A stretch of DNA of 64,000 nt, from the NCBI RefSeq assembly GCF_003439925.1, contig NZ_QQRR01000001.1, positions 992,001 to 1,056,000 on the forward strand. The letters are read 5' to 3'. This DNA is from Haloprofundus halophilus. GTDB taxonomy: Archaea > Halobacteriota > Halobacteria > Halobacteriales > Haloferacaceae. The position numbers and the translations under genes were made by a program. Positions within the stretch are counted from its first letter, which is position 1. Each line of letters opens with the position of its first letter. Positions 1-64,000 of this stretch are shown here, in pieces. The notes under the pieces were generated by a model that was given only the letters and a program-made list of their open reading frames with translations, was not told the DNA's origin and made no database searches.

Positions 1-14
1 TAACGCACTGTAAG

Positions 15-39
15 ACACGTGAGAACCCGCGGCACGTGT
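15..39. repeat. Inverted repeat of two CACGTG boxes
   Basis: The 7-mers acacgtg (15-21) and cacgtgt (33-39) form a perfect inverted repeat with an 11-nt spacer. Each arm contains the palindrome CACGTG. It lies about 75 nt upstream of the HalOD1 start and could be an operator or the 3' end of an upstream transcript. The upstream gene is outside the window. Confidence 0.3.
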
Positions 40-112
40 GGTGGGCGGCGGAGGCACCCCGAACCGAGTACGACCAACGCAGCGAGAATCGAGTGTGAAC
101 GACGACGACATA

Positions 113-421
113 ATGTCTCACGAAACGACAGACACCAGACCGACGAGCAAACCCGTCTTACGTGACGGGGCCAGAGTACAGTACTTCTCCTACGACCCGA
201 CGAGCGACGAGTGGGTGACCGTCGCCGTCGTAGATGCGGTCGCGGCGGCGAAAGGAACCGACATGAGCGAACTCCCGCCGCTGTACGAGAGCGGCCTCGA
301 CCCGGACGCGCTGGAGGAACTGTTCGACGGCGAGACACCCTGGTCGTTCGCGTTCTCGTACGCCGGTCGGTCGGTCCTCGTCGAAGGGGACGGCACCGTC
401 TGCGTCGAGAACCCGAACTGA
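113..421 (+). CDS. HalOD1 output-domain protein
   Basis: A 102-residue protein that is almost entirely one HalOD1-type domain. It shows the family pattern of a V-x-x-A-V-A segment, then E-L-P-P-L-Y-E, then D-P-D-A-L-E-E-L-F and a C-terminal G-R-S-V-x-V-x-x-D-G-T-V strand. The domain is haloarchaeal and is often found as an output module of signalling proteins or alone; its activity is not established. The ATG at 113 is chosen because upstream codons read low-complexity Gly/Arg sequence; a GTG at 95 is an alternative. It stands alone ahead of the thermosome gene, with no partner kinase in view. Confidence 0.75.
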
Positions 422-504
422 CACCCGACCCGGGTGACTTTCTGCGAGACAGTATCTGACAGAGTCGCGCCTCTGCCCTCGATTTCCGACCGATTCTGCG
501 AAAT

Positions 505-514
505 CTATATATAG
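505..514 (+). promoter_or_regulatory. TATA box of thermosome gene
   Basis: The sequence ctatatatag is preceded by an A-rich BRE-like cgaaat. It sits about 36-45 nt upstream of the ATG at 550, so the predicted leader is short (about 10-15 nt). It is the strongest TATA element seen upstream of any gene here, which fits a highly expressed chaperonin. Confidence 0.65.
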
Positions 515-549
515 AACTGCAAACCATGGACCGCTGAGGTTCACTTACC

Positions 550-2118
550 ATGGCATCACGCATGCAGCAACCGATGTTTATCCTGGCAGAGGGCAGCGAG
601 CGAACGCGCGGACAGGCCGCCCAGGACTCGAACATTCGAGCGGGGAAGGCCGTCGCCAACGCCGTCCGAACGACGCTCGGGCCCCGCGGGATGGACAAGA
701 TGCTCGTCGACTCCTCCGGAGAGGTCGTCATCACCAACGACGGGGCGACCATCCTCAACGAGATGGACATCGAACACCCCGCCGCGCAGATGATCGTCGA
801 AGTGTCGCAGACGCAGGAGGACGAGGTCGGCGACGGGACCACGACGGCCGCCGTCCTGACCGGCGAACTCCTCGCGCAGGCCGAGGACCTCCTCGAAGCC
901 GACCTTCACCCGACGGTCATCGTCGAGGGCTACCACGAGGCCGCCCGTCTCGCCCAGGAGGCTATCGACTCGCAGGTGCTCGACATCGACCTCGAAGACG
1001 ACATCCTCGAACAGGTCGCCGAGTCCTCGATGACCGGGAAGGGAACCGGCGACGTCACCGCCGACGTGCTGGCGAAGCAGGTCGTCAAGGCGGTCCGACA
1101 GGTGGCAGACGGCGACCGAATCGACCGCGACGACATCCACGTCCACACCCGGACCGGCGCGAGCTCCAGCGCGACCGAACTCGTCGAGGGCGTCGTCATC
1201 GACAAGGAACCCGTCAGCGACAACATGCCGCGCACGGTCGAGGACGCCACCGCCGTCGTCCTCGACATGAAACTTGACGTCCGGAAGGCCGAGGCCGACA
1301 CCGAGTACAACATCACGAACGTCGACCAACTCAACGCCGCCATCGAAGCCGAGGACACCGAACTCCGCGGCTACGCGAAGACGCTCGCCGACGCCGGCGT
1401 CGACGTCGTGTTCTGCACGAAGTCCATCGACGACCGCGTCGCCGGCTACCTCGCCGACGCGGGCATCCTCGCGTTCAAGAGCGTGAAGAAGTCCGACGCC
1501 CGCGCGCTCGCTCGGACGACCGGCGCGAAGCGTCTCGGCTCGCTCTCGGACCTCGACGAGTCCGACTTCGGCCACGTCGACAGTGTACGGGTGAAGAAGT
1601 TCGGCGACGACGAACTCACGTTCATCGAGGGCGGCGAGGCGGCGAAGGCCGTCACGCTGTTCCTCCGCGGCGGCACCGAACACGTCGTCGACGAACTCGA
1701 ACGCGCGATGAACGACGCCGTCGACGTGGTCATCGCCGCGCTCGACAAGGGCGGCGTCGTCCCCGGCGCGGGCGCGACCGAGGTCGCCATCTCCGACTAC
1801 ATCCGCTCGGAGTCGGCGGGTATCGAAGGGCGCAAGCAGCTCGCGGTCACCGCCTTCGCCGACGCCGTCGACAGCCTCCCGCGCACGCTCGCCGAGAACA
1901 CCGGCATGGACTCCATCGACGCGCTGGTCGACCTGCGCGCCGCCCACGACAGGGACGGCCGCGCCGGCATCATCTCGGCGGGCCGCGCCGGCGAGATCGG
2001 CGACCCCGTCGAAGCCGGCATCCTCGACCCCGCCGCCGTCAAGCGCGAGGCCGTCGAGTCGGCCACCGAGGCCGCGACGATGATCGTCCGCATCGACGAC
2101 GTCATCGCCGCCGAGTAG
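550..2118 (+). CDS. cct3: Thermosome subunit (group II chaperonin, CCT3-like)
   Basis: A 522-residue subunit of the archaeal group II chaperonin, which encloses and refolds proteins in the cytoplasm using ATP. Visible signatures are LGPRGMDKM (43-51), NDGATIL (63-69) and the nucleotide-binding [10 protein letters not shown] (from 94), with the conserved [10 protein letters not shown] helical stretch in the C-terminal half. The protein stops at DDVIAAE and lacks the Gly-Gly-Met-rich tail typical of most thermosome subunits. That short length fits the third haloarchaeal subunit, CCT3 (about 524 residues in Haloferax, from memory), rather than CCT1 or CCT2. It is monocistronic, behind a strong TATA box. 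Confidence 0.93.
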
Positions 2119-2140
2119 GGCGACCCCCGCGATTTTTTCG
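2119..2140 (+). terminator. T-tract terminator after thermosome gene
   Basis: A run of six T at 2133-2138 follows a short C/G-rich stretch directly after the stop codon. Archaeal termination uses such T-tracts. It lies between convergent genes (the next gene ends at 2180 on the minus strand). Confidence 0.4.
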
Positions 2141-2179
2141 ATACTGCGACGCTGTCTCGTGAGCGGTGCGACCCCGGTC

Positions 2180-2788
2180 TCACACCCGCGGGAGCGACCA
2201 GCCGTACCGGAGCGCGACCAGCCGGACGGTGAGGACGAACCCCGCACAGACGGTCGCGGCGAGGTCGGTGGAGACGTTCACCTCGACGAGCAGCCAGAAC
2301 ACGACGCCGCCGAGCAGCGCGGGCGTCGCGTAGAAGTCCTCGCGGAGGACGGCCGGGACGCGCGTCAGGAGGAGGTCGGCGAGGCTTCCGCCGCCGACGG
2401 CGGTCAGCGTCGCGAGGACGACCACGCCGTACGGTGACAGGCCCGCCTCGAACCCGACGAGCGCACCGGTCGCCGCGAAGGCGGCCAGCCCGATGGCGTC
2501 GGGCACCTGTATCGTCGGGTGGTCGCGCAACCGACGCGAAGCGAGCGACGAGAGGAACACCGCGAGGCCGACGCCGACGACCGCGACGCTCATCTCGCTG
2601 ACCGACTGGAGCGACGCGGGCGTCCGGCCGACGAGCACGTCGCGCATCGTCCCGCCGCCGAGCGCGGTCAGCACCCCGAGGACGGCCACGCCGAACAGGT
2701 CGAGGTCGGCGTCGGCGGCCTTCAGCGACCCGACGACCGCGAAGGCGACGAGGCCGACGACGTTCATCACCGAGAACGCGTCAACCAT
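2180..2788 (-). CDS. TRIC-family (UPF0126/YadS) cation channel protein
   Basis: A 202-residue integral membrane protein with about six or seven helices in two repeated halves. Each half has the family Gly-rich motif: A-L-G-G-G-T-M-R-D in the first and A-V-G-G-G-S-L-A-D-L-L in the second. This family (formerly UPF0126) includes prokaryotic trimeric intracellular cation channels; the ion carried here is unknown. It is last in a three-gene minus-strand operon, and its start overlaps the SAM hydrolase stop by 8 nt, so translation is probably coupled. An internal ATG at 2767 is an alternative start. Confidence 0.85.
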   Translation of the reverse strand: MVDAFSVMNVVGLVAFAVVGSLKAADADLDLFGVAVLGVLTALGGGTMRDVLVGRTPASLQSVSEMSVAVVGVGLAVFLSSLASRRLRDHPTIQVPDAIGLAAFAATGALVGFEAGLSPYGVVVLATLTAVGGGSLADLLLTRVPAVLREDFYATPALLGGVVFWLLVEVNVSTDLAATVCAGFVLTVRLVALRYGWSLPRV

Positions 2789-3572
2789 CGCACCCGAGTC
2801 GGACCTCGTCGCCGACGCCGACGCCGAACGCGTCGTCGCCGCGGCCGCGGTTGACCGCCAGTTCGACGTTGCCGTGACTCCCGACCGTCAGGAGGCGTTC
2901 GCCGGGGGCGACGGCGGCGAACGACGCGCCGACCGGGACCCGCTCGCTGTCGACGGTCGCAACGTCGCGGCCGTCGAGGAGGTCGCCCGGGAGGTTCGTG
3001 ACGGCGTTGCCGAAGTCGTCGACGACGAGCACTTCGCCCGTCGCCGCGCGTTCGCCGACCTCGGGGGCGGGAAACGAGAGGTCGACGAACTCGCCGGTCG
3101 GGGAGACGGCGTCGAGCGATTCGACCGCGTCGACGCCGACTTCGTGGACCGCGGCGGCGGCGGGCGCGAACACGTCCCGACCGTGGAACGTCGCGGAGTC
3201 GGGGTTCTCGTAGGCGTAGTCGAACAGTTCGATTTCGGTGGGTTCCCCGCCTTCGTCGCTCTCGTCCTGTCGTTCGGCGAATCGACGCGCCGCCGGGAGC
3301 AGGAGGCCGTTGTCCGGGCCGACGAGCGCGTGGTCGCCCGCGCGGACGACGACGGCGGCGCGGTCGGTGCCGACGCCGGGGTCGACGACGGCGAGGTGGA
3401 CGGCGGGCGGAAAGTACGGAAGCACCTCCCGGAGCCAGAAGGCGGCGGTTCGGACGTCCTGCCGGGGGAAGTCGTGGGCGACGTCGACGAGACGGGCGTC
3501 CGTCTTCGAGAGGACGACGCCCTTCATCGCGGCGGGGTACGGGGTGCCGAAGTCGGAGGCGAGCGTAATCAT
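2781..3572 (-). CDS. SAM hydroxide adenosyltransferase (SAM hydrolase, DUF62)
   Basis: A 263-residue member of the DUF62 / SAM hydrolase-halogenase family, which splits S-adenosylmethionine with hydroxide into adenosine and methionine. It begins with the family signature LASDFGT and contains V-D-P-G-V-G-T-D-R and F-H-G-R-D-V-F-A-P. These supply the Asp, Arg and His that define the hydroxide-using members rather than the halogenases. The C-terminal domain holds the adenosine-binding DDFGNAVTN motif. It starts 1 nt after the nadM stop and overlaps the channel gene. The physiological role of archaeal SAM hydrolase is not settled. Confidence 0.9.
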   Translation of the reverse strand: MITLASDFGTPYPAAMKGVVLSKTDARLVDVAHDFPRQDVRTAAFWLREVLPYFPPAVHLAVVDPGVGTDRAAVVVRAGDHALVGPDNGLLLPAARRFAERQDESDEGGEPTEIELFDYAYENPDSATFHGRDVFAPAAAAVHEVGVDAVESLDAVSPTGEFVDLSFPAPEVGERAATGEVLVVDDFGNAVTNLPGDLLDGRDVATVDSERVPVGASFAAVAPGERLLTVGSHGNVELAVNRGRGDDAFGVGVGDEVRLGCDG

Positions 3573-3573
3573 C

Positions 3574-4107
3574 TCACGCGGGGTCGGCGTTGCCGTCGCC
3601 GTTGGCGTCGGAGTCGCTGACGCGCTGGATGCGCTCGATTCCGTCTATCTCCTCGACGACGTCGACGACGGACGAGGGGACGAGATGCTGCCAGTTTCGG
3701 TCCCGAATCATCCGTTCGCGGAGTTCGGTCCCCTCGAGCACCTCGCGCCGGAACATCGGCGACTGGCGCACTTCCACGCCCGCCTCGTTGAACAACTGGA
3801 CGACGAGCGGGTTGTTCGAGTACGCGACGTCGAAACTCGGCGACATGCTCTGGACGTGGCTCACCCAGACGGAGTTTCGTTCGAGGTCCTCGATGGGGAC
3901 GACGTACGTCGTGAGGTCGAACTCGGACAGCGACTTCGTCAGCATCAGGACGCGCTCGCCCGCGGTGAAGGGGTTACGCGGACTGTGTGAGTCGCCCGCG
4001 CTCCCGATACCGAGGACGAGTTCGTCGACTTCGGTGGCGATCTCTTCGACCATGTGGTGGTGGCCGTTGTGGTACGGCTGGAACCGACCGATGTAGAACC
4101 CCCGCAT
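3574..4107 (-). CDS. nadM: Nicotinamide-nucleotide adenylyltransferase
   Basis: A 177-residue archaeal NMNAT that joins NMN and ATP to give NAD+ and pyrophosphate. The nucleotidyltransferase motif GRFQPYHNGH, with its H-x-G-H core, is at the N-terminus. The second family motif is E-G-T-E-L-R-E-R-M-I-R near the C-terminus, followed by an acidic tail. The ATG at 4107 is chosen over an upstream in-frame start because it sits 24-31 nt downstream of a clear TATA box and begins directly at MRGFYIGRF, as in the family. It is first in the operon with SAM hydrolase and the TRIC protein, and divergent from lonB. Confidence 0.93.
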   Translation of the reverse strand: MRGFYIGRFQPYHNGHHHMVEEIATEVDELVLGIGSAGDSHSPRNPFTAGERVLMLTKSLSEFDLTTYVVPIEDLERNSVWVSHVQSMSPSFDVAYSNNPLVVQLFNEAGVEVRQSPMFRREVLEGTELRERMIRDRNWQHLVPSSVVDVVEEIDGIERIQRVSDSDANGDGNADPA

Positions 4108-4130
4108 GGCCGAACAGTACCGTCGCAGCA

Positions 4131-4138
4131 TTTATAAA
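4131..4138 (-). promoter_or_regulatory. TATA box of nadM operon
   Basis: The palindromic sequence tttataaa lies 24-31 nt upstream of the nadM ATG, the spacing of a leaderless archaeal transcript. It is the minus-strand promoter of the nadM-lonB divergent region. Confidence 0.65.
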
Positions 4139-4228
4139 CACGGCGAGTCGGTCCAATCGCCGAATTCGGGCGCGAGAAGCCTATAAGCGAGTGGACTGGT
4201 TGGAACAGCGACGGATGCCAGGGGAGAA

Positions 4229-4238
4229 AGTATATCAG
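4229..4238 (+). promoter_or_regulatory. Probable TATA box of lonB
   Basis: An agtatatcag element lies about 37-46 nt upstream of the lonB ATG. A second TATA-like cctataag is at 4180-4187, so two start sites are possible. Confidence 0.4.
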
Positions 4239-4274
4239 TCGAGCGACCCTCCGGACAGGTAGCGACATAGTTCT

Positions 4275-6338
4275 ATGAGCAACGACATGGACAAAGACGA
4301 CAGCCTCCCGGAACAGGGGGCAGACGAGTCCGCGCCGGCGTCCGAAGAGGACGTCACGGACCCCGTCGACGACGGGGCCGACGAGCGGACCATCGACGAC
4401 CTCGGAAGCGACGTCGAGGTGTCGGCCGAAGTGGCCGACGACGTCGACGAGGACGACCTCCTCGGTGGTCTCAAAATCGAGACGACCGAAGACATCGAGG
4501 TCCCCGACCGACTCGTCGATCAGGTCATCGGACAGGAGCACGCTCGCGACGTCATCCTGAAAGCGGCCAAGCAGCGTCGCCACGTCATGATGATCGGCTC
4601 TCCGGGCACCGGGAAGTCGATGCTGGCGAAGGCGATGAGCGAACTCCTCCCGAAGGAGGAGCTTCAGGACGTTCTCGTGTACCACAACCCCGACGACGGT
4701 AACGAACCGAAGGTTCGGACCGTCCCCGCGGGGAAGGGTGAACAGATCGTCGAGGCCCACAAAGAGGAAGCCAGAAAGCGCAACCAGATGCGCTCGTTCC
4801 TCATGTGGATCATCATCGCGGTGGTCGTGGGTTACTCGCTCATCATCGCCCAGCAGGTCCTCTTGGGTATCCTCGCGGCCGGCATCATCTTCCTCGCGTT
4901 CCGCTACGGCTCCCGCGGTAGCGACGCGATGATCCCGAACCTCCTGGTGAACAACGCCGACACGTCGACGGCCCCGTTCGAGGACGCCACCGGCGCGCAC
5001 GCCGGTGCGCTGCTCGGCGACGTCCGTCACGACCCGTTCCAGTCCGGCGGGATGGAGACGCCGAGTCACGACCGCGTCGAAGCGGGCGCGATTCACAAGG
5101 CGAACAAAGGCGTGCTGTTCATCGACGAGATCAACACGCTCGACATCCGCTCCCAGCAGCACCTGATGACGGCGATTCAGGAGCGCGAGTTCTCCATCAC
5201 CGGCCAGTCCGAGCGCTCCTCGGGCGCGATGGTCCAGACCGAGCCCGTGCCGACGGACTTCGTGATGGTCGCGGCGGGGAACCTCGACGCGATGGAGAAC
5301 ATGCACCCGGCGCTGCGCTCCCGCATCAAGGGGTACGGCTACGAGGTGTACATGGACGACACCATCGAGGACACGCCGGAGATGCGCCGCAAGTACGCGC
5401 GCTTCGTCGCCCAGGAGGTCGCCAAGGACGGTCGCCTCCCCTCGTTCAACGAGGCGGCTATCGAGGAGATCATCCTCGAGGCCCGTCGCCGCGCGGGTCG
5501 GAAAGGCCACCTCACGCTCGAACTGCGTAACTTGGGCGGGTTGGTCCGCGTCGCGGGCGACATGGCCCGCGCCGAGGACGCCGAGTTCACCACCCGCGAG
5601 CACGTGCTGCAGGCGAAGGGTCGCTCGCGCAGCATCGAACAGCAGCTCGCGGACGACTTCATCCAGCGGCGCAAGGACTACGAGCTCTCGGTCAACGAGG
5701 GCTACGTCACCGGCCGCGTCAACGGACTCGCGGTCATGGGCGAGGACTCCGGCATCGTCCTCCCCGTGATGGCCGAAGTGACCCCTTCGCAGGGTCCCGG
5801 CACGGTCATCGCCACCGGTCAGCTCAAGGAGATGGCCCAGGAGGCCGTCGACAACGTCTCGGCCATCATCAAGAAGTTCTCCGACGAGAACATCTCCGAG
5901 AAGGACATCCACATCCAGTTCGTGCAGGCCGGACAGGGCGGCGTCGACGGCGACTCGGCCTCCATCACCGTCGCGGCCGCCGTCATCAGCGCGCTGGAGA
6001 ACGTCGGCGTCGACCAGTCGCTGGCGATGACCGGTTCGCTGTCGGTCCGCGGCGACGTGCTCCCGGTCGGCGGGGTCACCCACAAGATCGAGGCCGCCGC
6101 CAAAGCGGGCATGGACCGCGTCATCATCCCGAAGGCGAACGAGCAGGACGTGATGATCGAGGACGAGTACAAGGAGATGATCGAGATCATCCCCGTCAGC
6201 CACATCAGCGAAGTGCTCGACGTGGCGCTCGAAGGCGAACCCGAGAAGGATTCGCTCGTCGACCGCCTCAAGAGCATCACCGGCTCCGCGTTCGAGAAGC
6301 AGGGCACCCCGAGCCCCTCGAACCCCAGCCCGCAGTAG
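4275..6338 (+). CDS. lonB: Membrane-bound ATP-dependent protease LonB
   Basis: A 687-residue archaeal Lon protease, an ATP-driven hexamer at the inner face of the membrane. The N-terminus (1-75) is highly acidic. The AAA+ module has Walker A GSPGTGKS (108-115) and Walker B LFIDEIN (about 280). Two transmembrane helices (about 177-215) are inserted between them, the hallmark of LonB. The C-terminal protease domain has the catalytic Ser in GDSAS (about 561) and Lys in THKIEAA (about 604). In Haloferax volcanii LonB is reported to be essential and to control carotenoid synthesis. It is followed closely by a CPBP-type membrane protease gene. Confidence 0.97.
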   Translation: MSNDMDKDDSLPEQGADESAPASEEDVTDPVDDGADERTIDDLGSDVEVSAEVADDVDEDDLLGGLKIETTEDIEVPDRLVDQVIGQEHARDVILKAAKQRRHVMMIGSPGTGKSMLAKAMSELLPKEELQDVLVYHNPDDGNEPKVRTVPAGKGEQIVEAHKEEARKRNQMRSFLMWIIIAVVVGYSLIIAQQVLLGILAAGIIFLAFRYGSRGSDAMIPNLLVNNADTSTAPFEDATGAHAGALLGDVRHDPFQSGGMETPSHDRVEAGAIHKANKGVLFIDEINTLDIRSQQHLMTAIQEREFSITGQSERSSGAMVQTEPVPTDFVMVAAGNLDAMENMHPALRSRIKGYGYEVYMDDTIEDTPEMRRKYARFVAQEVAKDGRLPSFNEAAIEEIILEARRRAGRKGHLTLELRNLGGLVRVAGDMARAEDAEFTTREHVLQAKGRSRSIEQQLADDFIQRRKDYELSVNEGYVTGRVNGLAVMGEDSGIVLPVMAEVTPSQGPGTVIATGQLKEMAQEAVDNVSAIIKKFSDENISEKDIHIQFVQAGQGGVDGDSASITVAAAVISALENVGVDQSLAMTGSLSVRGDVLPVGGVTHKIEAAAKAGMDRVIIPKANEQDVMIEDEYKEMIEIIPVSHISEVLDVALEGEPEKDSLVDRLKSITGSAFEKQGTPSPSNPSPQ

Positions 6339-6353
6339 CCTAACGCACCGGAT

Positions 6354-7436
6354 ATGGCCGACTGGACGACGTTCGCGGGATTCGCGGGCGTCGTCCTCTT
6401 CCTCCTCCTCTTGTTGGCTCGCGCATCGCAAGGAGTCGTGAGCGACGGTAACGCCGCCCGCGACGACAATGCCGCCGGTGACGAGACTACTGATACCGAC
6501 GAGAACGGTACCGAACGCGAACCCGTCGTCGGAGCGACGAGCGTCGATACCGCGTCCGCTGATTCCGGCGTCTTCGCCGGCCCCTCCGATGCCGATACCG
6601 ATGCTGCCGAGAGTCCCACCGTCACTGCCGCCGAGAGTACCGCCGGCGACGCGCCATCCGACGTGGCTGCCGTCGACGGCGAGAGAGATACTACCCCCGT
6701 CGCCGAGCGCCCGGAGCGCCTCGAAGACGCGGAGTTCCCGGGACGAGTGCGGTACGGACCGGCACCCGCTCGACAGGCCGGCGACGACGGCGCGGACTCC
6801 ACAGACATCGGCCTCGGTGCGGCCGGCGACCTCTCGACGGGGGCGCTGTTGGCGAACGTCGCGCTCTCGCAAGGGTTGTTCGCCGGACTGTTGCTCGCCG
6901 GAGCGTGGGTCGCGGAGATTCCCGCCTCGGCGTTCGGCGTCACCGCGGCGACGACGGATCTCGCCGCGCTGGGCCTCGGCGTCGCGTTCGGCGTCGGTCT
7001 CTACGTCCTCAACGAAGCCGCGGCGATGGTCGGCGAGCGGTTCGACTTGGGCGGTGGTGAAGCGCTCCGCGAGGCGCTAGCGCCCGACTCCGTCGGCGGG
7101 TGGGCGGTTCTTCTCTTGGTCGTGCTTCCCGTCATCGCCGGATTCGAGGAGCTGTTGTTCCGCGGCGCGCTCATCGGCGTGCTCTCCACGGGGTTCGGCC
7201 TCTCTCCGTGGCTTCTCGCCCTTCTGTCTTCGGTCGCCTTCGGCCTCGGCCACGGCGCTCAGGGACCGGTCGGTGTCCTCGTCACCGGCGCGATCGGCTT
7301 CGTCCTCGCGGCGGCGTTCGTCCTCACCGAGAGCCTGCTCGTCGTCGTGGTCGCGCACTACCTCGTCAACGCGCTGGAGTTCGTCGTCCACGAGGGCTTG
7401 GGGTGGGAGTGGACCGGACGGGAACGAACGAGTTAG
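6354..7436 (+). CDS. CPBP-family intramembrane metalloprotease with long acidic linker
   Basis: A 360-residue protein: one N-terminal membrane helix (5-25), then about 120 residues of Asp/Glu/Thr/Ala-rich linker, then a C-terminal multi-helix CPBP (Abi/Rce1-like) domain. All three family motifs are present: FEELLFRG, a short F-G-L-G-H motif, and H-Y-L-V-N near the C-terminus. These supply the Glu, His and His/Asn that bind metal in Rce1-like proteases. The start is 15 nt after the lonB stop, so co-transcription with the LonB protease is likely. The substrate is unknown. Confidence 0.82.
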   Translation: MADWTTFAGFAGVVLFLLLLLARASQGVVSDGNAARDDNAAGDETTDTDENGTEREPVVGATSVDTASADSGVFAGPSDADTDAAESPTVTAAESTAGDAPSDVAAVDGERDTTPVAERPERLEDAEFPGRVRYGPAPARQAGDDGADSTDIGLGAAGDLSTGALLANVALSQGLFAGLLLAGAWVAEIPASAFGVTAATTDLAALGLGVAFGVGLYVLNEAAAMVGERFDLGGGEALREALAPDSVGGWAVLLLVVLPVIAGFEELLFRGALIGVLSTGFGLSPWLLALLSSVAFGLGHGAQGPVGVLVTGAIGFVLAAAFVLTESLLVVVVAHYLVNALEFVVHEGLGWEWTGRERTS

Positions 7437-7463
7437 GGTCTCGGAGTCGAAACTCGCGGGCAG

Positions 7464-7835
7464 ATGGCCGCCCTTCAGTCGCTCCCGCGAAGCGTCCGCG
7501 TCCTCCTCGCCGTCGGCGTCGTCGTCGTCGCCGTCGCGGCGATGTACGGCACCGCGACCCGGAACGCGGCGCTCTCGTCGCTGTGGACGCTCGTCTACGC
7601 GACGCTGTTCTTCGTCTGGGGCGTGCGACTGTGGGAGGGCCGCGGCGACGGGTCGGCGCTGCGCGTCGTCGGCGCGGGGGCGCTGTTCGTCGCCGCGTTC
7701 GTCTGGACGCTGGAGTTCGTCGGCCTGTTCCAACGCGGCGCCGCGGGTGCCGTCGTCGACGTGGTCACCCTCCTGGCCGTCGTGCTCGGCGTCGGGGCGT
7801 ACCTCAAACTGGAGTCGTTCGGCGGAAGCGAGTGA
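7464..7835 (+). CDS. Small four-helix membrane protein, paralogue 1
   Basis: A 123-residue hydrophobic protein with four predicted transmembrane helices and little else. It follows the CPBP protease by 27 nt. It is related in sequence to the next gene: both have an A-L-S-x-L-W segment before helix 2, a V-V-G-x-x-A-L-x-x-x-A stretch in helix 3, and L-G-x-G-A-Y near the end. The family and function were not recognised. Confidence 0.7.
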   Translation: MAALQSLPRSVRVLLAVGVVVVAVAAMYGTATRNAALSSLWTLVYATLFFVWGVRLWEGRGDGSALRVVGAGALFVAAFVWTLEFVGLFQRGAAGAVVDVVTLLAVVLGVGAYLKLESFGGSE

Positions 7836-7898
7836 GTGCGGCGGTTGGACTGTGCCCCGACGAAAACATTATGCGGCGACAAGATGGTACTTTAACAG

Positions 7899-8276
7899 AT
7901 GCCTGCCGCTTCCGAAAGCACTCTCCTATTCAACGTGAGACGTGCGTTGGCCGCGGTTGTGCTCCCGTTGTTCGTTTTGAGCCTCTTCGGGAGACTCACC
8001 GCCACCGCGACGTTGTCCGCTCTCTGGGATCCGACGGTTGCACTAACGTTCATCCTCATCGCAGTCGGGTTGTGGTCGACGGCGGAGCGTCGTAGCCCGG
8101 CCGTCGTCGTTGGGACCGTCGCGTTGGTCACGTTCGCCGTTACGACACTCGTGGAGTACGCCGGACTGTCGGCAGCAACAGCGAGAGGGTTCGATACGCT
8201 CGTACTGGTATCAGGTCTCGTCGGTCTCGGTGCTTACGTCAGGGTGTTGTGGAACGAATCGTCCATGGCGGTCTGA
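7899..8276 (+). CDS. Small four-helix membrane protein, paralogue 2
   Basis: A 125-residue protein of the same size, topology and motif order as the preceding gene, so the two are probably a tandem duplication. Its base composition is less GC-rich than its neighbours. A TATA-like tactttaac lies just before the ATG at 7899, about 8-16 nt away, which is close for a leaderless promoter. It may therefore be served by a promoter further upstream or by read-through. No known family was recognised. Confidence 0.68.
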   Translation: MPAASESTLLFNVRRALAAVVLPLFVLSLFGRLTATATLSALWDPTVALTFILIAVGLWSTAERRSPAVVVGTVALVTFAVTTLVEYAGLSAATARGFDTLVLVSGLVGLGAYVRVLWNESSMAV

Positions 8277-8286
8277 GGACAAACAA

Positions 8287-8739
8287 TTACCCCTGTTCGA
8301 CCCGCCGCAACGCCGCCGCAACGCCCTCGGGCGTCGCCCCCTCTGCCTGAATCCGGTGGTCGGGAATCAAGAGCGGAACCGGATTCTCTCGAAGCGCCGT
8401 CTCGACCAGTCGAACGTCTTCCTCGTCGTCGGCGTCGAGTCCGGCCAACCGCGCCAGTCGTTCAACCGAAATCGTCTCGCCGTGGGGGACGTTTCGGGTC
8501 GCTTCCAACACGCTCCGCTGGTCGGTCGGTACGGTCAACGCGACGGGGGCGTCGTCGAAGTGGTCCTCCGCGCCGCCGAGGTAGTCGAAGATGCGGTCCA
8601 AGATGGGATGGTCGGGTTCGGCGTCGTCGGGGACCGAGTCGGGGAACGAGACGTTGATGACGCGACCGCCGACGACGCCGAGTTGGACGACGGAGTCGAG
8701 CGTCGGCGACTCGCGCGCGTAGATTCCTGCGTCTTCCAT
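8287..8739 (-). CDS. Alkyltransferase-like (MGMT fold) protein with Asp in place of active-site Cys
   Basis: A 150-residue protein whose C-terminal half matches the DNA-binding domain of O6-alkylguanine-DNA alkyltransferases: V-P-H-G-E-T-I-S-V-E-R-L-A (94-106) and N-P-V-P-L-L-I-P-D-H-R-I (119-130). The canonical active site is P-C-H-R; here it is P-D-H-R with Asp at 127. The protein therefore cannot accept an alkyl group as MGMT does. It resembles the alkyltransferase-like (ATL) proteins, which bind alkylguanine and recruit nucleotide excision repair. The ATG at 8739 is used because the upstream in-frame start is TTG. It is convergent with the membrane-protein pair and divergent from trpC. 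Confidence 0.72.
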   Translation of the reverse strand: MEDAGIYARESPTLDSVVQLGVVGGRVINVSFPDSVPDDAEPDHPILDRIFDYLGGAEDHFDDAPVALTVPTDQRSVLEATRNVPHGETISVERLARLAGLDADDEEDVRLVETALRENPVPLLIPDHRIQAEGATPEGVAAALRRVEQG

Positions 8740-8799
8740 ACCCGTATCGAGGTCGGGGCCGGTCTTCAAAGGGCCGCTCGCCGTTCCACAGTCACAACG

Positions 8800-8826
8800 C
8801 TTATGAACAGATTAGTGCATTAGTGT
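8800..8826 (+). promoter_or_regulatory. trpCBA promoter with tandem ATTAGTG element
   Basis: A TATA-like cttatgaa (8800-8807) sits 26-33 nt upstream of the trpC ATG. Directly after it are two 8-nt copies, attagtgc (8811-8818) and attagtgt (8819-8826), ending in gtac. Their position between TATA and start is where a haloarchaeal repressor would act. The regulator is not known from this window. Confidence 0.45.
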
Positions 8827-8832
8827 ACATTG

Positions 8833-9597
8833 ATGAACGACACAGCGGACGTCGCCCCGGCGGTGCGCTCGATTCTCGCCGCCGCGCGCGACAGAGACGG
8901 CGGGAGCGAACGGCTCTCGGTCGACGCGCGGTCGTTGCCCCGCGCGTTCGCCGCCGCCGAGAGCGACGGACGAGTTCCCGTCATCGCCGAGGTGAAACCG
9001 ACGAGTCCGACCACCGAGGGGACGCGAGAGGACGACCCGGTCGAACTCGCCCAGCAGATGGTCGACGGCGGCGCGGCGGCGCTGTCGGTGCTCACCGAAC
9101 CCGAACATTTCGGCGGGTCGACCGAGAACCTCCGACGGATTCGTGAGGCCGTCGACGTGCCCGTCCTGCGCAAGGATTTCGTCGTCCGAGAGGACCAGTT
9201 GGACCTCGTCGAATCCGACGTGGTGCTTCTCATCGCGCGGTTCGTCGACGACCTCTCCGGACTCTTGGACGCGGCCGAAGCCCGCGACTTCCAGGCGCTC
9301 GTCGAAGTCCACGACGGCGACGAACTGAGCGAGGCCGTCGCGGCAGGTGCCTCGATAATCGGCGTCAACAACCGCGACCTGGCGAAGTTGGAGGTCGACC
9401 TCTCGACTTTCGAGTCCGTCGCGCCCGCGGTCCCCGAGGACGTGACCCTCGTCGCCGAGAGCGGCGTGACGACGCCCGAGGACGCCCGACGGATGCGCGA
9501 CGCGGGCGCGGACGGACTGCTCGTCGGGTCGGCCATCATGGCGGGCGACGTGCGAACGGAGACCGAGAAGTTCGTCAACGCGGAGGCCCACGAGTAA
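8833..9597 (+). CDS. trpC: Indole-3-glycerol phosphate synthase
   Basis: A 254-residue TIM-barrel enzyme that closes carboxyphenylamino-deoxyribulose phosphate to indole-3-glycerol phosphate. Family motifs are I-A-E-V-K-P-T-S-P (catalytic Lys at about 55), V-L-R-K-D-F-V and G-V-N-N-R-D-L. The C-terminal phosphate-binding strand is [10 protein letters not shown]. The ATG at 8833 is preferred to a TTG one codon earlier and lies at leaderless distance from the TATA box. It is the first gene of trpCBA; only 2 nt separate it from trpB. Confidence 0.96.
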
Positions 9598-9599
9598 CC

Positions 9600-10844
9600 A
9601 TGAGCACGAGCGACGGGAAGTTCGGCCGCTACGGCGGCCAGTACGTCCCCGAGGCGCTGATGCCCGCCATCGAGGAACTGGAGGACGCCTACGAGCGGTA
9701 CGTCCTGAACAACGAGGACGGCTTCATGGACGAGTTCCGACAGCGACTCCGCGACTTCGGCGGACGACCGACGCCGACGCAGTACGCCGAGCGGTTGTCG
9801 GAGCGCTACGGCCGCGACGTGTACATGAAGCGCGAGGACCTCGTCCACGGCGGCGCGCACAAACTCAACAACGCGCTCGGACAGGTCTTGCTGGCGAAGT
9901 ACATGGGCAAAGACCGCATCATCGCCGAAACCGGCGCGGGTCAGCACGGAACCGCGACGGCGATGGCCTGCGCACATCTCGACTTCGACTGCGAGGTGTA
10001 CATGGGCGAACGCGACATCAACCGCCAGCGACCGAACGTCTTCCGGATGAAGATAAACGGCGCGGAGGTCAACCCTGTCACTGTCGGCCGCGGAACCCTC
10101 AAAGAGGCCATCTCGGAGACGATGCGCGACTGGGCGACGAACGTCGAAGACACCCACTACGTCATCGGCTCCGTCGTCGGCCCGCACCCCTTCCCGGCGA
10201 TGGTCCGCGACTTCCAGTCCGTGATCTCGGAGGAGGCCCGCGAACAGATGCGAGAACGGGCGGGGACGCTCCCCGACTCGGTGCTCGCGTGCGCGGGCGG
10301 AGGTTCGAACACGATGGGCGCGTTCGCGGAGTTCGTCGACGACGACGGCGTCGACCTGTACGCCGTCGAGGCCGGCGGGTCGTCGCTGTCGGTCGACGAA
10401 GAGAAAGGCGTCGCACCCAACTCCGCGTCGCTGTCGACGGGCGGCGAGGGCGTCCTTCACGGCGCGCGCACCAAACTGCTACAGGACCGCGACGGGCAGA
10501 TTATGGAGTCTCACAGCGTCTCCTCGGGGCTCGATTACGCCGGCGTCGGCCCGGAACTCGCCTATCTCGTCGACGAAGAGCGCGTGACGCCGGTGAACGT
10601 CGACGACGACGGGGCGCTGGAAGCGTTTCACCGTCTCTCGCGGATGGAGGGCGTCATCCCGGCGCTGGAGACGGCGCACGCCTTTGCGTACTTGGAGGAT
10701 GAGCACGGGAACCTCGGCGAAACAGTCCTCGTAAACGTCTCCGGCCGCGGTGACAAGGACCTCGAATCGGTCATCGAAGAGACCGAGAAGCGAGGTATCG
10801 AGAACGCGCCGGACATGTCGATGTTCTCGGGAGGGCTCCGATGA
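9600..10844 (+). CDS. trpB: Tryptophan synthase beta chain
   Basis: A 414-residue PLP enzyme that condenses indole with serine to make tryptophan. The PLP lysine is in H-G-G-A-H-K-L-N-N (Lys 88), and the cofactor phosphate loop is G-G-G-S-N-T-M-G. The sequence is the TrpB1 type that partners TrpA: it begins with a typical F-G[11 protein letters not shown] segment. Its stop overlaps the trpA start in an ATGA junction, indicating coupled translation of the alpha and beta chains. Confidence 0.97.
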
Positions 10845-11683
10845 GCCGCATCCCCGAGGCGTTCGCCGACGGACCCGCGTTCATCCCGTACCTCGCCGTC
10901 GGCGACCCCGACTACGAGTCGTCCATCGAGTACGTCGAGGCGCTCGAACGCGGCGGCGCGGACGTCGTCGAACTCGGCCTCCCCTTCTCGGAACCGGTCG
11001 CGGAGGGACCGACGATACAGAACGCGGTCGTCCGGGCGCTCGAGGGCGGCATGACGCCGACGCGGTTCTTCGAGTTCGTCGAGGAGCTTGACGTCGACGT
11101 GCCGCTGGTCTGCATGACCTACTACAACCTCATCTACCGCTACGGCGACGACGACGGGAACCGACCGCGCGCGTTCGTCGAGAAGGCCGCAGAAGTCGGA
11201 CTCGACGGCTTCGTCGTCCCGGACCTTCCCGCCGAGGAGGCCGGCCCGCTCCGCGAGGCGTGCGACGAGTTCGACCTCGACCTCGTGTTCATCGTCGCGC
11301 CGACGACGGAGGGCGAACGGCTGGAGCGAATCATGGAGCAGGTCTCTGGTTACGTCTACGTCCAGGCGCGCCTCGGCGTCACCGGGGCGCGCAGCGACGT
11401 ATCAACGCAGACCGACGAGAGTCTCGCGCGACTCGACGAGTGGGACGTGCCGAAGGCCGTCGGCTTCGGCATCAAGACCGGCGAACACGCCGAGCGCATC
11501 GTCGCCGGCGGCGCGGACGGCATCATCGTCGGCAGCGCGCTCGTCGATATCGTGGCTGAAGGCCACGAGAACGGCGACTCGGCCGAAACCGTCGCCAGCC
11601 GCCTCGAAACGAAGGCGCGCGAACTGAGCGAGGGTGCTTCTCGCGGGTTCGCGCAACGCCCACCGCATCCGGAACGCACATAA
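10841..11683 (+). CDS. trpA: Tryptophan synthase alpha chain
   Basis: A 280-residue TIM-barrel subunit that cleaves indole-3-glycerol phosphate to indole and passes it to TrpB. It has the family catalytic Glu in [10 protein letters not shown] and the F-V-V-P-D-L-P segment. The G-F-G-I-K-T phosphate loop region and G-S-A-L-V motif follow. The L-P-F-S-E-P motif carries Glu where many TrpA proteins have Asp. The C-terminal 20 residues are less conserved and partly basic. It overlaps trpB by 4 nt and is last in the operon. Confidence 0.96.
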
Positions 11684-11697
11684 CCGTACACTGGTAC
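11679..11697 (+). promoter_or_regulatory. Promoter of aroA' with GTAC-N4-GTAC element
   Basis: A TATA-like cataac (about 11679-11684) lies about 28-33 nt upstream of the ATG at 11712. Just after it is gtacactggtac (11686-11697). Its first 8 nt, gtacactg, are the reverse complement of the tagtgtac element before trpC, with one mismatch. This suggests a common regulator, but rests on a short match. Confidence 0.35.
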
Positions 11698-11711
11698 AGA
11701 TTCACATACTC

Positions 11712-12506
11712 ATGAACACAGGAGTCCACGCACGACTCGACCGCATCTCCACAGAGGGGCGATACCTCGTCGTCCCGATGGACCACGGAATCACACTCGG
11801 GGCCGTAAAAGGCCTCAAGAACATCGAATCGACCATCTCGGCGGTGACCCGCGGCGGGGCCGACGCCGTCCTCACCCAGAAGGGAATCGCCCCGCGCGTC
11901 CACCCGCACAAGAACGGCCGCGGCTACATTATCCACCTCAACGCCTCCACCGTCATCGGCCCCGACAGCAACGATAAGCGGATGACCGGCACCGTCGAGG
12001 AGGCGGTTCGCGCCGGCGCCGACGCCGTCTCGCTCCACCTCAACGTCGGCAGCAACTACGAACCCAAACAGCTGGAGGACCTCGCGCGCGTCACCGACGA
12101 CGCCGAACGCCTCGGAATTCCGGTGCTGGCGATGGCGTACGCCCGCGGCCCCGACATCGACGGCAGTAACCCGGAAGCGCTCGGCCACGCGGTCCGCCTC
12201 GCGGAGGAGGCGGGCGCGCACGTCGTCAAGACCGGCTACAGCGGTAACGCCGAGACGTTCGAGCACGTCGTCGAGTCGACGCGCCTGCCCGTCGTCATCG
12301 CCGGTGGAAGCCGAGGCACCGACCGGGAGACCGTCGAGATGGTCCGCGGCGCGATGGACGCGGGCGCGGCGGGCGTCTCGATGGGCCGCTCCATCTTCCA
12401 GCACGACGACCCCGAGGCCATCACGCGCGCCGTCTCCGCCGTCCTCCACGACGACCAGTCGGCCGAGGAGGCCATCGAACACGCCGGACTCGGCATCGAA
12501 GCCTGA
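11712..12506 (+). CDS. aroA': 2-amino-3,7-dideoxy-D-threo-hept-6-ulosonate synthase (class I aldolase family)
   Basis: A 264-residue protein of the archaeal class I aldolase (DeoC/FbaB) family. The archaeal shikimate route starts with this enzyme, which joins a 6-deoxy-5-ketofructose phosphate with aspartate semialdehyde. Visible features are the V-P-M-D-H-G-I N-terminal motif, the Schiff-base Lys in H-V-V-K-T-G-Y, and a C-terminal I-A-G-G-S-R-G phosphate site. Sequence alone does not fully separate this activity from fructose-bisphosphate aldolase. The location next to trpCBA and dehydroquinate synthase II supports the aromatic role. The ATG at 11712 begins right after its own promoter. Confidence 0.88.
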   Translation: MNTGVHARLDRISTEGRYLVVPMDHGITLGAVKGLKNIESTISAVTRGGADAVLTQKGIAPRVHPHKNGRGYIIHLNASTVIGPDSNDKRMTGTVEEAVRAGADAVSLHLNVGSNYEPKQLEDLARVTDDAERLGIPVLAMAYARGPDIDGSNPEALGHAVRLAEEAGAHVVKTGYSGNAETFEHVVESTRLPVVIAGGSRGTDRETVEMVRGAMDAGAAGVSMGRSIFQHDDPEAITRAVSAVLHDDQSAEEAIEHAGLGIEA

Positions 12507-12585
12507 ACCCGCCGGCCCGAGCGACGACGGTCCACCGGCCGTCCGCCGAACCGAGCTTTTTGTCGCCCTCGCACGAACGGGGGGT

Positions 12586-13374
12586 ATGGCAACGACGAGC
12601 TTCGACTTCGACGGCGAGACGGTCATCGTGACGGGCGGTTCCTCCGGCATCGGTCGGGCGATGGCGAAGCGGTTCGGCGAGTCCGGCGCGACGGTTGTCG
12701 TCGCCGACGTGCGCGAACAACCGAAGGACGTGGGCGAGGAGACGCCGACGCACGAGTTGGTACGCGAGATGGGCAGCGACGCCGAGTACGTCCAGACGGA
12801 CGTGAGCGACCGCGACGAAGTCGAATCCGTCGTCGAGGCGGCCCGCGAGTACGGCGGCGTCGACGTGATGGTGAACAACGCCGGCCTCTTCGTCGAGGGC
12901 GACATGCTCGACCTCTCGCCCGAGGAGTTCCGCCAGGTCCACCGCGTCAACGTCGACGGCGTGTTCTTCGGCGTCCAGGCGGCGGCCACCGACATGCTCG
13001 ACCGCGGCGAACCCGGCTGCATCGTCAACACGGCCTCCATCTCCTCGAACCTCGCCCAGCACGGGCAGGTGCAGTACGACTCGACGAAAGGGGCGGTGCG
13101 GATGATAACCCGCGGTGCGGCGCTCGAACTCGCCGAACACGGCATCCGCGTCAACGCCGTCGCGCCCGGCCAGATAGCGACGGAGTTCGTCGAGGGCCTC
13201 ACCGAGGAGATGTACGAAGACGCCGAGAGCGGCGGCTTCCTGAAGCCGATTCCGCTCGGCCGCCCCGGCGAGCCCGAGGACATCGCCGACGCGGCTGCGT
13301 TTCTGGCGACGGAGGGGGCGAGTTACATCACCGGCGAACTGCTGCACGTCGACGGCGGCTGGCAGATCTGTTGA
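12586..13374 (+). CDS. Short-chain dehydrogenase/reductase (SDR)
   Basis: A 262-residue classical SDR. It has the Rossmann motif T-G-G-S-S-G-I-G near the N-terminus, N-N-A-G, the catalytic Ser in T-A-S-I-S-S, and Y-D-S-T-K as the Tyr-Lys pair. The end is the usual L-H-V-D-G-G-W. Asp follows the second strand (V-V-A-D-V-R), which suggests NAD(H) preference. The substrate cannot be told. It sits between the two archaeal shikimate genes but has its own spacing (79 nt), so a role in that pathway is not implied. Confidence 0.88.
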   Translation: MATTSFDFDGETVIVTGGSSGIGRAMAKRFGESGATVVVADVREQPKDVGEETPTHELVREMGSDAEYVQTDVSDRDEVESVVEAAREYGGVDVMVNNAGLFVEGDMLDLSPEEFRQVHRVNVDGVFFGVQAAATDMLDRGEPGCIVNTASISSNLAQHGQVQYDSTKGAVRMITRGAALELAEHGIRVNAVAPGQIATEFVEGLTEEMYEDAESGGFLKPIPLGRPGEPEDIADAAAFLATEGASYITGELLHVDGGWQIC

Positions 13375-13453
13375 TCGACCTCGATCGTGAACGACTCCCG
13401 CGGTCTCTGTCGCATCCGCCACGTTCAAGCCGCACCCCCGAGAGAGTCGGACA

Positions 13454-14632
13454 ATGACACGGAGCGTCTGGTTGAAGGCCGACGACACGGTCGGCGACTG
13501 GGAGGTTCGAAAGCAGCGCATCACGACGGGACTCGAAGCGGGCGTCGACTGGGTGCTCGTCGACGAGGCCGACGTGGCCCGCGTCCGCCAACTCGGCGAC
13601 GTGAAGGTAGCGGCGTTCCGCGACGACGCCGACGTCCACGTCGCCGACGCCGAGGACGAGGAGGAAGAGGAGACCGCGAAGGCCGACGCCTACATCGTCG
13701 GCAAGGACGGCGAGGGCGACGGCACCGTCGACCTCCCCTCCGACCTCTCGGGGTCGGCTGACCTGACGACGCTTCGACACAGCGACAACCGGGCGCAGGG
13801 CGCGTACGTCCGCATCCGCGGCAAGGAGTACGAGACGTTCGCCCAGGCGGCCGCCCGCGACGCCGACCACACGCTCGTCGTCGGCGAGGACTGGCAGATA
13901 ATCCCCCTCGAGAACCTCATCGCGCGCATCGGCGACCAGACGGAGTTGGTCGCGGGCGTCACCTCCGCCGAGGAGGCCCGCGCGGCGTTCGAGACGCTCG
14001 AACACGGTGCCGACGGCGTGCTCCTCGACTCGGACAACCCCGACGAGATACGCGAGACGGTCGAGGTCCGCGACGCCACCGAGCGCGAGCAGCTCGACCT
14101 CCGGTGGGCCGAGGTGCAGTCGGTCGAGCGCGTCGGCATGGCCGACCGCGTCTGCGTCGACACCGGGAGCCTCCTCGAACACGACGAGGGGATGCTCGTC
14201 GGGTCGATGTCCCGCGGCCTCTTTTTCGTCCACGCCGAGACGGCCGAGTCGCCGTACGTCGCCTCCCGCCCGTTCCGCGTCAACGCCGGGGCGGTCCACG
14301 CCTACGTCCGCACGCCCGACGGCGGGACGAAGTACCTCTCGGAGCTGAAGAGCGGCGACGAGGTGCAGGTCGTCGACACCGGCGGTCGGACGCGCGAGGT
14401 CATCGTCGGCCGCGTCAAGATAGAGAAGCGGCCGATGTTCCGCGTCGAGGTGGACGTGGAGGGCGACCGCGTGGAGACGTTGCTCCAGAACGCCGAGACC
14501 ATCAAAGTCCCGACGAGCGAAGGGAGAAAAGCCGTCACCGACCTCGAAGCCGGCGACGAACTGCTGCTCTACTACGAGCAGGTGGCGCGACACTTCGGCG
14601 AGGCGGTCGAAGAGAGCATCATCGAGAAGTAA
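13454..14632 (+). CDS. aroB': 3-dehydroquinate synthase II
   Basis: A 392-residue archaeal-type dehydroquinate synthase. It performs NAD-dependent oxidative deamination and cyclisation of the aroA' product to 3-dehydroquinate, replacing bacterial AroB. It is recognised over its whole length: N-terminal S-V-W-L-K-A-D, central D-W-Q-I-I-P-L-E-N-L-I-A, and E-V-Q-S-V-E-R-V-G-M-A-D-R-V-C-V-D-T with S-M-S-R-G-L-F-F-V-H-A-E. An acidic insertion (about residues 58-78, D/E-rich) is a haloarchaeal elaboration. The downstream step, aroD, is at 36.4 kb. Confidence 0.95.
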   Translation: MTRSVWLKADDTVGDWEVRKQRITTGLEAGVDWVLVDEADVARVRQLGDVKVAAFRDDADVHVADAEDEEEEETAKADAYIVGKDGEGDGTVDLPSDLSGSADLTTLRHSDNRAQGAYVRIRGKEYETFAQAAARDADHTLVVGEDWQIIPLENLIARIGDQTELVAGVTSAEEARAAFETLEHGADGVLLDSDNPDEIRETVEVRDATEREQLDLRWAEVQSVERVGMADRVCVDTGSLLEHDEGMLVGSMSRGLFFVHAETAESPYVASRPFRVNAGAVHAYVRTPDGGTKYLSELKSGDEVQVVDTGGRTREVIVGRVKIEKRPMFRVEVDVEGDRVETLLQNAETIKVPTSEGRKAVTDLEAGDELLLYYEQVARHFGEAVEESIIEK

Positions 14633-14655
14633 GCGCGAATCGCCGTCCCCGAGCG

Positions 14656-15243
14656 TTAGCGGTCTATTTTCGACTCGCCGGCGGCGAGCGCGTCCTCGAA
14701 CGCCGCCGTCTCTCGAACCGCGGCCAACGCGACGGGCGGGTCGGGGTTCTCGGGGTGCGGCCGCAGCGTGCGGACGAGCCACTGCACGTCGTGCCACTCG
14801 CCCAGTTTGTACCCGACGTTCTCGTAGACGCCGACCGGTTCGAAGCCCATCGCGCGGTGGAAGCCGACGCTCGCGGGGTTCGGCAGCGTCGTCCCCGCGT
14901 AGACGTTCACGTAGCCCTGCGCTTCGAGGATTCCGAACAGCGCCGCGTAGAGGCCGCGGGCGACACCGCGTCGCCGCGCGTCGTCGGCGACGTACACCGA
15001 CGAATCGACCGACCACCGATAGGCGTCGCGCTTGCGATGCGTCCCAGCGTAGGCGTAACCGACGACGCGCTCGTCGCGTTCGCACACCAGCCACGGGTGC
15101 GATTCGAGCGTCGACGCGATTCGCGCTTCCACCTCCGCTTCCGTCGGCGGTGTCGTCTCGAAGGAGACGGCGGTGTCGCGGACGAACGGTTCGTATATCT
15201 GCCGGACGCCGTCGGCGTCGTCGGGTGTGGCGAGGCGTATCAC
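14656..15243 (-). CDS. GNAT N-acetyltransferase (phosphinothricin acetyltransferase-like)
   Basis: A 195-residue GNAT protein. It has the acetyl-CoA pyrophosphate-binding stretch A-R-R-R-G-V-A-R-G-L-Y-A-A-L and the pat-family C-terminal block G-T-T-L-P-N-P-A-S-V-G-F-H-R-A-M-G-F. The W-H-D-V-Q-W-L motif is also typical of phosphinothricin or methionine sulfoximine acetyltransferases. Its natural substrate is an unidentified small amine. The start is GTG at 15243. It is divergent from ppsA. Confidence 0.85.
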   Translation of the reverse strand: MIRLATPDDADGVRQIYEPFVRDTAVSFETTPPTEAEVEARIASTLESHPWLVCERDERVVGYAYAGTHRKRDAYRWSVDSSVYVADDARRRGVARGLYAALFGILEAQGYVNVYAGTTLPNPASVGFHRAMGFEPVGVYENVGYKLGEWHDVQWLVRTLRPHPENPDPPVALAAVRETAAFEDALAAGESKIDR

Positions 15244-15321
15244 GGATGCAAGGACGGGCTACTGAACCGTAATACGTTGTATGAACCCAACCCAGCCCTG
15301 AAAAAGGCCGTAAGATTCCTG

Positions 15322-15335
15322 GAAACGCGCGTTTC
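15322..15335. repeat. 14-bp perfect palindrome upstream of ppsA
   Basis: gaaacgcgcgtttc reads identically on both strands. It lies in the 205-bp region between the divergent GNAT gene and ppsA, about 33 nt upstream of the TrmB-like box. It could be an operator for either gene. Confidence 0.3.
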
Positions 15336-15367
15336 GGGCGCTATAGCCGGAACAGGCACGAAATACC

Positions 15368-15381
15368 ACTCGCTTCCGAGT
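15368..15381. promoter_or_regulatory. TrmB-like box upstream of ppsA
   Basis: The dyad ACTC-N6-GAGT (c-actc-gcttcc-gagt-c) matches the core of the haloarchaeal TrmB motif, TACTC-N6-GAGTA, lacking only the outer T and A. It is about 35 nt upstream of the TATA-like cttcttta (15413-15420), the position associated with activation. TrmB in Halobacterium is known to control ppsA and pykA; a box with the same core precedes pykA in this window. Confidence 0.55.
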
Positions 15382-15448
15382 CAGTAATTTTCACCCATGT
15401 TCCATACGCAAGCTTCTTTAGGAATCCTGTGGACGAATCGGATACGCA

Positions 15449-17770
15449 ATGGCTGTACTTTGGCTGGATGACGTACGCGCCGCCGACGTCGACACCGTCG
15501 GCGGTAAAGGGGCCTCGCTCGGCGAACTCACGTCCGCGGGGCTTCCTGTCCCGCCGGGCTTCGTCGTGACCGCCGACACCTACCGAACGTTCATCGAGGA
15601 GGCGGGTATCGACGAGGAGCTCTTCGAGGCGATGGATATCGACCCCGAAGACTCGAAGGCGCTCGCCGCGGCCCACGAGCGCGCACACGAACTCATCACG
15701 GAGACCGAACTCCCCGAAGACGTCCGCGAGGAGATTCTGGAGGCGTACCGCTCCGTCGGCGACGGCGAGGCGTTCGTCGCGGTTCGGTCGTCGGCCACCG
15801 CCGAGGACCTGCCGGACGCCTCCTTCGCCGGCCAGCAGGAGACGTTCCTCAACGTCCAAGAGGAGAAACTCGTCGAGCGCGTCAAGGAGTGCTGGGCGTC
15901 GCTGTTCTCACAGCGCGCCATCTACTACCGGACGCGACAGGGCTTCTCGCACGACAAGGTCGACATCGCCGTCGTCGTCCAGCAGATGGTCGACGCCGAG
16001 AAGAGCGGCGTGATGTTCACCTCCCACCCGTCGACGGGTGAGCCGCGCATCATCATCGAGGCGGCGTGGGGGCTCGGCGAGGCCGTCGTCTCCGGGTCGG
16101 TGTCGCCCGACAACTACGTCGTCGACCGCGACTCCGCGAGCGTCCAGGAGGAGACGCTCGCCGACAAGAAGCTGATGATGGTCAAAGACGCCGAGACGGG
16201 CGAGACGTCGACGGTGGACGTCCCCGAGGAGAAGCGCGAGGCGCGGGTGCTCACCGACGAGGAGATAGAGCGACTCGTCGAACTCGGCTGCGAGGTCGAA
16301 GACCACTACGAGACCCCGCAGGACGTGGAGTGGGCCATCTACGACGGCGAGGTGTACATGCTCCAGTCGCGGCCCATCACGACGATATCGGACGCCGACA
16401 ACGGGGTCGAGGTGGCCGCAGACGGCGACGGCGTCGACGCGACGACGCTCTCGTCGAACGGCAACAGCGGCGAGAGCGAGTCGGCGTCGTCGGGCGGAGA
16501 CACGCTCCTTCAGGGCCTGGGCGCGAGCCCCGGTATCGTCTCCGGCGAGGTGCGAATCGTCACCAAGCTCGACCAGCTCGACAAGGTCTCCGACGGCGAC
16601 ATCATCGTCACCGAGATGACGATGCCGGACATGGTGCCGGCGATGAAGCGCGCCGCCGGCATCGTCACCGACGAGGGCGGGATGACGAGTCACGCCGCCA
16701 TCGTCTCGCGCGAACTCGGTGTCCCCGCCGTCGTCGGCACCGGGAGCGCGACCAGGGAGCTGTCGGACGGTCGAGTCGTCACCATCGACGGCGACAAAGG
16801 GACGATACGCGAGGGACAGCAGACGAAGAAGGAGGAACAGCACGAGCCCGTCGAGGAGATGCGCCCGAAGACGCCGGTCAAACCGATGACCGCGACGGAA
16901 GTGAAAGTCAACGTCTCCATCCCCGAGGCCGCCGAACGCGCCGCGGCGACCGGTGCCGACGGCGTCGGGCTGCTCCGGGTCGAGCACATGGTGCTGTCGC
17001 TCGGCAAGACGCCCGAGAAGTACATCGCCGACAACGGCGAGAAGGCGTACGTCGACGAGTTAGTCGAAGGGATTCGGGGCGTCGCCGACGAGTTCTACCC
17101 CCGCGCCGTCCGCGTGCGGACGCTCGACGCGCCGACCGACGAGTTCCGCCAGCTGGAGGGCGGCGACGGCGAACCGAAGGAGCACAACCCGATGCTCGGC
17201 TACCGCGGCATCCGCCGTAGCCTCGACACGCCCGAGGCGTTCGCCCACGAACTGGAGGCGTTCCGCCGCCTCTGGGAGATGGGCTACGACAACGTCGAGC
17301 TGATGCTCCCGCTGGTCAACGACGCCGAAGACGTCCACCGCGCGACGAAACTGATGCGCGAGGCGGGCATCGACCCCGAGAAGCGAACGTGGGGCGTGAT
17401 GATAGAGACCCCCGCGAGCGCGCTGTCGATACGGGAGCTCGCGGAGGCGGGCATCGACTTCGCCTCCTTCGGGACGAACGACCTCACCCAGTACACCCTC
17501 GCGGTCGACCGCAACAACGAGAACGTCGCCGACCGGTTCGACGAACTCCACCCTGCCGTCTTAGAGCTCATCGGGTCGACCATCGAGACGTGCCGCGAAC
17601 TCGGCGTGAAGACGAGCATCTGCGGTCAAGCCGGTTCGAAACCGCAGATGGTCCAGTTCCTCGTCAACGAGGGGATTACCTCCATCAGCGCGAACATCGA
17701 CGCGGTGCGCGACGTCCAACACGAGGTCAAACGCGTCGAGCAGAAACTGATGCTCGACTCGGTTCGGTAA
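15449..17770 (+). CDS. ppsA: Phosphoenolpyruvate synthase
   Basis: A 773-residue enzyme that makes PEP from pyruvate, ATP and water, the entry step of gluconeogenesis. The order is an N-terminal ATP-grasp domain (begins V-G-G-K-G-A-S-L-G-E-L), then a Ser/Gly/Asp-rich linker at about 310-350. Next is the phosphohistidine domain with G-G-M-T-S-H-A-A-I-V (His at about 415), and last a PEP-binding TIM barrel with F-G-T-N-D-L-T-Q-Y and C-G-Q-A-G-S. The ATG at 15449 is about 28 nt downstream of a TATA-like element. Regulation by a TrmB-type factor is suggested by the box at 15368. Confidence 0.96.
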   Translation: MAVLWLDDVRAADVDTVGGKGASLGELTSAGLPVPPGFVVTADTYRTFIEEAGIDEELFEAMDIDPEDSKALAAAHERAHELITETELPEDVREEILEAYRSVGDGEAFVAVRSSATAEDLPDASFAGQQETFLNVQEEKLVERVKECWASLFSQRAIYYRTRQGFSHDKVDIAVVVQQMVDAEKSGVMFTSHPSTGEPRIIIEAAWGLGEAVVSGSVSPDNYVVDRDSASVQEETLADKKLMMVKDAETGETSTVDVPEEKREARVLTDEEIERLVELGCEVEDHYETPQDVEWAIYDGEVYMLQSRPITTISDADNGVEVAADGDGVDATTLSSNGNSGESESASSGGDTLLQGLGASPGIVSGEVRIVTKLDQLDKVSDGDIIVTEMTMPDMVPAMKRAAGIVTDEGGMTSHAAIVSRELGVPAVVGTGSATRELSDGRVVTIDGDKGTIREGQQTKKEEQHEPVEEMRPKTPVKPMTATEVKVNVSIPEAAERAAATGADGVGLLRVEHMVLSLGKTPEKYIADNGEKAYVDELVEGIRGVADEFYPRAVRVRTLDAPTDEFRQLEGGDGEPKEHNPMLGYRGIRRSLDTPEAFAHELEAFRRLWEMGYDNVELMLPLVNDAEDVHRATKLMREAGIDPEKRTWGVMIETPASALSIRELAEAGIDFASFGTNDLTQYTLAVDRNNENVADRFDELHPAVLELIGSTIETCRELGVKTSICGQAGSKPQMVQFLVNEGITSISANIDAVRDVQHEVKRVEQKLMLDSVR

Positions 17771-17852
17771 CGCGGTTTTCCGCCGGCGAGTCGTTTTCCG
17801 CCCCTCACTACGGTTTTATGTGTGCTTGCGCCAACCTCACGATGAGTAACAG

Positions 17853-18620
17853 ATGCCCTCTACACCGTCACCGACCCCGGACGCCGCCGCTTCGGACGGC
17901 CCCGGCGGCCCGTCAGTCCTCCACCGCGTCGTCGCGCTGCTCGTCGGCGTCGGCCTGCTCGTCGCCGCGTTCGTCGTCGGAACGATCGCCAGCCTCGTCG
18001 TCATCCTCCCGCTGTTCTTCCTCGGGTTCGGCGTCACCTCGACGGCCGTGCTCGTCTTCGGGTCGATACCCCAACAGCTGACGTTCGCCGGAATCGGGGG
18101 ACTCTACGCCCGACTGCGACTCGATTCGCTGCCGATTCGACGGCCCGACGGCGCGGAGCTCCGATTCGCCGTCGGCGCGACGGTTCTCGCCGTCGTACTG
18201 GCGTCGGCGCTGTCGTACGCGCTGACGCTCACGAGTCTCGAACCGGTCGAGAGCGTCATCGGCGAGGTCGCACAGAACGACCCGACGGTGCTGCTCGCGC
18301 TCGCGGTGCTCTCCATCGTCCTGGTCGCGCCCGCCGAGGAACTGCTGTTCCGCGGTGCGATTCAGGGCCGCCTCCGAACCTCGTACGGCCCGGTCGCCGC
18401 CGTCGTGCTCGCCAGCCTCATCTTCGCTTCGCCGCACGTGTTCAACTACATCGGCAACCCCGTCGCCGTCGTCGCGACGACGGGTGTCATCTTCGTCACC
18501 GGGTCGATACTCGGCGTCGCCTACGAGCGAACCGGCAACCTCGCGGTGCCGATACTGATTCACGCCGCCTACAACACGACGCTGTTCGGCATCGCGTACG
18601 TCCAGCTCGTCGCGCTCTGA
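17853..18620 (+). CDS. CPBP-family intramembrane metalloprotease
   Basis: A 255-residue membrane protein with about seven helices and the CPBP motif set: E-E-L-L-F-R-G-A, F-A-S-P-H-V-F-N and H-A-A-Y-N. The N-terminal 25 residues are Pro/Ser/Gly-rich. Members of this family cleave within the membrane or have bacteriocin-immunity-like roles; no substrate can be named. It is separated from ppsA by 82 nt with two T-rich stretches. It is the second CPBP gene in the window and lacks the long acidic linker of the one at 6354. Confidence 0.87.
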   Translation: MPSTPSPTPDAAASDGPGGPSVLHRVVALLVGVGLLVAAFVVGTIASLVVILPLFFLGFGVTSTAVLVFGSIPQQLTFAGIGGLYARLRLDSLPIRRPDGAELRFAVGATVLAVVLASALSYALTLTSLEPVESVIGEVAQNDPTVLLALAVLSIVLVAPAEELLFRGAIQGRLRTSYGPVAAVVLASLIFASPHVFNYIGNPVAVVATTGVIFVTGSILGVAYERTGNLAVPILIHAAYNTTLFGIAYVQLVAL

Positions 18621-18710
18621 GGAGGCGACCGACGGTCCCCCCGACGCGCCGCGTCTCGCGGCCGAGCGAGAGCGGAACGGATAAACGATGGCAAAAATTA
18701 CTGTCACGGC

Positions 18711-19799
18711 ATGCAGCGCGCCGTCCCGCAGGACTTCTCCCGCGTGCTCTCCTCGATGTGCACCGAACCCCACCCCGTCGCGCGGGAGGCGGCGGTGCGT
18801 TTTCTCGCGACCAACCCCGGCGACCCCTCGACCTACCAGCGTATCGCCGAGTTGGAGGCGGAGGTGGTCTCCGGTCTCGGCGAGTTGGCGGGCCTCCCCG
18901 ACGCTCACGGTTACGTCGCAAGCGGCGGCACCGAGGCCAACGTCCAGGCGGTTCGGGCGGCCCGAAACCGCGCCCGCGACGAGTGGACGACCGCACCGGA
19001 GACACCGAACGTCGTCGCCCCCGAGAGCGTCCACTTCAGTTTCCAGAAAGCCGCCGACGTGCTGGGCGTCGAACTCCGGACCGTGCCCGTCGACGACGGC
19101 TACCGCGCGGACCCCTCGGCGGTCCGCGCCGCCGTCGACTCGGAGACGGTTCTCGTCGTCGGCGTCGCGGGGACGACCGAGTACGGCCGCGTCGACCCGA
19201 TTCCCGAACTCGCCGCGGCCACCCACGACGCCGGCGGCGACCGACCGTTCCTCCACGTCGACGCCGCGTGGGGCGGTTTCGCGCTCCCCTTCACCGACCA
19301 CGCGTGGAACTTCGCGCACGCCGACGTGGACACGATGACCGTCGACCCGCACAAGCTGGGGCAGGCGGTCGTCCCGGCGGGCGGTTTTCTCGCCCGCGAC
19401 CGCGCGGCGTTGGACGCGCTGGCGGTCGACACGCCGTATCTCGAGTCGACCTCGCAGGCGACGCTCACCGGGACGCGCAGCGGCGCGGGGGTCGCGGGCG
19501 CCGCCGCGGCGCTCGACGCGCTGTGGCCCGACGGCTACCGCGAACAGTTCGAGGAGTCGATGGCCGACGCCGAGTGGCTGGCCGCCGAGCTGGACGCCCG
19601 CGGATTCGACGTCGTCGCTCCCGAACTCCCGCTCGTCGCGTGCGAACTGCCGGAGTCGACGTTCGACGCGCTCCGCGACGCCGGATGGCGGATTTCGCGG
19701 ACGGCGGCGGGCGAACTGCGCGTCGTCTGCATGCCGCACGTGACCCGCGAGATGCTCCGGCGGTTCGTCGCCGACGTCGATTCGTTCTCGCCGAAGTGA
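18711..19799 (+). CDS. mfnA: L-aspartate/tyrosine decarboxylase MfnA
   Basis: A 362-residue PLP group II decarboxylase. In organisms without methanofuran, such as haloarchaea, MfnA is expected to make beta-alanine from aspartate for CoA. The PLP-lysine motif is T-V-D-P-H-K-L-G-Q (Lys at about 216), preceded by H-V-D-A-A-W-G-G-F and the A-S-G-G-T-E-A-N-V cofactor loop. The ATG at 18711 is about 27 nt after a TATA-like ggataaac. An ATG at 18688 is out of this frame. Beta-alanine from this enzyme would feed the phosphopantothenate synthetase encoded at 42419. Confidence 0.93.
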
Positions 19800-19869
19800 A
19801 TCCGACGCGTAGCGACCACGCTGCCGACGAACCTGAAGGTTTACAACGCCGCACTTGCGAGGTTCAGGT

Positions 19870-20430
19870 GTGACCGCGCTGCTCCCCGCGTTCGACCTCG
19901 CACTCGCCGCTTGGCTGGATTTCTCGTGGATGGAGCGCGTCGTCGAACACGCCACCGGCTGGTTCGGCCTCGTCATCATCTTCGTCTACTCGTTTCTCAT
20001 CGCGTTCGCGCTGCCCGGCGTGAGCGAGGTCGTCCTCGCCGCGCCGCTGAATCTCGGCCTCGACGATGCCGGACGGATGACGGTCATCATCCTCGTCAGC
20101 GCGACGGGGAAAGCCGCCGGGAGCGTCTTCGCGTTCCACATCGGCCAGGAGGCGAAGGACTCCGGAATCATCATGCAGTGGCTCTCGCGCCTGCCGGTCG
20201 ACATCGTCGCCTGGTCCGAGAAGCAGACGATGAACATCGCGCGCAAGTGGGGGTACGGCGGTCTCGCGCTCGCGCTCTGCGTTCCGTTCTTCCCGGACAC
20301 GCTCTCGATATACGCCTTCTCGATACTGGAGGAGGATTACCTGAAGTTCGCGGCGGCGACGTTCGTCGGCAGCGCCGGGCGACTGCTCGTCACGCTGGCG
20401 TTCTTCCACGGTGCCGTCGCGGTGCTGTGA
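19870..20430 (+). CDS. VTT/YqaA-type membrane protein
   Basis: A 186-residue membrane protein with about five helices. The A-x-P-G-V-S-E-V-V-L-A-A-P segment, the G-K-A-A-G-S-V-F-A-F-H-I-G stretch and a C-terminal F-V-G-S-A-G-R motif place it with YqaA/DedA-like (SNARE-associated, VTT) proteins. Some DedA relatives act as lipid or undecaprenyl-phosphate transporters; the role here is unknown. GTG at 19870 is chosen; a TTG five codons upstream is possible. A TATA-like ggtttacaa lies 25-35 nt upstream. Confidence 0.72.
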   Translation: MTALLPAFDLALAAWLDFSWMERVVEHATGWFGLVIIFVYSFLIAFALPGVSEVVLAAPLNLGLDDAGRMTVIILVSATGKAAGSVFAFHIGQEAKDSGIIMQWLSRLPVDIVAWSEKQTMNIARKWGYGGLALALCVPFFPDTLSIYAFSILEEDYLKFAAATFVGSAGRLLVTLAFFHGAVAVL

Positions 20431-20463
20431 ACGGGAGAGTTAAACGGTAGCACCGTCTCCCGT
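20431..20463 (+). terminator. Hairpin directly after VTT-protein gene
   Basis: acgggaga (20431-20438) pairs perfectly with tctcccgt (20456-20463). Inside, cggt-agc-accg forms a second 4-bp stem, leaving a 6-nt asymmetric bulge (gttaaa). It begins at the base after the stop codon. It may be a terminator, an RNA processing site, or a leader structure. The rest of the gap to metG (20464-20720) holds no convincing gene. Confidence 0.45.
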
Positions 20464-20720
20464 GTACCGTGACCCGACGGACCCACCCATCGGACGCTCG
20501 CTTTGGCGACGCTCCCGCGATGCGCATGCGACGCTTCTAGCGCCGGGTGGACCCGTCAGTTCGTCCGTCGGTCGGTAACGCGACCGACGAACGTTCGCCG
20601 CGAAACTCGGTCGTTCCGTTCTCCCCTCCGAGCGACGCACCGCGTCGCCCCGGAGCGACGTACCGGAGCCGATTACCACGAACCAGCGGGCTTTAGGCCC
20701 GCATTCACGATACCACACAC

Positions 20721-22826
20721 ATGAGTCACGAGCAGTTCCCCACGGACCGACCAGCGGTGGTGACCTGCGGGTTGCCGTACGCGAACGGCGACCTGCACGT
20801 CGGCCACCTCCGAACGTACGTCGGCGGCGACGTCTACTCGCGCGCCCTACGAAAACTCGGCCAGCAGACGGCCTTCGTCTCGGGGTCTGACATGCACGGA
20901 ACGCCCGTCGCGGTCAACGCCGAGAAGGAGGGCGTCACCCCCGAGGAGTTCGCCCTCGGGTGGCACGAGACGTACGAGGAGACGTTCCCGAAGTTCAACG
21001 TCGAGTTCGACAACTACGGCCACACCCACGACGAGACGAACACCGAACTGACGAAGGAGTTCGTCCGCACGCTCGACGAGAACGGCCACGTCTACGAGAA
21101 GACCATCATGGTCGCCTACGACCCCGAGGAGGACCAGTACCTCCCGGACCGCTACGTCGAGGGCGAGTGCCCGTACTGCGGGGCGAAAGCCCGCGGCGAC
21201 GAGTGCGACGAGGGCTGCCAGCGCCACCTCGAACCCGGCGAGATCGTCGACCCGGTCAGCACCATCACGGGCAACCCCGCCGAGTACCGCGAGCGGACGC
21301 ACAAGTTCTTCCGCGTCTCGGAGTTCCAGGAGTATCTTCAGGAGTTCATCGACCGCCTCGAAGGCACCTCGAACGCCCAGAACCAGCCCCGCGAGTGGAT
21401 CGAGGGCGAACTCCAGGACTGGTGTATCACCCGCGACATGGACTGGGGCATCGACTACCCCGGCGAGGAAGACGACGGAACTGAAGAGTTGGTGCTCTAC
21501 GTCTGGGTCGACGCGCCCATCGAGTACGTCTCTTCGACGAAGCAGTACACAGAGCGCGTCGGAAGCGACGAGTACGACTGGGAAGAAGTGTGGCAAAACG
21601 AGGGCGACATCGTCCACGTCATCGGGCGCGACATCATCCAGCACCACACCGTGTTTTGGCCGGCGATGCTCCGCGGCGTCGACTACGAGGAACCGCGCGC
21701 CGTCATGGCCAGCGGGTTCGTCACCCTCGGCGGCAAAGGCTTCTCCACCTCCCGGAATCGGGCGGTGTGGGCCGACGAGTATCTCGCCGAGGGGTTCGAC
21801 CCCGACCTCCTGCGCTACTATCTCGCCACCAACGGCGGCTTCCAGCAGGACGTCGACTTCTCGTGGTCGAAGTTCCAGGAGCGCGTCAACGGCGAACTCG
21901 TCGGCACCGTCGGCAACTTCCTCTACCGGTCGCTGCTGTTCGCGTACCGGAACTACGAGGGAACGCCCGAGGCCGACGTCTCCGAGGAGGTACAGAACCG
22001 TATCGAAGGCGCGATTCGCGAGTTCGGCGAGGCCGTCAACGACTACTCCGTCAGGAGAGCCGGTCTCGCGACCGTCGAACTCGCACGCTTCGGCAACGAG
22101 TACATCCAGCGCAACGAACCGTGGAAGCTCACGGACGAGGAACCCGAGAAGGCGGCGCAGGTCATCCGCGACTGCGTCCAGATCGCGAAGGCCGTCGCCG
22201 TGCTCTTCGAACCGGTCGCACCCGGCAAGTCCGAGCGACTCTGGGAGGCCCTCGGCGAGGCGGGCTCCGTCCACGACGTGGAAGTACACGCCGCGCTCGA
22301 CGCGCCGCCGGCGTCGTTCGACGAACCGACCGAGCTGTTCGAGAAGATAGAGGACGAGCGCGTCGAGGAACTGAACGAGAAGCTCGACGAGCGGGTCGCG
22401 GCGGCGACCGAGAGCGAGGCGGACGACGGTGACGAGACCGAAACCGAAAAGGAGGAGTCGGAGACGGACGCCGACTCGGACGTGAGCGACCTCGAACCCA
22501 TCTCCGAAGATAGAATCAGTTTCGACGAGTTCCAGGCGCTCGACCTTCGTGTCGGCGAAATCGTCTCGGCGGAGGGCGTCGACGGCGCGGACAAGCTGGC
22601 GAAGCTCGAGGTCGACATCGGCCACGAGGTCCGTCAGATCGTCGCCGGTATCAAACAGCTCCACGACCTCGACTCGCTCGTCGGCGAGCGCGTCGTCGTC
22701 GTCGCCAACCTCGAGAAGGCCGAACTGTTCGGCGTCGAGTCCAACGGGATGCTGCTGGCCGCGGGCGAACAGGCCGACATCCTGACGACCCACGGCGACT
22801 CGGTTCCGGGGACGAAAGTCCGGTAA
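20721..22826 (+). CDS. metG: Methionyl-tRNA synthetase with fused C-terminal tRNA-binding domain
   Basis: A 701-residue class I synthetase that charges tRNA-Met. The HIGH motif is H-V-G-H in P-Y-A-N-G-D-L-H-V-G-H, and KMSKS appears as K-G-F-S-T-S-R. A zinc knuckle (C-P-Y-C, then C-D-E-G-C) lies at about 153-172. After the anticodon-binding region comes a Glu/Asp/Thr-rich linker (about 550-590). A Trbp111/EMAP-like OB domain follows (L-D-L-R-V-G-E-I-V to the end). In many archaea this domain is encoded separately, but here it is fused. A TATA-like ggctttagg lies about 25-33 nt upstream. Confidence 0.97.
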   Translation: MSHEQFPTDRPAVVTCGLPYANGDLHVGHLRTYVGGDVYSRALRKLGQQTAFVSGSDMHGTPVAVNAEKEGVTPEEFALGWHETYEETFPKFNVEFDNYGHTHDETNTELTKEFVRTLDENGHVYEKTIMVAYDPEEDQYLPDRYVEGECPYCGAKARGDECDEGCQRHLEPGEIVDPVSTITGNPAEYRERTHKFFRVSEFQEYLQEFIDRLEGTSNAQNQPREWIEGELQDWCITRDMDWGIDYPGEEDDGTEELVLYVWVDAPIEYVSSTKQYTERVGSDEYDWEEVWQNEGDIVHVIGRDIIQHHTVFWPAMLRGVDYEEPRAVMASGFVTLGGKGFSTSRNRAVWADEYLAEGFDPDLLRYYLATNGGFQQDVDFSWSKFQERVNGELVGTVGNFLYRSLLFAYRNYEGTPEADVSEEVQNRIEGAIREFGEAVNDYSVRRAGLATVELARFGNEYIQRNEPWKLTDEEPEKAAQVIRDCVQIAKAVAVLFEPVAPGKSERLWEALGEAGSVHDVEVHAALDAPPASFDEPTELFEKIEDERVEELNEKLDERVAAATESEADDGDETETEKEESETDADSDVSDLEPISEDRISFDEFQALDLRVGEIVSAEGVDGADKLAKLEVDIGHEVRQIVAGIKQLHDLDSLVGERVVVVANLEKAELFGVESNGMLLAAGEQADILTTHGDSVPGTKVR

Positions 22827-22845
22827 CCGCGACGCGGCGTCTTTC

Positions 22846-23262
22846 TCAGCCGTTCCGGTCCGGTCGGACGAGTACGCCTGCGAGCAGCAACAACGCCCCG
22901 ATAGCGACGACGAACAGCGCCGTGACGAGTCCGTTCTCGGAGTCGAACTCGGCGAGGACGAGCGCCGCAGACAGCGCAGCGAACGCGACTATCGCCGACC
23001 GCGTGGCGAGGCGACTGGGTCCGTCGGTCGCCGCCGATTGGCCTCTGAATCGATCGACGCCGCTCCGGAGGAGGACGACAGTCGGGAGCAGACAGCCGAC
23101 GACGACGGCGAGGTGAACGGCGACGACGCCGATACTGTCGAGCGTCGGGACGGGGGCGGTGCTGCCGACGGCGTACAGTCCGAGTAGCGAGAGCAGTGCG
23201 AGCGCGAGCGTCCGCTCGATGCGGTGATCGGAGGGAAGCGGGAGCGAGGGCTGTTCGGACAT
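22846..23262 (-). CDS. Four-helix membrane protein of unknown function
   Basis: A 138-residue protein with four predicted membrane helices and short Ser/Pro- and Asp/Arg-containing termini. No family was recognised. The ATG at 23262 is chosen because a TATA-like element (ttacttttattg on the minus strand) lies about 25-38 nt upstream; an upstream in-frame start would overlap it. It is convergent with metG, with a 19-nt gap. Confidence 0.65.
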   Translation of the reverse strand: MSEQPSLPLPSDHRIERTLALALLSLLGLYAVGSTAPVPTLDSIGVVAVHLAVVVGCLLPTVVLLRSGVDRFRGQSAATDGPSRLATRSAIVAFAALSAALVLAEFDSENGLVTALFVVAIGALLLLAGVLVRPDRNG

Positions 23263-23312
23263 CGTCCGCTGATTCTCGCTCGCTGACAATAAAAGTAAGT
23301 GGGGCGACCCGT

Positions 23313-23555
23313 TTAGCTCTCCCGCCGGAACTCGTCGACGAGTTGCACGTAGTCGTCGGTTACAACTTCTATCTGGTTCGCGTCGAGCGTCAGCGACTCC
23401 TCGTCTGGCGCAGCGGAGTCGGCCATGTCCGCCTCGACGCCGGTGTACGGTTTGACAACCGCCCGGTCGTTTTCGACGGCGTTGACGCGTCCGATTTCGT
23501 CGCCGTCGGGCGTGACGACGGGTTTACCGACCGCTTCCTCGGTGACGTGTTCCAT
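23313..23555 (-). CDS. PRC-barrel domain protein
   Basis: An 80-residue single-domain PRC-barrel protein: V-G-K-P-V-V-T-P-D-G-D-E-I-G-R-V-N-A-V is the first beta hairpin of the fold, and V-T-D-D-Y-V-Q-L closes it. Haloarchaea carry several stand-alone copies whose partners are unknown; elsewhere the fold occurs in RimM and photosynthetic reaction centres. The ATG at 23555 is about 25-33 nt downstream of a gctataac TATA element. It is divergent from pykA, sharing a 161-bp region. A relative is at 44353. Confidence 0.8.
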   Translation of the reverse strand: MEHVTEEAVGKPVVTPDGDEIGRVNAVENDRAVVKPYTGVEADMADSAAPDEESLTLDANQIEVVTDDYVQLVDEFRRES

Positions 23556-23659
23556 AGCACAAAACCGTGCGACGGCGAGCGAGTTATAGCTCCGGTCGGG
23601 ACGAAAAGCTTGGGGCCGAACCGCCGGCCGTTCGTCCCGTTCGACCCTCACAATCGTTC

Positions 23660-23673
23660 ACTCGGTGGCGAGT
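23660..23673. promoter_or_regulatory. TrmB-like box upstream of pykA
   Basis: The dyad ACTC-ggtggc-GAGT has the same half-sites and spacing as the box before ppsA. It ends about 13 nt before a T-rich TATA element (gttttttag, 23686-23694), which is about 25 nt from the pykA ATG. TrmB is reported to control pykA in Halobacterium. Confidence 0.5.
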
Positions 23674-23716
23674 TTCATCGTCGGGGTTTTTTAGCCGGAC
23701 GGCTGTATCGCCACGT

Positions 23717-25471
23717 ATGAGAAACGCCAAAATCGTCTGCACGCTGGGTCCGGCGTCGGACGACCGAGGGACGATTCGGGGACTCGCCGACGCGGGGATG
23801 TCCGTCGCGCGACTGAACGCGAGCCACGGCACGACGGACCACCGCGCGACCGTCGTCGACCGCATCCAGGCCGTCGACGAGGCGACCGAGGACCCGCTCG
23901 CGGCGATGGTCGACCTCCAGGGTCCGGAGGTCCGCACCGCCCCGCTGGACGAACCGATCACGCTCGAAACCGGCTACGAGGTACACTTCTTCGAGGGCGA
24001 CACCGCGACGCCCGAGAGAGTCGGTCTCTCGTTGCCCATCGACGCCGCCGAGCCGGGCGACACCATCCTTCTCGACGACGGTCGAATCGAGGCGACGATC
24101 GTGCGCGTCGTCGACGACGGCGTCGTCGCGCGCATCGACTCCGGCGGGAAGCTCGGCGGCCGGAAGGGCGTGAACGTCCCGGGCGTCGACCTCGACATCG
24201 ACCTCATCACCGAGAAGGACCGACGGGAGATAGAACTCGCCGCCGACAAGGACGCCGACTTCGTGGCGGCGAGTTTCGTCCGCGACGCCTCCGACGTGTA
24301 CGCCATCAGCGACGCCATCGAGGAGGCGGGCGGCGACATCCCCGTCATCGCCAAAATCGAGCGGGCGGGCGCGGTCGAGAACCTCGACGGCATCATCGAC
24401 GCCGCCTACGGCGTGATGGTCGCCCGCGGCGACCTCGGCGTCGAGTGTCCGCTCGAAGACGTGCCGATGATACAGAAGCGCATCATCAGCAAGTGTCACG
24501 CCGACGGCGTCCCCGTCATCACCGCGACGGAGATGCTCGACTCGATGGTCCACGCGCGGCGACCGACCCGCGCGGAGGCCTCCGACGTCGCGAACGCCGT
24601 CCTCGACGGCACCGACGCCGTCATGCTCTCGGGCGAGACGGCCATCGGCGACCACCCGATTCGCGTCGTCGAGACGATGGACCGTATCGTCCGTCAGATC
24701 GAGTCGAGCGAGGAGTACGACGAGACCCAGGAGCAGCGCGTCCCCACGGCGACCGAGGAGTCTCGCACCGAGGCGCTGGCCCGCTCGGCTCGCTACCTCG
24801 CCCGCGACATCGGCGCGGCGGCCATCGTCGCCGCCTCCGAGTCCGGCTACACCGCGCGGAAGACGGCGAAGTTCCGACCCGGGGTGCCGGTTATCGCGAC
24901 GACGCCGAACGACCGCGTTCGCCGCCAGCTATCGCTGTCGTGGGGCGTCAGCGCTCAGTACGCCGACTACCGCGAGAGCGCCGAAGAAGTGATGCAGGGC
25001 GGCGTCAACGCCGCCCTCGAATCGGGCGTCGCCGAGAGCGGCGACACGCTCGTCGTCCTCTCGGGGATGATGACCGAACTGGAGGAGACGAACACGACCA
25101 ACATGTTGAAAGTCCACGTCGCCGCCGAGGCCATCACGACCGGCCGCAGCGTCGTCGGCGGACGCGTCTCCGGGCCGGTCGTCCGGTCGGCCGACGGCGA
25201 CCTGACGGAACTGCCCGAGGGTACGCTGCTGGCGCTCGACGCCGGGTTCGACGGCGAGTTCACCGGCGACGTGAACAAACTCGGAGGCATCGTCGACGCA
25301 CGCGAGGGGATGACCGGCTACCCGGCGCTCGTCGCCCGAGAAATCGACATCCCGATGATAAGCGGCGCGTCGCTCCCCGAGGACTTCGACGACGGGACGC
25401 TCGTCACGCTCGACGCCGAGCGCGGCATCGTCTACGACGGTAACGTCATCCGGCACGAGGCGAAACGATAA
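23717..25471 (+). CDS. pykA: Pyruvate kinase with C-terminal PEP-utiliser-like domain
   Basis: A 584-residue enzyme that turns PEP and ADP into pyruvate and ATP. The start is the ATG at 23717 (M-R-N-A-K-I-V-C-T-L-G-P), about 25 nt after the TATA element. The catalytic barrel has V-A-R-G-D-L-G-V-E and I-T-A-T-E-M-L-D-S-M. After the allosteric domain is an extra domain of about 110 residues, resembling the swivelling phosphohistidine domain of PEP synthase. Its active-site stretch reads E-G-M-T-G-Y-P-A-L-V-A-R-E, so the T-S-H of real transferases is missing. Similar tails occur in Bacillus-type pyruvate kinases. Confidence 0.96.
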   Translation: MRNAKIVCTLGPASDDRGTIRGLADAGMSVARLNASHGTTDHRATVVDRIQAVDEATEDPLAAMVDLQGPEVRTAPLDEPITLETGYEVHFFEGDTATPERVGLSLPIDAAEPGDTILLDDGRIEATIVRVVDDGVVARIDSGGKLGGRKGVNVPGVDLDIDLITEKDRREIELAADKDADFVAASFVRDASDVYAISDAIEEAGGDIPVIAKIERAGAVENLDGIIDAAYGVMVARGDLGVECPLEDVPMIQKRIISKCHADGVPVITATEMLDSMVHARRPTRAEASDVANAVLDGTDAVMLSGETAIGDHPIRVVETMDRIVRQIESSEEYDETQEQRVPTATEESRTEALARSARYLARDIGAAAIVAASESGYTARKTAKFRPGVPVIATTPNDRVRRQLSLSWGVSAQYADYRESAEEVMQGGVNAALESGVAESGDTLVVLSGMMTELEETNTTNMLKVHVAAEAITTGRSVVGGRVSGPVVRSADGDLTELPEGTLLALDAGFDGEFTGDVNKLGGIVDAREGMTGYPALVAREIDIPMISGASLPEDFDDGTLVTLDAERGIVYDGNVIRHEAKR

Positions 25472-25545
25472 GCCGAGCCTCGTCGTGGACCGGTCGCTCC
25501 TCGCACCGGCGGCAGACATTTCAGCGACCGTTTCCTACGTCACGT

Positions 25546-25785
25546 ATGCGCGATTCTCACACCGGGGGGCGAGACGAGAACGAGGCCGACGACGGCGAGT
25601 CCGAGTGGCGGTTCGGCATCGACGACGTCGGCGAGGACGCCGACGCGGACGACGGAGAGAGCGAGACGCGGACACAGCGACGCGAGCTACCGCCGCTGGA
25701 ACCGGAGTCGCCGTCGCTGGAGAACAGTTTGTTCGTACTCGTCGGCGTCGTCGGGACGCTGGTGTTCATCTTCAGCGTACTGTAA
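25546..25785 (+). CDS. Small tail-anchored acidic membrane protein
   Basis: A 79-residue protein: an Asp/Glu-rich N-terminal 55 residues followed by one C-terminal helix (N-S-L-F-V-L-V-G-V-V-G-T-L-V-F-I-F-S) ending at the terminus. The ATG at 25546 is used. Haloarchaeal genomes commonly carry such short proteins; the function is unknown. It lies 74 nt after pykA and just before the NfeD gene. Confidence 0.7.
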   Translation: MRDSHTGGRDENEADDGESEWRFGIDDVGEDADADDGESETRTQRRELPPLEPESPSLENSLFVLVGVVGTLVFIFSVL

Positions 25786-25828
25786 CCGAGAGCCGAAGCG
25801 TTAATCATCCGACGTACTTAGGTCAGCT

Positions 25829-26440
25829 ATGGCACGCCCGCGTCTCGCACACGTACTCCTACAACTGGACATCGGTCCCGACGCCCTCCCGCTGCTGCTC
25901 GTGATGGCCGGCCTCGGCCTCTCCATCTTGGAAGCGTTGGCCCCCGGTGCGAACTTCGTCATCGTCGGTATCGCACTGCTGGCGGCCGGACTGGTCGGAC
26001 TGTTCCTGCCCGCACTGGCGAGTCCGCTCCTCTTGGGGATTCTCGTCCTCGTCTTCGGTGCGCTCTCGTTTTACGTCTACCGTGAGTTCGACTTCTACGG
26101 CGGGAAGGGAACCGCCCAGACCTCCGACTCGGACGCGCTGAAAGGCAAGACCGGGCGCGTCACCGAGCGCGTGACGAAGTCGGAGGGACAGATAAAGGTC
26201 GCCGGCGGCGGATTCAACCCCTACTACGCGGCCCGGTCGTACCACGGCGAGATTCCCGAGGGAACCGAGGTGATGGTCGTCGACCCCGGCGGCGGCAACG
26301 TCGTGATGGTCGAGTCGTTCGACATCGTCGAAGACGAAATCGACCGGGAACTGGCGAAAGGGCGACGCGAACGCGAGGCGGCCGCGGACGAGGTCATCGA
26401 ACGCGAGCAGGAGCGCGAAGAGGAGACCGAACGGGCCTGA
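25829..26440 (+). CDS. NfeD-family membrane protein
   Basis: A 203-residue protein: three hydrophobic helices (about 18-82), then an OB-fold domain with G-K-T-G-R-V-T-E-R-V and P-E-G-T-E-V-M-V-V-D-P-G-G-G-N-V, then a Glu/Arg-rich coiled tail. This is the NfeD layout without the ClpP-like protease part. NfeD proteins are typically encoded beside stomatin/SPFH proteins and act with them in membrane microdomains. That arrangement is present here, with the SPFH gene 105 nt downstream. Confidence 0.87.
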   Translation: MARPRLAHVLLQLDIGPDALPLLLVMAGLGLSILEALAPGANFVIVGIALLAAGLVGLFLPALASPLLLGILVLVFGALSFYVYREFDFYGGKGTAQTSDSDALKGKTGRVTERVTKSEGQIKVAGGGFNPYYAARSYHGEIPEGTEVMVVDPGGGNVVMVESFDIVEDEIDRELAKGRREREAAADEVIEREQEREEETERA

Positions 26441-26545
26441 GCGGCTCGCGGACTCCGGGCGAACCGAGAAACCGGGAGACGGTTCGGCGGACAGACCGGG
26501 GAAGTTGAGGAAAACCTTATCAATCAAACATACAAAGGTCCAGTT

Positions 26546-27808
26546 ATGGACCCCGTCCTGTTACAGACTGGCCTGGGAATACCCATCCTCTTCGTAGGTG
26601 TGCTATTCCTCTTGCTGGCAGTCCTCGTAGTGTTCCAATCCGTCGAAATCGTTCAGGCGTACGAGAAACGCGCGCTGACGGTGTTCGGCGAGTACCGCAA
26701 ACTGCTCGAACCGGGTATCAACTTCATCCCGCCGTTCGTCTCGCGGACGTACCGCTTCGACATGCGGACGCAGACGTTAGACGTCCCGCGACAGGAAGCT
26801 ATCACGCGCGACAACTCGCCGGTGACCGCCGACGCCGTCGTCTACATCAAAGTGATGGACGCCAAGAAGGCGTTCCTCGAAGTCGAGGATTACAAGACCG
26901 CCGTCTCGAACCTCGCACAGACGACGCTCCGCGCCGTCCTCGGCGACATGGAGCTCGACGACACGCTCAACAAGCGCCAAGAGATCAACGCGCGCATCCG
27001 CAAGGAGCTCGACGAACCCACCGACGAGTGGGGTATCCGCGTCGAATCCGTCGAGGTGCGCGAAGTGAACCCGAGCGCCGACGTCCAGCAGGCGATGGAG
27101 CAGCAGACCTCCGCCGAGCGTCGTCGCCGCGCGATGATTCTCGAAGCCCAGGGTGAGCGGCGCAGCGCCGTCGAGAGCGCCGAGGGTGAGAAGCAGTCGA
27201 ACATCATCCGCGCGCAGGGTGAGAAGCAGAGTCAGATTCTCGAAGCGCAGGGTGACGCCATCTCGACGGTGCTCCGCGCGAAATCCGCCGAGTCGATGGG
27301 CGAACGCGCCGTCATCGACAAGGGGATGGAGACGCTCGCCGACATCGGTTCCAGCGAGTCGACGACGTTCATCCTCCCGCAGGAGCTCACCTCGCTGGTC
27401 GGCCGCTACGGCAAGCAGCTGACCGGCAGCGACGTCCAAGAGCAGGCCGGCCTCGACAGTCTCGACTTCGACGAGGAGACTCGTGAGATGCTCGGCCTCG
27501 ACGACATCGAGGAGATTCTCGGTCAGATCGACCAGGCTGCCGAGATGGACGTCCAGCAGCTCGAACAGGAGGCGCAGGCGGTGAAAGCCGGCGACGCCGG
27601 CGACATCAAGAGCGCCGACGAGGTGATTCAGGAGGCTAACGCCGAAGACGAGGCCGACATCAAGGACGCCGACGAGGTCATCGAGGAGACCGACGGTCCG
27701 TCAGGCGACGCCCGCGCCGCCGACGGCGACGCCGCCGACGCGAAATCCGCCGAGACGAGCGACGAGGCGGACGAAGAAGAGATGGAGTTCGACCGAGAAC
27801 TCCAGTAA
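26546..27808 (+). CDS. SPFH/stomatin-prohibitin family protein
   Basis: A 420-residue protein with one N-terminal membrane helix (about 8-32), an SPFH domain (about 35-200) and a long Ala/Glu-rich coiled coil. The SPFH domain shows V-Q-A-Y-E-K-R, L-E-P-G-I-N-F-I-P-P-F and R-T-Q-T-L-D-V-P. The coiled coil has E-G-E-K-Q and A-Q-G-E-K-Q repeats (about 205-255). The last 90 residues are acidic, with two D-I-K-S/D-A-D-E-V-I repeats. It probably forms membrane-bound oligomers with the NfeD protein upstream. It has its own AT-rich promoter region (aaccttatcaatc) before the ATG. Confidence 0.9.
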   Translation: MDPVLLQTGLGIPILFVGVLFLLLAVLVVFQSVEIVQAYEKRALTVFGEYRKLLEPGINFIPPFVSRTYRFDMRTQTLDVPRQEAITRDNSPVTADAVVYIKVMDAKKAFLEVEDYKTAVSNLAQTTLRAVLGDMELDDTLNKRQEINARIRKELDEPTDEWGIRVESVEVREVNPSADVQQAMEQQTSAERRRRAMILEAQGERRSAVESAEGEKQSNIIRAQGEKQSQILEAQGDAISTVLRAKSAESMGERAVIDKGMETLADIGSSESTTFILPQELTSLVGRYGKQLTGSDVQEQAGLDSLDFDEETREMLGLDDIEEILGQIDQAAEMDVQQLEQEAQAVKAGDAGDIKSADEVIQEANAEDEADIKDADEVIEETDGPSGDARAADGDAADAKSAETSDEADEEEMEFDRELQ

Positions 27809-27847
27809 ACGAAGCGTTTTTGTCCTCCACACCCCGAACTGGGGTAG

Positions 27848-28453
27848 ATGTCCGACCGGGTAGACGAAGAGAAACGAGCGACGCTCCGACGGTTCGCCGC
27901 ACTCGGCGCGGCCGTCCCGTTCGCTCGCCTCGACGAAACCGACGACGAGTCGCGCAGCGACGTCCGCGATGCCATCGTCGGCTATCTGTCGACGACTCCC
28001 GGCGCTCACTTCTCGAAAGTCCGAGACGACCTCCGTCTCGGAACCGGCGAGACGCAGCACCACCTCGACAAACTGCTCTCGGAAGGTGTCGTCCTCTCGC
28101 GGCGCGACGGTGACTACCGCCGGTTCTTCCCGGCTCAGCGGTTCTCCGAGTTCGAACAGGTCGCACTCGGCTACCTCCGCCGCGACACGCCGCGAAAGAT
28201 GCTCCTCGAACTGCTCCGTGACCCCGACGCGACGGGCGTCCAACTCGCGGACGCCGCCGACGTCTCCACGGCGACGGTGAGTTCGTACAGAAAGCAGTTG
28301 GAGGGCGCGGGTCTACTCGCGGCGGAGAGCGGCCTCAGCGTCGAACGACCGGAGACGCTCATCATGCTGCTCGTGCGGTACGCCGACTCCTTCGGGGCCG
28401 AGACCATCGCATTTGCGAACGAGGCCTACGAACTCGTGGAGTACAACGCGTAG
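27848..28453 (+). CDS. Two-domain winged-helix transcriptional regulator
   Basis: A 201-residue protein with two winged-helix domains. The first (about 38-95) contains G-E-T-Q-H-H-L-D-K-L-L-S-E-G-V-V as recognition helix and wing. The second (about 115-165) contains A-T-G-V-Q-L-A-D-A-A-D-V-S-T-A-T-V-S. This layout matches the haloarchaeal MarR/ArsR-like regulator group; effector and targets are unknown. It starts 39 nt after the SPFH gene, past a T-tract at 27816-27820, in the same direction. Confidence 0.8.
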   Translation: MSDRVDEEKRATLRRFAALGAAVPFARLDETDDESRSDVRDAIVGYLSTTPGAHFSKVRDDLRLGTGETQHHLDKLLSEGVVLSRRDGDYRRFFPAQRFSEFEQVALGYLRRDTPRKMLLELLRDPDATGVQLADAADVSTATVSSYRKQLEGAGLLAAESGLSVERPETLIMLLVRYADSFGAETIAFANEAYELVEYNA

Positions 28454-28565
28454 CGGCGGTCGGTTTTCGAGACGGGCGTCTCTGCTTCCGTGTCGTCCAA
28501 AAATACCGTCCGAAAAGAGCGAGTGCCCGGAGGGGGGGAGGGCCGCCGTCAGCGGGGGTCGTCAG

Positions 28566-28799
28566 TTACAGGCTCACTTTCCACGTCGTCCCCGACGAGT
28601 AGCCCCACTTTTCGACCGTCACGTCGAAGTCCCCGTCGAGGATCGCGGTCATGTTCGCGCCGACTTCCTTCGCGCTCAGTCCCAGCTCCTCGGCGATGAG
28701 TCGCGATTTGAAGTACGTCTGCGTCGCCGCGTGGGTGCGAAGGTACCTGAGGATTCGTTGCTGCTTATCACTGAGCTCGGTGGCCGTGGTGACGCTCAT
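28566..28799 (-). CDS. Small winged-helix protein (DUF7123-like)
   Basis: A 77-residue protein made of one helix-turn-helix domain: S-D-K-Q-Q-R-I-L-R-Y-L-R, then F-K-S-R-L-I-A-E-E-L-G-L-S-A-K-E-V-G, ending in an aromatic K-W-G-Y-S-S-G-T-T-W-K-V. From memory this matches a haloarchaea-only family (DUF7123). A DNA-binding role is inferred. The ATG at 28799 is 27-35 nt from a TATA-like catattag on the minus strand. A perfect inverted repeat sits immediately upstream and may be its operator. Confidence 0.75.
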   Translation of the reverse strand: MSVTTATELSDKQQRILRYLRTHAATQTYFKSRLIAEELGLSAKEVGANMTAILDGDFDVTVEKWGYSSGTTWKVSL

Positions 28800-28816
28800 A
28801 TCACTGCCGTGGTGAT
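28800..28816. promoter_or_regulatory. Inverted repeat ATCAC-N7-GTGAT at the start of the winged-helix gene
   Basis: The arms atcac (28800-28804) and gtgat (28812-28816) flank seven bases, directly upstream of the minus-strand ATG at 28799 and downstream of its TATA element. Its position at the expected transcript start suggests autoregulation. Confidence 0.4.
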
Positions 28817-29139
28817 TGGCACTAATATGGCATTTGGTACGCGAGGTTAATGTACTCACGTCTTTCGATTTACAATCGTAAAGCGAGCGTAATCGGTGGG
28901 TTCGAGCGCGGCGTGGTACGAAGGTCTAATAGTAAATATTTCGTGACTGTAAGCACCAAACTACGTTCTAGTAAGGCTGTATTTACGACCGCAAATCCGC
29001 GGTAATCTCGCATTACGTCCCGAATTCGAGGCGGTTCGAGCGACACGCGGCTGTCAACGGCGAACAAATACTCAAACTACAATTCCATCAGTCCTGAGAG
29101 TCAGAAGCTTCTTAGCCACTGTCGATGCATAGAGAGACA
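28817..29139. other. AT-rich intergenic region without a gene
   Basis: About 320 bp between divergent genes, clearly lower in GC than the surroundings. It holds the minus-strand TATA element of the winged-helix gene and a 5-bp stem hairpin (cgatt-tac-aatcg, 28866-28878). It also has a run with an aaatattt palindrome (28934-28941) and a TATA-like cttcttag (about 29109-29116) serving the plus-strand glycosyltransferase gene. No coding sequence or tRNA could be supported. Confidence 0.6.
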
Positions 29140-30981
29140 ATGGACCGTCCGGTCGAGGTCAGCGTCGTTCTTCCTGCGTACAACGAGGAACATACGATAG
29201 AGGAGACGGTGCGGACCACGCTTGAGACACTTGCAGCGTTTCTCCCCCACGATGCCGTCGAGGTCATCGTCGCAGAGGACGGGTGCGACGACCGCACCCC
29301 GGAGATCGCCGACCAGTTGGCCGCCGAGGACAGCCGAGTTCGCCACTTCCACTCGGACGAGCGACTCGGACGAGGCGGCGCGTTAGAGCGAGCCTTCGAG
29401 GCCGCCAACGGCGAGACGTTGGTCTACTTCGACACCGACCTCGCCACCGACATGCGCCACCTCGAAGAACTGGTCGAACGCGTCCGTACCGACGGGTACG
29501 ACGTGGCCACCGGTTCGCGGTGGATGCCCGACAACGTCGCCGACCGCCCCGTCAAGCGGGGCGTCCCGAGTCAGGCGTACAACGGGTTAGTTCGACTGTT
29601 CCTGCGCTCGGAGCTTCGAGACCACCAGTGCGGCTTCAAAGCGATGAGCCGCGAAGCGTTCTACCTGCTGAAAGACGACATCAAGGACAACCACTGGTTC
29701 TGGGACACCGAACTGCTGGTTCGCGCGCAGCGGAGCGGCCTCCGAGTCGCGGAGTTCTCCGTCGACTGGGAACCGAAAGGCGACACGAAAGTCGACCTCG
29801 TCCGCGACATCTTCGGGATGGGTAGTCAGATCGGACGCACCTGGTGGGAGCTCTCGGTTCGCCCGCGAATCGACCGCCGGGTGACGATGGCCGCGGGAAT
29901 CGCGCTCACGCTCGTCGCGCTCGCGCTCATGACCGTCTATCTCGACCCGCAGGAGGTGCTCGACGTGATGGGCGCGGCGGACCCCGCACTCGTGCTGTTG
30001 GCGGCCGTCGTCTACCTCGTCTCGTGGCCAATCCGCGGGCTCCGCTACCGCGACATCCTCGCGGAACTCGGCTTCCGCGAGAAGACGGGCTTTCTGACCG
30101 GTGCCATCTTCATCAGCCAGACCGGTAACCTCGTCTTCCCCGCTCGCGCCGGCGACGCCGTCCGCGCGTACGTCGTGAAGGCGCGGCGCGGTATCCCCTA
30201 CCCGTCCGGATTCGCGTCGTTGGCCGCCGAACGCGTCTTCGACCTGCTCACCATCACCGTCCTCGCCGGGACGGTGCTTCTGGGTCTGGTCGCCACCGGG
30301 AACACGTCGGCGCTCGTCGAGGGCCTGCTCGGCACCGGCGGCGGAGAGGTCGGTGCCGGCAACCGGCAGGCGGGTCGGACGGCGGCCGTCGTCGCCGCGA
30401 GCGTCGGCCTCGCGGCGATACTCGCCGTCGTGGGTATCGTCGCCAGCGCCCGCTCGGACCGCAACCTCGTCCGGAGGACGCTCGGGCGGTTCTCCTCGGA
30501 CTCGTACGCCGACTACGTCGCGGGCATCATCGAACAGTTCGTCGTCGACCTGCAGCGGACCGCCGGTCGCCGCGACGCGTTCGCCCGCGTCGGCGTCAGC
30601 AGCCTCGCTATCTGGGTGCTCGACGTCGTGACCGCGATTCTCGTGCTCGTCGCGCTCGGCGCGAACGCCGAGATGTCGGTCGTGACGCTCGTGGCGGTGA
30701 GTTTCTTCGCCGTCAGCGTCGGCAACCTCGCGAAGGTGCTCCCGCTGTCGCCCGGCGGTATCGGTCTCTACGAGGGCGCGTTCACCATCCTCGTGGTCGC
30801 GCTCAGCCCGGTCTCGGCCACCGTCGCCGTCGGTGCGGCGATTCTCGACCACGCGGTGAAGAACGTCGTCACCATCCTCGGCGGCGTCGCGTCGATGCTG
30901 GCGCTCAACGTCTCGCTGACCAAGGCGGTCGAAGAGAGCGCCAACGCCCGCGAACAGACCGAGCCGATAGAGTCGGACTGA
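29140..30981 (+). CDS. Fusion of GT2 glycosyltransferase and flippase-like (LPG synthase TM) domain
   Basis: A 613-residue two-part protein. Residues 1-235 are a family 2 glycosyltransferase of the dolichyl-phosphate-sugar synthase type, with V-V-L-P-A-Y-N-E-E, A-E-D-G-C-D-D and Y-F-D-T-D-L-A-T-D. Residues 250-600 are a multi-helix lysylphosphatidylglycerol-synthase-like membrane domain with F-P-A-R-A-G-D-A-V-R-A-Y and L-S-P-G-G-I-G-L-Y-E-G. The first half would load a sugar onto a lipid carrier, and the second may help flip or handle it. Both are inference. The ATG at 29140 is preferred over 29125 for its distance from the TATA-like element. Confidence 0.88.
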   Translation: MDRPVEVSVVLPAYNEEHTIEETVRTTLETLAAFLPHDAVEVIVAEDGCDDRTPEIADQLAAEDSRVRHFHSDERLGRGGALERAFEAANGETLVYFDTDLATDMRHLEELVERVRTDGYDVATGSRWMPDNVADRPVKRGVPSQAYNGLVRLFLRSELRDHQCGFKAMSREAFYLLKDDIKDNHWFWDTELLVRAQRSGLRVAEFSVDWEPKGDTKVDLVRDIFGMGSQIGRTWWELSVRPRIDRRVTMAAGIALTLVALALMTVYLDPQEVLDVMGAADPALVLLAAVVYLVSWPIRGLRYRDILAELGFREKTGFLTGAIFISQTGNLVFPARAGDAVRAYVVKARRGIPYPSGFASLAAERVFDLLTITVLAGTVLLGLVATGNTSALVEGLLGTGGGEVGAGNRQAGRTAAVVAASVGLAAILAVVGIVASARSDRNLVRRTLGRFSSDSYADYVAGIIEQFVVDLQRTAGRRDAFARVGVSSLAIWVLDVVTAILVLVALGANAEMSVVTLVAVSFFAVSVGNLAKVLPLSPGGIGLYEGAFTILVVALSPVSATVAVGAAILDHAVKNVVTILGGVASMLALNVSLTKAVEESANAREQTEPIESD

Positions 30982-30984
30982 GCG

Positions 30985-31506
30985 TCAGTACAGCTCCGAG
31001 ACGAACGGACCGAGCGCCCCCGCGACGGCGGTCGAAAGCGCCGCCTCGCGGTCGATTCGGCCGCCCGTCAGCGCGCCCGCGGCCCCCTCTCCTTCCGCGA
31101 TTCCGGTGGTGCCGAGCACGTCGTCCATCACCGGACCGAGTTCCTCGCCGCCGCGGATTCGGGCGGCGACTCTCGACGGGAGGCGGACGCTCGGTCCCGC
31201 GCCGCGGCCGACTCGGACACCGTCCGTGACCGCCGCCCACATCACCAGATACAGCCCCGCCGCCCCGTCGAACGACGCGACGCCGCCTTCCAGTCCGACG
31301 CCGTAGTCGTACGCCTCCCTCTCGTCCTCGCCCTTATCGTACGCCTCCCACGCCCGCGTCTCCGCGCCGGCTATCGTCTCGGTGTGGCCCCTCGGCTGTT
31401 CGGAGACGCCCGAGGAGACGGCGACTGCGTCGACCGTCGCGTCCCCGACGACAGTTTCCACTGCGGCTCTCTTGACCGGGTTCTCGCTCCCGACGACGAC
31501 TCGCAT
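30985..31506 (-). CDS. Inosine/xanthosine triphosphatase (YjjX/DUF84 family)
   Basis: A 173-residue NTPase of the YjjX family, which hydrolyses non-canonical purine triphosphates (ITP, XTP) to keep them out of nucleic acids. The family start is V-G-S-E-N-P-V-K-R-A-A-V. The middle has A-R-A-W-E-A-Y and the G-V-G-L-E-G-G-V motif, and the end L-G-P-V-M-D-D with L-T-G-G-x-I-D-R. It is convergent with the glycosyltransferase fusion, leaving a 3-nt gap. Confidence 0.9.
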   Translation of the reverse strand: MRVVVGSENPVKRAAVETVVGDATVDAVAVSSGVSEQPRGHTETIAGAETRAWEAYDKGEDEREAYDYGVGLEGGVASFDGAAGLYLVMWAAVTDGVRVGRGAGPSVRLPSRVAARIRGGEELGPVMDDVLGTTGIAEGEGAAGALTGGRIDREAALSTAVAGALGPFVSELY

Positions 31507-31620
31507 ACCACCGACTCCTCACGAGGAGTTATCGATGTATCGGAATCGGTGAACGAACGGGAAGCGGAGGTCAAAGTCGATGAACGAACGGAAAACGAGG
31601 GTCGGGGCCGAGAGCGCCCG

Positions 31621-32358
31621 TCAGTGCAGTATCTCCGCCAGCCTCTCGATGCCGTCGACGAGTCGGGGGCTCGGTTGGTTCAGAAGCGAGTCGTCGACGA
31701 CGTGGACCTCCGGGTCGACCGCCCACGCCCGCTCGCCGACGACGCCCGGGTCGACTCGCTCGCCGCGGCCGCAGATGTGGAGAATCGCGTACTCCGGGTT
31801 CGCGTCGACGACGCGCTCGGCGTCGACCTCGCGGGAACGCTCGCCGGGGTCGACGAACGGGTACCGACCCCCGGCGGCGACGACGGCGTCGGGGACCCAG
31901 TTGCCGGCGGCCATCGGCGGGTCAGACCACTCCTCGCAGTAGACGACGGGTCGAGGTTCGTCGGCGACCCGCTCGGCGACGGCGTCGAGGCGCGCTTCCG
32001 CGTCGGCGCGGAGGGTTTCGCCCGCCTCCGGACGGCCGACCGCTTCGCCGACGGCGACGAACGTGTCGAGGACGTCCGAGAGCGTCGCCGGTTCGACGTG
32101 GTGGACGCGGTACCCTCGGCCGTCGAGTTCGTCTCTGATCTCCCGCTGGAGCGCGTCGCTCGTACAGACCAGATCGGGGTCGAGTTCCGCGAGCCGGTCG
32201 TAGTCGGGGGTGAGCCACCCGCCAACCGCGGGAACGTCGACGTCGCAGTGGGTCGTCGCGCCGAGCAGACGGTCGCTCGCACCCATCGCGTCGAGCGTCG
32301 CCGTCGCACTCGGTGCGAGCGACACCACGTCGGGTCGCGCCGTGTCGGGGTTGGTCAT
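31621..32358 (-). CDS. BtuF-like cobalamin-binding protein lacking a signal peptide
   Basis: A 245-residue helical-backbone metal-receptor protein: V-V-S-L-A-P-S-A-T near the N-terminus, V-G-G-W-L-T-P-D-Y-D-R-L, E-E-W-S-D-P-P-M and W-V-P-D-A-V-V-A-A-G-G. These match BtuF-type vitamin B12 binding proteins. The ATG at 32358 gives an N-terminus without hydrophobic signal, Tat motif or lipobox Cys, so export is not evident. No ABC permease or ATPase genes lie nearby. It may be an intracellular cobalamin or corrinoid binder. Confidence 0.8.
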   Translation of the reverse strand: MTNPDTARPDVVSLAPSATATLDAMGASDRLLGATTHCDVDVPAVGGWLTPDYDRLAELDPDLVCTSDALQREIRDELDGRGYRVHHVEPATLSDVLDTFVAVGEAVGRPEAGETLRADAEARLDAVAERVADEPRPVVYCEEWSDPPMAAGNWVPDAVVAAGGRYPFVDPGERSREVDAERVVDANPEYAILHICGRGERVDPGVVGERAWAVDPEVHVVDDSLLNQPSPRLVDGIERLAEILH

Positions 32359-32484
32359 CACTCCCAGTGGGTCCCGCGAGTTCAAACCACTGGCGCAATT
32401 TTGAGTATTTTAATGTTGTGATATTCATTTACGAATGGCTGTTTGAGCGGCGAGTCGACGGAAATCGCGCCCAACACCAAACCA

Positions 32485-32494
32485 CTTATATGAA
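32485..32494 (+). promoter_or_regulatory. TATA box of TFB gene
   Basis: cttatatgaa lies about 90-100 nt upstream of the TFB ATG, implying a 5' leader of roughly 70 nt. That is long for this genome, where most genes look leaderless. Confidence 0.45.
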
Positions 32495-32584
32495 ACACCG
32501 TCCTGAAACGGACAAGGACCGCTCTGGACGCTCGGCCCACGTTCTTTGGCCCGTCTCGACCCGGAGCAGTAGCCGTCTCACACA

Positions 32585-33550
32585 ATGAGCGAACGGACGT
32601 ACACCAGACGAACGGACGAACAGGAGAGAGAGAAACCCGAGAGCGACGAATCGGTGCGGTGTCCGGAGTGCGGCGGACACGTCGTCACCGACACCGAACA
32701 CGGCGAGACGCTCTGCGAGGACTGCGGCCTCGTCGTCAGCGAGGACTCCGTCGACCGCGGCCCCGAGTGGCGCGCGTTCGACGCCCGCGAGAAGGACCAG
32801 AAGTCCCGCGTCGGCGCGCCGACGACGAACACGATGCACGACAAGGGGCTGTCGACGAACATCGACTGGCGGAACAAGGACGCCTACGGCAACTCGCTCG
32901 GCTCCCGACAGCGCCAGAAGATGCAGCGACTCCGCAAGTGGAACGAGCGCTTCCGCACCCGCGACTCGAAGGAGCGCAACCTCAAACAGGCGCTCGGCGA
33001 GATCGACCGCATGGCGTCGGCGCTCGGGCTGCCGAAGAACGTCCGCGAGACCGCGTCGGTCATCTACCGCCGCGCGCTCGGCGAGGACCTGCTCCCCGGC
33101 CGCTCCATCGAGGGCGTCGCCACCGCCTGCGTCTACGCCGCCGCGCGGATGGCGGGCGTCCCCCGCAGCCTCGACGAGATCGCCGACGTCTCCCGCATCG
33201 AGAAGAGCGAGGTCGCCCGGACGTACCGCTACGTCGTCCGCGAGCTGAAACTCGAAGTGAAGCCCGCCGACCCCGAACAGTACGTCCCGCGCTTCGCGTC
33301 GTCGCTCGGGCTCTCCGAGGAGGCCGAGCACCGCGCCCGCCAGTTGCTCAAGAACGCCAAGGAGAAAGGCGTTCACTCGGGTAAGTCGCCGGTCGGACTC
33401 GCCGCCGCCGCCGTCTACGCCGCGGCGCTTCTGACCAACGAGAAGACGACGCAAGCCGCCGTCTCGGACGTCGCCGACATCAGCGAAGTCACCATCCGCA
33501 ACCGCTACCACGAACTGCTCGAAGCCGAAGACGGCGTCGGCGTCGCGTAA
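32585..33550 (+). CDS. tfb: Transcription initiation factor TFB (TFIIB homologue)
   Basis: A 321-residue archaeal TFB that bridges TBP-bound promoters and RNA polymerase. The N-terminal zinc ribbon has C26-x2-C29 and C44-x2-C47. It is followed by the B-reader region (G-P-E-W-R-A-F-D) and two cyclin-like repeats, with G-R-S-I-E-G-V-A-T-A-C-V-Y-A-A in the first and V-G-L-A-A-A-A-V-Y-A-A in the second. Haloarchaea encode several TFBs; which paralogue this is cannot be told from one window. It is preceded by an apparent long leader and convergent with trkH. Confidence 0.96.
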   Translation: MSERTYTRRTDEQEREKPESDESVRCPECGGHVVTDTEHGETLCEDCGLVVSEDSVDRGPEWRAFDAREKDQKSRVGAPTTNTMHDKGLSTNIDWRNKDAYGNSLGSRQRQKMQRLRKWNERFRTRDSKERNLKQALGEIDRMASALGLPKNVRETASVIYRRALGEDLLPGRSIEGVATACVYAAARMAGVPRSLDEIADVSRIEKSEVARTYRYVVRELKLEVKPADPEQYVPRFASSLGLSEEAEHRARQLLKNAKEKGVHSGKSPVGLAAAAVYAAALLTNEKTTQAAVSDVADISEVTIRNRYHELLEAEDGVGVA

Positions 33551-33569
33551 CGCGGAGCGCTCTTTTCGG

Positions 33570-35126
33570 TCAATCGCGCCAGTACGTCCGCGTCAGGAGG
33601 ACGAGCACGGGGATGATTTCGATACGGCCGACCCACATGAGCACGACCATCACGAGCTTCGTCGTCGCCGGGAACTCCACGTAGCTGCCGAACGGTCCCG
33701 CGAGACCGAACCCGGGACCGATGTTGAGAAACGTCGCGGCGCTCGCGCCGAGCGCCTCCAGTTCGGTGAGCGAGAGGCCGACGCGGGCGGCGTCGACGAT
33801 GACGAACACCGTCGCGCAGGCGAAGATGACGAGGTTCAGCATCGTGTAGGCGTACATCTGCCGGATGCTGTCCTCGTCGACGATGCCCTCGTCGAGTCGA
33901 ACCGGACGGACCGCGCTCGGGTGGACCGCGGTGAAGATGTCCCGACGGAGCGACTTCACGATGACGAGCCACCGGAGTAGTTTTATCGAACAGGTCGTGC
34001 TGCCGACCATCCCGCCGAAGAACATGCAGAGAAAGAGCACGTTCTTCGCCGACGGCGACCAGAGGTCGAAGTTCGTGCTCGCGTAGCCCGTCGTCGTCAG
34101 GATGGAGACGACCTGAAACGTCGCGTGGCGGAGCGTCTCCTCTATCGAGTACTGCTGGTGGGGCTCGACGAACAGCAGGCCCGCGACGAGAAGCGAGAGG
34201 AACGCGACGACGCCGACGTAGACGCGGAACTCCTCGCTTCGCAGCGGGGCGTCGTACTTGCCCCGCGTGACGCGGTAGATGATGACGAAGTTCGTCGCGC
34301 CGACGAACATCACGGGGATGTACGCCCACTGGACGGCCGGCGAAAACGCGGCGATGCTGTCGGCGCGCGGCGAGAAACCGCTCGTCGAGATACTCGTGAA
34401 CGCGTGGTTGACGGCGTCGAACAGCGTCATCTCGGGTGCGAACCCCGCGAGGTGGAGCGCGTACACCCCGGCGACGGCCGCTACGGTCAACCCCAGATAC
34501 AGCGTCCCGAGCAGGCGGGCGGTCCCCTCGATGCGCGGCGTCAGTTTGCGGACGCTCGTCGTCGCCGTCTCCGTCTCCATCAGCTGCGCGCCGCCCACCG
34601 ACAGTTCCGAGAGGACGGCGACGGCGATGACGAGAATCGAGAGACCGCCGAGCCACTGGATGAGCGACCGCCACAGCATGATGGGGCGGGAGTGGGCGTC
34701 GAAGTCGACGATGACCGTCGCCCCCGTCGTCGTCGTCCCGCTCATGCTCTCGAACAGCGCGTTCACCGGGTCGGCGATGACGCCGTTGCCGGCGAGCACG
34801 AACGGAATCGCGCCGACGACCGGGAGGACGAGCCACGTCAGCGCGACGATGAGATACCCCTCCCGGGTTCCCGGTTCGGTGTCGGAACTGACCCGTTCGA
34901 GCGGTGCGCCGACGGCGACGACGAGGGCGAGCGTCACGGCGAACGGCATCACGTCGACGCCCTCGTACAGCGCGAACAGCAGCGGAATCGCCAGCGGCAC
35001 CGAGAGATATTTCGTTATCTTGCCGATGAGCGCGAGACTCCCCCTGACGTCGACGCGGAGCGTCGAGAGACCGAAACTGGACAGCGTCGGGCGGGACACG
35101 ACTGCGAGAGGGTCGCCGATTCCCAT
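33570..35126 (-). CDS. trkH: TrkH-type potassium uptake protein
   Basis: A 518-residue Trk/Ktr membrane subunit with about ten or more helices and the four pore-loop segments of the family. Visible ones are S-G-T-T-T-T-G-A-T, S-I-S-T-S-G-F-S-P, I-L-T-T-T-G-Y-A-S and F-L-N-I-G-P-G-F-G. It imports K+, the main compatible ion of halophilic archaea. No TrkA NAD-binding subunit is encoded nearby, so it must pair with one elsewhere. The ATG at 35126 is used. Confidence 0.95.
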   Translation of the reverse strand: MGIGDPLAVVSRPTLSSFGLSTLRVDVRGSLALIGKITKYLSVPLAIPLLFALYEGVDVMPFAVTLALVVAVGAPLERVSSDTEPGTREGYLIVALTWLVLPVVGAIPFVLAGNGVIADPVNALFESMSGTTTTGATVIVDFDAHSRPIMLWRSLIQWLGGLSILVIAVAVLSELSVGGAQLMETETATTSVRKLTPRIEGTARLLGTLYLGLTVAAVAGVYALHLAGFAPEMTLFDAVNHAFTSISTSGFSPRADSIAAFSPAVQWAYIPVMFVGATNFVIIYRVTRGKYDAPLRSEEFRVYVGVVAFLSLLVAGLLFVEPHQQYSIEETLRHATFQVVSILTTTGYASTNFDLWSPSAKNVLFLCMFFGGMVGSTTCSIKLLRWLVIVKSLRRDIFTAVHPSAVRPVRLDEGIVDEDSIRQMYAYTMLNLVIFACATVFVIVDAARVGLSLTELEALGASAATFLNIGPGFGLAGPFGSYVEFPATTKLVMVVLMWVGRIEIIPVLVLLTRTYWRD

Positions 35127-35248
35127 GAGTTCACCGGTCGGTTCCGAGCCGAACTCGGCGAACTACCGCCGCACGTCGCCCGCTCGGTTCCGCTCACGGA
35201 CTGCGACGGACCCCAAACACTACATAACAACGAGCTCACAGGTAAGTC

Positions 35249-36295
35249 GTGCAGACAGAACACGTCCATCGACTCGGCGACGCTGCGGCGATGGACGACG
35301 TGGATACGGGGTCCGTCGAACTGGTGGTCACGTCGCCGCCGTATCCGATGATTTCGCTGTGGGACGACCTCTTCTCCGCGCGCGACCCGCGCGTCGCCGA
35401 CGCGTTGGCGGCGGGCGACGCCGACGCCGCCTTCGAGCGGATGCACGCACAGCTCGACGCGGTGTGGGACGAGATCGTCCGCGTGCTCGCTCCGGGCGGG
35501 GTCGTCTGCGTCAACGTCGGCGACGCCACGCGGTCGATAGGGGGGGCGTTCCGACAGTTTCCGAACCACTCGCGGGTGCTGTCGGCGCTCCGGGAGCGGG
35601 GACTCCGTCCCCTCCCGGACGTGCTCTGGCGGAAGCCGACGAACCGCCTGACGAAGTTCATGGGGTCGGGGACGTTACCGCCGAACGCCTACGTCACGCT
35701 CGAACACGAGTACATCCTCGTGTTCAGGAAGGGCGGTCCCCGCGAGTTCGAGGCGGGCGACGACTGCCGATACGAGAGCGCTTTCTTCTGGGAGGAGCGA
35801 AACGAGTGGTTCTCGGACCTCTGGACGCTCACCGGCACCGACCAGACGCTGGCGGCGCCCGGCGACGGCCGTAAGCGTTCGGCTGCGTTCCCCTTGGAAC
35901 TGCCGCTCCGACTGGTCCGCATGTACTCGGTGTACGGCGACACCGTGCTGGACCCCTTCCTCGGGACCGCAACGACGACGTTGGCCGCGATGCTCGCGGG
36001 GCGCAACTCGGTCGGCTACGAGCTCGACGCGACGGTGCTCGAGGCGTTCGACCGCCGGCTCGACGGACTCGCCGAGCGGTCCCGAGAGCGGACCCGAGAG
36101 CGGGTCGCCCGCCACGAATCGTTCGTCGCCGAGACGGACGCGGAGGTCGCCTATCGCGCCACCAACTACGACTTCCCGGTCGTGACGAAACAGGAACGAG
36201 ACGTTCGACTGTACACGGTCTCCAACGTCGACGTGGTCGACCGAGTCGAAGACGGGCGTCGGTACGTCGTCTCGCACGTTCCCTACGAGAGGTAA
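35249..36295 (+). CDS. zim: CTAG-type N4-cytosine DNA methyltransferase Zim
   Basis: A 348-residue amino-methyltransferase. Catalytic motif IV T-S-P-P-Y-P (Pro-Pro-Tyr at 30-32) comes first and the SAM motif I D-P-F-L-G-T-A-T-T (about 233) after it, the beta-class order typical of m4C enzymes. No restriction endonuclease is adjacent, so it is an orphan methylase. Full-length similarity (recalled) points to Zim, the conserved haloarchaeal enzyme that makes C(m4)TAG, as shown for HVO_0794 in Haloferax. The start is GTG at 35249, supported by a TATA-like ctacataac 25-33 nt upstream. Confidence 0.85.
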   Translation: MQTEHVHRLGDAAAMDDVDTGSVELVVTSPPYPMISLWDDLFSARDPRVADALAAGDADAAFERMHAQLDAVWDEIVRVLAPGGVVCVNVGDATRSIGGAFRQFPNHSRVLSALRERGLRPLPDVLWRKPTNRLTKFMGSGTLPPNAYVTLEHEYILVFRKGGPREFEAGDDCRYESAFFWEERNEWFSDLWTLTGTDQTLAAPGDGRKRSAAFPLELPLRLVRMYSVYGDTVLDPFLGTATTTLAAMLAGRNSVGYELDATVLEAFDRRLDGLAERSRERTRERVARHESFVAETDAEVAYRATNYDFPVVTKQERDVRLYTVSNVDVVDRVEDGRRYVVSHVPYER

Positions 36296-36366
36296 CCTCG
36301 GACACCGTCCGTGCTCGGACTTCGGACAACGGGTCCATTTTTGACCTCGGCGACCCGTGTGAGCGC

Positions 36367-37056
36367 ATGGAGTTCGACTCGTTCACGCTGGCGGCCAGTA
36401 CGGACGACCTGGGACCAGCGCAGGAACTGGCCGTAGTGCGAGAACACGCCGATATCGTCGAGTTCCGGTTGGACCTCGCGGGGGACCCGCTGGAGGCGCT
36501 CGACGACTACGACGGCGACCTCCCCGTACTCGTGACGAACCGCCCAGAGTGGGAGGGTGGAGAGGCGTCGGACGACGGCCGACTGGCGACGCTCGAAGCG
36601 GCGTTCGACCACGACGCCGTCGTCGCCGTCGACGTCGAACTCGCGGCGCTCGGCCCTCACGGACCGGACGTCCCGAGCGCCGTCGACCTCCGCTCGACCG
36701 CCAGAGAACGCGGCCTCACCGTCGTCACGTCCGTTCACGACTTCCGGAAGACGCCGGCGATGGACAACCTGCGGAGCCTCCTGTCGGCGGCGTGCGAGGC
36801 GGGCGACGTCGGGAAACTGGCGGTGACGGCCGCGGACCGCGCGGACAGCCTCGCGCTGCTCTCGGTGACCCACGAGGCGACGGCGGCCGGTCACCAGGTG
36901 GCGACGATGGCGATGGGCGAACCGGGCCGCCACACGCGCGCCGTCGCGCCGGTGTACGGGTCGAAAATCGGCTACGCGCCGCCGCGCGCCGAGAACGCGA
37001 CCGCTCCCGGACAGTACGACCTGCAGACGCTCGCCGAGTTGGTGCGACGGCTCTAA
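36367..37056 (+). CDS. aroD: 3-dehydroquinate dehydratase, type I
   Basis: A 229-residue class I aldolase-type dehydratase that removes water from 3-dehydroquinate in the shikimate pathway. The catalytic His is in V-T-S-V-H-D-F-R-K-T-P (about 124) and the Schiff-base Lys in G-K-L-A-V-T-A (about 151). The N-terminal E-F-R-L-D substrate motif is present. It uses the product of aroB' at 13454, although the two genes are about 22 kb apart. It starts 71 nt after zim, behind a short T-rich promoter region. Confidence 0.95.
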   Translation: MEFDSFTLAASTDDLGPAQELAVVREHADIVEFRLDLAGDPLEALDDYDGDLPVLVTNRPEWEGGEASDDGRLATLEAAFDHDAVVAVDVELAALGPHGPDVPSAVDLRSTARERGLTVVTSVHDFRKTPAMDNLRSLLSAACEAGDVGKLAVTAADRADSLALLSVTHEATAAGHQVATMAMGEPGRHTRAVAPVYGSKIGYAPPRAENATAPGQYDLQTLAELVRRL

Positions 37057-37183
37057 CCGCGTCGCCAGCGAGCGGAGGCGTCTCACTGGGCGAACCAAAT
37101 ATCAAAAAATAAGTATTTACACCCGGTCAGAAGTTCGCGTAGAACCCACTAACTTATGCCTCGTGGCTCTGGACGTTGGGGCC

Positions 37184-37627
37184 ATGACCGACACACCCCG
37201 GCGCGCGCTCGTCGCCGCCGTTCTCGGGACTGTGTTCGCCACCGTCGGCATCGCGGGCGTCGCCCACCTCTACCTCCGGCGGTGGCGTCGCGGCGTGGGT
37301 TGGTTTCTGTTCGTCGGCGGCAGCGCCGTCGCGCTCGTGTTCGCGCTGAACCCCTCGACGCTGTCGATATCGGCGGTGCTCGCGGAGCCGGTCGCGGCGC
37401 TCGCGTCGGCGAACGTCGAACCCGCGGCCGTCTACCCGCCGCTTCTGGTGCTCCTGGGTCTCAGCGTCTACGACGCCTGCCGCATCGCCGTCAAGCCGGC
37501 CGCGTCGGGTGACGCGGACGTCGCCTGTCCGGTCTGCGGCTATCCGCTCGACACCGAACTGGAGTTCTGTCACTGGTGTAGCTCGGCTATCGTGTGGTCC
37601 GAACCCGGCGCCGAGTCGGACCGCTGA
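37184..37627 (+). CDS. Membrane protein with C-terminal zinc ribbon
   Basis: A 147-residue protein with about three helices (8-100) and a C-terminal zinc ribbon C-P-V-C-G-Y-P-L-D followed by F-C-H-W-C. The overall plan, helices around R-R-W-R-R-G-V-G-W plus a zinc ribbon, is shared by a haloarchaeal family of unknown function (possibly DUF7575, from memory). The ATG at 37184 is about 27 nt after a TATA-like aacttatg. The upstream region (37088-37121) is markedly AT-rich. Confidence 0.75.
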   Translation: MTDTPRRALVAAVLGTVFATVGIAGVAHLYLRRWRRGVGWFLFVGGSAVALVFALNPSTLSISAVLAEPVAALASANVEPAAVYPPLLVLLGLSVYDACRIAVKPAASGDADVACPVCGYPLDTELEFCHWCSSAIVWSEPGAESDR

Positions 37628-37633
37628 CCGTTC

Positions 37634-38533
37634 TCAGGCTTCGAGTATCTCGTCCGTATCGATCTCGGGAACGACGAGCGTGCCGTCGAACGCCGTCACC
37701 GCTCGTCCGCCGACGCGGACCTCGTCGCCGACGCGAACCCGAACGCGACCCGGTCTGTCGACGAACTCGCCCTGCTCGAACTGCATCTCGTCGGGGAGCG
37801 TGTCGAACGCGCCGACGTGTTCGAGGTACGCCCCGCACGCGCCGCTGGCGGTCCCGGTGACGGGGTCCTCGGGGACGCCCGCGCCGGGCGCGAACATCCG
37901 CGCGTGCAGCGTCGACTCGGCGTCCAACGTATCGAAGCAGAACAGGTAGACGCCGGTCGCGTCGTGTTCGTCGGCCAGTGCGGCGACCGCGCCCATGTCG
38001 GGCGTCGCGCCGCCGACCGCGTCGAGGAAGTCGACGCCGAGGACGAGAAACGGGAGGCCGGTGGAGGCGACGGCCGCCGGGAGTTCGTCGGCGACCGCCC
38101 GAAACGACTCGACGGGGACGCCGAGCGCCTCGCTCGCGCGCTCGTAGTCGACGTCGACCGGTCGGACGGTCGGCCGTGACTGCGTCATCCAGACGACGCC
38201 GTCGTCGGTGAGTTCGATTTCGAGGTCGCCGACGTTCGTTTCGAGCGTGTGAACGCCCGCGTCGAGGACGCCCTCCTCGGAGAGATGCGCGTGCGCCGCG
38301 ACGGTCGCGTGACCGCAGAGGTCGACCTCCTGCGTCGGCGTGAAGTAGCGAACGCGTCGGTCTGCGCTCTCCGAAGGGCGGAGAAACGCCGTCTCGCTCA
38401 CCGACAGTTCGCGGGCGACCGCCTGCATCTGTTCGACCGAGAGGCCGTCGGCGTCGGGGACGACGCCGGCGGCGTTACCCGCGAGCGGTTCGGTGGTGAA
38501 CGCGTCGACCAACAGCGCGCGACGAGTGTCCAT
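37634..38533 (-). CDS. PhzF-family isomerase/epimerase-like protein
   Basis: A 299-residue member of the PhzF (diaminopimelate-epimerase fold) family. The N-terminal V-D-A-F-T-x-x-P-L-A-G-N-A-A-G-V-V, catalytic Glu in S-V-S-E-T-A-F-L, D-L-C-G-H-A-T and the C-terminal D-P-V-T-G-T-A-S-G-A-C motif are all present. Substrates of most PhzF relatives are unknown, and no phenazine genes are nearby. The ATG at 38533 lies 25-37 nt from a TATA-like tactttct on the minus strand. Confidence 0.9.
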   Translation of the reverse strand: MDTRRALLVDAFTTEPLAGNAAGVVPDADGLSVEQMQAVARELSVSETAFLRPSESADRRVRYFTPTQEVDLCGHATVAAHAHLSEEGVLDAGVHTLETNVGDLEIELTDDGVVWMTQSRPTVRPVDVDYERASEALGVPVESFRAVADELPAAVASTGLPFLVLGVDFLDAVGGATPDMGAVAALADEHDATGVYLFCFDTLDAESTLHARMFAPGAGVPEDPVTGTASGACGAYLEHVGAFDTLPDEMQFEQGEFVDRPGRVRVRVGDEVRVGGRAVTAFDGTLVVPEIDTDEILEA

Positions 38534-38728
38534 GCGCCCACCACCGGCCGGGGGACAAAGAAAGTACCAGTCGGCGAGTGTCGGTGCTGACGGCGACGCA
38601 CCGACGGTCCCGCGAGGACGAGTAGACGGCCCAGCGCGGCCTCGGGGTCGTCCGTCGGGAACTCGCGCGGAGAAACGCGCCAAAATAGTATCCTGCGGTG
38701 TTACCTCAGCCGTCTCCGCCGCGACGGG

Positions 38729-40105
38729 TTACGCCGCCGTATCGGTCGACTCGTTCGTGCTCGTCTCCGTGGTAGTCGGTTCGGACGTGGTGGTCGTGGT
38801 TTCAGTCGTCTCGGTCGGCGTCGACGTGGTAGTCGTCGTTTCCGTCGGCGTCGACGTCGCGGTCGTGGTTTCGGTCGGTGTCGACGTGGTCGTCGTTTCG
38901 GTCGGTGTCGACGTGGTGGTCGTCGTTTCGGTTGGTGTCGACGTGGTCGTCGTCGGTTCGGACGTGGACGTCGCGGTTTCGGTCGTCTCCGTCGGCGTCG
39001 ACGTCGCGGTCGACGTTGACGGCGAACCGCACGCTTCGACGCTCTCGGTTATCGCCGAGGTCTCCTCGTCCTCGACGGGCACCGACTCGCCAGTGTCGCT
39101 GCGGACCGCCTCGGTGACCACGTAGTACTGGTCACCTGCCGACCCGCCCAAGTCGAGGTCGATGGTGGTCGACTCGCCGGGACCGAGTTCGACGTTACCG
39201 CTCGTCCCCGCCTCTTGGACGGTGTAGCTGTACGTCACCGCGAACTCGTTGGGGTTCGAGACGGTGAGTTGACCGCACTGGTTCGAACTGTCCTGAATCG
39301 ACTGCACCGACGGCGACGTGGAGGTCGTCGTCTCGGTCACTACGGGCGAACTCGTCTCGGTCGGCGTCGAAGTCGTGGTGTCGGTCGGCGTCGACGTCTC
39401 GGTCGTCTCCGACGGAGCACAGGCCTGGACGCTCTCGGTTATCGCCGAGGTCTCCTCGTCCTCGACGGGCACCGACTCGCCGGTGTCGCTGCGCACTGCC
39501 TCGGTGACCACGTAGTACTGGCCCTCGGCGACACCCAGGTCGAGGTCGATGGTGGTCGACTCGCCGGGACCGAGTTCGACGTTACCGCTCGTCCCCGTCT
39601 CTTGAACGGTGTAGCTGTACGTCACTGCGAACTCGTTGGGGTTCGAGACGGTGAGCACACCGCACTGGTCCGAACTGTCCTGTATCGGCTGGACCGCCGG
39701 CTGTTCGGTCGTCGTCTCGTCGGCGTCGTCGGCGTCGTTCGAACCGCCGGCGTCAGCGGAGTCGTCGGTACCGCCGTCGCCGCCGGCGTCGTTCGAACCG
39801 CCGGCGTCGTCCGTTTCAGTGTCGTCAGAACTACCGGCGCTGCTGTCGTTCGTAGCGGTCGTCGGGGACTCCGTCGTCGCGTTCGTCGCATTCGTCGTCG
39901 TCGCGTTCGTCGCGTTCGGCGTCGTCGCGTTCGTCTCGTTGGTGACTACCTCGGTGCCGGCGTCGCTGCTCGAATCGTTGACCGGGGAGAGCGACCCGGC
40001 GTCGAACTGCGACGCGAAACCGGAGCCGATGGCTATCGCGCCCAGGGCGACGACGAGGAGCACCACCAGTGGTACGTACTGTCGTTTGGAACCAGGGTCG
40101 GGCAT
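38729..40105 (-). CDS. Surface protein with two duplicated domains and Thr-rich stalk
   Basis: A 458-residue membrane-anchored extracellular protein with no recognised family. In order: a signal-anchor helix (about 11-31); an Asn/Thr/Ser/Asp-rich segment with many N-x-S/T sequons (N-A-T repeats); domain 1 (about 140-225); a Thr/Ser linker; domain 2 (about 270-355), nearly identical to domain 1; and about 95 residues of S-T-P-T-E-T-T-T repeats ending without a membrane or PGF-CTERM anchor. Each domain has two Cys (N/D-Q-C-G and E/Q-A-C), suggesting a disulphide. Heavy N- and O-glycosylation is likely. A TATA-like cataacaaagg is 25-34 nt upstream. Confidence 0.8.
   Translation of the reverse strand: MPDPGSKRQYVPLVVLLVVALGAIAIGSGFASQFDAGSLSPVNDSSSDAGTEVVTNETNATTPNATNATTTNATNATTESPTTATNDSSAGSSDDTETDDAGGSNDAGGDGGTDDSADAGGSNDADDADETTTEQPAVQPIQDSSDQCGVLTVSNPNEFAVTYSYTVQETGTSGNVELGPGESTTIDLDLGVAEGQYYVVTEAVRSDTGESVPVEDEETSAITESVQACAPSETTETSTPTDTTTSTPTETSSPVVTETTTSTSPSVQSIQDSSNQCGQLTVSNPNEFAVTYSYTVQEAGTSGNVELGPGESTTIDLDLGGSAGDQYYVVTEAVRSDTGESVPVEDEETSAITESVEACGSPSTSTATSTPTETTETATSTSEPTTTTSTPTETTTTTSTPTETTTTSTPTETTTATSTPTETTTTTSTPTETTETTTTTSEPTTTETSTNESTDTAA
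38790..39015 (-). repeat. Low-complexity Thr-rich coding repeats
   Basis: Imperfect 18-24-nt units (core gtcggtgtcgacgtggt on the plus strand) encode S-T-P-T-E-T-T-T variants in the C-terminal stalk of the surface protein. They have the look of a length-variable coding minisatellite. Confidence 0.65.
39038..39690 (-). repeat. Intragenic duplication of a ~265-bp domain unit
   Basis: Two copies, about 39038-39303 and 39428-39690, differ at only a few positions by eye. They encode the two tandem domains of the surface protein. The near-identity at DNA level points to a recent duplication or to gene conversion. Confidence 0.75.
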
Positions 40106-40283
40106 TGCCTGCGGCAAGAACTAGTACCCCCTTTGTTATGGGCAGCCGTTCGATTGTTTCGGCCGTATGGGTCGGCATACTGTTCTGATAAGCCGACCGT
40201 ACGACCGCCGGACCGAACCGCGATTGCGCGCAGTTCGAATCGCGCCGAACGCTTTTACTCGAAGCGGCCGTAGTGTGAACGAA

Positions 40284-40322
40284 ATGACGAGAACAGCGAC
40301 GCGCGGAGATGACAATCGATGA
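40284..40322 (+). other. Possible 12-codon leader ORF before GST gene
   Basis: ATG at 40284 reads 12 codons (M-T-R-T-A-T-R-G-D-D-N-R) and stops at a TGA that overlaps the GST start in an ATGA arrangement. The nearest TATA-like element (cttttact, about 40251-40258) is 26-33 nt upstream of this ATG but about 65 nt from the GST start. It may simply be 5' leader. Confidence 0.3.
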
Positions 40323-41299
40323 ATATGCTCGTCGACGGCGAGTGGACCACCGACGCCTACGAGTCGACCAACGACGAGGGGGAGTTCGACCGACAGGAGA
40401 CGTCGTTTCGGGACCGAATCCGAGACGACGAGGACGCGACGTATCCCGTCGAGGCGGGTCGGTACCATCTCTACATCTGCCGGGCCTGCCCGTGGGCGCA
40501 CCGAGCGGCGATGACGCGTTCGCTTCTGGGACTCGAACACGCCATCTCGCTCTCGCTGACCGAACCCGTCCGCATCGACGACGGTTGGGAGTTCTCCGAA
40601 CAGTTTCCCGACCCGCTGTACAACGAACCGTATCTGCGAGACGTCTACGTCCGCGCGGACGACGAGTACACCGGCCGCGTGACGGTGCCCGTTCTCTGGG
40701 ACCAGAAGGAAGAAACCATCGTCAACAACGAGTCCGAGGAGATAATGCGGATGCTCGACACGGAGTTCGGCCGTCTCGCCGAGCGCAACGTCGACCTCTA
40801 CCCCGAAGGGTACCGAGACGAAGTCGACCGGCTCATCGACGACATCTACGAACCAATCAACAACGGCGTCTACCGCGCCGGGTTCGCCGACACGCAGGAC
40901 GCGTACGACAGCGCCGTCGACGACCTGTTCGACGCCCTCGACCACTACGAGAGCGTTCTCGACGACCAGCGGTATCTCGCCGGCGACGTGCTCACCGAAG
41001 CGGATCTGGCGATGTTCGCCACGCTGGTCCGCTTCGACCACGTCTACCACACCCACTTCAAGTGTAACCGTCGAGCGATTCACGAGTATCCGAACCTCTG
41101 GAACTACACGAAGGAACTGTACCAGCTGCCCGGAATCGCGGACACGGTGAACCTTGAACACATCACCGAACACTACTACCGGAGCCACGGCGACGTGAAC
41201 CCCAAGCGATTGGTCCCCACCGGGCCGGACATCGACTTCTCGGAACCGCACGACCGGGACCGTCTCGCGGGGGGACCACCGGACGCCCTGTTCAAGTAG
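40319..41299 (+). CDS. Xi-class glutathione S-transferase / thiol-hydroquinone reductase
   Basis: A 326-residue protein of the ECM4/YqjG family, which removes thiol adducts from hydroquinones. The catalytic Cys is C57 in C-P-W-A-H-R. The N-domain V-P-V-L-W-D-Q-K and the C-terminal helical domain with L-F-A/D-A-L-D-x-Y-E and A-D-L-A-M-F-A-T-L-V-R-F-D are typical. Haloarchaea use gamma-glutamylcysteine rather than glutathione, so the thiol substrate here is probably different. The ATG at 40319 is used; ATG at 40325 is also possible. Confidence 0.9.
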   Translation: MNMLVDGEWTTDAYESTNDEGEFDRQETSFRDRIRDDEDATYPVEAGRYHLYICRACPWAHRAAMTRSLLGLEHAISLSLTEPVRIDDGWEFSEQFPDPLYNEPYLRDVYVRADDEYTGRVTVPVLWDQKEETIVNNESEEIMRMLDTEFGRLAERNVDLYPEGYRDEVDRLIDDIYEPINNGVYRAGFADTQDAYDSAVDDLFDALDHYESVLDDQRYLAGDVLTEADLAMFATLVRFDHVYHTHFKCNRRAIHEYPNLWNYTKELYQLPGIADTVNLEHITEHYYRSHGDVNPKRLVPTGPDIDFSEPHDRDRLAGGPPDALFK

Positions 41300-41400
41300 C
41301 TTCTTCGCACAATCATTTTTCGGAGACGTTCTCTCGAACGCAACGTTCGCCGAAACCTTTCGAGGCTTCGTGCTGAGTTCTCACAGGGAGAACACACGTG

Positions 41401-42303
41401 ATGAACAACCGACGAGAGACGATAGACGAAGCGAAGCGCGTCGCCCGTACGCTGTTCGACGAGGAACTGACCGAGTCGTCCGGCGGCGATTCGAACGCGG
41501 AGTCGGAGCCGTTCGACGTCGAACGGTTCCTCCGAACGCTCGCAGGGCAGGACACAGAACAGAGTCGCGAGCGACGGACGGGGAAACAACTGGTCGCGGG
41601 TTCGCTCGTCGCCCTCGGCGTGCTCCGTCGACTGGCCAGAGACGAACGAGTAGAGCGGTTGCTGGCGGAGACGAGCGTCACGGAACGGGAAACCGAAGCG
41701 GAACCGACGCCCGAGGAGTCGTCCGAGTCGCGGTCGGTCGTCGGGACGCTCCTGCGACTGCTCGCGTTCGCGGTGGTCGTCGCCGTCGTCGCCTACGCCG
41801 TGCGAAAACGCCGTGCAGGGGGCGACTCCGAACCCGACGCGACCGAACGCGACATCACGGAGACGAACGTCGCCGAGGAGGACGTGATGGGAGCGAGCGC
41901 CGCCGAGGAAGCGGACGTCGACGAGATGGTCGACGCCGTCGAGGACGACGAGGGCGACATCTCGCCCGAACCCGGCGAGACGGTCGTCGAAGACGACGTC
42001 GTCGAGGCGGCGACGAACGAGGACGAAAGCGAGGGCGAGGACGAAATCGGAGACGACGACGAAAGCGAGGGCGAGGACGAAAGCGAGGGCGAGGACGAAA
42101 TCGGAGACGACGACGAAAGCGAAGACGAAGGTGAGCACGGCGACCAGACCGCCGGTGAGGCTGCACTGGAGACGGAAGAGTCGGACGACGAGACCGAGAC
42201 CGAGGGCGAGGAGAGCGACTCCGAGTCAGATTCGGGCGGTACCGAGGGCGAGTCGCCGCTCGAAGGAGACGGGGAAGCGACGAACGAGTCGCCCAACCAG
42301 TGA
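41401..42303 (+). CDS. Acidic single-helix membrane protein with D/E/S/G repeats
   Basis: A 300-residue protein of unknown function. A hydrophilic N-terminal half, which contains one weak hydrophobic stretch (about 63-76), precedes a clear membrane helix (L-L-R-L-L-A-F-A-V-V-V-A-V-V-A-Y-A). About 160 residues of extremely acidic tail follow. The tail contains repeated E-S-E-G-E-D-E-I-G-D-D-D units. The helix is followed by R-K-R-R, so the acidic part is probably cytoplasmic. The ATG at 41401 directly follows a GTG at 41398. No partner genes are evident. Confidence 0.68.
   Translation: MNNRRETIDEAKRVARTLFDEELTESSGGDSNAESEPFDVERFLRTLAGQDTEQSRERRTGKQLVAGSLVALGVLRRLARDERVERLLAETSVTERETEAEPTPEESSESRSVVGTLLRLLAFAVVVAVVAYAVRKRRAGGDSEPDATERDITETNVAEEDVMGASAAEEADVDEMVDAVEDDEGDISPEPGETVVEDDVVEAATNEDESEGEDEIGDDDESEGEDESEGEDEIGDDDESEDEGEHGDQTAGEAALETEESDDETETEGEESDSESDSGGTEGESPLEGDGEATNESPNQ
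42022..42129 (+). repeat. Acidic coding repeats (gacgaaagcgagggcgag units)
   Basis: 18-bp and longer units (gacgaaagcgagggcgag, then gacgaaatcggagacgac) recur four to five times in frame. They encode the D-E-S-E-G-E / D-E-I-G-D-D stretches of the acidic membrane protein. Confidence 0.6.
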
Positions 42304-42418
42304 GCGCGTCGGCGACGCGTCCTCACACGGCCACGAAGCGCCGCTTCGGCTCGTTTCCTCCGGACGATTCGGTTTTCGGGAGTGAAGTGCGTCGGCGAGC
42401 GACGCCGTCCGCGTAGCT

Positions 42419-43165
42419 CTACGGCTGTGTCGTGCCGTCTCGAATCGCTCGCTCGGCGTCGGCCAGCGCCGCGTCGGCGTCGAACTCGTCGACGATTCGT
42501 TCGAGTTCCTCGCGGGGTCGCTCCCGTAGCTCGCGGGCGTGTCGGGTGACGTTCGGCACCGCGCGGACGATGTTGTCGACGACGGGGATAGCCGCGGCCT
42601 GCGCCGACCGCGACATGGGGTTGAGGTCGACGACGATTTCGATTTTCCCCATCGCCGCCAGCGCCTCCGCTCTGTCGCCGTCTTCGAGGGGGACCAAGAC
42701 GACGTCGGCGTCGCCGATGCCGTCGGCGTCGACTTTCGCGCGTTCGTGTGAGAGTCCGGGGATGCGGCCGTCGGCAGTCAGTCCCTTCACGTCGGTCGCA
42801 CCGTGGTCGCGCAGGTGGTCGGCGATGGCGGTCATCCGCTCGTCGGTGCGGTTGAACAGGTTCACTTCGAGGTCCGCGCCGACGACGTCGGCGAGTTCGA
42901 CCAGTTCGCCCGGGCAGAGCGCGGCGACGTTGCCGTTTATCGACAGCACCGGGTGGTCGGCCAGAAGTAACTGCGCGGCGGCCGCGCGCTCGGCGGCGTC
43001 GGCGCTCTCCGTCGTTCGCTCGCCGAGGAGGTAATCGAACGCCTCGCCGCGTCCCTGGGCGATGAGCCCCTGCCTGCTGGTGATGCCCTCGTCGACACCC
43101 TCCTCGATGCGGTGTCGCGTCAGCAACGACTCGTATCGGGGGTGGTCCTCGGGAATCTCGGTCAT
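42419..43165 (-). CDS. 4-phosphopantoate--beta-alanine ligase (phosphopantothenate synthetase)
   Basis: A 248-residue archaeal enzyme (formerly DUF137) that joins 4-phosphopantoate and beta-alanine using ATP. It replaces bacterial pantothenate synthetase and pantothenate kinase together with pantoate kinase. Family blocks are H-P-R-Y-E-S-L near the start, N-G-N-V-A-A-L-C-P, L-F-N-R-T-D-E-R, K-I-E-I-V-V-D-L-N-P-M-S-R-S-A and V-V-D-N-I-V-R-A. It lies 34 nt downstream of the pantoate kinase gene in the same direction, so the pair is probably an operon. Confidence 0.94.
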   Translation of the reverse strand: MTEIPEDHPRYESLLTRHRIEEGVDEGITSRQGLIAQGRGEAFDYLLGERTTESADAAERAAAAQLLLADHPVLSINGNVAALCPGELVELADVVGADLEVNLFNRTDERMTAIADHLRDHGATDVKGLTADGRIPGLSHERAKVDADGIGDADVVLVPLEDGDRAEALAAMGKIEIVVDLNPMSRSAQAAAIPVVDNIVRAVPNVTRHARELRERPREELERIVDEFDADAALADAERAIRDGTTQP

Positions 43166-43199
43166 ACCCGCGATTGACGGGGGAGGGTAAAAACCGGTG

Positions 43200-44087
43200 C
43201 TACTCGCGGTGCGGTACCGAAGGCGAAGCGCCGTCCGCTACGAGCGCGGCCGAGTCGTCGTCGAGCAGTCGTGCGCCCGAGGGGTGGCTCTGACAGACCG
43301 CCGGGTCGTAGCCCGCCTCCGAGAGCCCCGTTCCGAGCGCGAACACCGAGTCGCCGAGCATCGCCATCGACGCCTCGCCGTCGACGGCGTTCACGTCGCG
43401 TATCGCCTCCTCGACGCGGTCGGTGAGCAGTCCGGCTTCCCGGGCGAAGCGACGCGACGCGAACATGAACCGGTCGAGCGTCGGCCGCTCGACGAGACTC
43501 GACAGCGCGCGACTCCCGGCCTCCGAGAGCCGGGTGGTGTCGCCCGAGAGCACGTCCTCGGTGGAGAGCTCGCCGAACGTGACGTACTCGACGCGGGTCT
43601 GGGCGGGTATCCCGTCCAGCAGTCCCTCGCCGGGTGCGCCGGGTTCGAGGCGAATCGGCACGCCGCCGTGCGCCTGTGCGACGACGTCGCCGAGACCGGT
43701 TCCCGACTGTACATCCGCGCCGTGGGCGAGCGTGACGAGTTCGTTCTCCGAGAGCGCCCGGTCGAAGACGCCGTTGGCCGCCAGCGCCGTCCCGAGCGCC
43801 ATCGCGCCCGAGACGCCGAAGCCCGCGCCCAACGGTAGCGACGTGTCGGCTTCGACGGCCGCCGTCACCGAGAGGGCGTCGAGAACGCGTTCGACCGGGT
43901 CGACGTCGATCGCGTCGCCGCCGAGCGTCACCGTCGTCGTCGTCGCCGGTCGGACGCGGACGGTGACGCCCTCGGAGAGCGTTACGCCCGCTCCGCGGGA
44001 CCCGGCGACTCTCGGGTCGTCGTCGGGGTGGGCGCTGAAGAATCCGGTCACGTGGCCCGGAACGAACGCTACTACCTCGTCGGCCAT
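43200..44087 (-). CDS. Pantoate kinase (GHMP family)
   Basis: A 295-residue GHMP kinase that phosphorylates pantoate in archaeal CoA synthesis. It has the N-terminal V-P-G-H-V-T-G-F, the ATP-binding P-L-G-A-G-F-G-V-S-G-A-M-A-L-G-T-A motif (about 85-101), and a C-terminal G-x-G-L-S-E-A-G motif. It is upstream of phosphopantothenate synthetase; these two steps are sequential. Beta-alanine for the next step would come from MfnA at 18.7 kb. Confidence 0.93.
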   Translation of the reverse strand: MADEVVAFVPGHVTGFFSAHPDDDPRVAGSRGAGVTLSEGVTVRVRPATTTTVTLGGDAIDVDPVERVLDALSVTAAVEADTSLPLGAGFGVSGAMALGTALAANGVFDRALSENELVTLAHGADVQSGTGLGDVVAQAHGGVPIRLEPGAPGEGLLDGIPAQTRVEYVTFGELSTEDVLSGDTTRLSEAGSRALSSLVERPTLDRFMFASRRFAREAGLLTDRVEEAIRDVNAVDGEASMAMLGDSVFALGTGLSEAGYDPAVCQSHPSGARLLDDDSAALVADGASPSVPHRE

Positions 44088-44352
44088 ACTCGGTCATCCC
44101 CCCGCCGCAGGTTTAACAGTTACAATCCCGACCGGCCGTCGCTCCGGCCGTTCGCGTCGATAAATGGCGCATTTCCGTTCGGTAGTGTGCTACATCTACT
44201 CGGATCGAAACCGCCGCAGATCGGGGGCTGAGCGAGTCTGTCGGCGGTCGAGCGGACTGAACGCGGGAAACGGTCGCGCCGCTTTTTACGCAATCACGTC
44301 GTCGTCGATGATGCGACCAGCGGGTCGCAGACAACTGACGGAGGACCCACCG

Positions 44353-44595
44353 ATGGCAACTAACATCACCGAAGACGACGAGGGAAAGAAGGTCGTCGCC
44401 GACGACGGCGACACCGTAGGCATCGTTGCCGATGTTGAACACGGAACCGCGTACGTCGAACCGGACCCCGGACTCACCGAGAAGCTCAAATCGAAGCTCG
44501 GTTGGGGTGAGAGGGACGAGGACACGTACCCGCTCCAGGAGGAAGCCGTCGAAGCGGTCACCGACGACGAAATCAGACTTCGTCGGGACGTGTGA
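44353..44595 (+). CDS. PRC-barrel domain protein
   Basis: An 80-residue PRC-barrel protein: D-E-G-K-K-V-V-A-D-D-G-D-T-V-G-I-V-A-D-V is the fold's first hairpin and V-T-D-D-E-I-R-L-R the last strand. An internal K-S-K-L-G-W-G segment is seen in a haloarchaeal subgroup. The ATG at 44353 (M-A-T-N-I-T) is chosen; upstream in-frame residues are basic and unlike the family. A T-rich TATA-like ctttttac at 44282 implies a short leader. It resembles the protein at 23313 in fold but not closely in sequence. Confidence 0.78.
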   Translation: MATNITEDDEGKKVVADDGDTVGIVADVEHGTAYVEPDPGLTEKLKSKLGWGERDEDTYPLQEEAVEAVTDDEIRLRRDV

Positions 44596-44804
44596 CGCTC
44601 GGCGCGTCTGTCACGCCGTCCGCAACCTAACTCGCCGGACGGTCGGCTAGCCAGACATGCATCACTCCCGGACGCACCGGCGTTTCGCGTCCAGTCCGTC
44701 GGTTTTCACGGGAAACGAGTCGGCGGTGACGCCGGCGGTCGCACGCGACCGCCTCTATCGATTCTGCGCGTCGAAGACGACCGCCCAGCGCCGCTGCTGC
44801 GGCG

Positions 44805-44854
44805 TCAGCGTTGCTGTTCTGCGACGTTGCGTTGTCAACGTTGCTGTTCTGCGA
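44805..44854. repeat. Two 20-bp direct repeats 30 bp apart at a gene 3' end
   Basis: tcagcgttgctgttctgcga (44805-44824) and tcaacgttgctgttctgcga (44835-44854) differ at one base. The second copy contains the stop codon and last codons of the minus-strand gene; the first lies just beyond the stop. It looks like a small duplication of the gene end. The rest of 44596-44804 shows no gene. Confidence 0.55.
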
Positions 44855-45398
44855 ACGCGACGCGCGCGTTCGGATGCTGGTCGGCGTCTTCGGCGAGGAC
44901 GCCCTCGTCGCGGAGCGCCTGTATCTGGGCCTTCGTCTCTGTCGGGTTGAGTTCGCCGAGGACCGCCGTCGCACCGAGGAGGAGACTCCGCGGGACGCCG
45001 GTCCCCGCGCCGCCCACGTCGAACGCGTCGGTGCTGTCTCCGACGTCGTCGAGGATGACTTCGAGATATCGCCTCACGTCGCTTTCTCCCCGGAGGTCCT
45101 CGTGCCAGCGCTCGGGGTACGTACTCACTCGGCCGTCGCCGACCGCGTACAGCGCGTCGTCGTCGACCCACGAGGTGGCGTCCGTCCGCCGTTCCTCGAT
45201 TGCGGACGGAACGCTCCCGGCGTCGATTCGCGCGCCGTCCGCCTCCAGTCCCTCGGCGTACGTCACGACGCGCGACGGGTCGACACCGAGACGGTCGCTC
45301 CGCTCGTGTCGCTCGATGAGTGCGACGAGGTCCGTGACCAGCAGCGTCCGTCCGCGGTCGCCCGCTTCTTCGAGTACGTTTTCGTTGAGTCCGGGCAT
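44835..45398 (-). CDS. Hypothetical protein
   Basis: A 187-residue soluble acidic protein that I do not recognise. It begins M-P-G-L-N-E-N-V-L-E-E-A and has T-L-L-V-T-D-L-V-A-L-I-E-R-H, V-D-D-D-A-L-Y-A-V-G-D-G-R-V-S-T-Y and G-G-A-G-T-G-V-P near the end. Several Asp-rich loops are typical of haloarchaeal proteins. There are no membrane segments. The ATG at 45398 is 25-35 nt from a TATA-like cttattcg on the minus strand, which supports expression. Neighbours give no functional clue. Confidence 0.65.
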   Translation of the reverse strand: MPGLNENVLEEAGDRGRTLLVTDLVALIERHERSDRLGVDPSRVVTYAEGLEADGARIDAGSVPSAIEERRTDATSWVDDDALYAVGDGRVSTYPERWHEDLRGESDVRRYLEVILDDVGDSTDAFDVGGAGTGVPRSLLLGATAVLGELNPTETKAQIQALRDEGVLAEDADQHPNARVAFAEQQR

Positions 45399-45539
45399 CG
45401 AACCGAGTTTGGGAGTGAACGCGAATAAGTCGCTTGGCCGCCTCAACTATCTGTCAGTATCGTCGACACGGAAGCGGATTCGTCGCTGTCGGGCCTTCGA
45501 GTGACGCAAAAGATGAGCGGTCGTCGGTTCGGTCGTCGC

Positions 45540-46844
45540 CTACGGCGACAGTCGCTGCCTGTCACGCGGGAACAGAACCGCTTCGCGGATGTTCTCCAGC
45601 CCGAGCATCGTCATGATGAGACGCTCGCCGCCGAGGCCGAAGCCCGCGTGCGGGGGCATCCCGTACTTGAACATCTTCGTGTAGTAGTCGAACGACTCGG
45701 GGTCGAGCCCCTGCTGTTCGAAGCCGGCGACGAGTTCGTCGTAGCGGTGTTCGCGCTGCCCGCCGGAGACGAGTTCCATGTTCGGGTGCATCATGTCGAA
45801 CCCGGTCGAGAGCGTCTCGTCGTCGTCGTGGTCCTTGATGTAGAACGGCTTGATCTCGCTGGGCCAGTCGGTGATGAAGTAGTGTTCACCCACGTCGTCG
45901 CCGAGCGCCTTCTCGCCCTCGGTCGGCAGGTCGTCGCCCCAGACGAGATGCTCGTCGAGTTCGCCCGACGCGTTGATGCGCTCGATGGCCTCCTCGTAGG
46001 TGAGCCGCGGGAACTCGCCGGCGGGGGCCTCGAACTCGTCTTCGAGTCCGAGCGCTTCGAGCTGACGCTGACAGTTCTCCTCGACCGCTTCGTACGCCGC
46101 CTTGACGACGGCTTCGCAGACGTCCATCGCCTCGGTGTGGTCGATGAAGGCCGACTCGAAGTCGATGGAGGTCGCCTCGTTGAGGTGACGCGGCGTGTTG
46201 TGCTCCTCGGCGCGGAAGATGGGGCCGACCTCGAAGACGCGCTCCAGACCGGAGCCGACCATGAGCTGCTTGAACAGCTGCGGCGACTGGTTCATGAACG
46301 CCTCTCGGCCGAAGTAGGTGATGGGGAACAGTTCGGTTCCGCCCTCGGTGCCCGTGGCGACGATCTTCGGCGTGTTGATCTCGGTCGCGCGCAGGTCGCG
46401 GAACCGCTCGCGGACGGCGCGCTGTACCTCGGCGCGAATCTCGAAGATGGCCTTCACCTCGTCCTTGCGGAGGTCGAGCGTCCGGTTGTCGAGGCGCGTC
46501 GGCAGTTCGGCGTCGACCTTGCCGGAGGGGTCGAGCGGCAGTTGCGGGTCCGCCTCGGCGACGACGTCGAGGCTCTCGGGGACGACTTCGACGCCCGTCG
46601 GCGCGCGCGGCTCCTCGCCGACGTCGCCGGTCACCGAGATGACGCTCTCGCGGTGGACGCCGAGGCCGGTCTCGACGAGTTCCTCGTCCATCTCGTCTTT
46701 CTCGAACTTGACCTGAATCTTCCCGGTGGTGTCCCGCAGGATGAGGAATGCGATGCCGCCGAGGTCACGAACCTCGTGGACCCAACCGGCGAGCGTCACC
46801 GTCTCGCCGGGTTCGGCGTCAGCTGCGTACGTTCGGTTGTGCAT
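45540..46844 (-). CDS. aspS: Aspartyl-tRNA synthetase, non-discriminating type
   Basis: A 434-residue archaeal class IIb AspRS. It has an N-terminal OB anticodon domain (1-105), motif 2 [11 protein letters not shown] and motif 3 G-F-G-L-G-G-E-R-L. Two specificity residues can be read: His23 in A-G-W-V-H-E-V and Pro82 in R-A-P-T-G. Discriminating archaeal AspRS has Trp and Lys there; His and Pro mark enzymes that also charge tRNA-Asn with Asp. That product would need the GatCAB amidotransferase, whose GatB is at 58619. It is divergent from an Lrp-type regulator. Confidence 0.94.
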
Positions 46845-46975
46845 GTCTACGCGTTCCGCGTCGGGAGGTTAAAAACGACCGATTCCGCCCGGAGCGCGCG
46901 ACGGGTCGCCAGTCACCGTGTCTCACGCACCGGCCGGAACAAAACACATTTGCACCTGTCGGTAACCTCTCTGGT

Positions 46976-47446
46976 ATGTCGCGGGAACTCGACGACCTCG
47001 ACCGCTACATCATCTACGCGCTTCAGGGCGACGCCCGCGGGACGACCGCCCGAGAGATCGCCGAGATGAAGGGGGTCTCCGCCAGCACCGTACGCAACCG
47101 AATCCGCCGACTCGAAGAGGGAGAGATCGTTCGGGGGAGCCACCTCGACATCGACTTCGAGGCCGCCGGGTACCAACTGTACACGCTCATTCTCTGTACC
47201 GCCCCGATTCCGAAGCGCGAGCAACTCGCGCGCGAAGCGTGCGACGTCGACGGCGTCGTCTCGGTCCGCGAGATAATGACCGGCGACGAGAACGTCCACA
47301 TCACCGTCGTCGGCGAGGACAGCGACGACCTGAGCCGAATCGGTCGCGACCTGAGTTCGCTCGGCTTCGAGATCGTCGAAGAGGAACTCATCCGCAACGA
47401 GTACACCTGCCCGTACACGCCGTTCAACGAAACTACGGACGAGTAG
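46976..47446 (+). CDS. Lrp/AsnC-family transcriptional regulator
   Basis: A 156-residue regulator: an N-terminal helix-turn-helix (D-L-D-R-Y-I-I-Y-A-L-Q-G-D-A-R through V-S-A-S-T-V-R-N-R-I-R-R-L) and a C-terminal RAM-like effector domain with V-S-V-R-E-I-M-T-G-D-E-N-V-H. The ATG at 46976 starts at the family-typical position; upstream residues are not protein-like. It is divergent from aspS across a 131-bp shared promoter region. It is followed by the 20-bp tandem array. Confidence 0.9.
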   Translation: MSRELDDLDRYIIYALQGDARGTTAREIAEMKGVSASTVRNRIRRLEEGEIVRGSHLDIDFEAAGYQLYTLILCTAPIPKREQLAREACDVDGVVSVREIMTGDENVHITVVGEDSDDLSRIGRDLSSLGFEIVEEELIRNEYTCPYTPFNETTDE

Positions 47447-47562
47447 TCGCGTTCTTCGGTTCGGTATGCCTCTCCGCGGAGCGACGGCTCCGGCGCTTCG
47501 ATCCGCCGCCTCTCGGAGTGCCGCCGGATGCGCTCGCCGACGTCGCGACGAGAGACGGTTGC
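47447..47562. other. Start of the gap between lrp and the antiporter
   Basis: GC-rich non-coding sequence between the regulator stop and the tandem array. The whole gap runs to 47994 (548 bp). It also contains the array (47563-47697), an AT-rich promoter-like stretch (about 47728-47780) and a doubtful short reading frame (47836-47994). Confidence 0.5.
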
Positions 47563-47697
47563 GGACGCGTTCACGTCTTTACGGACGCGTTCACGTCTTT
47601 ACGGACGCGTTCACGTCTTTACGGACGCGTTCACGTCTTTACGGACGCGTTCACGTCTTTACGGACGCGTTCACGTCTTTACGGACGCGTTCACGTT
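47563..47697 (+). repeat. 20-bp tandem array, six full copies plus one partial
   Basis: The unit ggacgcgttcacgtctttac repeats head to tail six times without a mismatch, then a seventh copy breaks off after 15 bases. There are no spacers, so it is not CRISPR. The 20-bp period is not divisible by three, so it is not a coding repeat, although no stop codon occurs in any plus frame. Each unit has an imperfect dyad (gacg-cgttca-cgtc) and a TATA-like tcttta. It lies between the Lrp gene and the CPA2 antiporter. Confidence 0.95.
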
Positions 47698-47835
47698 TCG
47701 ACGACCGACAGACCGAACGATGCGTCGCTTAGATTGGAGTATCTTCAATTGTGTAATAAATACTATAACGAATAGTAGATGCGAAATCAGCAAAATATCG
47801 CCTTCTTTATGCCGTTTCAGGAGCAAGAACCGGAT

Positions 47836-47994
47836 ATGAGAGTTCCCGCACGGCAGTCGAGCGACGAAACGTCGAAGGTGGGCGGACGGGCGCGGATTCA
47901 CCTGGCCGAAGGTCAGTGCCGAGGCCCGGGTCGTCTCGGGCCGCGCCGGGTTCCGCACGCGGACGCGGAGAACCGCGTCTCGGAGGTGAACTGA
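47836..47994 (+). CDS. Doubtful 52-codon ORF abutting the antiporter gene
   Basis: An ATG at 47836 lies about 24 nt after a TATA-like ttctttatg and opens a 52-codon frame whose TGA directly abuts the antiporter GTG at 47995. The protein is rich in Arg and short of Asp/Glu, unlike this proteome, and has no known domain. It may instead be a 5' leader of the antiporter mRNA. Confidence 0.2.
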   Translation: MRVPARQSSDETSKVGGRARIHLAEGQCRGPGRLGPRRVPHADAENRVSEVN

Positions 47995-49239
47995 GTGGTC
48001 GAAGCGTCCGAGATCAACATCCTCGGCCTCCTGTTGGTTCTGGCCGTCGCGTGGGTGTTCGGTGCGCTCGCGGAGCGGTTCGGCTATCCCGCGATGATGG
48101 GTGAGCTGTCGGCGGGGCTCCTCTTCGGTCCGCCGATACTGGGGATCATCCAACCCTCGGAGGTGTTGGCGGTGCTGTCGGAACTCGGCGTCTTCCTCCT
48201 GATGGTGTACGTCGGCACCGAAGTCGACCTCCACAAACTGTTCGAGCTCGGGCCGCAGGCGCTTCTCATCGCCGTCGGCGGTTTCGTCATCCCGTTCGGC
48301 CTCGGCTACGCGGCCGGCGTCGTCCTCGGGGTGTCGGTGGGAGCGGCGCTGTTTCTCGGACTGGCGATGGCGGCGACCTCGCTGGCGACGAAGTCGCGCA
48401 TCCTCTCCGACCTCGACCTGCTCGACACCCGCATCGCGGGGGTGCTTCTGGGCGGCGCACTCGTCTCCGACGTGGGCGTGCTCGTCGCGTTCGCGGGCAT
48501 CATCGGCTTCGTCGAGGCCGGGTCGGTCGACCCGCTGAGCATCGCCGTCATCCTCGGCAAGGCGCTGGCGTTCTTCGCCGTGACGCTGTTCATCGGCGAC
48601 CGCTTCCTCCCGCCGATGTGGACGAAACTCGAAGCGCTCCGCGAGCAGTACGGCTTCGTCGACAAGACGACGGCGTTCACGTTCGCGCTACTCGTCGCGC
48701 TGGTGTTCGCCGAACTCGCCGCGCTGGCGGGCCTCCACATGATCATCGGCGGCTTCATGGCCGGGATGTTCCTCCGGCAGGCCGACATCACGCCGGGGCT
48801 GTACGAGCACATGGAGAACGTCATCTACGACCTCGCTATCGGCTTCTTCGCGCCCATCTTCTTCGTCACCGTCGCCTTCGAGTTGACGTTCGACGTGTTC
48901 ACGCAGAACCTCGGACTGCTCGTGCTGCTGGTCGCCATCGCGTTCGTCGGGAAGATCGTGGGCTCGTGGCTGTTCTCGCTGCCGACGAAGCTCACCTCCC
49001 GCGAGGGGCTGGTCATCGGCTTCGGGATGAACGGCCGCGGCACCGTCGAGATAATCATCGCCTCCATCGGCCTGTCGGCGGGCATCATCGACCAGCAGAT
49101 GTTCTCCATCCTCGTCTTCATCGCCATCTTCACGACGGCGCTCGTTCCCGTGACGATGACGTGGGGCGTCAAACTCCTGGAGTCGGCGGGCGAACTCGTC
49201 CGACTCGACGAGGACGAGACGGCCAGCACGGCGGACTGA
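47995..49239 (+). CDS. CPA2-family cation:proton antiporter
   Basis: A 414-residue membrane protein with about 12 helices. It shows the CPA2 (KefB/NapA-like) pattern: F-G-Y-P-A-M-M-G-E-L-S-A-G-L-L-F-G-P-P in helix 2, A-M-A-A-T-S-L-A-T-K, G-G-F-M-A-G-M-F-L and G-F-G-M-N-G-R-G-T-V-E near the end. It exchanges Na+ or K+ for protons; no RCK/TrkA-N domain is attached. The start is GTG at 47995, since the next ATG would remove helix 1. The upstream region holds the 20-bp array and an AT-rich promoter. Confidence 0.9.
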   Translation: MVEASEINILGLLLVLAVAWVFGALAERFGYPAMMGELSAGLLFGPPILGIIQPSEVLAVLSELGVFLLMVYVGTEVDLHKLFELGPQALLIAVGGFVIPFGLGYAAGVVLGVSVGAALFLGLAMAATSLATKSRILSDLDLLDTRIAGVLLGGALVSDVGVLVAFAGIIGFVEAGSVDPLSIAVILGKALAFFAVTLFIGDRFLPPMWTKLEALREQYGFVDKTTAFTFALLVALVFAELAALAGLHMIIGGFMAGMFLRQADITPGLYEHMENVIYDLAIGFFAPIFFVTVAFELTFDVFTQNLGLLVLLVAIAFVGKIVGSWLFSLPTKLTSREGLVIGFGMNGRGTVEIIIASIGLSAGIIDQQMFSILVFIAIFTTALVPVTMTWGVKLLESAGELVRLDEDETASTAD

Positions 49240-49293
49240 CCGCTCTCGCCGACCGGAGAGCGAACCGAACCGAACCGAATCCGCGGAGAAGAG

Positions 49294-50004
49294 CTACTCG
49301 GCGTGGGCGTCCTTGACGCCCTCGACGGTCTCGCGGACCGCGTCGACGCCCTCGTCGTGCAACAGGTCGCCGACGACGATAACGTCCGCGTGCTGTCCCA
49401 TCTCGTAGGCGGCGTCGTAGCTGCGGATGCCGCCGCCGTAGAATAGCGTCGAGTCGTCGAGCGCGTCCTGCGCGGCCTGCACCTTCTCGGTGTCGCCGTA
49501 CATGCCGGAGTACTCGACGTAGACGATGTCCTGGCCGAACATCTTCTCGGCGACGGCGGCCCACGCGGCCACGTCGTCGACGGTCTGGTCACAGTCGGCG
49601 TCGGTGAGTTGCGCGACGGAAGCCTCCGGATTGAGGACGATGTACGCCTCGGTGTGCGTGCGCTCCCAGTCGAGGCCGTTCTCGATGCGGACCCACTCCT
49701 TGTGCGCGCCGGTGACCCAGAAGGAGTCGCCGGCGTTGAACACCGTCGGGATGAGGTAGCCGTCGAGGGCGTCGTCGTCGACGACGACGCCGGGGTTCGA
49801 CGGTTCCTGGTACAGCGGCACGTCGTACTCGGCGCAGGCGTCGACGACGCGCTGCATCTTCTCGGTCGTGATGTCGAGCGTGCCGCCGATTTCGATGGCG
49901 TCGGTGCCGGTCTCGCAGGCGTCGGCGAACGTCTCGCCGTCGACGAGCGGTTTGTCGGGATCGATTTTGAGGATGTGGTCCCACGATTCCCACGGCAGAG
50001 TCAT
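49294..50004 (-). CDS. Geranylgeranylglyceryl phosphate synthase
   Basis: A 236-residue TIM-barrel prenyltransferase (phosphoglycerol geranylgeranyltransferase). It makes the first ether bond of archaeal lipids from sn-glycerol-1-phosphate and geranylgeranyl diphosphate. Recognised blocks are I-L-K-I-D-P-D-K near the N-terminus, [19 protein letters not shown] and L-F-Y-G-G-G-I-R-S with V-V-G-D-L-L. The short group I haloarchaeal form is the best match. It stands alone between the convergent antiporter and an AT-rich nuclease gene. Confidence 0.93.
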
Positions 50005-50052
50005 TGGACTGTGTACTCCGGGGAGTCGTTAAAAAGAGTGCGGAACGAATGG

Positions 50053-51063
50053 CTACAATTCGGCGTCGAAGCCGTGAAGTGCACGATGTTCTCGGAGATA
50101 GATCTTAGCAGGGTGGTATCTTTCATCGGGAGGGAGTATGAGTTTCGTTCCCTCAAGCGAAGAGAATTCTGCAAATCCAGCTACCTGAGGTCGATGTTTA
50201 ACTAACAGCGTAAGATCATCTCGAAGACCCAACCAACCATTGTCAAAGGCCCAGTGGTGAAGTTTGCAGAGCGAAAGTCCATTCCTGAAGTCGTCTTGTC
50301 CGTTCTCACTTCGAGGGTAGATGTGGGCGGCCTCCACTTCAGGGCGGCCACTTGGAGTCATCCGGTTGGCTCCACAAACTGCACATTTGTATTCGTATAG
50401 CTCCTTTATACCACTACGAAAGGCTGCAGATCGTGCCTTCCGGGTTGTAGTCTTCTCTTGCCGTTCCGGCTCGGTAAGTTCAGGGGTTCGTTTGACCTTT
50501 TCGTGTAGTTCACTATCTGCTTTCTCGAATGTATCTGGACGAACGTCTTTGACTCCATAACCGAGAAACGAGCGGACGCTTCCGTACTTCTCTCTAATGT
50601 TTCTCAGACCACGGTCGTTGAGTCGCATGAAATTCTGAGGATGTCCTCTACTGTGTCCAGCGTGCTCGTGGTGTACCTCAGTACTATCAATCTGGACCGC
50701 TACAACATCTGTGAGATAAATAACGTGTGGCCAGAGTTCGTCGTCATCCCGAAGCCCAATTTGGTAATCTGTCCAAAGCTCGGCTGCCAACTCTCGATTT
50801 TCTTCGGTACCGATGACGCGTCCTGCCAACGTATATCGCTTTGCTCCGGTGTAGAACAGTAGAATATCTCCTCTAGCCATTTGATCTGTATACTTTTTGC
50901 CACCGGGCGAAACGCCCCAGACAGAGACGCTGTCCCCGAAGTCCTTGCTCGTGTATTGTTTGTAGACCGCTGCGGGAACACCACCAACAACGGTTTCTTG
51001 AAGATGATCTGCGGCGTTTTGATTGCTACAAGGGGCTAGAAAGACATTACCGACAGCGGACAT
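50053..51063 (-). CDS. EVE-HNH endonuclease, candidate modification-dependent (type IV) restriction enzyme
   Basis: A 336-residue protein. Residues about 45-150 resemble an EVE/PUA-like base-reader domain (V-S-V-W-G-V, M-A-R-G-D-I-L-L-F-Y, then a stretch ending L-W-P-H-V-I-Y-L). Residues about 230-290 are an HNH nuclease: C-A-V-C-G-A-N-R, V-E-A-A-H-I-Y-P-R-S and G-L-S-L-C-K-L-H-H-W-A-F-D. EVE-HNH proteins in bacteria cut DNA with modified cytosines. The gene and its flanks are clearly AT-richer than the neighbours and use non-preferred codons, a sign of horizontal transfer. No methylase or helicase is adjacent. Confidence 0.78.
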   Translation of the reverse strand: MSAVGNVFLAPCSNQNAADHLQETVVGGVPAAVYKQYTSKDFGDSVSVWGVSPGGKKYTDQMARGDILLFYTGAKRYTLAGRVIGTEENRELAAELWTDYQIGLRDDDELWPHVIYLTDVVAVQIDSTEVHHEHAGHSRGHPQNFMRLNDRGLRNIREKYGSVRSFLGYGVKDVRPDTFEKADSELHEKVKRTPELTEPERQEKTTTRKARSAAFRSGIKELYEYKCAVCGANRMTPSGRPEVEAAHIYPRSENGQDDFRNGLSLCKLHHWAFDNGWLGLRDDLTLLVKHRPQVAGFAEFSSLEGTKLILPPDERYHPAKIYLREHRALHGFDAEL

Positions 51064-51117
51064 ATCTTTAGAGAGTTATTGCTATCTGATCACTCTTTCT
51101 AAAGGAAATATTAGACT

Positions 51118-53634
51118 CTAATCGGCTTTCGCCTGCCAATCCCGAATCGTGTCCGCGCCCACGCCCTCGACGCTCGCGGCCACGTCGTCGGGGTCGGCGT
51201 CTTTCAAGCCGGGCACGTCCGCGATTCCGGCCTCCCTCAGTTTCTCGGCCGTCTTCTCGCCGATTCCCGAGATGCTCTGCAGTTCGTCGCCGCCGACCTG
51301 CTGGGCCTGGTACTCGCGGTAGTTGCAGATGGGACAGCCGAGTTCCCACGGTTCGTCGCCGTTGTGAACCACGAGGTGGGGAAGTCCGTGTTCCTCGCAC
51401 TCCTCGTCGGTGACTTCTATCTCGCCGCGGCGCGGCAGCGGCAGCGAGTAGTCGCACTCCGGATAGCGCGTACAGCCGACGAGCCGAGAACCGGAACGCA
51501 GTTGCTTGATTGCCAGTTCCCCCCCATGCTCTTGGCCGCACTCGGGACACTCGCCGATTATCAGGTCGTCTTGTTCGTCGGCTTCGTCGGCCTTGCACTG
51601 CGGACAACCGTGGACGAACGTCTTCCGTCCGGCGAGCATCTTCACGTGGTGGAGGCCGTGCTCCTCGCACTCGTCTTCGAGGATGAGCGGCTTGCCCGTC
51701 GACGGGAGCGGGAGGGTGTACTCGCAGTCGGGGTAGCCGTCGCAGCCGACGAAGTACGAGCCGTAGCGGCTCTTCCGGACGAGGAGGTCCTCGCCGCACT
51801 CCGGACACGGGCCGAGCGTCTTGTCCGCCTTCAGGGATTTCTGCAGCTGCTTACCCAACTCGTCGCCCGACTCCATCAGCCCCTCGAAGACGGTTTCGAG
51901 CATCTCGCGGGACTCTCTCGTCACGTCCTCGAAGTTCTTCTCGCCGTCGGCGATGGCGAGCATGTCGGATTCGAGTTGGGCGGTCATCTCCTCGCTCACG
52001 ATGCGGTCGGCGAACTCCTCCGAGGCGCTGACGACTGCGCGCGCGAGGCGGGTCGGCCGCGGCGGGTCGCTCTCGATGTAGTTTCTGTCGTACAGTTTCT
52101 GAATCACGTCGTGGCGGGTCGCCTTCGTCCCGATGCCCATCTTCTCCATCGTCTCGATGAGTCGCGACTGGCCGTAGCGCCGCGGCGGTTGGGTCTGTTT
52201 GGCCTCGAAGCGCGTGTCGGTGACGGCGAGCTCCTCGCCCTCGGAGACGTCGGGGACGAAGCTCTCGGTGTTGTTGAAGTACGGGTAGACGGCGTGGTAG
52301 CCCTCCTTGACGAGCCGCTTCCCGTTCGCCTTCAGCGACAGCGGGTCGCCGTCGGCGTCGACGTCGGCGACGACGCGGAGGTGCTCCCACTTCGCCGCCT
52401 CGGCGACGGTGGCGAAGAAGCGCCGGACGACGAGTTCGTACACCTCGTACTCGTCCTCGGAGATATCGGCCGAAGACGGCAGTTCGCCCGTCGGGTGAAT
52501 CGGCGGGTGGTCGGTCGTCTCCTCGTCGCCTTCCGTCGGGTCGAGTTCGTCGAGTTCGAGCAGCGACTCGGCGTCGTCGCCGAAACGGCGGGTACCGACG
52601 AACTCCGAGACCAACTCCTCGGGATCCAAATCGTCGGGGTAGACGGTGTTGTCGGTGCGCGGGTAGGTGATGTAACCCGCCGTGTAGAGGTCCTCGGCGA
52701 TGCTCATCGCGCGCTGGGCGGAGTAACCGATGCTCCCCGCCGCGCGGATAAATTGAGTCGTATTGAACGGCGCAGGGGGCTTGTCAGTCCGCGTGCGGCG
52801 GCGAACCGACTGCACCGTCGCCGACGACGCAGTCCGGAGCGTGTCGTACACCTCGTTCGCCGTCTCCTCGTTCCAGACGCGCTCGGCCTCGTTGCCGTCC
52901 TCGTCGGGGTAGAAGTACTGCGCCTCGAAGTTCTCTCCAGACTCGCTTTTTTCGAGGTCCGCGAACAGCTCCCAGTAGTCCTCGGGGTCGAACGCGTCTA
53001 TCTCGCGCTCGCGGTCGACGATGAGCTTTAGCGTCGGTCCCTGCACCCGGCCGACGGAGATGAAGTCGTCGCCGAGTTGGCGGGCCGACAGCGAGAGGAA
53101 ACGCGTCAGCGCCGCGCCCCAGACGAGGTCGATAATCTGTCGTGCTTCGCCCGCTGCCGCGAGGTCGAAGTCCAGGTCTTCCGGATTCTCGAACGCCTCG
53201 GTCACCTCGTTTGTGGTGATGGAGGAGAAGCGCACCCGGTCGATGGGGACGTCCTCGTTCACGTCGCGGACGAGTTCGTACGCCTCCTTCCCGATGAGTT
53301 CGCCCTCGCGGTCGTAGTCGGTGGCGATAGTCACTTTGGAGGCGTGGCGGGCGAGTCGTCGCAGTGCGGCGACGATGTTCTCCTGCGTCGGGTGTTTGTC
53401 GATGGGCGCGTCGATGAGTTCGACGGGTTCGACGTCGCGCCAGTCGTTGTACTCCGGCGGGAAGTCGACGCCGACGACGTGGCCCGACAGCCCGATGCAG
53501 CGCTTGCCGCCCCACTTGTAGACGTTGACGCCGTTCATCCGCTCGGCGTCGGCGGACTCGCCGCTGAGGATGTCGGCGATCCGCCTCGCGGCGTTGTCCT
53601 TCTCGGTGATTATCAGTTCCGGCCCCTTGCTCAT
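51118..53634 (-). CDS. topA: DNA topoisomerase I (type IA) with zinc ribbons and HhH tail
   Basis: An 838-residue type IA topoisomerase that relaxes negative supercoils. The TOPRIM domain has I-I-T-E-K-D-N-A and D-Y-D-R-E-G-E. The catalytic Tyr is in Y-I-T-Y-P-R-T-D-N (about 320). The C-terminal third carries several zinc ribbons (C-P-E-C-G-E-D, C-D-G-Y-P-D-C, C-P-Q-C, C-P-E-C-G-Q, C-T-R-Y-P-E-C and C-P-I-C). It ends with a helix-hairpin-helix segment, S-I-S-G-I-G-E-K-T-A-E-K-L. A TATA-like ggtttagg is about 25-32 nt upstream. Confidence 0.96.
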   Translation of the reverse strand: MSKGPELIITEKDNAARRIADILSGESADAERMNGVNVYKWGGKRCIGLSGHVVGVDFPPEYNDWRDVEPVELIDAPIDKHPTQENIVAALRRLARHASKVTIATDYDREGELIGKEAYELVRDVNEDVPIDRVRFSSITTNEVTEAFENPEDLDFDLAAAGEARQIIDLVWGAALTRFLSLSARQLGDDFISVGRVQGPTLKLIVDREREIDAFDPEDYWELFADLEKSESGENFEAQYFYPDEDGNEAERVWNEETANEVYDTLRTASSATVQSVRRRTRTDKPPAPFNTTQFIRAAGSIGYSAQRAMSIAEDLYTAGYITYPRTDNTVYPDDLDPEELVSEFVGTRRFGDDAESLLELDELDPTEGDEETTDHPPIHPTGELPSSADISEDEYEVYELVVRRFFATVAEAAKWEHLRVVADVDADGDPLSLKANGKRLVKEGYHAVYPYFNNTESFVPDVSEGEELAVTDTRFEAKQTQPPRRYGQSRLIETMEKMGIGTKATRHDVIQKLYDRNYIESDPPRPTRLARAVVSASEEFADRIVSEEMTAQLESDMLAIADGEKNFEDVTRESREMLETVFEGLMESGDELGKQLQKSLKADKTLGPCPECGEDLLVRKSRYGSYFVGCDGYPDCEYTLPLPSTGKPLILEDECEEHGLHHVKMLAGRKTFVHGCPQCKADEADEQDDLIIGECPECGQEHGGELAIKQLRSGSRLVGCTRYPECDYSLPLPRRGEIEVTDEECEEHGLPHLVVHNGDEPWELGCPICNYREYQAQQVGGDELQSISGIGEKTAEKLREAGIADVPGLKDADPDDVAASVEGVGADTIRDWQAKAD

Positions 53635-53784
53635 TGGCAGGCGATATGCGAAGGGGCGGCCTAAACCTTTCGCGGTCGTTCACGGCGAAACCGCAAGCGG
53701 GCGTGGACGCGCGCACGTGGGCCTCGCGCGGCGCTCGCATGCTCGCGCGCGTAGTCGACTGTACGAACGTCGCGACGGGCCGGT

Positions 53785-55602
53785 TCAGACGTGCTCGTCC
53801 AGGAACGCCCGAATCCGCTCGAACTCCTCGACGAGGTTCGAGCGCGTCGTCGTGTGGTGGCCCTCGTCCTCGAAGACGAGTTTCTCGACCGGTACACCGC
53901 GTTCGCGCACGCGCTCGACGATCTGCTCCGTCTCGCCGACGGGGACGCGCGGGTCGTTCGCGCCGTGCTGGACGAACAGCGGGCACTGGATTCGGTCGAC
54001 GTCGTGAATCGGACTGATGGCTCTCAGCAGCTCTCGGTTCTCCAGCGAACCGTACTCGGCGCTGCGGTGGTCGCGCCGCCACTCGCCGGTGTTCTCCAGA
54101 AACGTCTCGAAGTCGGCGATGCCGACGAACTCGACGGCCGCGGCCCAGACGTCGGGATACTCGGTGATGGCGGCGAGCACCATGAATCCCCCGTAGGAGC
54201 GGCCGTAAGCGACGATTCGGTCGGAGTCGACGGCGTCCCGCTCGTACAGCCAGTCGACGGCTGCTCTGATATCCTTCACCGAGTCCATCCGCTTCTCGCG
54301 GTCGTCGAGGTGGGTGTACGCCTTCCCGTAGCCCGACGACCCGCGGACGTTCGGTTCCAACACGGCGTAGCCCTCGTTGAGGAAGAACTGCTTGGTCGGG
54401 TAGAACCACGGCCGTCGCTGGTGCTCCGGTCCGCCGTGGATGTCGACGATGGCCGGCGTCGCGCCCGGTTCGGCGTCCTCGGGGAGCGTCCAGTACGCGG
54501 GTATCTCGCGGCCGTCGAAACTCTCGTATCGTACCGTCTCGGCGTCCCGGAACGTCGACCGGGGGATACCGACGGTGTCCAGCGGCGTCCACCGCGTCGG
54601 TTCTGCGGTCGCCGCGCAGTCGTCGTCCGACGCCAGTTCGCCGACGTAGACGCCGAACGGTTCGTCGTTCGCCGAGAAGGTGAACGCGAACCGCTCGCCG
54701 TCGGGACCGAGCGTCACGTCGGTAGCGACGCCCTCGCGGAGGTCGACTTCCGTCGCGTCGACCGCCGTCTCGTCGGTGAGTTCACCCGCGTACAGTTCGG
54801 AGTAGCCGTCGACGTTGCGGCCGTAGACGACCGTTCGAGAATCGCGGTCGAAGGCGAACTCCTCCAGATTCCACCCGCCGCCGTCGACGACCGCGTCGAT
54901 CGTTCCCGATTCGAGGTCCAGTCGACCGAGGTAGCTCGTATCGGCGTCGTGGTTCGTCACCAGATACAGCGCGTCGCCGTCGGGGCCGAACGCCACGCAG
55001 TCGTAGCTGGCTTCGCCCTCGGGGGTGACGACGCGCGCCTCGCCGGTTTCGAGGTCCAGAACCGGGAGCTCCTGGTCGAAGCTCGCGTGCGCCTCGCGGA
55101 GCGCGAGCCGCTCGCCGTCGGGCGACCACCCGAGCACTTCGAGCCAGCCGTCGGACTCGAAGACGCGTTCGGCGTCGTCGGGGCCGCCGTCGCGCGCCTG
55201 GACGTACACGTCGAACGCCTGCGCGTCGCGGCGGTTCGAGGTGAAGGCGAACTGGTCGCCGTCGGGCGACCAGCCGCCCCACCCGTGTATCGCCTCCGGA
55301 CGTTCGGTCAGGCCGTGAGTCGTCCCGTCGGCGGCGTCGTAGCGGAACAACTGGTCGCGCTCGTCGCTGCCCCGGTCCATCCCGAAGACGAACTCGTCCC
55401 GTGTCGGCGACCAGTCGACGAACGAGATTCGCTCCTCGAACGCGGTGAGTCGCGTCGGCGGCGCACCCGCCTCGTCGAGCGTCCAGATTTGGGGGGTGCC
55501 GGTCGTGTCGCGGACGAACGTGAGACGCTCCCCGTCCGGTGAGAACGCGGGTTGCTGGGCGGCGTCGATGCCGAGGTAGCGAGCGACGTCGTACTGTGGC
55601 AT
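53785..55602 (-). CDS. S9 family serine peptidase (acylaminoacyl/prolyl oligopeptidase type)
   Basis: A 605-residue peptidase: an N-terminal seven-bladed propeller (repeated W-S-P-D-G-D/E blades, about 15-350) and a C-terminal alpha/beta hydrolase. The triad is visible: Ser in Y-G-R-S-Y-G-G-F (about 465), Asp in G-A-N-D-P-R-V-P, and His in D-E-G-H-H. No signal peptide is present, so it is probably cytosolic. The ATG at 55602 starts at M-P-Q-Y-D-V-A-R-Y-L; upstream in-frame sequence is the 27-bp repeat tract and is not protein-like. Confidence 0.92.
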   Translation of the reverse strand: MPQYDVARYLGIDAAQQPAFSPDGERLTFVRDTTGTPQIWTLDEAGAPPTRLTAFEERISFVDWSPTRDEFVFGMDRGSDERDQLFRYDAADGTTHGLTERPEAIHGWGGWSPDGDQFAFTSNRRDAQAFDVYVQARDGGPDDAERVFESDGWLEVLGWSPDGERLALREAHASFDQELPVLDLETGEARVVTPEGEASYDCVAFGPDGDALYLVTNHDADTSYLGRLDLESGTIDAVVDGGGWNLEEFAFDRDSRTVVYGRNVDGYSELYAGELTDETAVDATEVDLREGVATDVTLGPDGERFAFTFSANDEPFGVYVGELASDDDCAATAEPTRWTPLDTVGIPRSTFRDAETVRYESFDGREIPAYWTLPEDAEPGATPAIVDIHGGPEHQRRPWFYPTKQFFLNEGYAVLEPNVRGSSGYGKAYTHLDDREKRMDSVKDIRAAVDWLYERDAVDSDRIVAYGRSYGGFMVLAAITEYPDVWAAAVEFVGIADFETFLENTGEWRRDHRSAEYGSLENRELLRAISPIHDVDRIQCPLFVQHGANDPRVPVGETEQIVERVRERGVPVEKLVFEDEGHHTTTRSNLVEEFERIRAFLDEHV

Positions 55603-55650
55603 GCTTGCACAGTGGCCGCGGGTCGGATAAGGATTCAGCATCCGGCGAGG

Positions 55651-55770
55651 GGTTGCCGCGAGTGCGGTGGCGACAGTGGTTGTCGCGAGGCAGTGGCGAC
55701 GGTGGTTGCCGCGAGTGCGGTGGCGACGGTGGTTGCCGCGAGTGCGGTGGCGACGGCGGTCGCCGCGACC
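55651..55770. repeat. 27-bp minisatellite, about four copies
   Basis: Units of ggttgccgcgagtgcggtgg plus cgacggt recur at 55651, 55678 (26 bp, diverged), 55704 and 55731, with a partial copy from 55758. They lie between the divergent peptidase and MATE genes, in the region expected to hold their promoters. The repeat is open in one plus frame (nine-codon periodicity), but that frame lies upstream of the supported MATE start. Confidence 0.85.
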
Positions 55771-55836
55771 ACCGCCCACGTCGCTCGCCGGAAGCCGTGG
55801 CCTTATGTGTCGAACCGCCGAGACTCACGAGAGAAC

Positions 55837-57270
55837 GTGTCGAAGCAGAGCGAGAGCCGCATCGATATGACTACCGGCGCGATTTCGCCGAAACTCGTCG
55901 CGCTAGCGTGGCCGCTGGTCGCCGGCAACCTGCTCCAGACGTTTTACAACCTCGCGGATATGTTCTGGGTCGGCCGCGTGAGTCCGGAGGCCGTCGCCGC
56001 CGTCTCGCTGATGTTCCCCCTCTCGTGGATGTTCGTCTCGACGGCGATGGGCATCACGGCGGCGACCATCGCGCTCGTCTCCCAGCACGTCGGCGCGGGC
56101 AACGACCGAGAGGCCGACCACGTCGTCGGCCAGACCATCCTGCTCACCGTCGGCGTCGCGACGGTGCTGTCGGCGTTCGGCCTCGCCGTTCAGGAGCCGT
56201 TGTTGCGCGCGATGGGCGCGACCGGGCCGGTGTTCCCCGATGCGCTCGCGTACATCGAGGTCATCTTCCTCGCGCTCCCGTTCACTTTCTGTTTCTTCGC
56301 CTTCCGCGCGGCGCTGCAGGGCGCGGGCGACACGAAGACGGCGATGTGGCTCATGGTCGGCTCCGCCGGCCTCAACGTCGTCCTCGACCCGTTCCTCATC
56401 CTCGGCTGGTGGGTGTTCCCCGAGATGGGCACCCGCGGGGCGGCGGTTGCGACGTTCATCTCGCGGGCGCTCGTGACGGTTGCCGGGATTTACATCCTCC
56501 TCCGCGGTGACTGGGGCGTCCGCCTCCGCGTCCCCGACCTCCGGCCCGACAGGTCGGTGCTGAGGAAACTTGTCGAGGTCGGCTACCCGGCGACGCTCGA
56601 CGGGTGGGCGCGCAGTTTCGCCGCCGTCGCCATGGCGACGCTCGTCGCGCAGTTCACCGTCGCCGCCATCGCCGCCTACGGCATCGGCGTCCGCCTGATG
56701 TCCGTCTCGTGGACCGTCTCGGGGGCCGTGGGCCAAGCGACGGCGACGGGCGTCGGCCAGAACCTCGGCGCGAAGACGCCCGAGCGGGCGGCGGAGGTGA
56801 CGTGGAAGGCGATGGGCGGCACGATGGCCGTGCTGTTCGCCGCCGCGGCGCTCGTCTTCGCCTTCCCCGACGTGGCGATGCGGATCTTCGTCGGCGACGA
56901 GGCCGTCGTCGCCGAGGGGGTTCGCTTCCTCCGCATCATCGCGCCGTTCTGGGCGTTCTTCGGCGGAACGATGGTGATTCAGGGCGCGTTCCGCGGCGCG
57001 GGCCAGACGAAGGTGGCGATGGCGCTGTCGTTTCTCTCGCGGTGGATATTCCGGGTGCCGGTGGCGCTCGTCCTCGCGTTCGCGTGGACGGTGCCGTTAC
57101 CGGGTGGGATGGTGGTTCGCGCGCTCGATTGGGGCGTCGACGGCCTCTGGTGGGCGTTCGCCGTCGGCGCGATGGCGGCGTTCGTCGTCGCCGTCGTCTG
57201 GTTCCAGCGCGGCGGGTGGCAGACGGGGGTTCTGGAAGAGTCCGAGTCGCGGCCGTCGGCGGCGGACTGA
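55837..57270 (+). CDS. MATE-family efflux transporter
   Basis: A 477-residue multidrug/toxin extrusion protein with 12 predicted helices in two related halves. It has the DinF/NorM-type start L-A-W-P-L-V-A-G-N-L-L-Q-T-F-Y-N-L-A-D-M-F and the mirrored P-A-T-L-D-G-W-A-R-S segment at the start of the second half. It exports organic cations or other compounds using Na+ or H+. GTG at 55837 is preferred because a TATA-like ccttatg is about 30 nt upstream. ATG at 55867 is the alternative, shortening it by ten residues. Confidence 0.9.
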   Translation: MSKQSESRIDMTTGAISPKLVALAWPLVAGNLLQTFYNLADMFWVGRVSPEAVAAVSLMFPLSWMFVSTAMGITAATIALVSQHVGAGNDREADHVVGQTILLTVGVATVLSAFGLAVQEPLLRAMGATGPVFPDALAYIEVIFLALPFTFCFFAFRAALQGAGDTKTAMWLMVGSAGLNVVLDPFLILGWWVFPEMGTRGAAVATFISRALVTVAGIYILLRGDWGVRLRVPDLRPDRSVLRKLVEVGYPATLDGWARSFAAVAMATLVAQFTVAAIAAYGIGVRLMSVSWTVSGAVGQATATGVGQNLGAKTPERAAEVTWKAMGGTMAVLFAAAALVFAFPDVAMRIFVGDEAVVAEGVRFLRIIAPFWAFFGGTMVIQGAFRGAGQTKVAMALSFLSRWIFRVPVALVLAFAWTVPLPGGMVVRALDWGVDGLWWAFAVGAMAAFVVAVVWFQRGGWQTGVLEESESRPSAAD

Positions 57271-57375
57271 TTCGACGAACTCCGCCAATCACGGACGGAA
57301 GCTCTAGCGGCCGCGTCCACGCGAACGTCTCGCGGAGACCCGTCCGAGCGAAAAATCGGCTCCCCGACCGTGGGA

Positions 57376-58458
57376 CTACGGCCTCGCCTCGAAGACCAGA
57401 CTGGTCTTCGTCTCGGCGGCGCGGCGGAAGCGCGTGAACCCGGCCTCCGTGACGACTTCCCGCGGACGTTCCTCGCCAGCCTGTGCGCCGAGACCGTATC
57501 CGACGTCCTGGCTGAGCGAGTTCGGCGTACAAGCGACCGTCGAGATCGAGTACGCGAGGCGACCGAACGGGGTGAGGTTGTCTTCGACCCGGTCCTCGGC
57601 GTACGGCTCGACGATCATCCAAGCACCGTCGTCGGCGAGCGTCTCTCTGACGTGAGCCGCCACGCCGACGGGGTCGCCCATGTCGTGAAAGCAGTTGAAC
57701 ATCGTCACGAGGTCGTAGTCGGTGCCGTCGTACCCTCTCGCGGTCGCCACCTCGAACTCGACGCGGTCGGCCACGCCCGCGGTTTCCGCCCGCTCGCGCG
57801 CCACCGCTATCGACGCCTCGTGGTAATCGACGCCGACGACCGTCGACTCGGGATACGCTTCGGCCATGCGAATCGTCGGTGCGCCGTGTCCGCAACCGAC
57901 GTCGACGATTCGCCCGCCCGCTCTCAGCGCGGCGTCGGTCCCGTCGAGCGACTCTATCCAGTCGATGAGATAGGCCCCGTACGACGGTCCGAAGAATCGC
58001 TCCGTGCCGTGAAACACGTCTTCGTCGTGTTCGTGCCAGCCGATACCCTCGCCCGTTTTGAACGCCTCGCGGAGTTCGGGTCCGACCTTGGCCGCCGACG
58101 CCACGAGCTGGAACGCGCCCGGCATGAACACCGGACTCTCCTCGTCGGCTAACACGTACGCCTGCTCAGGAGTGAGGCGGTAGCGGTCGGCCTCCGGGTC
58201 GTAGGTCACGTACCCGCCGGCGGCCTGCGAACGCAGCCACTCGCGGACGTATCGTTCCGCGGTGCCCGTCTCCGCGGCCAACTCGGCGGACGTAACCGGT
58301 CCCGCCTCGTCCAGCGCCGCGTACAGACCGAGTTCGTCGCCGATGACGGCTAGCGCCGCGTGGACTGTCGCACCGAGGTCGACGAGCGACGTTCCCACGA
58401 GGTCGTTCAGTTTCCGTTCGTCGATCGGGTTCGCTTCCGTGCTGGTTTCCGTCGTCAT
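57376..58458 (-). CDS. Class I SAM-dependent methyltransferase with winged-helix N-domain
   Basis: A 360-residue protein. The N-terminal 100 residues form a winged-helix dimerisation domain of the small-molecule O-methyltransferase type (A-E-L-A-A-E-T-G-T-A-E-R-Y-V-R-E-W-L). The C-terminal Rossmann domain has motif I V-D-V-G-C-G-H-G-A-P-T and V-V-G-V-D-Y-H as the ribose-binding acidic residue, then F-N-C-F-H-D-M-G-D-P. The substrate is unknown. It is convergent with MATE and has no pathway neighbours. Confidence 0.87.
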   Translation of the reverse strand: MTTETSTEANPIDERKLNDLVGTSLVDLGATVHAALAVIGDELGLYAALDEAGPVTSAELAAETGTAERYVREWLRSQAAGGYVTYDPEADRYRLTPEQAYVLADEESPVFMPGAFQLVASAAKVGPELREAFKTGEGIGWHEHDEDVFHGTERFFGPSYGAYLIDWIESLDGTDAALRAGGRIVDVGCGHGAPTIRMAEAYPESTVVGVDYHEASIAVARERAETAGVADRVEFEVATARGYDGTDYDLVTMFNCFHDMGDPVGVAAHVRETLADDGAWMIVEPYAEDRVEDNLTPFGRLAYSISTVACTPNSLSQDVGYGLGAQAGEERPREVVTEAGFTRFRRAAETKTSLVFEARP

Positions 58459-58573
58459 AGTGTGCCCGCCTCCCCGCGAAAATCGCTACGGGTGCGCGTG
58501 TTAGATAGTTACTTCCCGACACACCGGCGGCTGCTGACGGTGAGTCATCCGGTGACGTTTCTGCAGCGACTGT

Positions 58574-58598
58574 CTCCCGTGCGGACGACGGTCGGGAG
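58574..58598 (-). terminator. Hairpin downstream of gatB
   Basis: ctcccg (58574-58579) pairs with cgggag (58593-58598) across a 13-nt loop, 20 nt beyond the gatB stop on the minus strand. There is no clear T-tract, so termination is uncertain. Confidence 0.3.
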
Positions 58599-58618
58599 TA
58601 CGGTGTCCGAGCCGAGCG

Positions 58619-60139
58619 CTACTCGTCCAGTCGCTCTCTGAGCATCCCGTTGACGCTGCCGGGGTCGGCGCTGCCGCCGGTTTTCTGCATCACCTGACCG
58701 ACGAGGAAGTTGATAGCGCCGCCCTCGCCCGCGTGGTAATCCTCGACGGCGTCGGGGTTCTCCTCGATGGCCTCCTCGACGGCGACGACGACGCGGTCGT
58801 CGTCGGCTTTGCCGAGACCCTCCTCGTCGATGACCTCGTCGGGGGCCATCTCGTCGTCGAGCATCCGCCGGAGGACGACCTCCTCGGCGTTCTTCGTCGT
58901 GATCTCGTCCTCGGCGACGAGTTCGACGAGGCGGGCGAACTCGTCCAGTCGGCTCTCGACGTCCTCGATGCTCATGTCGCGGTAGTTGAGTTCGCCGAGC
59001 AGGTTGTCGGCGACCCACGTCGCCGCGAGGTCCGGGTCGAACGTTTCGGCCACCTGCTCGTAGAAGTCGGCGACTTCCTTCGTGGAGGTGAGTTTCGAGG
59101 CGGACTCGGCGTCGAGGCCGTACTCCTCGCGGAAGCGCTCGCGCCGCGCGTCGGGCAGTTCCGGAATCTCGATGGTCTCCTTCCAGCCGGCGACCCGCAG
59201 CGGCGGGAGGTCGGCCTCGCGGAAGTAGCGGTAGTCCTTCTCCTCCTCCTTGGTCCGCATCGAGACGGTCGAACCGTGGGCCTCGTTGAAGTGCCGCGTC
59301 TCCTGTTCGACGGTCTTGCCGCGCTGGACGAGGTTCCGCTGCCGGGACGCCTCGTAGGTGAGCGCCTTCTCCGCGCCCTTGTGACTGGAGATGTTCTTCA
59401 CCTCGGTGCGGTTCGCCTCGTCGAGTACGTCCTCGGGAATCGAGCCGTCGTCGCGAATCTCGTCGGCGGGGACGAGACTCAGGTTCGCGTCGATGCGGAG
59501 CGAGCCGTCGCGCGTGGAGTCGAACACGCCGAGGTACTCAAGCACCTCCTCCAGTTTCGCGAGGAACGACCGGACCTCCGACGGACTGCGGAAGTCGGGT
59601 TGGGTGACGATTTCCATCAGCGGCGTGCCGGCGCGGTTGTAGTCGACGAGCGTGTAGTCCGCGCGGTCGATGGCGACCGTCCGCGAGTCGAGGTTCCCCG
59701 CACCGTCGCGGACGTGTTTGATGCTGCCGGGGTCCTCTTCGAGGTGCGCGCGGCGGATGCTCACCTCGCGGGTTTCGCCCTCGACGGCGAACTCCAGTGT
59801 CCCGTCCTGACAGATGGGGGCGTCGTACTGCGTGATCTGGAAGTTCTTCGGCAGGTCGGGGTAGTAGTAGTTCTTCCGGTGAAAGCGGGTCTGCTCGGGG
59901 ATGTCGGCGTCGAGCGCCTTCCCCACCTTGACGGCGGCCTCGACGGCCCCCTCGTTGAGCACCGGGAGCGCACCCGGGAGGCCGAGACAGGTCGGACAGG
60001 TTCGAGTGTTCGGTTCCTCGTCGGCGGCGGCGTCGGTCGAACAGCCACAGAAGATCTTCGTCGCGGTTTCGAGCTGGACGTGGACCTCCAACCCGATGAC
60101 GACGGCGAGGTCGCGCTGTTCGAGCGCTTGCGCGGTCAT
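58619..60139 (-). CDS. gatB: Aspartyl/glutamyl-tRNA amidotransferase subunit B
   Basis: A 506-residue GatB, the tRNA-binding kinase subunit of GatCAB. GatCAB turns Asp-tRNA-Asn (and in some organisms Glu-tRNA-Gln) into the amide form. It has the family start V-I-G-L-E-V-H-V-Q-L, a zinc site (F-C-G-C-S and T-C-P-T-C-L-G), F-H-R-K-N-Y-Y-Y-P-D-L-P-K and the R-A-G-T-P-L-M-E-I-V-T motif. The C-terminal YqeY-like domain contains N-F-L-V-G-Q-V-M-Q-K-T-G-G. gatA and gatC are not in the window. With the non-discriminating AspRS signature at 45540, it implies Asn-tRNA made by transamidation. Confidence 0.97.
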   Translation of the reverse strand: MTAQALEQRDLAVVIGLEVHVQLETATKIFCGCSTDAAADEEPNTRTCPTCLGLPGALPVLNEGAVEAAVKVGKALDADIPEQTRFHRKNYYYPDLPKNFQITQYDAPICQDGTLEFAVEGETREVSIRRAHLEEDPGSIKHVRDGAGNLDSRTVAIDRADYTLVDYNRAGTPLMEIVTQPDFRSPSEVRSFLAKLEEVLEYLGVFDSTRDGSLRIDANLSLVPADEIRDDGSIPEDVLDEANRTEVKNISSHKGAEKALTYEASRQRNLVQRGKTVEQETRHFNEAHGSTVSMRTKEEEKDYRYFREADLPPLRVAGWKETIEIPELPDARRERFREEYGLDAESASKLTSTKEVADFYEQVAETFDPDLAATWVADNLLGELNYRDMSIEDVESRLDEFARLVELVAEDEITTKNAEEVVLRRMLDDEMAPDEVIDEEGLGKADDDRVVVAVEEAIEENPDAVEDYHAGEGGAINFLVGQVMQKTGGSADPGSVNGMLRERLDE

Positions 60140-60374
60140 TACGCGGGCTATGACGGCCGGTGGCTAAACAGTAACGCCTCGGCGCGCCCGCGGCGTGTGC
60201 CTCCGGCGCGTCCGTCGTCGACGAACTCATCGACGACCGGCGGGGTGACCCGGCCACGTAGTCACTCCTCGCCCGAATCGAATCCCGGAATTTCGACCGA
60301 TTCGAGCGCTCTCGGCGAATCGTCCGCTCTCCGTCTGACGTACTTTTATGAAGACGGAGCAGCGGTGTATGTCC

Positions 60375-60653
60375 ATGAGTAACCGGGTGGAGGAACTCGA
60401 ATCCCAAGTGTCGGAACTGAGAGCCGCAGTCGACGGCCTCACCGAAGAACTCGTCGAGACCAAAGAGCGACTGCGGCAGTTGGAGGCGGCGACCGACGCC
60501 GAACCGACCGCCCAGTCGTACGCCGGCGCGGAGGCGGCCGACGAGGCGTCGGCGTCCCCGCCCGAGCCGGAGGCCGAAGAAGCTAAATCCACCGAGGAGA
60601 AGGCTCAAGAAAGCGAGTCGGAATCCGACGAAAGCGACATCATCGTCGCCTGA
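60375..60653 (+). CDS. Small coiled-coil protein upstream of smc
   Basis: A 92-residue acidic protein: a short coiled coil (R-V-E-E-L-E-S-Q-V-S-E-L-R-A-A-V-D-G-L-T-E-E-L and on, about 3-38), then a disordered Ala/Glu/Ser-rich tail ending D-E-S-D-I-I-V-A. It matches, from memory, a haloarchaeal family (DUF7518) of unknown function. ATG at 60375 is preferred (about 25-33 nt from a TATA-like cttttatg); ATG at 60369 is also in frame. It ends 32 nt before smc, so co-transcription is likely. Confidence 0.78.
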   Translation: MSNRVEELESQVSELRAAVDGLTEELVETKERLRQLEAATDAEPTAQSYAGAEAADEASASPPEPEAEEAKSTEEKAQESESESDESDIIVA

Positions 60654-60685
60654 GTCGGCGGTCCGACTCCTTCCACGAGCAACAC

Positions 60686-63600
60686 ATGCACATCAAAGAG
60701 CTCGTCCTTGACAACTTCAAGAGTTTCGGGCGCAAGACCCGAATCCCGTTCTACGAGGACTTCACCGTCGTCACGGGGCCGAACGGCTCCGGCAAGTCGA
60801 ACATCATCGACGGCGTGCTGTTCGCGCTCGGCCTCGCCCGAACGCGCGGCATCCGCGCCGAGAAACTGACCGACCTCATCTACAACCCCGGTCACGAAGA
60901 CGGGGAGTTCTCGGGCGGTGCCCGCGAAGCGAGCGTCGAAGTCGTCCTCGACAACGGAGACGGGACGCTCGACCGGTCGCAGGTGACCACCGCCGCCGGC
61001 ACCGACAGCGTCGGCGACGTCGACGAGATCACCATCCGCCGCCGGGTGAAGCAGACCGAGGACAACTACTACTCGTACTACTACCTGAACGGCCGGTCGG
61101 TGAACCTCTCGGACATCCAGGACCTGCTCTCGCAGGCGGGCGTCGCCCCCGAAGGGTACAACGTCGTCATGCAGGGCGACGTGACCGAGATAATCAACAT
61201 GACCGCGTTCCAGCGGCGCGAGATTCTCGACGAGATCGCGGGCGTCGCCGAGTTCGACGCGAAGAAGGACGCCGCCTTCGAGGAGCTCGAAACCGTCGAG
61301 GACCGAATCGGCGAGGCCGACCTCCGCATCGAGGAGAAGGAGGAACGCCTCGACCAACTCGCCGACGAACGCGAGACGGCGCTCCAGTACAAGGAGCTCC
61401 GCGAGGAGAAACAGGAGTTCGAGGGCTACCTGAAAGCCGCCGAACTCGAGGACAAGCGCGCCGACCTCGAACGGACCACGAGCAAAATCGACTCGAAAGA
61501 AGAGACGCTCGCGGAGCTCCGCGACGAACTCGACACCCGACAGGGTCGACTCTCGCGGCTCGAAGACGAGTTGGAGGAACTCAACCGCGAGGTCGAACGC
61601 AAGGGCGAGGACGAACAGCTCCGCATCAAGCGCGAGATAGAGTCGGTCAAAGGCGACATCAGCCGCCTCGAAGGCCAGATAGAGAACGCCGAGGAGCGCA
61701 AGGAGACGGCCGAGAACGAGCGCCGGCAGGCGTTCGTCGAGATCGACCACAAGCAGGAGAAGGTAGACGACGTCGCGACGCAGATGCGGCAGGTCAAGGT
61801 CGAGAAGGCCTCGATAAAGAGCGACATCGTCGATAAGCGGACGACGCTCGCCGAGATAGAGGAGGAGATAGCGAACGTCGACACCGAGTTCGACGAACTC
61901 AAATCCGATCTCGCGGAGCGCCGCGAGCGCGTCGAGGAACTCAAATCCGAGAAGAACGAGAAGCAGCGCGAGAAGGACCGCCTGCTCGACGAGGCGCGGC
62001 GGCGCTCGAACCGCGTCAGCGAGGCGCGCGACGACCTCGAAGCGGCGCACGAGTCGATTCCGGAGCTCAAAGCGAAGCTGTCGGAACTGCACAGCGAACT
62101 CGACAAAGCCGAGAAGAACGAGTCGAAATCCCGGGAGATCGTCTCGGAGTTCCGCGAGAAGAAGCAGGCGCTGCAGGACGACCTGAGCGACGTCGAAGAC
62201 GACATCCGCTCGAAGCAGTCCGAGTACGCCGAACTCGAAGCGCGCGCCGGGCAGAACGGCGACAACTCCTTCCCGCGCTCCGTGACGACCGTGTTGAACG
62301 CCGGCATCGACGGCGTCCACGGCGCGGTCGGCCAGCTCGGCTCCGTCGACGGCGAGTACGCCGTCGCCTGCGAGACGGCCGCCGGCGGGCGACTGGCGAA
62401 CGTCGTCGTCGACGACGACGGCGTCGGCTCCTCGTGTATCGACTACCTCAAATCCAGAAACGCCGGTCGGGCGACGTTCCTGCCCATCACGAAGATGCAG
62501 AACCGTCGCCTGCCGCGGAAGCCGAAGGACCCCGGCGTCGTCGACTTCGCGTACAACCTCGTGGAGTTCGACGGTCGGTACGACAGCGTCTTCTCGTACG
62601 TGCTCGGGTCGACGCTCGTCGTCGAGGACATGCAGACCGCCCGGCAGTTCATGGGCGACTACCGCATGGTGACGCTCGACGGCGACCTCGTCGAGAAGAG
62701 CGGCGCGATGACCGGCGGCAGCCGCGGCGGGTCGCGCTACTCCTTTTCCAAATCCGGGGAGGGTCGCCTCGAACGCATCGCCAAGGAGATATCGAAGCTC
62801 GAAGACCGGCGGCGGTCGCTCAACGACGAGATTCGAGAACTGGAGAGCAAACTCGACGACGCCCGCGAGCGACAGTCGAACGCTGCCGATAAGGTGCGCG
62901 CCATCGAGGGCGACGTCGAGCGAGTCGAGGGCGACCTCGACGACGCGGAGTCGAAGATAGCGGAGTTGGAGGCGACGCTCGAGGAGCTGGAGGACGAACG
63001 CGACTCCGTCGACGAGGAGATGAGTTCGCTCGACGCCGAAATCAGCGACCTCGACGCCGAAATCGCCGACGTCGAGGGCGAAATCCAGGAGCTGGAGGCC
63101 GAGCTCGCTGACTCGAAGATTCCGGAGCTGACAAGCCGCGCCGACGACGTCCGCGCGGACATCGACGACCTCGAAGATCGGATGGACGGGTTGGACAGCC
63201 GACTCAACGAACTCCAACTGGAGAAGGAGTACGCCGAGGAGGCCGTCTCCGACCTCGAAGAGACGGTCGAGAGCGCCCAGAACCGGAAAGCCGCCGCCGA
63301 GGAGAAGATAGCCGAGGCGGAGGCCGCCATCGAGGAGAAAGAGGCGGTACTGGACGAGAAACACGAGGCGGTCGAGGAACTCGAAGCGGAACTCGTCGAA
63401 CTCAAAGCGGAACGGAGCGAGCTCCGCGACGAGCGACGGGAGGCGAAGAACGAGCGCGACGAGCAGAAGGAGACCGTCTCGCGGGCCGAGTCGCGGCTCG
63501 AATCCCTCGAGAGCGCCAAAGAGCGCCTCTCGTGGGAGATAGACGAGCTCGAAGCCGAGGTCGGAGAGTACGACCCCGAGGAGATTCCCGACCACGAGAC

Positions 63601-64000
63601 GGTGGAGGAGAACGTCGAACGGCTCGAAGGCGAGATGGAGGCGCTCGAACCGGTCAACATGCTCGCCATCGACGAGTACGACTCGGTGAACGAGGACCTC
63701 TCGGACCTCCAGGAGCGCCGCGACGTGCTCGTCGAGGAACGGGACGGCATCCAAGCGCGCATCGAACAGTTCGAGACGCAGAAGAAGCGGACGTTCATGG
63801 AGGCGTACGAGGCCATCGACGCGCAGTTCCAGCGCATCTTCGAGCGCCTCTCGGCGGGGTCGGGCGAACTCCACCTCGAAGACCCCGAGGACCCGTTCGA
63901 GGGCGGCCTGACGATGAAGGCCCAGCCCGCCGACAAACCGATTCAGCGGCTCGACGCGATGTCCGGCGGGGAGAAGTCGCTGACTGCGCTGGCCTTCATC
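60686..64000 (+). CDS. smc: Chromosome segregation protein SMC (truncated by window end)
   Basis: 1105 codons are visible of an ATPase usually near 1190 residues. The N-terminal ATPase half has M-H-I-K-E-L-V-L-D-N-F-K-S-F-G and Walker A G-P-N-G-S-G-K-S (31-38). A first coiled coil leads to the hinge (about 528-692, with G-A-V-G-Q-L-G and G-A-M-T-G-G-S-R-G-G). A second Glu/Lys/Arg-rich coiled coil follows, and the C-terminal head begins with the signature M-S-G-G-E-K-S-L-T-A-L-A-F-I at the last bases. Walker B lies beyond the window. It organises and compacts the chromosome. Confidence 0.97.
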   Translation, partial: MHIKELVLDNFKSFGRKTRIPFYEDFTVVTGPNGSGKSNIIDGVLFALGLARTRGIRAEKLTDLIYNPGHEDGEFSGGAREASVEVVLDNGDGTLDRSQVTTAAGTDSVGDVDEITIRRRVKQTEDNYYSYYYLNGRSVNLSDIQDLLSQAGVAPEGYNVVMQGDVTEIINMTAFQRREILDEIAGVAEFDAKKDAAFEELETVEDRIGEADLRIEEKEERLDQLADERETALQYKELREEKQEFEGYLKAAELEDKRADLERTTSKIDSKEETLAELRDELDTRQGRLSRLEDELEELNREVERKGEDEQLRIKREIESVKGDISRLEGQIENAEERKETAENERRQAFVEIDHKQEKVDDVATQMRQVKVEKASIKSDIVDKRTTLAEIEEEIANVDTEFDELKSDLAERRERVEELKSEKNEKQREKDRLLDEARRRSNRVSEARDDLEAAHESIPELKAKLSELHSELDKAEKNESKSREIVSEFREKKQALQDDLSDVEDDIRSKQSEYAELEARAGQNGDNSFPRSVTTVLNAGIDGVHGAVGQLGSVDGEYAVACETAAGGRLANVVVDDDGVGSSCIDYLKSRNAGRATFLPITKMQNRRLPRKPKDPGVVDFAYNLVEFDGRYDSVFSYVLGSTLVVEDMQTARQFMGDYRMVTLDGDLVEKSGAMTGGSRGGSRYSFSKSGEGRLERIAKEISKLEDRRRSLNDEIRELESKLDDARERQSNAADKVRAIEGDVERVEGDLDDAESKIAELEATLEELEDERDSVDEEMSSLDAEISDLDAEIADVEGEIQELEAELADSKIPELTSRADDVRADIDDLEDRMDGLDSRLNELQLEKEYAEEAVSDLEETVESAQNRKAAAEEKIAEAEAAIEEKEAVLDEKHEAVEELEAELVELKAERSELRDERREAKNERDEQKETVSRAESRLESLESAKERLSWEIDELEAEVGEYDPEEIPDHETVEENVERLEGEMEALEPVNMLAIDEYDSVNEDLSDLQERRDVLVEERDGIQARIEQFETQKKRTFMEAYEAIDAQFQRIFERLSAGSGELHLEDPEDPFEGGLTMKAQPADKPIQRLDAMSGGEKSLTALAFI

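Follow-up and report, generated by a model that had tools for sequence, protein, structure and literature searches.

An alkyltransferase homologue near-universal in haloarchaea, with aspartate in place of the alkyl-accepting cysteine, as a candidate repurposed repair protein

The PDHR gene and its locus

The window, a stretch of 64,000 nucleotides from the genome of Haloprofundus halophilus that was analysed as a whole, carries on its minus strand a gene for a homologue of the O6-alkylguanine alkyltransferases (AGTs), which occupies positions 8287-8739 (ATG at 8739, stop codon included) and encodes 150 amino acids. The translated reading frame has IPDHRI where AGTs have IPCHRV: the alkyl-accepting cysteine, Cys145, is replaced by Asp127, whose codon GAC lies at 8359-8361 in plus-strand numbering (the gene itself being on the minus strand), and we call the product the PDHR protein. 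Its residues 74-142 match PF01035, the AGT DNA-binding domain (E 2.3e-11; 43.8 bits for a cut-off of 27), and its score against TIGR00589 of NCBIfam is 35.4 bits, under the cut-off of 46.4. In a sequence search of solved structures the protein matches human MGMT with an E of 3.5e-5, and the matches with E < 0.1 are all AGTs or, judging by their names, tag fusions of AGT. The corresponding protein of Haloprofundus marisrubri (L006) is 94% identical to that of the window. No published account of the PDHR protein was found among the matches listed in the openly licensed literature, supplements aside.

The divergent neighbour is trpC (indole-3-glycerol phosphate synthase; 8833-9597, plus strand; PF00218, E 1.4e-68), followed by trpB and trpA. 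Within the divergent intergenic region, a trpC promoter element at 8800-8829 on the plus strand combines the TATA-like CTTATG with phased GTAC-like half sites that continue to the start codon, and occurs a single time in the window genome when up to 3 mismatches are allowed. Similar GTAC-containing pairs are present at about 11680-11715, directly upstream of the next gene, which we take to be aromatic-pathway-like.

Distribution in the class and identity of residue 127

Of the 391 genomes searched in the class, all but one (390) contain a relative at E <= 1e-5, and so do 86 of its 86 genera, the weakest best match having an E of 4.1e-17; the sole genome without one is an assembly that is 88% complete. 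The loci fetched, a subset of these 390 genomes, gave 142 aligned rows, partial or split matches (L015, L074, L075, L130, L164 and L165) and identical proteins having been left out beforehand. We divide these rows into 138 mainstream and 4 deep-branching ones, the latter being defined from the gene tree described below, with no species tree.

Among the 138 mainstream rows, residue 127 is Asp in 129, Thr in 4, Ser in 4 and Ala in 1; in the 4 deep-branching rows it is Cys twice and Ser twice. The same column holds Cys in all 20 outgroup AGT rows, which were hand-picked from a longer list, and in all 25 canonical haloarchaeal Ogt rows, which represent one taxonomic family (a further Ogt row, L260, has a misframed start and was left out of the column comparison). 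The Asp is encoded by GAC in 95 and by GAT in 34 of the 129 rows. The initial annotation, which had described an MGMT-fold protein with PDHR in place of PCHR, is thus borne out by the reading frame, by the PF01035 match and by the relatives in almost every genome of the class, and its replacement of Cys by Asp is near-fixed in haloarchaeal homologues. It had also proposed that Cys be looked for in close relatives, as a sign of a merely local mutation; Cys is present in 2 of the 142 rows, both of them from deep-branching genomes and neither from a close relative. Because relatives are so nearly universal and most mainstream rows share the Asp, a local mutation can be rejected, and a sequencing error is likewise ruled out by the shared Asp and its GAC or GAT codons. 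In two genomes (L130 and L164) the gene is read as two pieces, owing to a frameshift or an assembly error.

A second alkyltransferase homologue, of the Cys type, has a patchier distribution. All 60 genomes of the host family have a PF01035 match, and by hand count 30 of them have a second one; 6 of the 30 genomes without a second match are under 90% complete, and 10 of the 60 lie outside the 391-genome search, their single or weaker match being left out of the reading. Every one of the 26 Ogt rows read has PCHR. The window genome has one other AGT above the Pfam cut-off, and this is such a PCHR Ogt (L002, domain at C1:671274-671513).

Residues kept and lost around the former active site

In human AGT, according to an excerpt of PMC10779285, Asn137 forms the hinge and the His146/Glu172 pair activates the cysteine. 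With human numbering assigned by motif alignment, the counterparts in the PDHR protein are Asn119 (8383-8385), His128 (8356-8358) and Glu148 (8296-8298), all on the minus strand. These three are the only columns that are invariant across the 142 rows, and the nine mainstream rows with Thr, Ser or Ala at 127 retain all of them (9/9).

Other residues of the AGT active site have gone from the mainstream rows. The column of Tyr114 holds Tyr in 4/4 deep, 25/25 Ogt and 20/20 outgroup rows and in 0/138 mainstream rows, where Val prevails (105 rows, followed by Leu in 19, Thr in 5, Ile in 5, Ala in 2, Arg in 1 and Cys in 1; Val92 in the window protein). Lys165 has the same distribution, Lys being present in none of the 138 mainstream rows and in 4/4 deep, 25/25 Ogt and 20/20 outgroup rows, with Ala141 in the window protein. 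A G-[FY] loop no more than 25 residues past PxHR is found in 2/138 mainstream, 3/4 deep, 25/25 Ogt and 20/20 outgroup rows. Measured against the AGTs, the PDHR protein thus has the two-domain fold with its helix-turn-helix (HTH) and the Asn/His/Glu set, and lacks the Cys, the Tyr, the loop and Lys165.

Fold, N-terminal domain and selection

An AlphaFold model built on the 142-row alignment has a mean pLDDT of 95.5, and its residues 3-150 can be aligned to complete AGTs, the best match being the OGT of M. tuberculosis (Z 17.4 over 136 residues), with a Z of 17.0 for the S. solfataricus OGT with DNA. Alkyltransferase-like proteins (ATLs) align with the C-terminal domain only (3gva with a Z of 8.9 over 73 residues; Atl1 over residues 69-150), and the next structure match outside AGTs and ATLs has a Z of 4.4, other folds being still possible. 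The model and column identity define an N-terminal AGT-type domain at residues 1-66 (8542-8739, minus strand), with a conserved G-I-Y-A-R at residues 5-9.

The claim of the initial annotation that the DNA-binding half is conserved holds for that half, but the N-terminal domain is likewise conserved. Mean pairwise identity in the N- and C-terminal domains is 0.55 and 0.57 for the 138 mainstream rows, 0.43 and 0.72 for the canonical Ogt and 0.24 and 0.54 for the outgroup, the groups being unequal in sampling breadth and the N-domain figure for Ogt coming from 41 columns. The dN/dS ratio is 0.12-0.23 in 10 within-genus pairs of the PDHR gene and 0.14-0.25 in 6 Ogt pairs; purifying selection on the PDHR gene matches that on Ogt.

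The helix-turn-helix and the DNA face

From the model and the alignment, the HTH covers residues 92-117 (8389-8466, minus strand; model helices at 92-98 and 106-117) and includes Val92 and Arg110. Its turn carries an acidic insertion, residues 101-107 (8419-8439, minus strand), recognised by alignment gaps: columns 101-107 are gapped in 25/25 canonical Ogt rows, and columns 101-105 in 20/20 outgroup rows. The initial annotation had asked for an HTH and an arginine finger in a structural model, and the former is present in the AlphaFold model; for the latter the answer is divided, as the window protein has Arg110 in the finger column, which corresponds to human R128, and Arg stands there in 27 of the 138 mainstream rows. 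Arg is found at 110 or, one helical turn on, at 113 in 128/138 of these rows, and could serve DNA contact from either place. The loss of the arginine finger itself tells little here, because the canonical haloarchaeal Ogt also lacks it (Val 18, Gln 6, Ile 1 and Arg 0 in the finger column, n=25). A Gly shared by 45/45 AGT rows has become Arg113 in 119/138 mainstream rows, with Glu113 in the window protein, and in the 138-row columns the recognition helix is variable apart from Asp108, Val112, Arg113, Ala115 and Leu116.

The HTH is also strongly acidic. The window protein has a net HTH charge per residue of -0.18, and the family mean is -0.162; the means for comparison are -0.044 for canonical Ogt, +0.126 for outgroup AGTs and -0.194 for the deep rows. 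The PDHR protein's HTH is more acidic than all 36 HTH segments (PF13412 and PF01022) scored in its own genome (mean -0.039, minimum -0.133), a comparison in which the AGT stretch has 33 residues, while the other HTHs are delimited by Pfam, belong to other folds and come from putative DNA binders, 25 of them from a first look in which 150 of 182 candidates were scored and 11 from a set with 12 overlapping rows removed. Values below this own-genome minimum occur in 96/138 mainstream, 0/25 Ogt and 3/4 deep rows. In molar salt, proteins may use acidic faces to bind DNA. Acidity alone is no proof of lost repair, because the deep rows, two of which have the Cys and all of which have the Tyr and the Lys, are already acidic; for the same reason, the change of HTH charge seems, from these alignments, to predate the loss of the Cys.

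Origin of the gene and gene order

In a midpoint-rooted tree of 78 rows, which includes 46 of the 142 family rows and drew an uneven-composition warning for 11 rows, the 46 family rows lie on one side of a branch with 100/100 support. The 42 mainstream rows among them form one clade (100/98), and the 4 deep rows fall outside it, their mutual unity being unsure (89/53). Eight haloarchaeal Ogt rows group apart from these with 100/100 support; the other 4 of the 12 rows labelled 'ogt' (L214, L238, L239 and L249) are outgroup rows or copies thereof.

Gene order agrees with the tree. TBP is encoded immediately upstream on the same strand in 4/4 deep genomes, and 12 of the 20 outgroup AGT loci have TBP (9), NMNAT (6) or LonB (5) nearby; of the 163 distinct family genes, 73 have LonB within the fetched stretch, which is often short. 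Pfam confirmed each of these three names on a single example, though for NMNAT it went no further than cytidylyltransferase-like. In the deep genomes (L076/L133, L129, L131 and L132) the Cys or Ser form follows directly after the TBP gene, and in three of these genomes the two genes overlap by a few bases. As synteny and tree agree, the PDHR gene looks like the haloarchaeal orthologue of a vertically inherited archaeal AGT, and in the haloarchaeal line the DNA face looks to have been altered first, before the Cys, Tyr, Lys and loop were lost. A recent horizontal origin is disfavoured by the gene order and by the midpoint-rooted tree.

That trp genes adjoin the PDHR gene, as the initial annotation had noted, is common in the class and not universal. 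The gene is divergent from trpC within 400 bp in 107 of 163 distinct genes, with a median gap of 101 bp (this count is deduplicated; 122/163 loci includes repeats), in 16/163 trpC lies elsewhere in the fetched stretch, and in 40/163 none is shown. All 32 genomes searched among those without trpC in the fetched stretch do have trpC, some of them a few kilobases off. A loose pattern of the promoter element, composed after inspection of the aligned promoters, is present at 152/171 trpC loci (repeats included), and at 23/30 trpC loci from genomes without trpC beside the gene; by eye, the element is absent upstream of trpC in 4/4 deep genomes. The element is tied to the PDHR protein by position alone.

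In two genera the gene has other neighbours. The PDHR-type gene lies directly downstream of mutL in 3/3 fetched genomes of genus g17 (L162, L273 and L274), and is divergent from mutS-mutL in 2/2 fetched genomes of genus g22 (L163 and L275), the MutS and MutL identities being confirmed by Pfam. The MutL proteins encoded at these two kinds of locus share about 41% identity, so that distinct operons and independent events may be involved. No shared theme was found among the neighbours of the other relocated copies.

Discussion

Since the Cys has mostly become Asp and the DNA-gripping parts are altered, the protein probably has another role. We see about an even chance that it is a disarmed, repurposed AGT that has been retained to bind non-covalently, with canonical lesion flipping probably absent. 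By sequence, the acceptor, the flipping Tyr, the loop and Lys165 have been lost and the HTH turn has gained its acidic insertion, while the Asn119/His128/Glu148 frame and the fold are kept under purifying selection; such a protein would not remove alkyl groups from O6-alkylguanine by suicide transfer, and would probably not flip lesions in the manner of an AGT or an ATL. It may instead bind a putative partner, either a protein or a small ligand, non-covalently, using the pocket that it has kept and its N-terminal domain, which has become strongly conserved. The initial annotation had offered two interpretations of its AGT fold, Cys-to-Asp replacement and trp neighbours, all three of which stand. 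One, an unusual ATL, does not agree with the presence of the N-terminal domain, the invariant Asn119 and the replacement of the Tyr by Val92, and on these three features membership of the ATLs is rejected; the absence of the Cys is shared with them. The other, repurposing of the protein for a putative new DNA or nucleotide ligand, fits better as regards the repurposing.

A sensor that acts like an ATL while lying outside the definition of the ATLs, binding O6-alkylguanine or another lesion and passing it to UvrABC or to mismatch repair, is a tentative and rather unlikely alternative to the repurposed binder. It would continue a descent from DNA-repair AGTs, and a universal sensor would be useful where a second Cys-type AGT is missing, as in 30/60 genomes of the host family (with the 6 less complete assemblies among them). 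The Arg at 110 or 113 in most rows is also in its favour, as are a published study on uvrA, uvrB and uvrC in Halobacterium UV repair and the report of ATLs from archaea in an excerpt of PMC3950489. The mutS-mutL adjacency in genera g17 and g22 would fit a repair role as a weak lead, but it was found post hoc among many relocated copies, the others of which share no neighbour. The sensor is further opposed by the loss of the Tyr and the loop, by the Asp in the pocket, by the acidic HTH, and by the N-terminal domain and Asn hinge, both of which are missing in ATLs according to the excerpt of PMC10779285.

It is improbable that the protein is an AGT-derived HTH protein that regulates transcription of the divergent trpCBA operon, even though about two thirds of the distinct genes are divergent from trpC and the conserved promoter element occurs once in the window genome. 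The 4/4 deep genomes with the Cys or Ser form and the Tyr appear to lack the element, which would agree with regulation; however, this coincidence may come from a single branch, the synteny extends over a wider neighbourhood than the trpC pair, and the element persists at most trpC loci that are away from the PDHR gene. By the account of PMC10779285, AGTs place their HTH in the minor groove irrespective of sequence; the HTH of the PDHR protein is, moreover, very acidic, with a mostly variable recognition helix.

Still less probable, and in our judgement very doubtful, is an enzyme with turnover, in which Asp127 with His128 and Glu148 would accept the alkyl group in ester linkage, with hydrolysis to follow; the idea that its substrate would be a free alkylated purine, a nucleotide or another ligand instead of duplex DNA is given the same slight credence. 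The nucleophile of haloalkane dehalogenases is an Asp that works with a His and an acid, and the Asp of the mainstream rows does stand beside an invariant His and Glu. Yet the nine rows with Thr, Ser or Ala keep the Asn/His/Glu frame, which therefore does not need the Asp, and the PDHR protein has lost the Tyr, the loop and Lys165. A decaying relic, to which the lost acceptor and the gene in two pieces at L164 and L130 might point, is scarcely credible, being contradicted by near-universal conservation and by purifying selection in all 10 within-genus pairs.

If the PDHR gene is counted as an alkyltransferase, direct alkylation repair in the class would be overstated, because the acceptor has been lost and no second Cys-type AGT was found in half of the host-family genomes. 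Since Cys, Ser and Asp forms all exist in sequenced genomes, the change of role in a repair protein can be tested here, with Haloferax volcanii as a genetic model.

Comparison with known systems

Alanine is among the residues usual at the Cys position of ATLs. Trp is usual there as well, as the initial annotation had it and as PMC10779285 states in its excerpted text. The ATLs (S. pombe Atl1 and E. coli ATL) resemble the PDHR protein in having no alkyl-accepting Cys and in their C-terminal AGT domain. According to the same excerpt of PMC10779285, ATLs have neither the N-terminal domain nor the Asn hinge, and retain the Tyr with the Arg finger; unlike them, the PDHR protein has the N-terminal domain and the hinge and is without the Tyr. 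The canonical haloarchaeal Ogt of the window genome belongs to the same superfamily; it keeps the PCHR, the Tyr and the loop, and falls in a separate clade of the tree. With archaeal and bacterial AGTs and OGTs the PDHR protein shares the two-domain fold, the Asn hinge, the His/Glu pair, the position of the HTH, ancestry and some of the gene order, whereas it differs from them in having Asp for Cys, Val for Tyr and an acidic insertion in the HTH turn, and in lacking the G-G-[YF] loop and Lys165.

What the first reader, a model, noticed from the sequence alone, without database searches (positions are those of the whole stretch)
47563..47697. Perfect 20-bp tandem array between an Lrp regulator and a cation antiporter
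Six identical head-to-tail copies plus a 15-bp partial copy, with no spacers and no mismatches. A 20-bp period places each unit about two helical turns apart, on nearly the same DNA face. Each unit has an imperfect dyad and a TATA-like tcttta. Perfect copy identity means recent expansion or active homogenisation. It could be a protein-binding array controlling the antiporter, a set of stacked promoter-like elements, or a phase-variable minisatellite.
Basis: partly seen in the sequence, partly recalled or inferred. Interest (0 to 1): 0.62.

Follow-up and report, generated by a model that had tools for sequence, protein, structure and literature searches.

The report
Species-specific 20-bp intergenic minisatellite
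In a salt-loving archaeon a 20-letter stretch of DNA has been copied head-to-tail almost seven times in the gap between two genes; sister species lack this unit and the same genome carries several unrelated arrays like it, so it is most likely ordinary recent copying noise, not a control element.

Summary
The array is real. The unit occurs nowhere else in its own genome and has no exact match in the GTDB or viral contig collections. The closest relative with the same gene pair (G003; antiporter 96% identical, Lrp 94%) has the same gap without the array. A second relative (G001) has an unrelated 20-bp repeat of 2.8 copies there. The conserved DNA of the gap lies downstream: an AT-rich block, a TATA-like box and a short leader ORF (47755-47994). 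Sampling showed several unrelated intergenic arrays with 10-28-bp units in this genome (about 20 satellites per Mb, including a 23-bp x 6.5 array), and such arrays appear and vanish between sister species. The unit's dyad is no better than chance. Best reading: a recently expanded, probably neutral intergenic minisatellite. Strain-to-strain copy-number variation and any effect on the antiporter could not be tested.

The parts
47562..47696 (.). 20-bp tandem array, 6.75 perfect copies of CGGACGCGTTCACGTCTTTA
   Evidence: TRF: 100% match, score 270; exact periodicity check
46976..47446 (+). Lrp/AsnC-type transcription regulator gene upstream of the array
   Evidence: Pfam PF13404 HTH_AsnC-type E 1.1e-11; 87-94% identical orthologs in G001-G004
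47755..47835 (+). Conserved AT-rich promoter region of the antiporter operon with TATA-like TTTATG at 47806; this, not the array, is the conserved non-coding DNA of the gap
   Evidence: Alignment with G003 and G001; positions; promoter role inferred
47836..47994 (+). Short leader ORF (52 aa) ending directly at the antiporter GTG (TGA|GTG, stop-start coupling)
   Evidence: Frame and coupling kept in G003 and G001, a coupled short ORF also in G004; no Pfam match
47995..49239 (+). Na+/H+-exchanger-family antiporter gene
   Evidence: PF00999 E 1.5e-58; orthologs 93-96% identical in G001, G003, G004

Best explanation
It is a lineage-specific intergenic minisatellite. A roughly 15-20-bp segment of the spacer after the Lrp gene was duplicated in tandem in this species, then expanded to about seven copies by slipped-strand replication or unequal recombination. 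This happened recently enough, or with enough homogenisation, that the copies are still identical. It sits about 110 bp upstream of the TATA-like box of the antiporter operon, outside the conserved promoter block, and most likely has no dedicated function. Shown here: sequence, perfection, uniqueness of the unit, absence in the sister gap, and several comparable unrelated arrays in the sampled genome and in a sister species, with turnover between species. Inferred: the slippage/recombination mechanism, recency and neutrality.
For: Perfect 6.75 copies. The unit is found only in this array in its own genome with up to 3 mismatches, with no exact copy in genome contigs or viral contigs. In G003 the Lrp-antiporter gap has no array, and the G000 gap aligns better once the array is collapsed (score 431-435 against 387). 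In G001 the gap holds a 20-bp x 2.8 array whose unit matches ours only at chance level (10 of 20, P about 0.5-0.6). Surveyed G000 sequence holds several further non-coding arrays, e.g. 23 bp x 6.5 at 97%, 27 bp x 3.6 and 28 bp x 2.9, plus a perfect 20 bp x 2.8 array of uncertain coding status. Satellites by a SATFIND-like rule are about 23 per Mb in G000, 15 in G003 and 2.5 in G001, and TRF finds none in Markov-3 resampled sequence. At two further loci the G000 array is absent in sister species; at another the gap carries different arrays in different species; at a fourth the array is shared with altered unit structure. Archaeal PolB and PolD slip in vitro on a template with a hairpin and short direct repeats (PMC4134008).
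Against: A 20-bp repeat also occurs at the corresponding position in G001, the only intergenic array in 400 kb sampled from that genome. By the sampled density a coincidence has a chance of roughly 0.5-3% (my estimate), so some bias of this site towards tandem duplication, or some function, is not excluded. The density figures rest on a sample of 864 kb with a crude gene caller. No within-species copy-number data are available.
Confidence: 0.82

Rival explanations
1. A regulator-binding array: stacked 20-bp (two helical turns) sites bound cooperatively by the adjacent Lrp-type protein or another regulator, controlling the antiporter operon.
For: Period close to two helical turns; location next to an Lrp gene; an Lrp-antiporter neighbourhood recurs in G001, G003, Haladaptatus and YIM A00010; a 20-bp repeat also lies in the G001 gap.
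Against: The unit is absent from the G003 and G001 gaps: best matches 12 and 13 of 20 against a random mean of 13.3, although Lrp is 91-94% identical with a nearly unchanged HTH. The G001 unit is unrelated. The unit's dyad is at chance level. The conserved DNA of the gap is a separate block from 47755.
Confidence: 0.07
2. A phase-variable or copy-number-tuned element: changes in repeat number alter expression of the antiporter or stability of the Lrp 3' end.
For: Perfect copies are prone to copy-number change; the array as RNA folds better than shuffles (z -3.7).
Against: The array is about 110 bp upstream of the TATA-like box with no conserved element upstream of it whose spacing could matter. 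A folding gain is expected of many tandem repeats with a local hairpin. G003 and G001 do without this array.
Confidence: 0.06
3. Stacked promoter-like elements (each tcttta acting as a TATA box).
For: Each unit has TCTTTA, resembling the likely genuine box CTTCTTTATG at 47806.
Against: No start codon of a conserved gene follows at the right distance; only 5-6 A/T-rich bases per unit; not conserved in sister species. ORFs across the array are arginine-rich repeats, unlike acidic haloarchaeal proteins.
Confidence: 0.03
4. Assembly artefact in copy number.
For: Tandem repeats are a known source of assembly error (general knowledge).
Against: At 135 bp the array is short enough to be crossed by single reads; the assembly is 6 contigs and 99% complete. 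Raw reads were not available.
Confidence: 0.02

Closest known systems
Prokaryotic satellites / minisatellites (VNTR-type tandem repeats; survey PMC6749651)
   Same: Head-to-tail units of 10-260 nt repeated at least 4 times, species-specific, short arrays; meets a rule modelled on the survey's own criterion.
   Different: The survey found Halobacteria dominated by repeats of a length that is a multiple of three inside genes; this one is intergenic with a 20-bp period, and the sampled density in this genome (about 20 per Mb) is above the 5-9 per Mb listed for Halorubrum lacusprofundi and Natrialba magadii.
STAR elements of staphylococci (intergenic direct repeats, PMC3532100)
   Same: Intergenic direct repeats, variable between species (abstract).
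   Different: STAR elements are one interspersed repeat family at many loci; here each locus has its own unrelated unit and this unit occurs at one site only.
Repeat-bounded indels in Haloquadratum walsbyi (PMC3119063)
   Same: Short direct repeats of about 4-20 bp underlying indels in a haloarchaeon.
   Different: Those are pairs of repeats bounding deletions, not multi-copy tandem arrays.

Membership tests
Intergenic minisatellite | Head-to-tail copies of a unit of roughly 10-60 bp | tested here: met
   20 bp x 6.75, 100%
Intergenic minisatellite | Outside coding sequence | tested here: met
   Between Lrp stop (47446) and leader ORF/antiporter; period not a multiple of three; overlapping ORFs are arginine-rich repeats
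Intergenic minisatellite | Lineage-specific presence with orthologous flanks | tested here: met
   Absent in G003; unrelated unit in G001
Intergenic minisatellite (VNTR) | Copy number varies among strains | not testable with these tools
   One genome per species held; no reads
Regulator-binding array (Lrp or other) | Unit conserved near orthologous regulator and target | tested here: not met
   No better-than-random match in G003 or G001 gaps
Regulator-binding array (Lrp or other) | Unit has dyad symmetry beyond chance | tested here: not met
   45% of shuffled units score as well
Regulator-binding array (Lrp or other) | Specific protein binding | not testable with these tools
   Needs EMSA or ChIP
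CRISPR array | Repeats separated by unique spacers | tested here: not met
   Copies abut with no spacer
Dispersed repeat family (STAR-like) | Same unit at many loci | tested here: not met
   All matches with up to 3 mismatches lie in this one array

The most novel reading that the evidence does not exclude
The spacer between this Lrp gene and the antiporter is a site where 20-bp, helically phased repeats arise repeatedly with different sequences (G000 and G001), because spacing rather than sequence matters, e.g. for DNA bending or cooperative Lrp wrapping upstream of the antiporter promoter.
Probability: 0.05. Interest if true: 0.6.

Novelty: new member of a known kind. Interest (0 to 1): 0.17.

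Why it matters
For this locus, little: it is a likely neutral repeat that could serve as a strain-typing marker. The wider point is modest but real. Two species of this haloarchaeal genus seem rich in unrelated intergenic repeats with units mostly of about 15-30 bp that appear and vanish between close relatives. That would make the genus a handle on how minisatellites are born in archaea.

Tried and rejected
Exact unit search in 85k genomes and in viral contigs: no match. Rfam scan of the region: nothing above threshold. Bacterial promoter/terminator scan: nothing found, and it does not model archaeal promoters. Homology between the G000 and G001 units: rejected, chance level. Residual 20-bp periodicity in G003: none stood out among lags 10-40, and TRF found no 20-bp repeat there. 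A 21-bp x 2.1 repeat (79%) upstream of the antiporter in YIM A00010 was considered as support for a phased array and judged too weak. Literature searches for haloarchaeal VNTRs and archaeal phase variation returned nothing specific. The secondary structure of the array as RNA or DNA is somewhat better than shuffles, but this is not specific evidence of function.

Full report
Observation. The sequence at 47562-47696 is a perfect period-20 run of 135 bp, six full copies of CGGACGCGTTCACGTCTTTA plus 15 bp. The run is far beyond chance. It starts 115 bp after the stop codon of an AsnC/Lrp-type regulator (46976-47446) and ends 298 bp before the GTG of a Na_H_Exchanger-family antiporter (47995-49239).

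Anatomy of the gap. Aligning the gap with the same gap in G003 and G001 shows one strongly conserved non-coding part, from about 47755 to the ATG at 47836. It includes AATAAATACTATAACGAAT, a TATA-like TTTATG at 47806, and the ATG about 30 bp further on, the usual geometry of a leaderless haloarchaeal transcript (geometry from general knowledge; alignment; positions). From that ATG a 52-aa ORF runs to a TGA directly abutting the antiporter GTG. The frame and this coupling are kept in G003 (52 aa) and G001 (51 aa), and a short ORF overlapping the antiporter start is present in G004. The array lies upstream of all of this.

Comparison with relatives. The unit is found in this genome only in this array, allowing three mismatches. 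It has no exact match in the genome and viral contig collections, and a search with the array and its flanks brought up no counterpart of the array in 59 related genomes. G003 is the closest relative with the same gene pair: antiporter 96%, Lrp 94%. It has a gap about 126 bp shorter and no tandem repeat there. Collapsing the array in G000 raises the alignment score from 387 to 431-435, and the right edge of the array falls in DNA shared with G003, CACGT(T/G)TCGACGACCGACAG. G001 has a 20-bp x 2.8 repeat in the same gap, but its unit matches ours no better than shuffled or random genomic 20-mers. G002 has Lrp but no match to the antiporter, and in G004 the two genes are about 2.9 kb apart with a second antiporter-like gene between them.

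How special is it in this genome? I surveyed 264 kb of G000 (window plus ten 20-kb samples), 400 kb of G001 and 200 kb of G003 with TRF (at least 2.5 copies, 90% match, period 10 or more) and a crude gene caller. G000 gave about eight arrays that are wholly or mostly non-coding, among them 23 bp x 6.5 at 97% with the same TRF score (270) as this one. G003 gave five; G001 gave one, the array in the Lrp-antiporter gap. TRF found no array of this kind in Markov-3 resampled G000 sequence. With a SATFIND-like rule, modelled on a published survey of prokaryotic satellites (PMC6749651), the densities are about 23, 15 and 2.5 per Mb for G000, G003 and G001. The survey lists 5-9 per Mb for two Halobacteria. 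At the loci of two other G000 arrays (23-bp and 20-bp) the sister species lack the array. At the 27-bp locus, G000, G001, G002 and G003 each have a different short repeat. At the 20-bp array of G003, G000 has a related array with a 38-bp higher-order unit. The array is therefore one of many, at loci that turn over between species.

Mechanism. The most economical account is tandem duplication of spacer DNA followed by expansion through replication slippage or unequal recombination. Slippage by archaeal replicative polymerases on a hairpin template with short direct repeats is documented in vitro (PMC4134008). Whether haloarchaeal polyploidy and gene conversion keep copies identical is inference. 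Nothing tested favours a binding array: the unit is not conserved next to near-identical Lrp proteins, the dyad is at chance level, and the conserved block lies elsewhere.

Residual doubt. The coincidence of two different 20-bp repeats in the same gap in G000 and G001 is unlikely at the 0.5-3% level by my density estimate, and two helical turns is a suggestive period. The same pattern of repeated, unrelated arrays in one gap was seen at another locus (the 27-bp locus), so I attribute it to a generally high rate of such duplications in spacers, but I cannot exclude a role for spacing.

Verdict. Observation confirmed; regulatory interpretation not supported; most likely an ordinary lineage-specific minisatellite. 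Interest low.

Noticed in passing
47836-47994: A 52-aa leader ORF is stop-start coupled (TGA|GTG) to the antiporter; frame and coupling are kept in G003 and G001 and a coupled short ORF is present in G004, suggesting translational coupling or a small protein.
   Followed up: partly
L058:9150-9298, L052:10357-10452, L060:14488-14543 (G000); L082, L084:9252-9334, L090:14833-14904 (G003): Several unrelated, mostly intergenic arrays with 17-28-bp units in two species of the genus, far fewer in G001; sites and units change between species.
   Followed up: partly
L038 and L043, between about 1800 and 2500: In two Haladaptatus genomes an Lrp paralog (59%) and the antiporter flank a gene that reads like a TrkA-N-type NAD-binding protein (read by eye, not searched), suggesting a recurring Lrp-TrkA-antiporter module; G002 appears to keep a similar gene near Lrp without the antiporter.
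   Followed up: partly
55644-55768: A 27/53-bp imperfect tandem repeat (4.7 copies, 88%) between a peptidase-like gene on the minus strand and a MATE-like transporter gene on the plus strand, likely another intergenic minisatellite.
   Followed up: no
42018-42122: Perfect 54-bp duplication (1.9 copies, 18-bp sub-period) with a length in multiples of three, probably coding.
   Followed up: no
L030:2180-3450 and L024:1-1290 (G004): In G004 a second antiporter-like gene, apparently with a universal-stress-like C-terminal part (read by eye), lies between Lrp and the antiporter.
   Followed up: no
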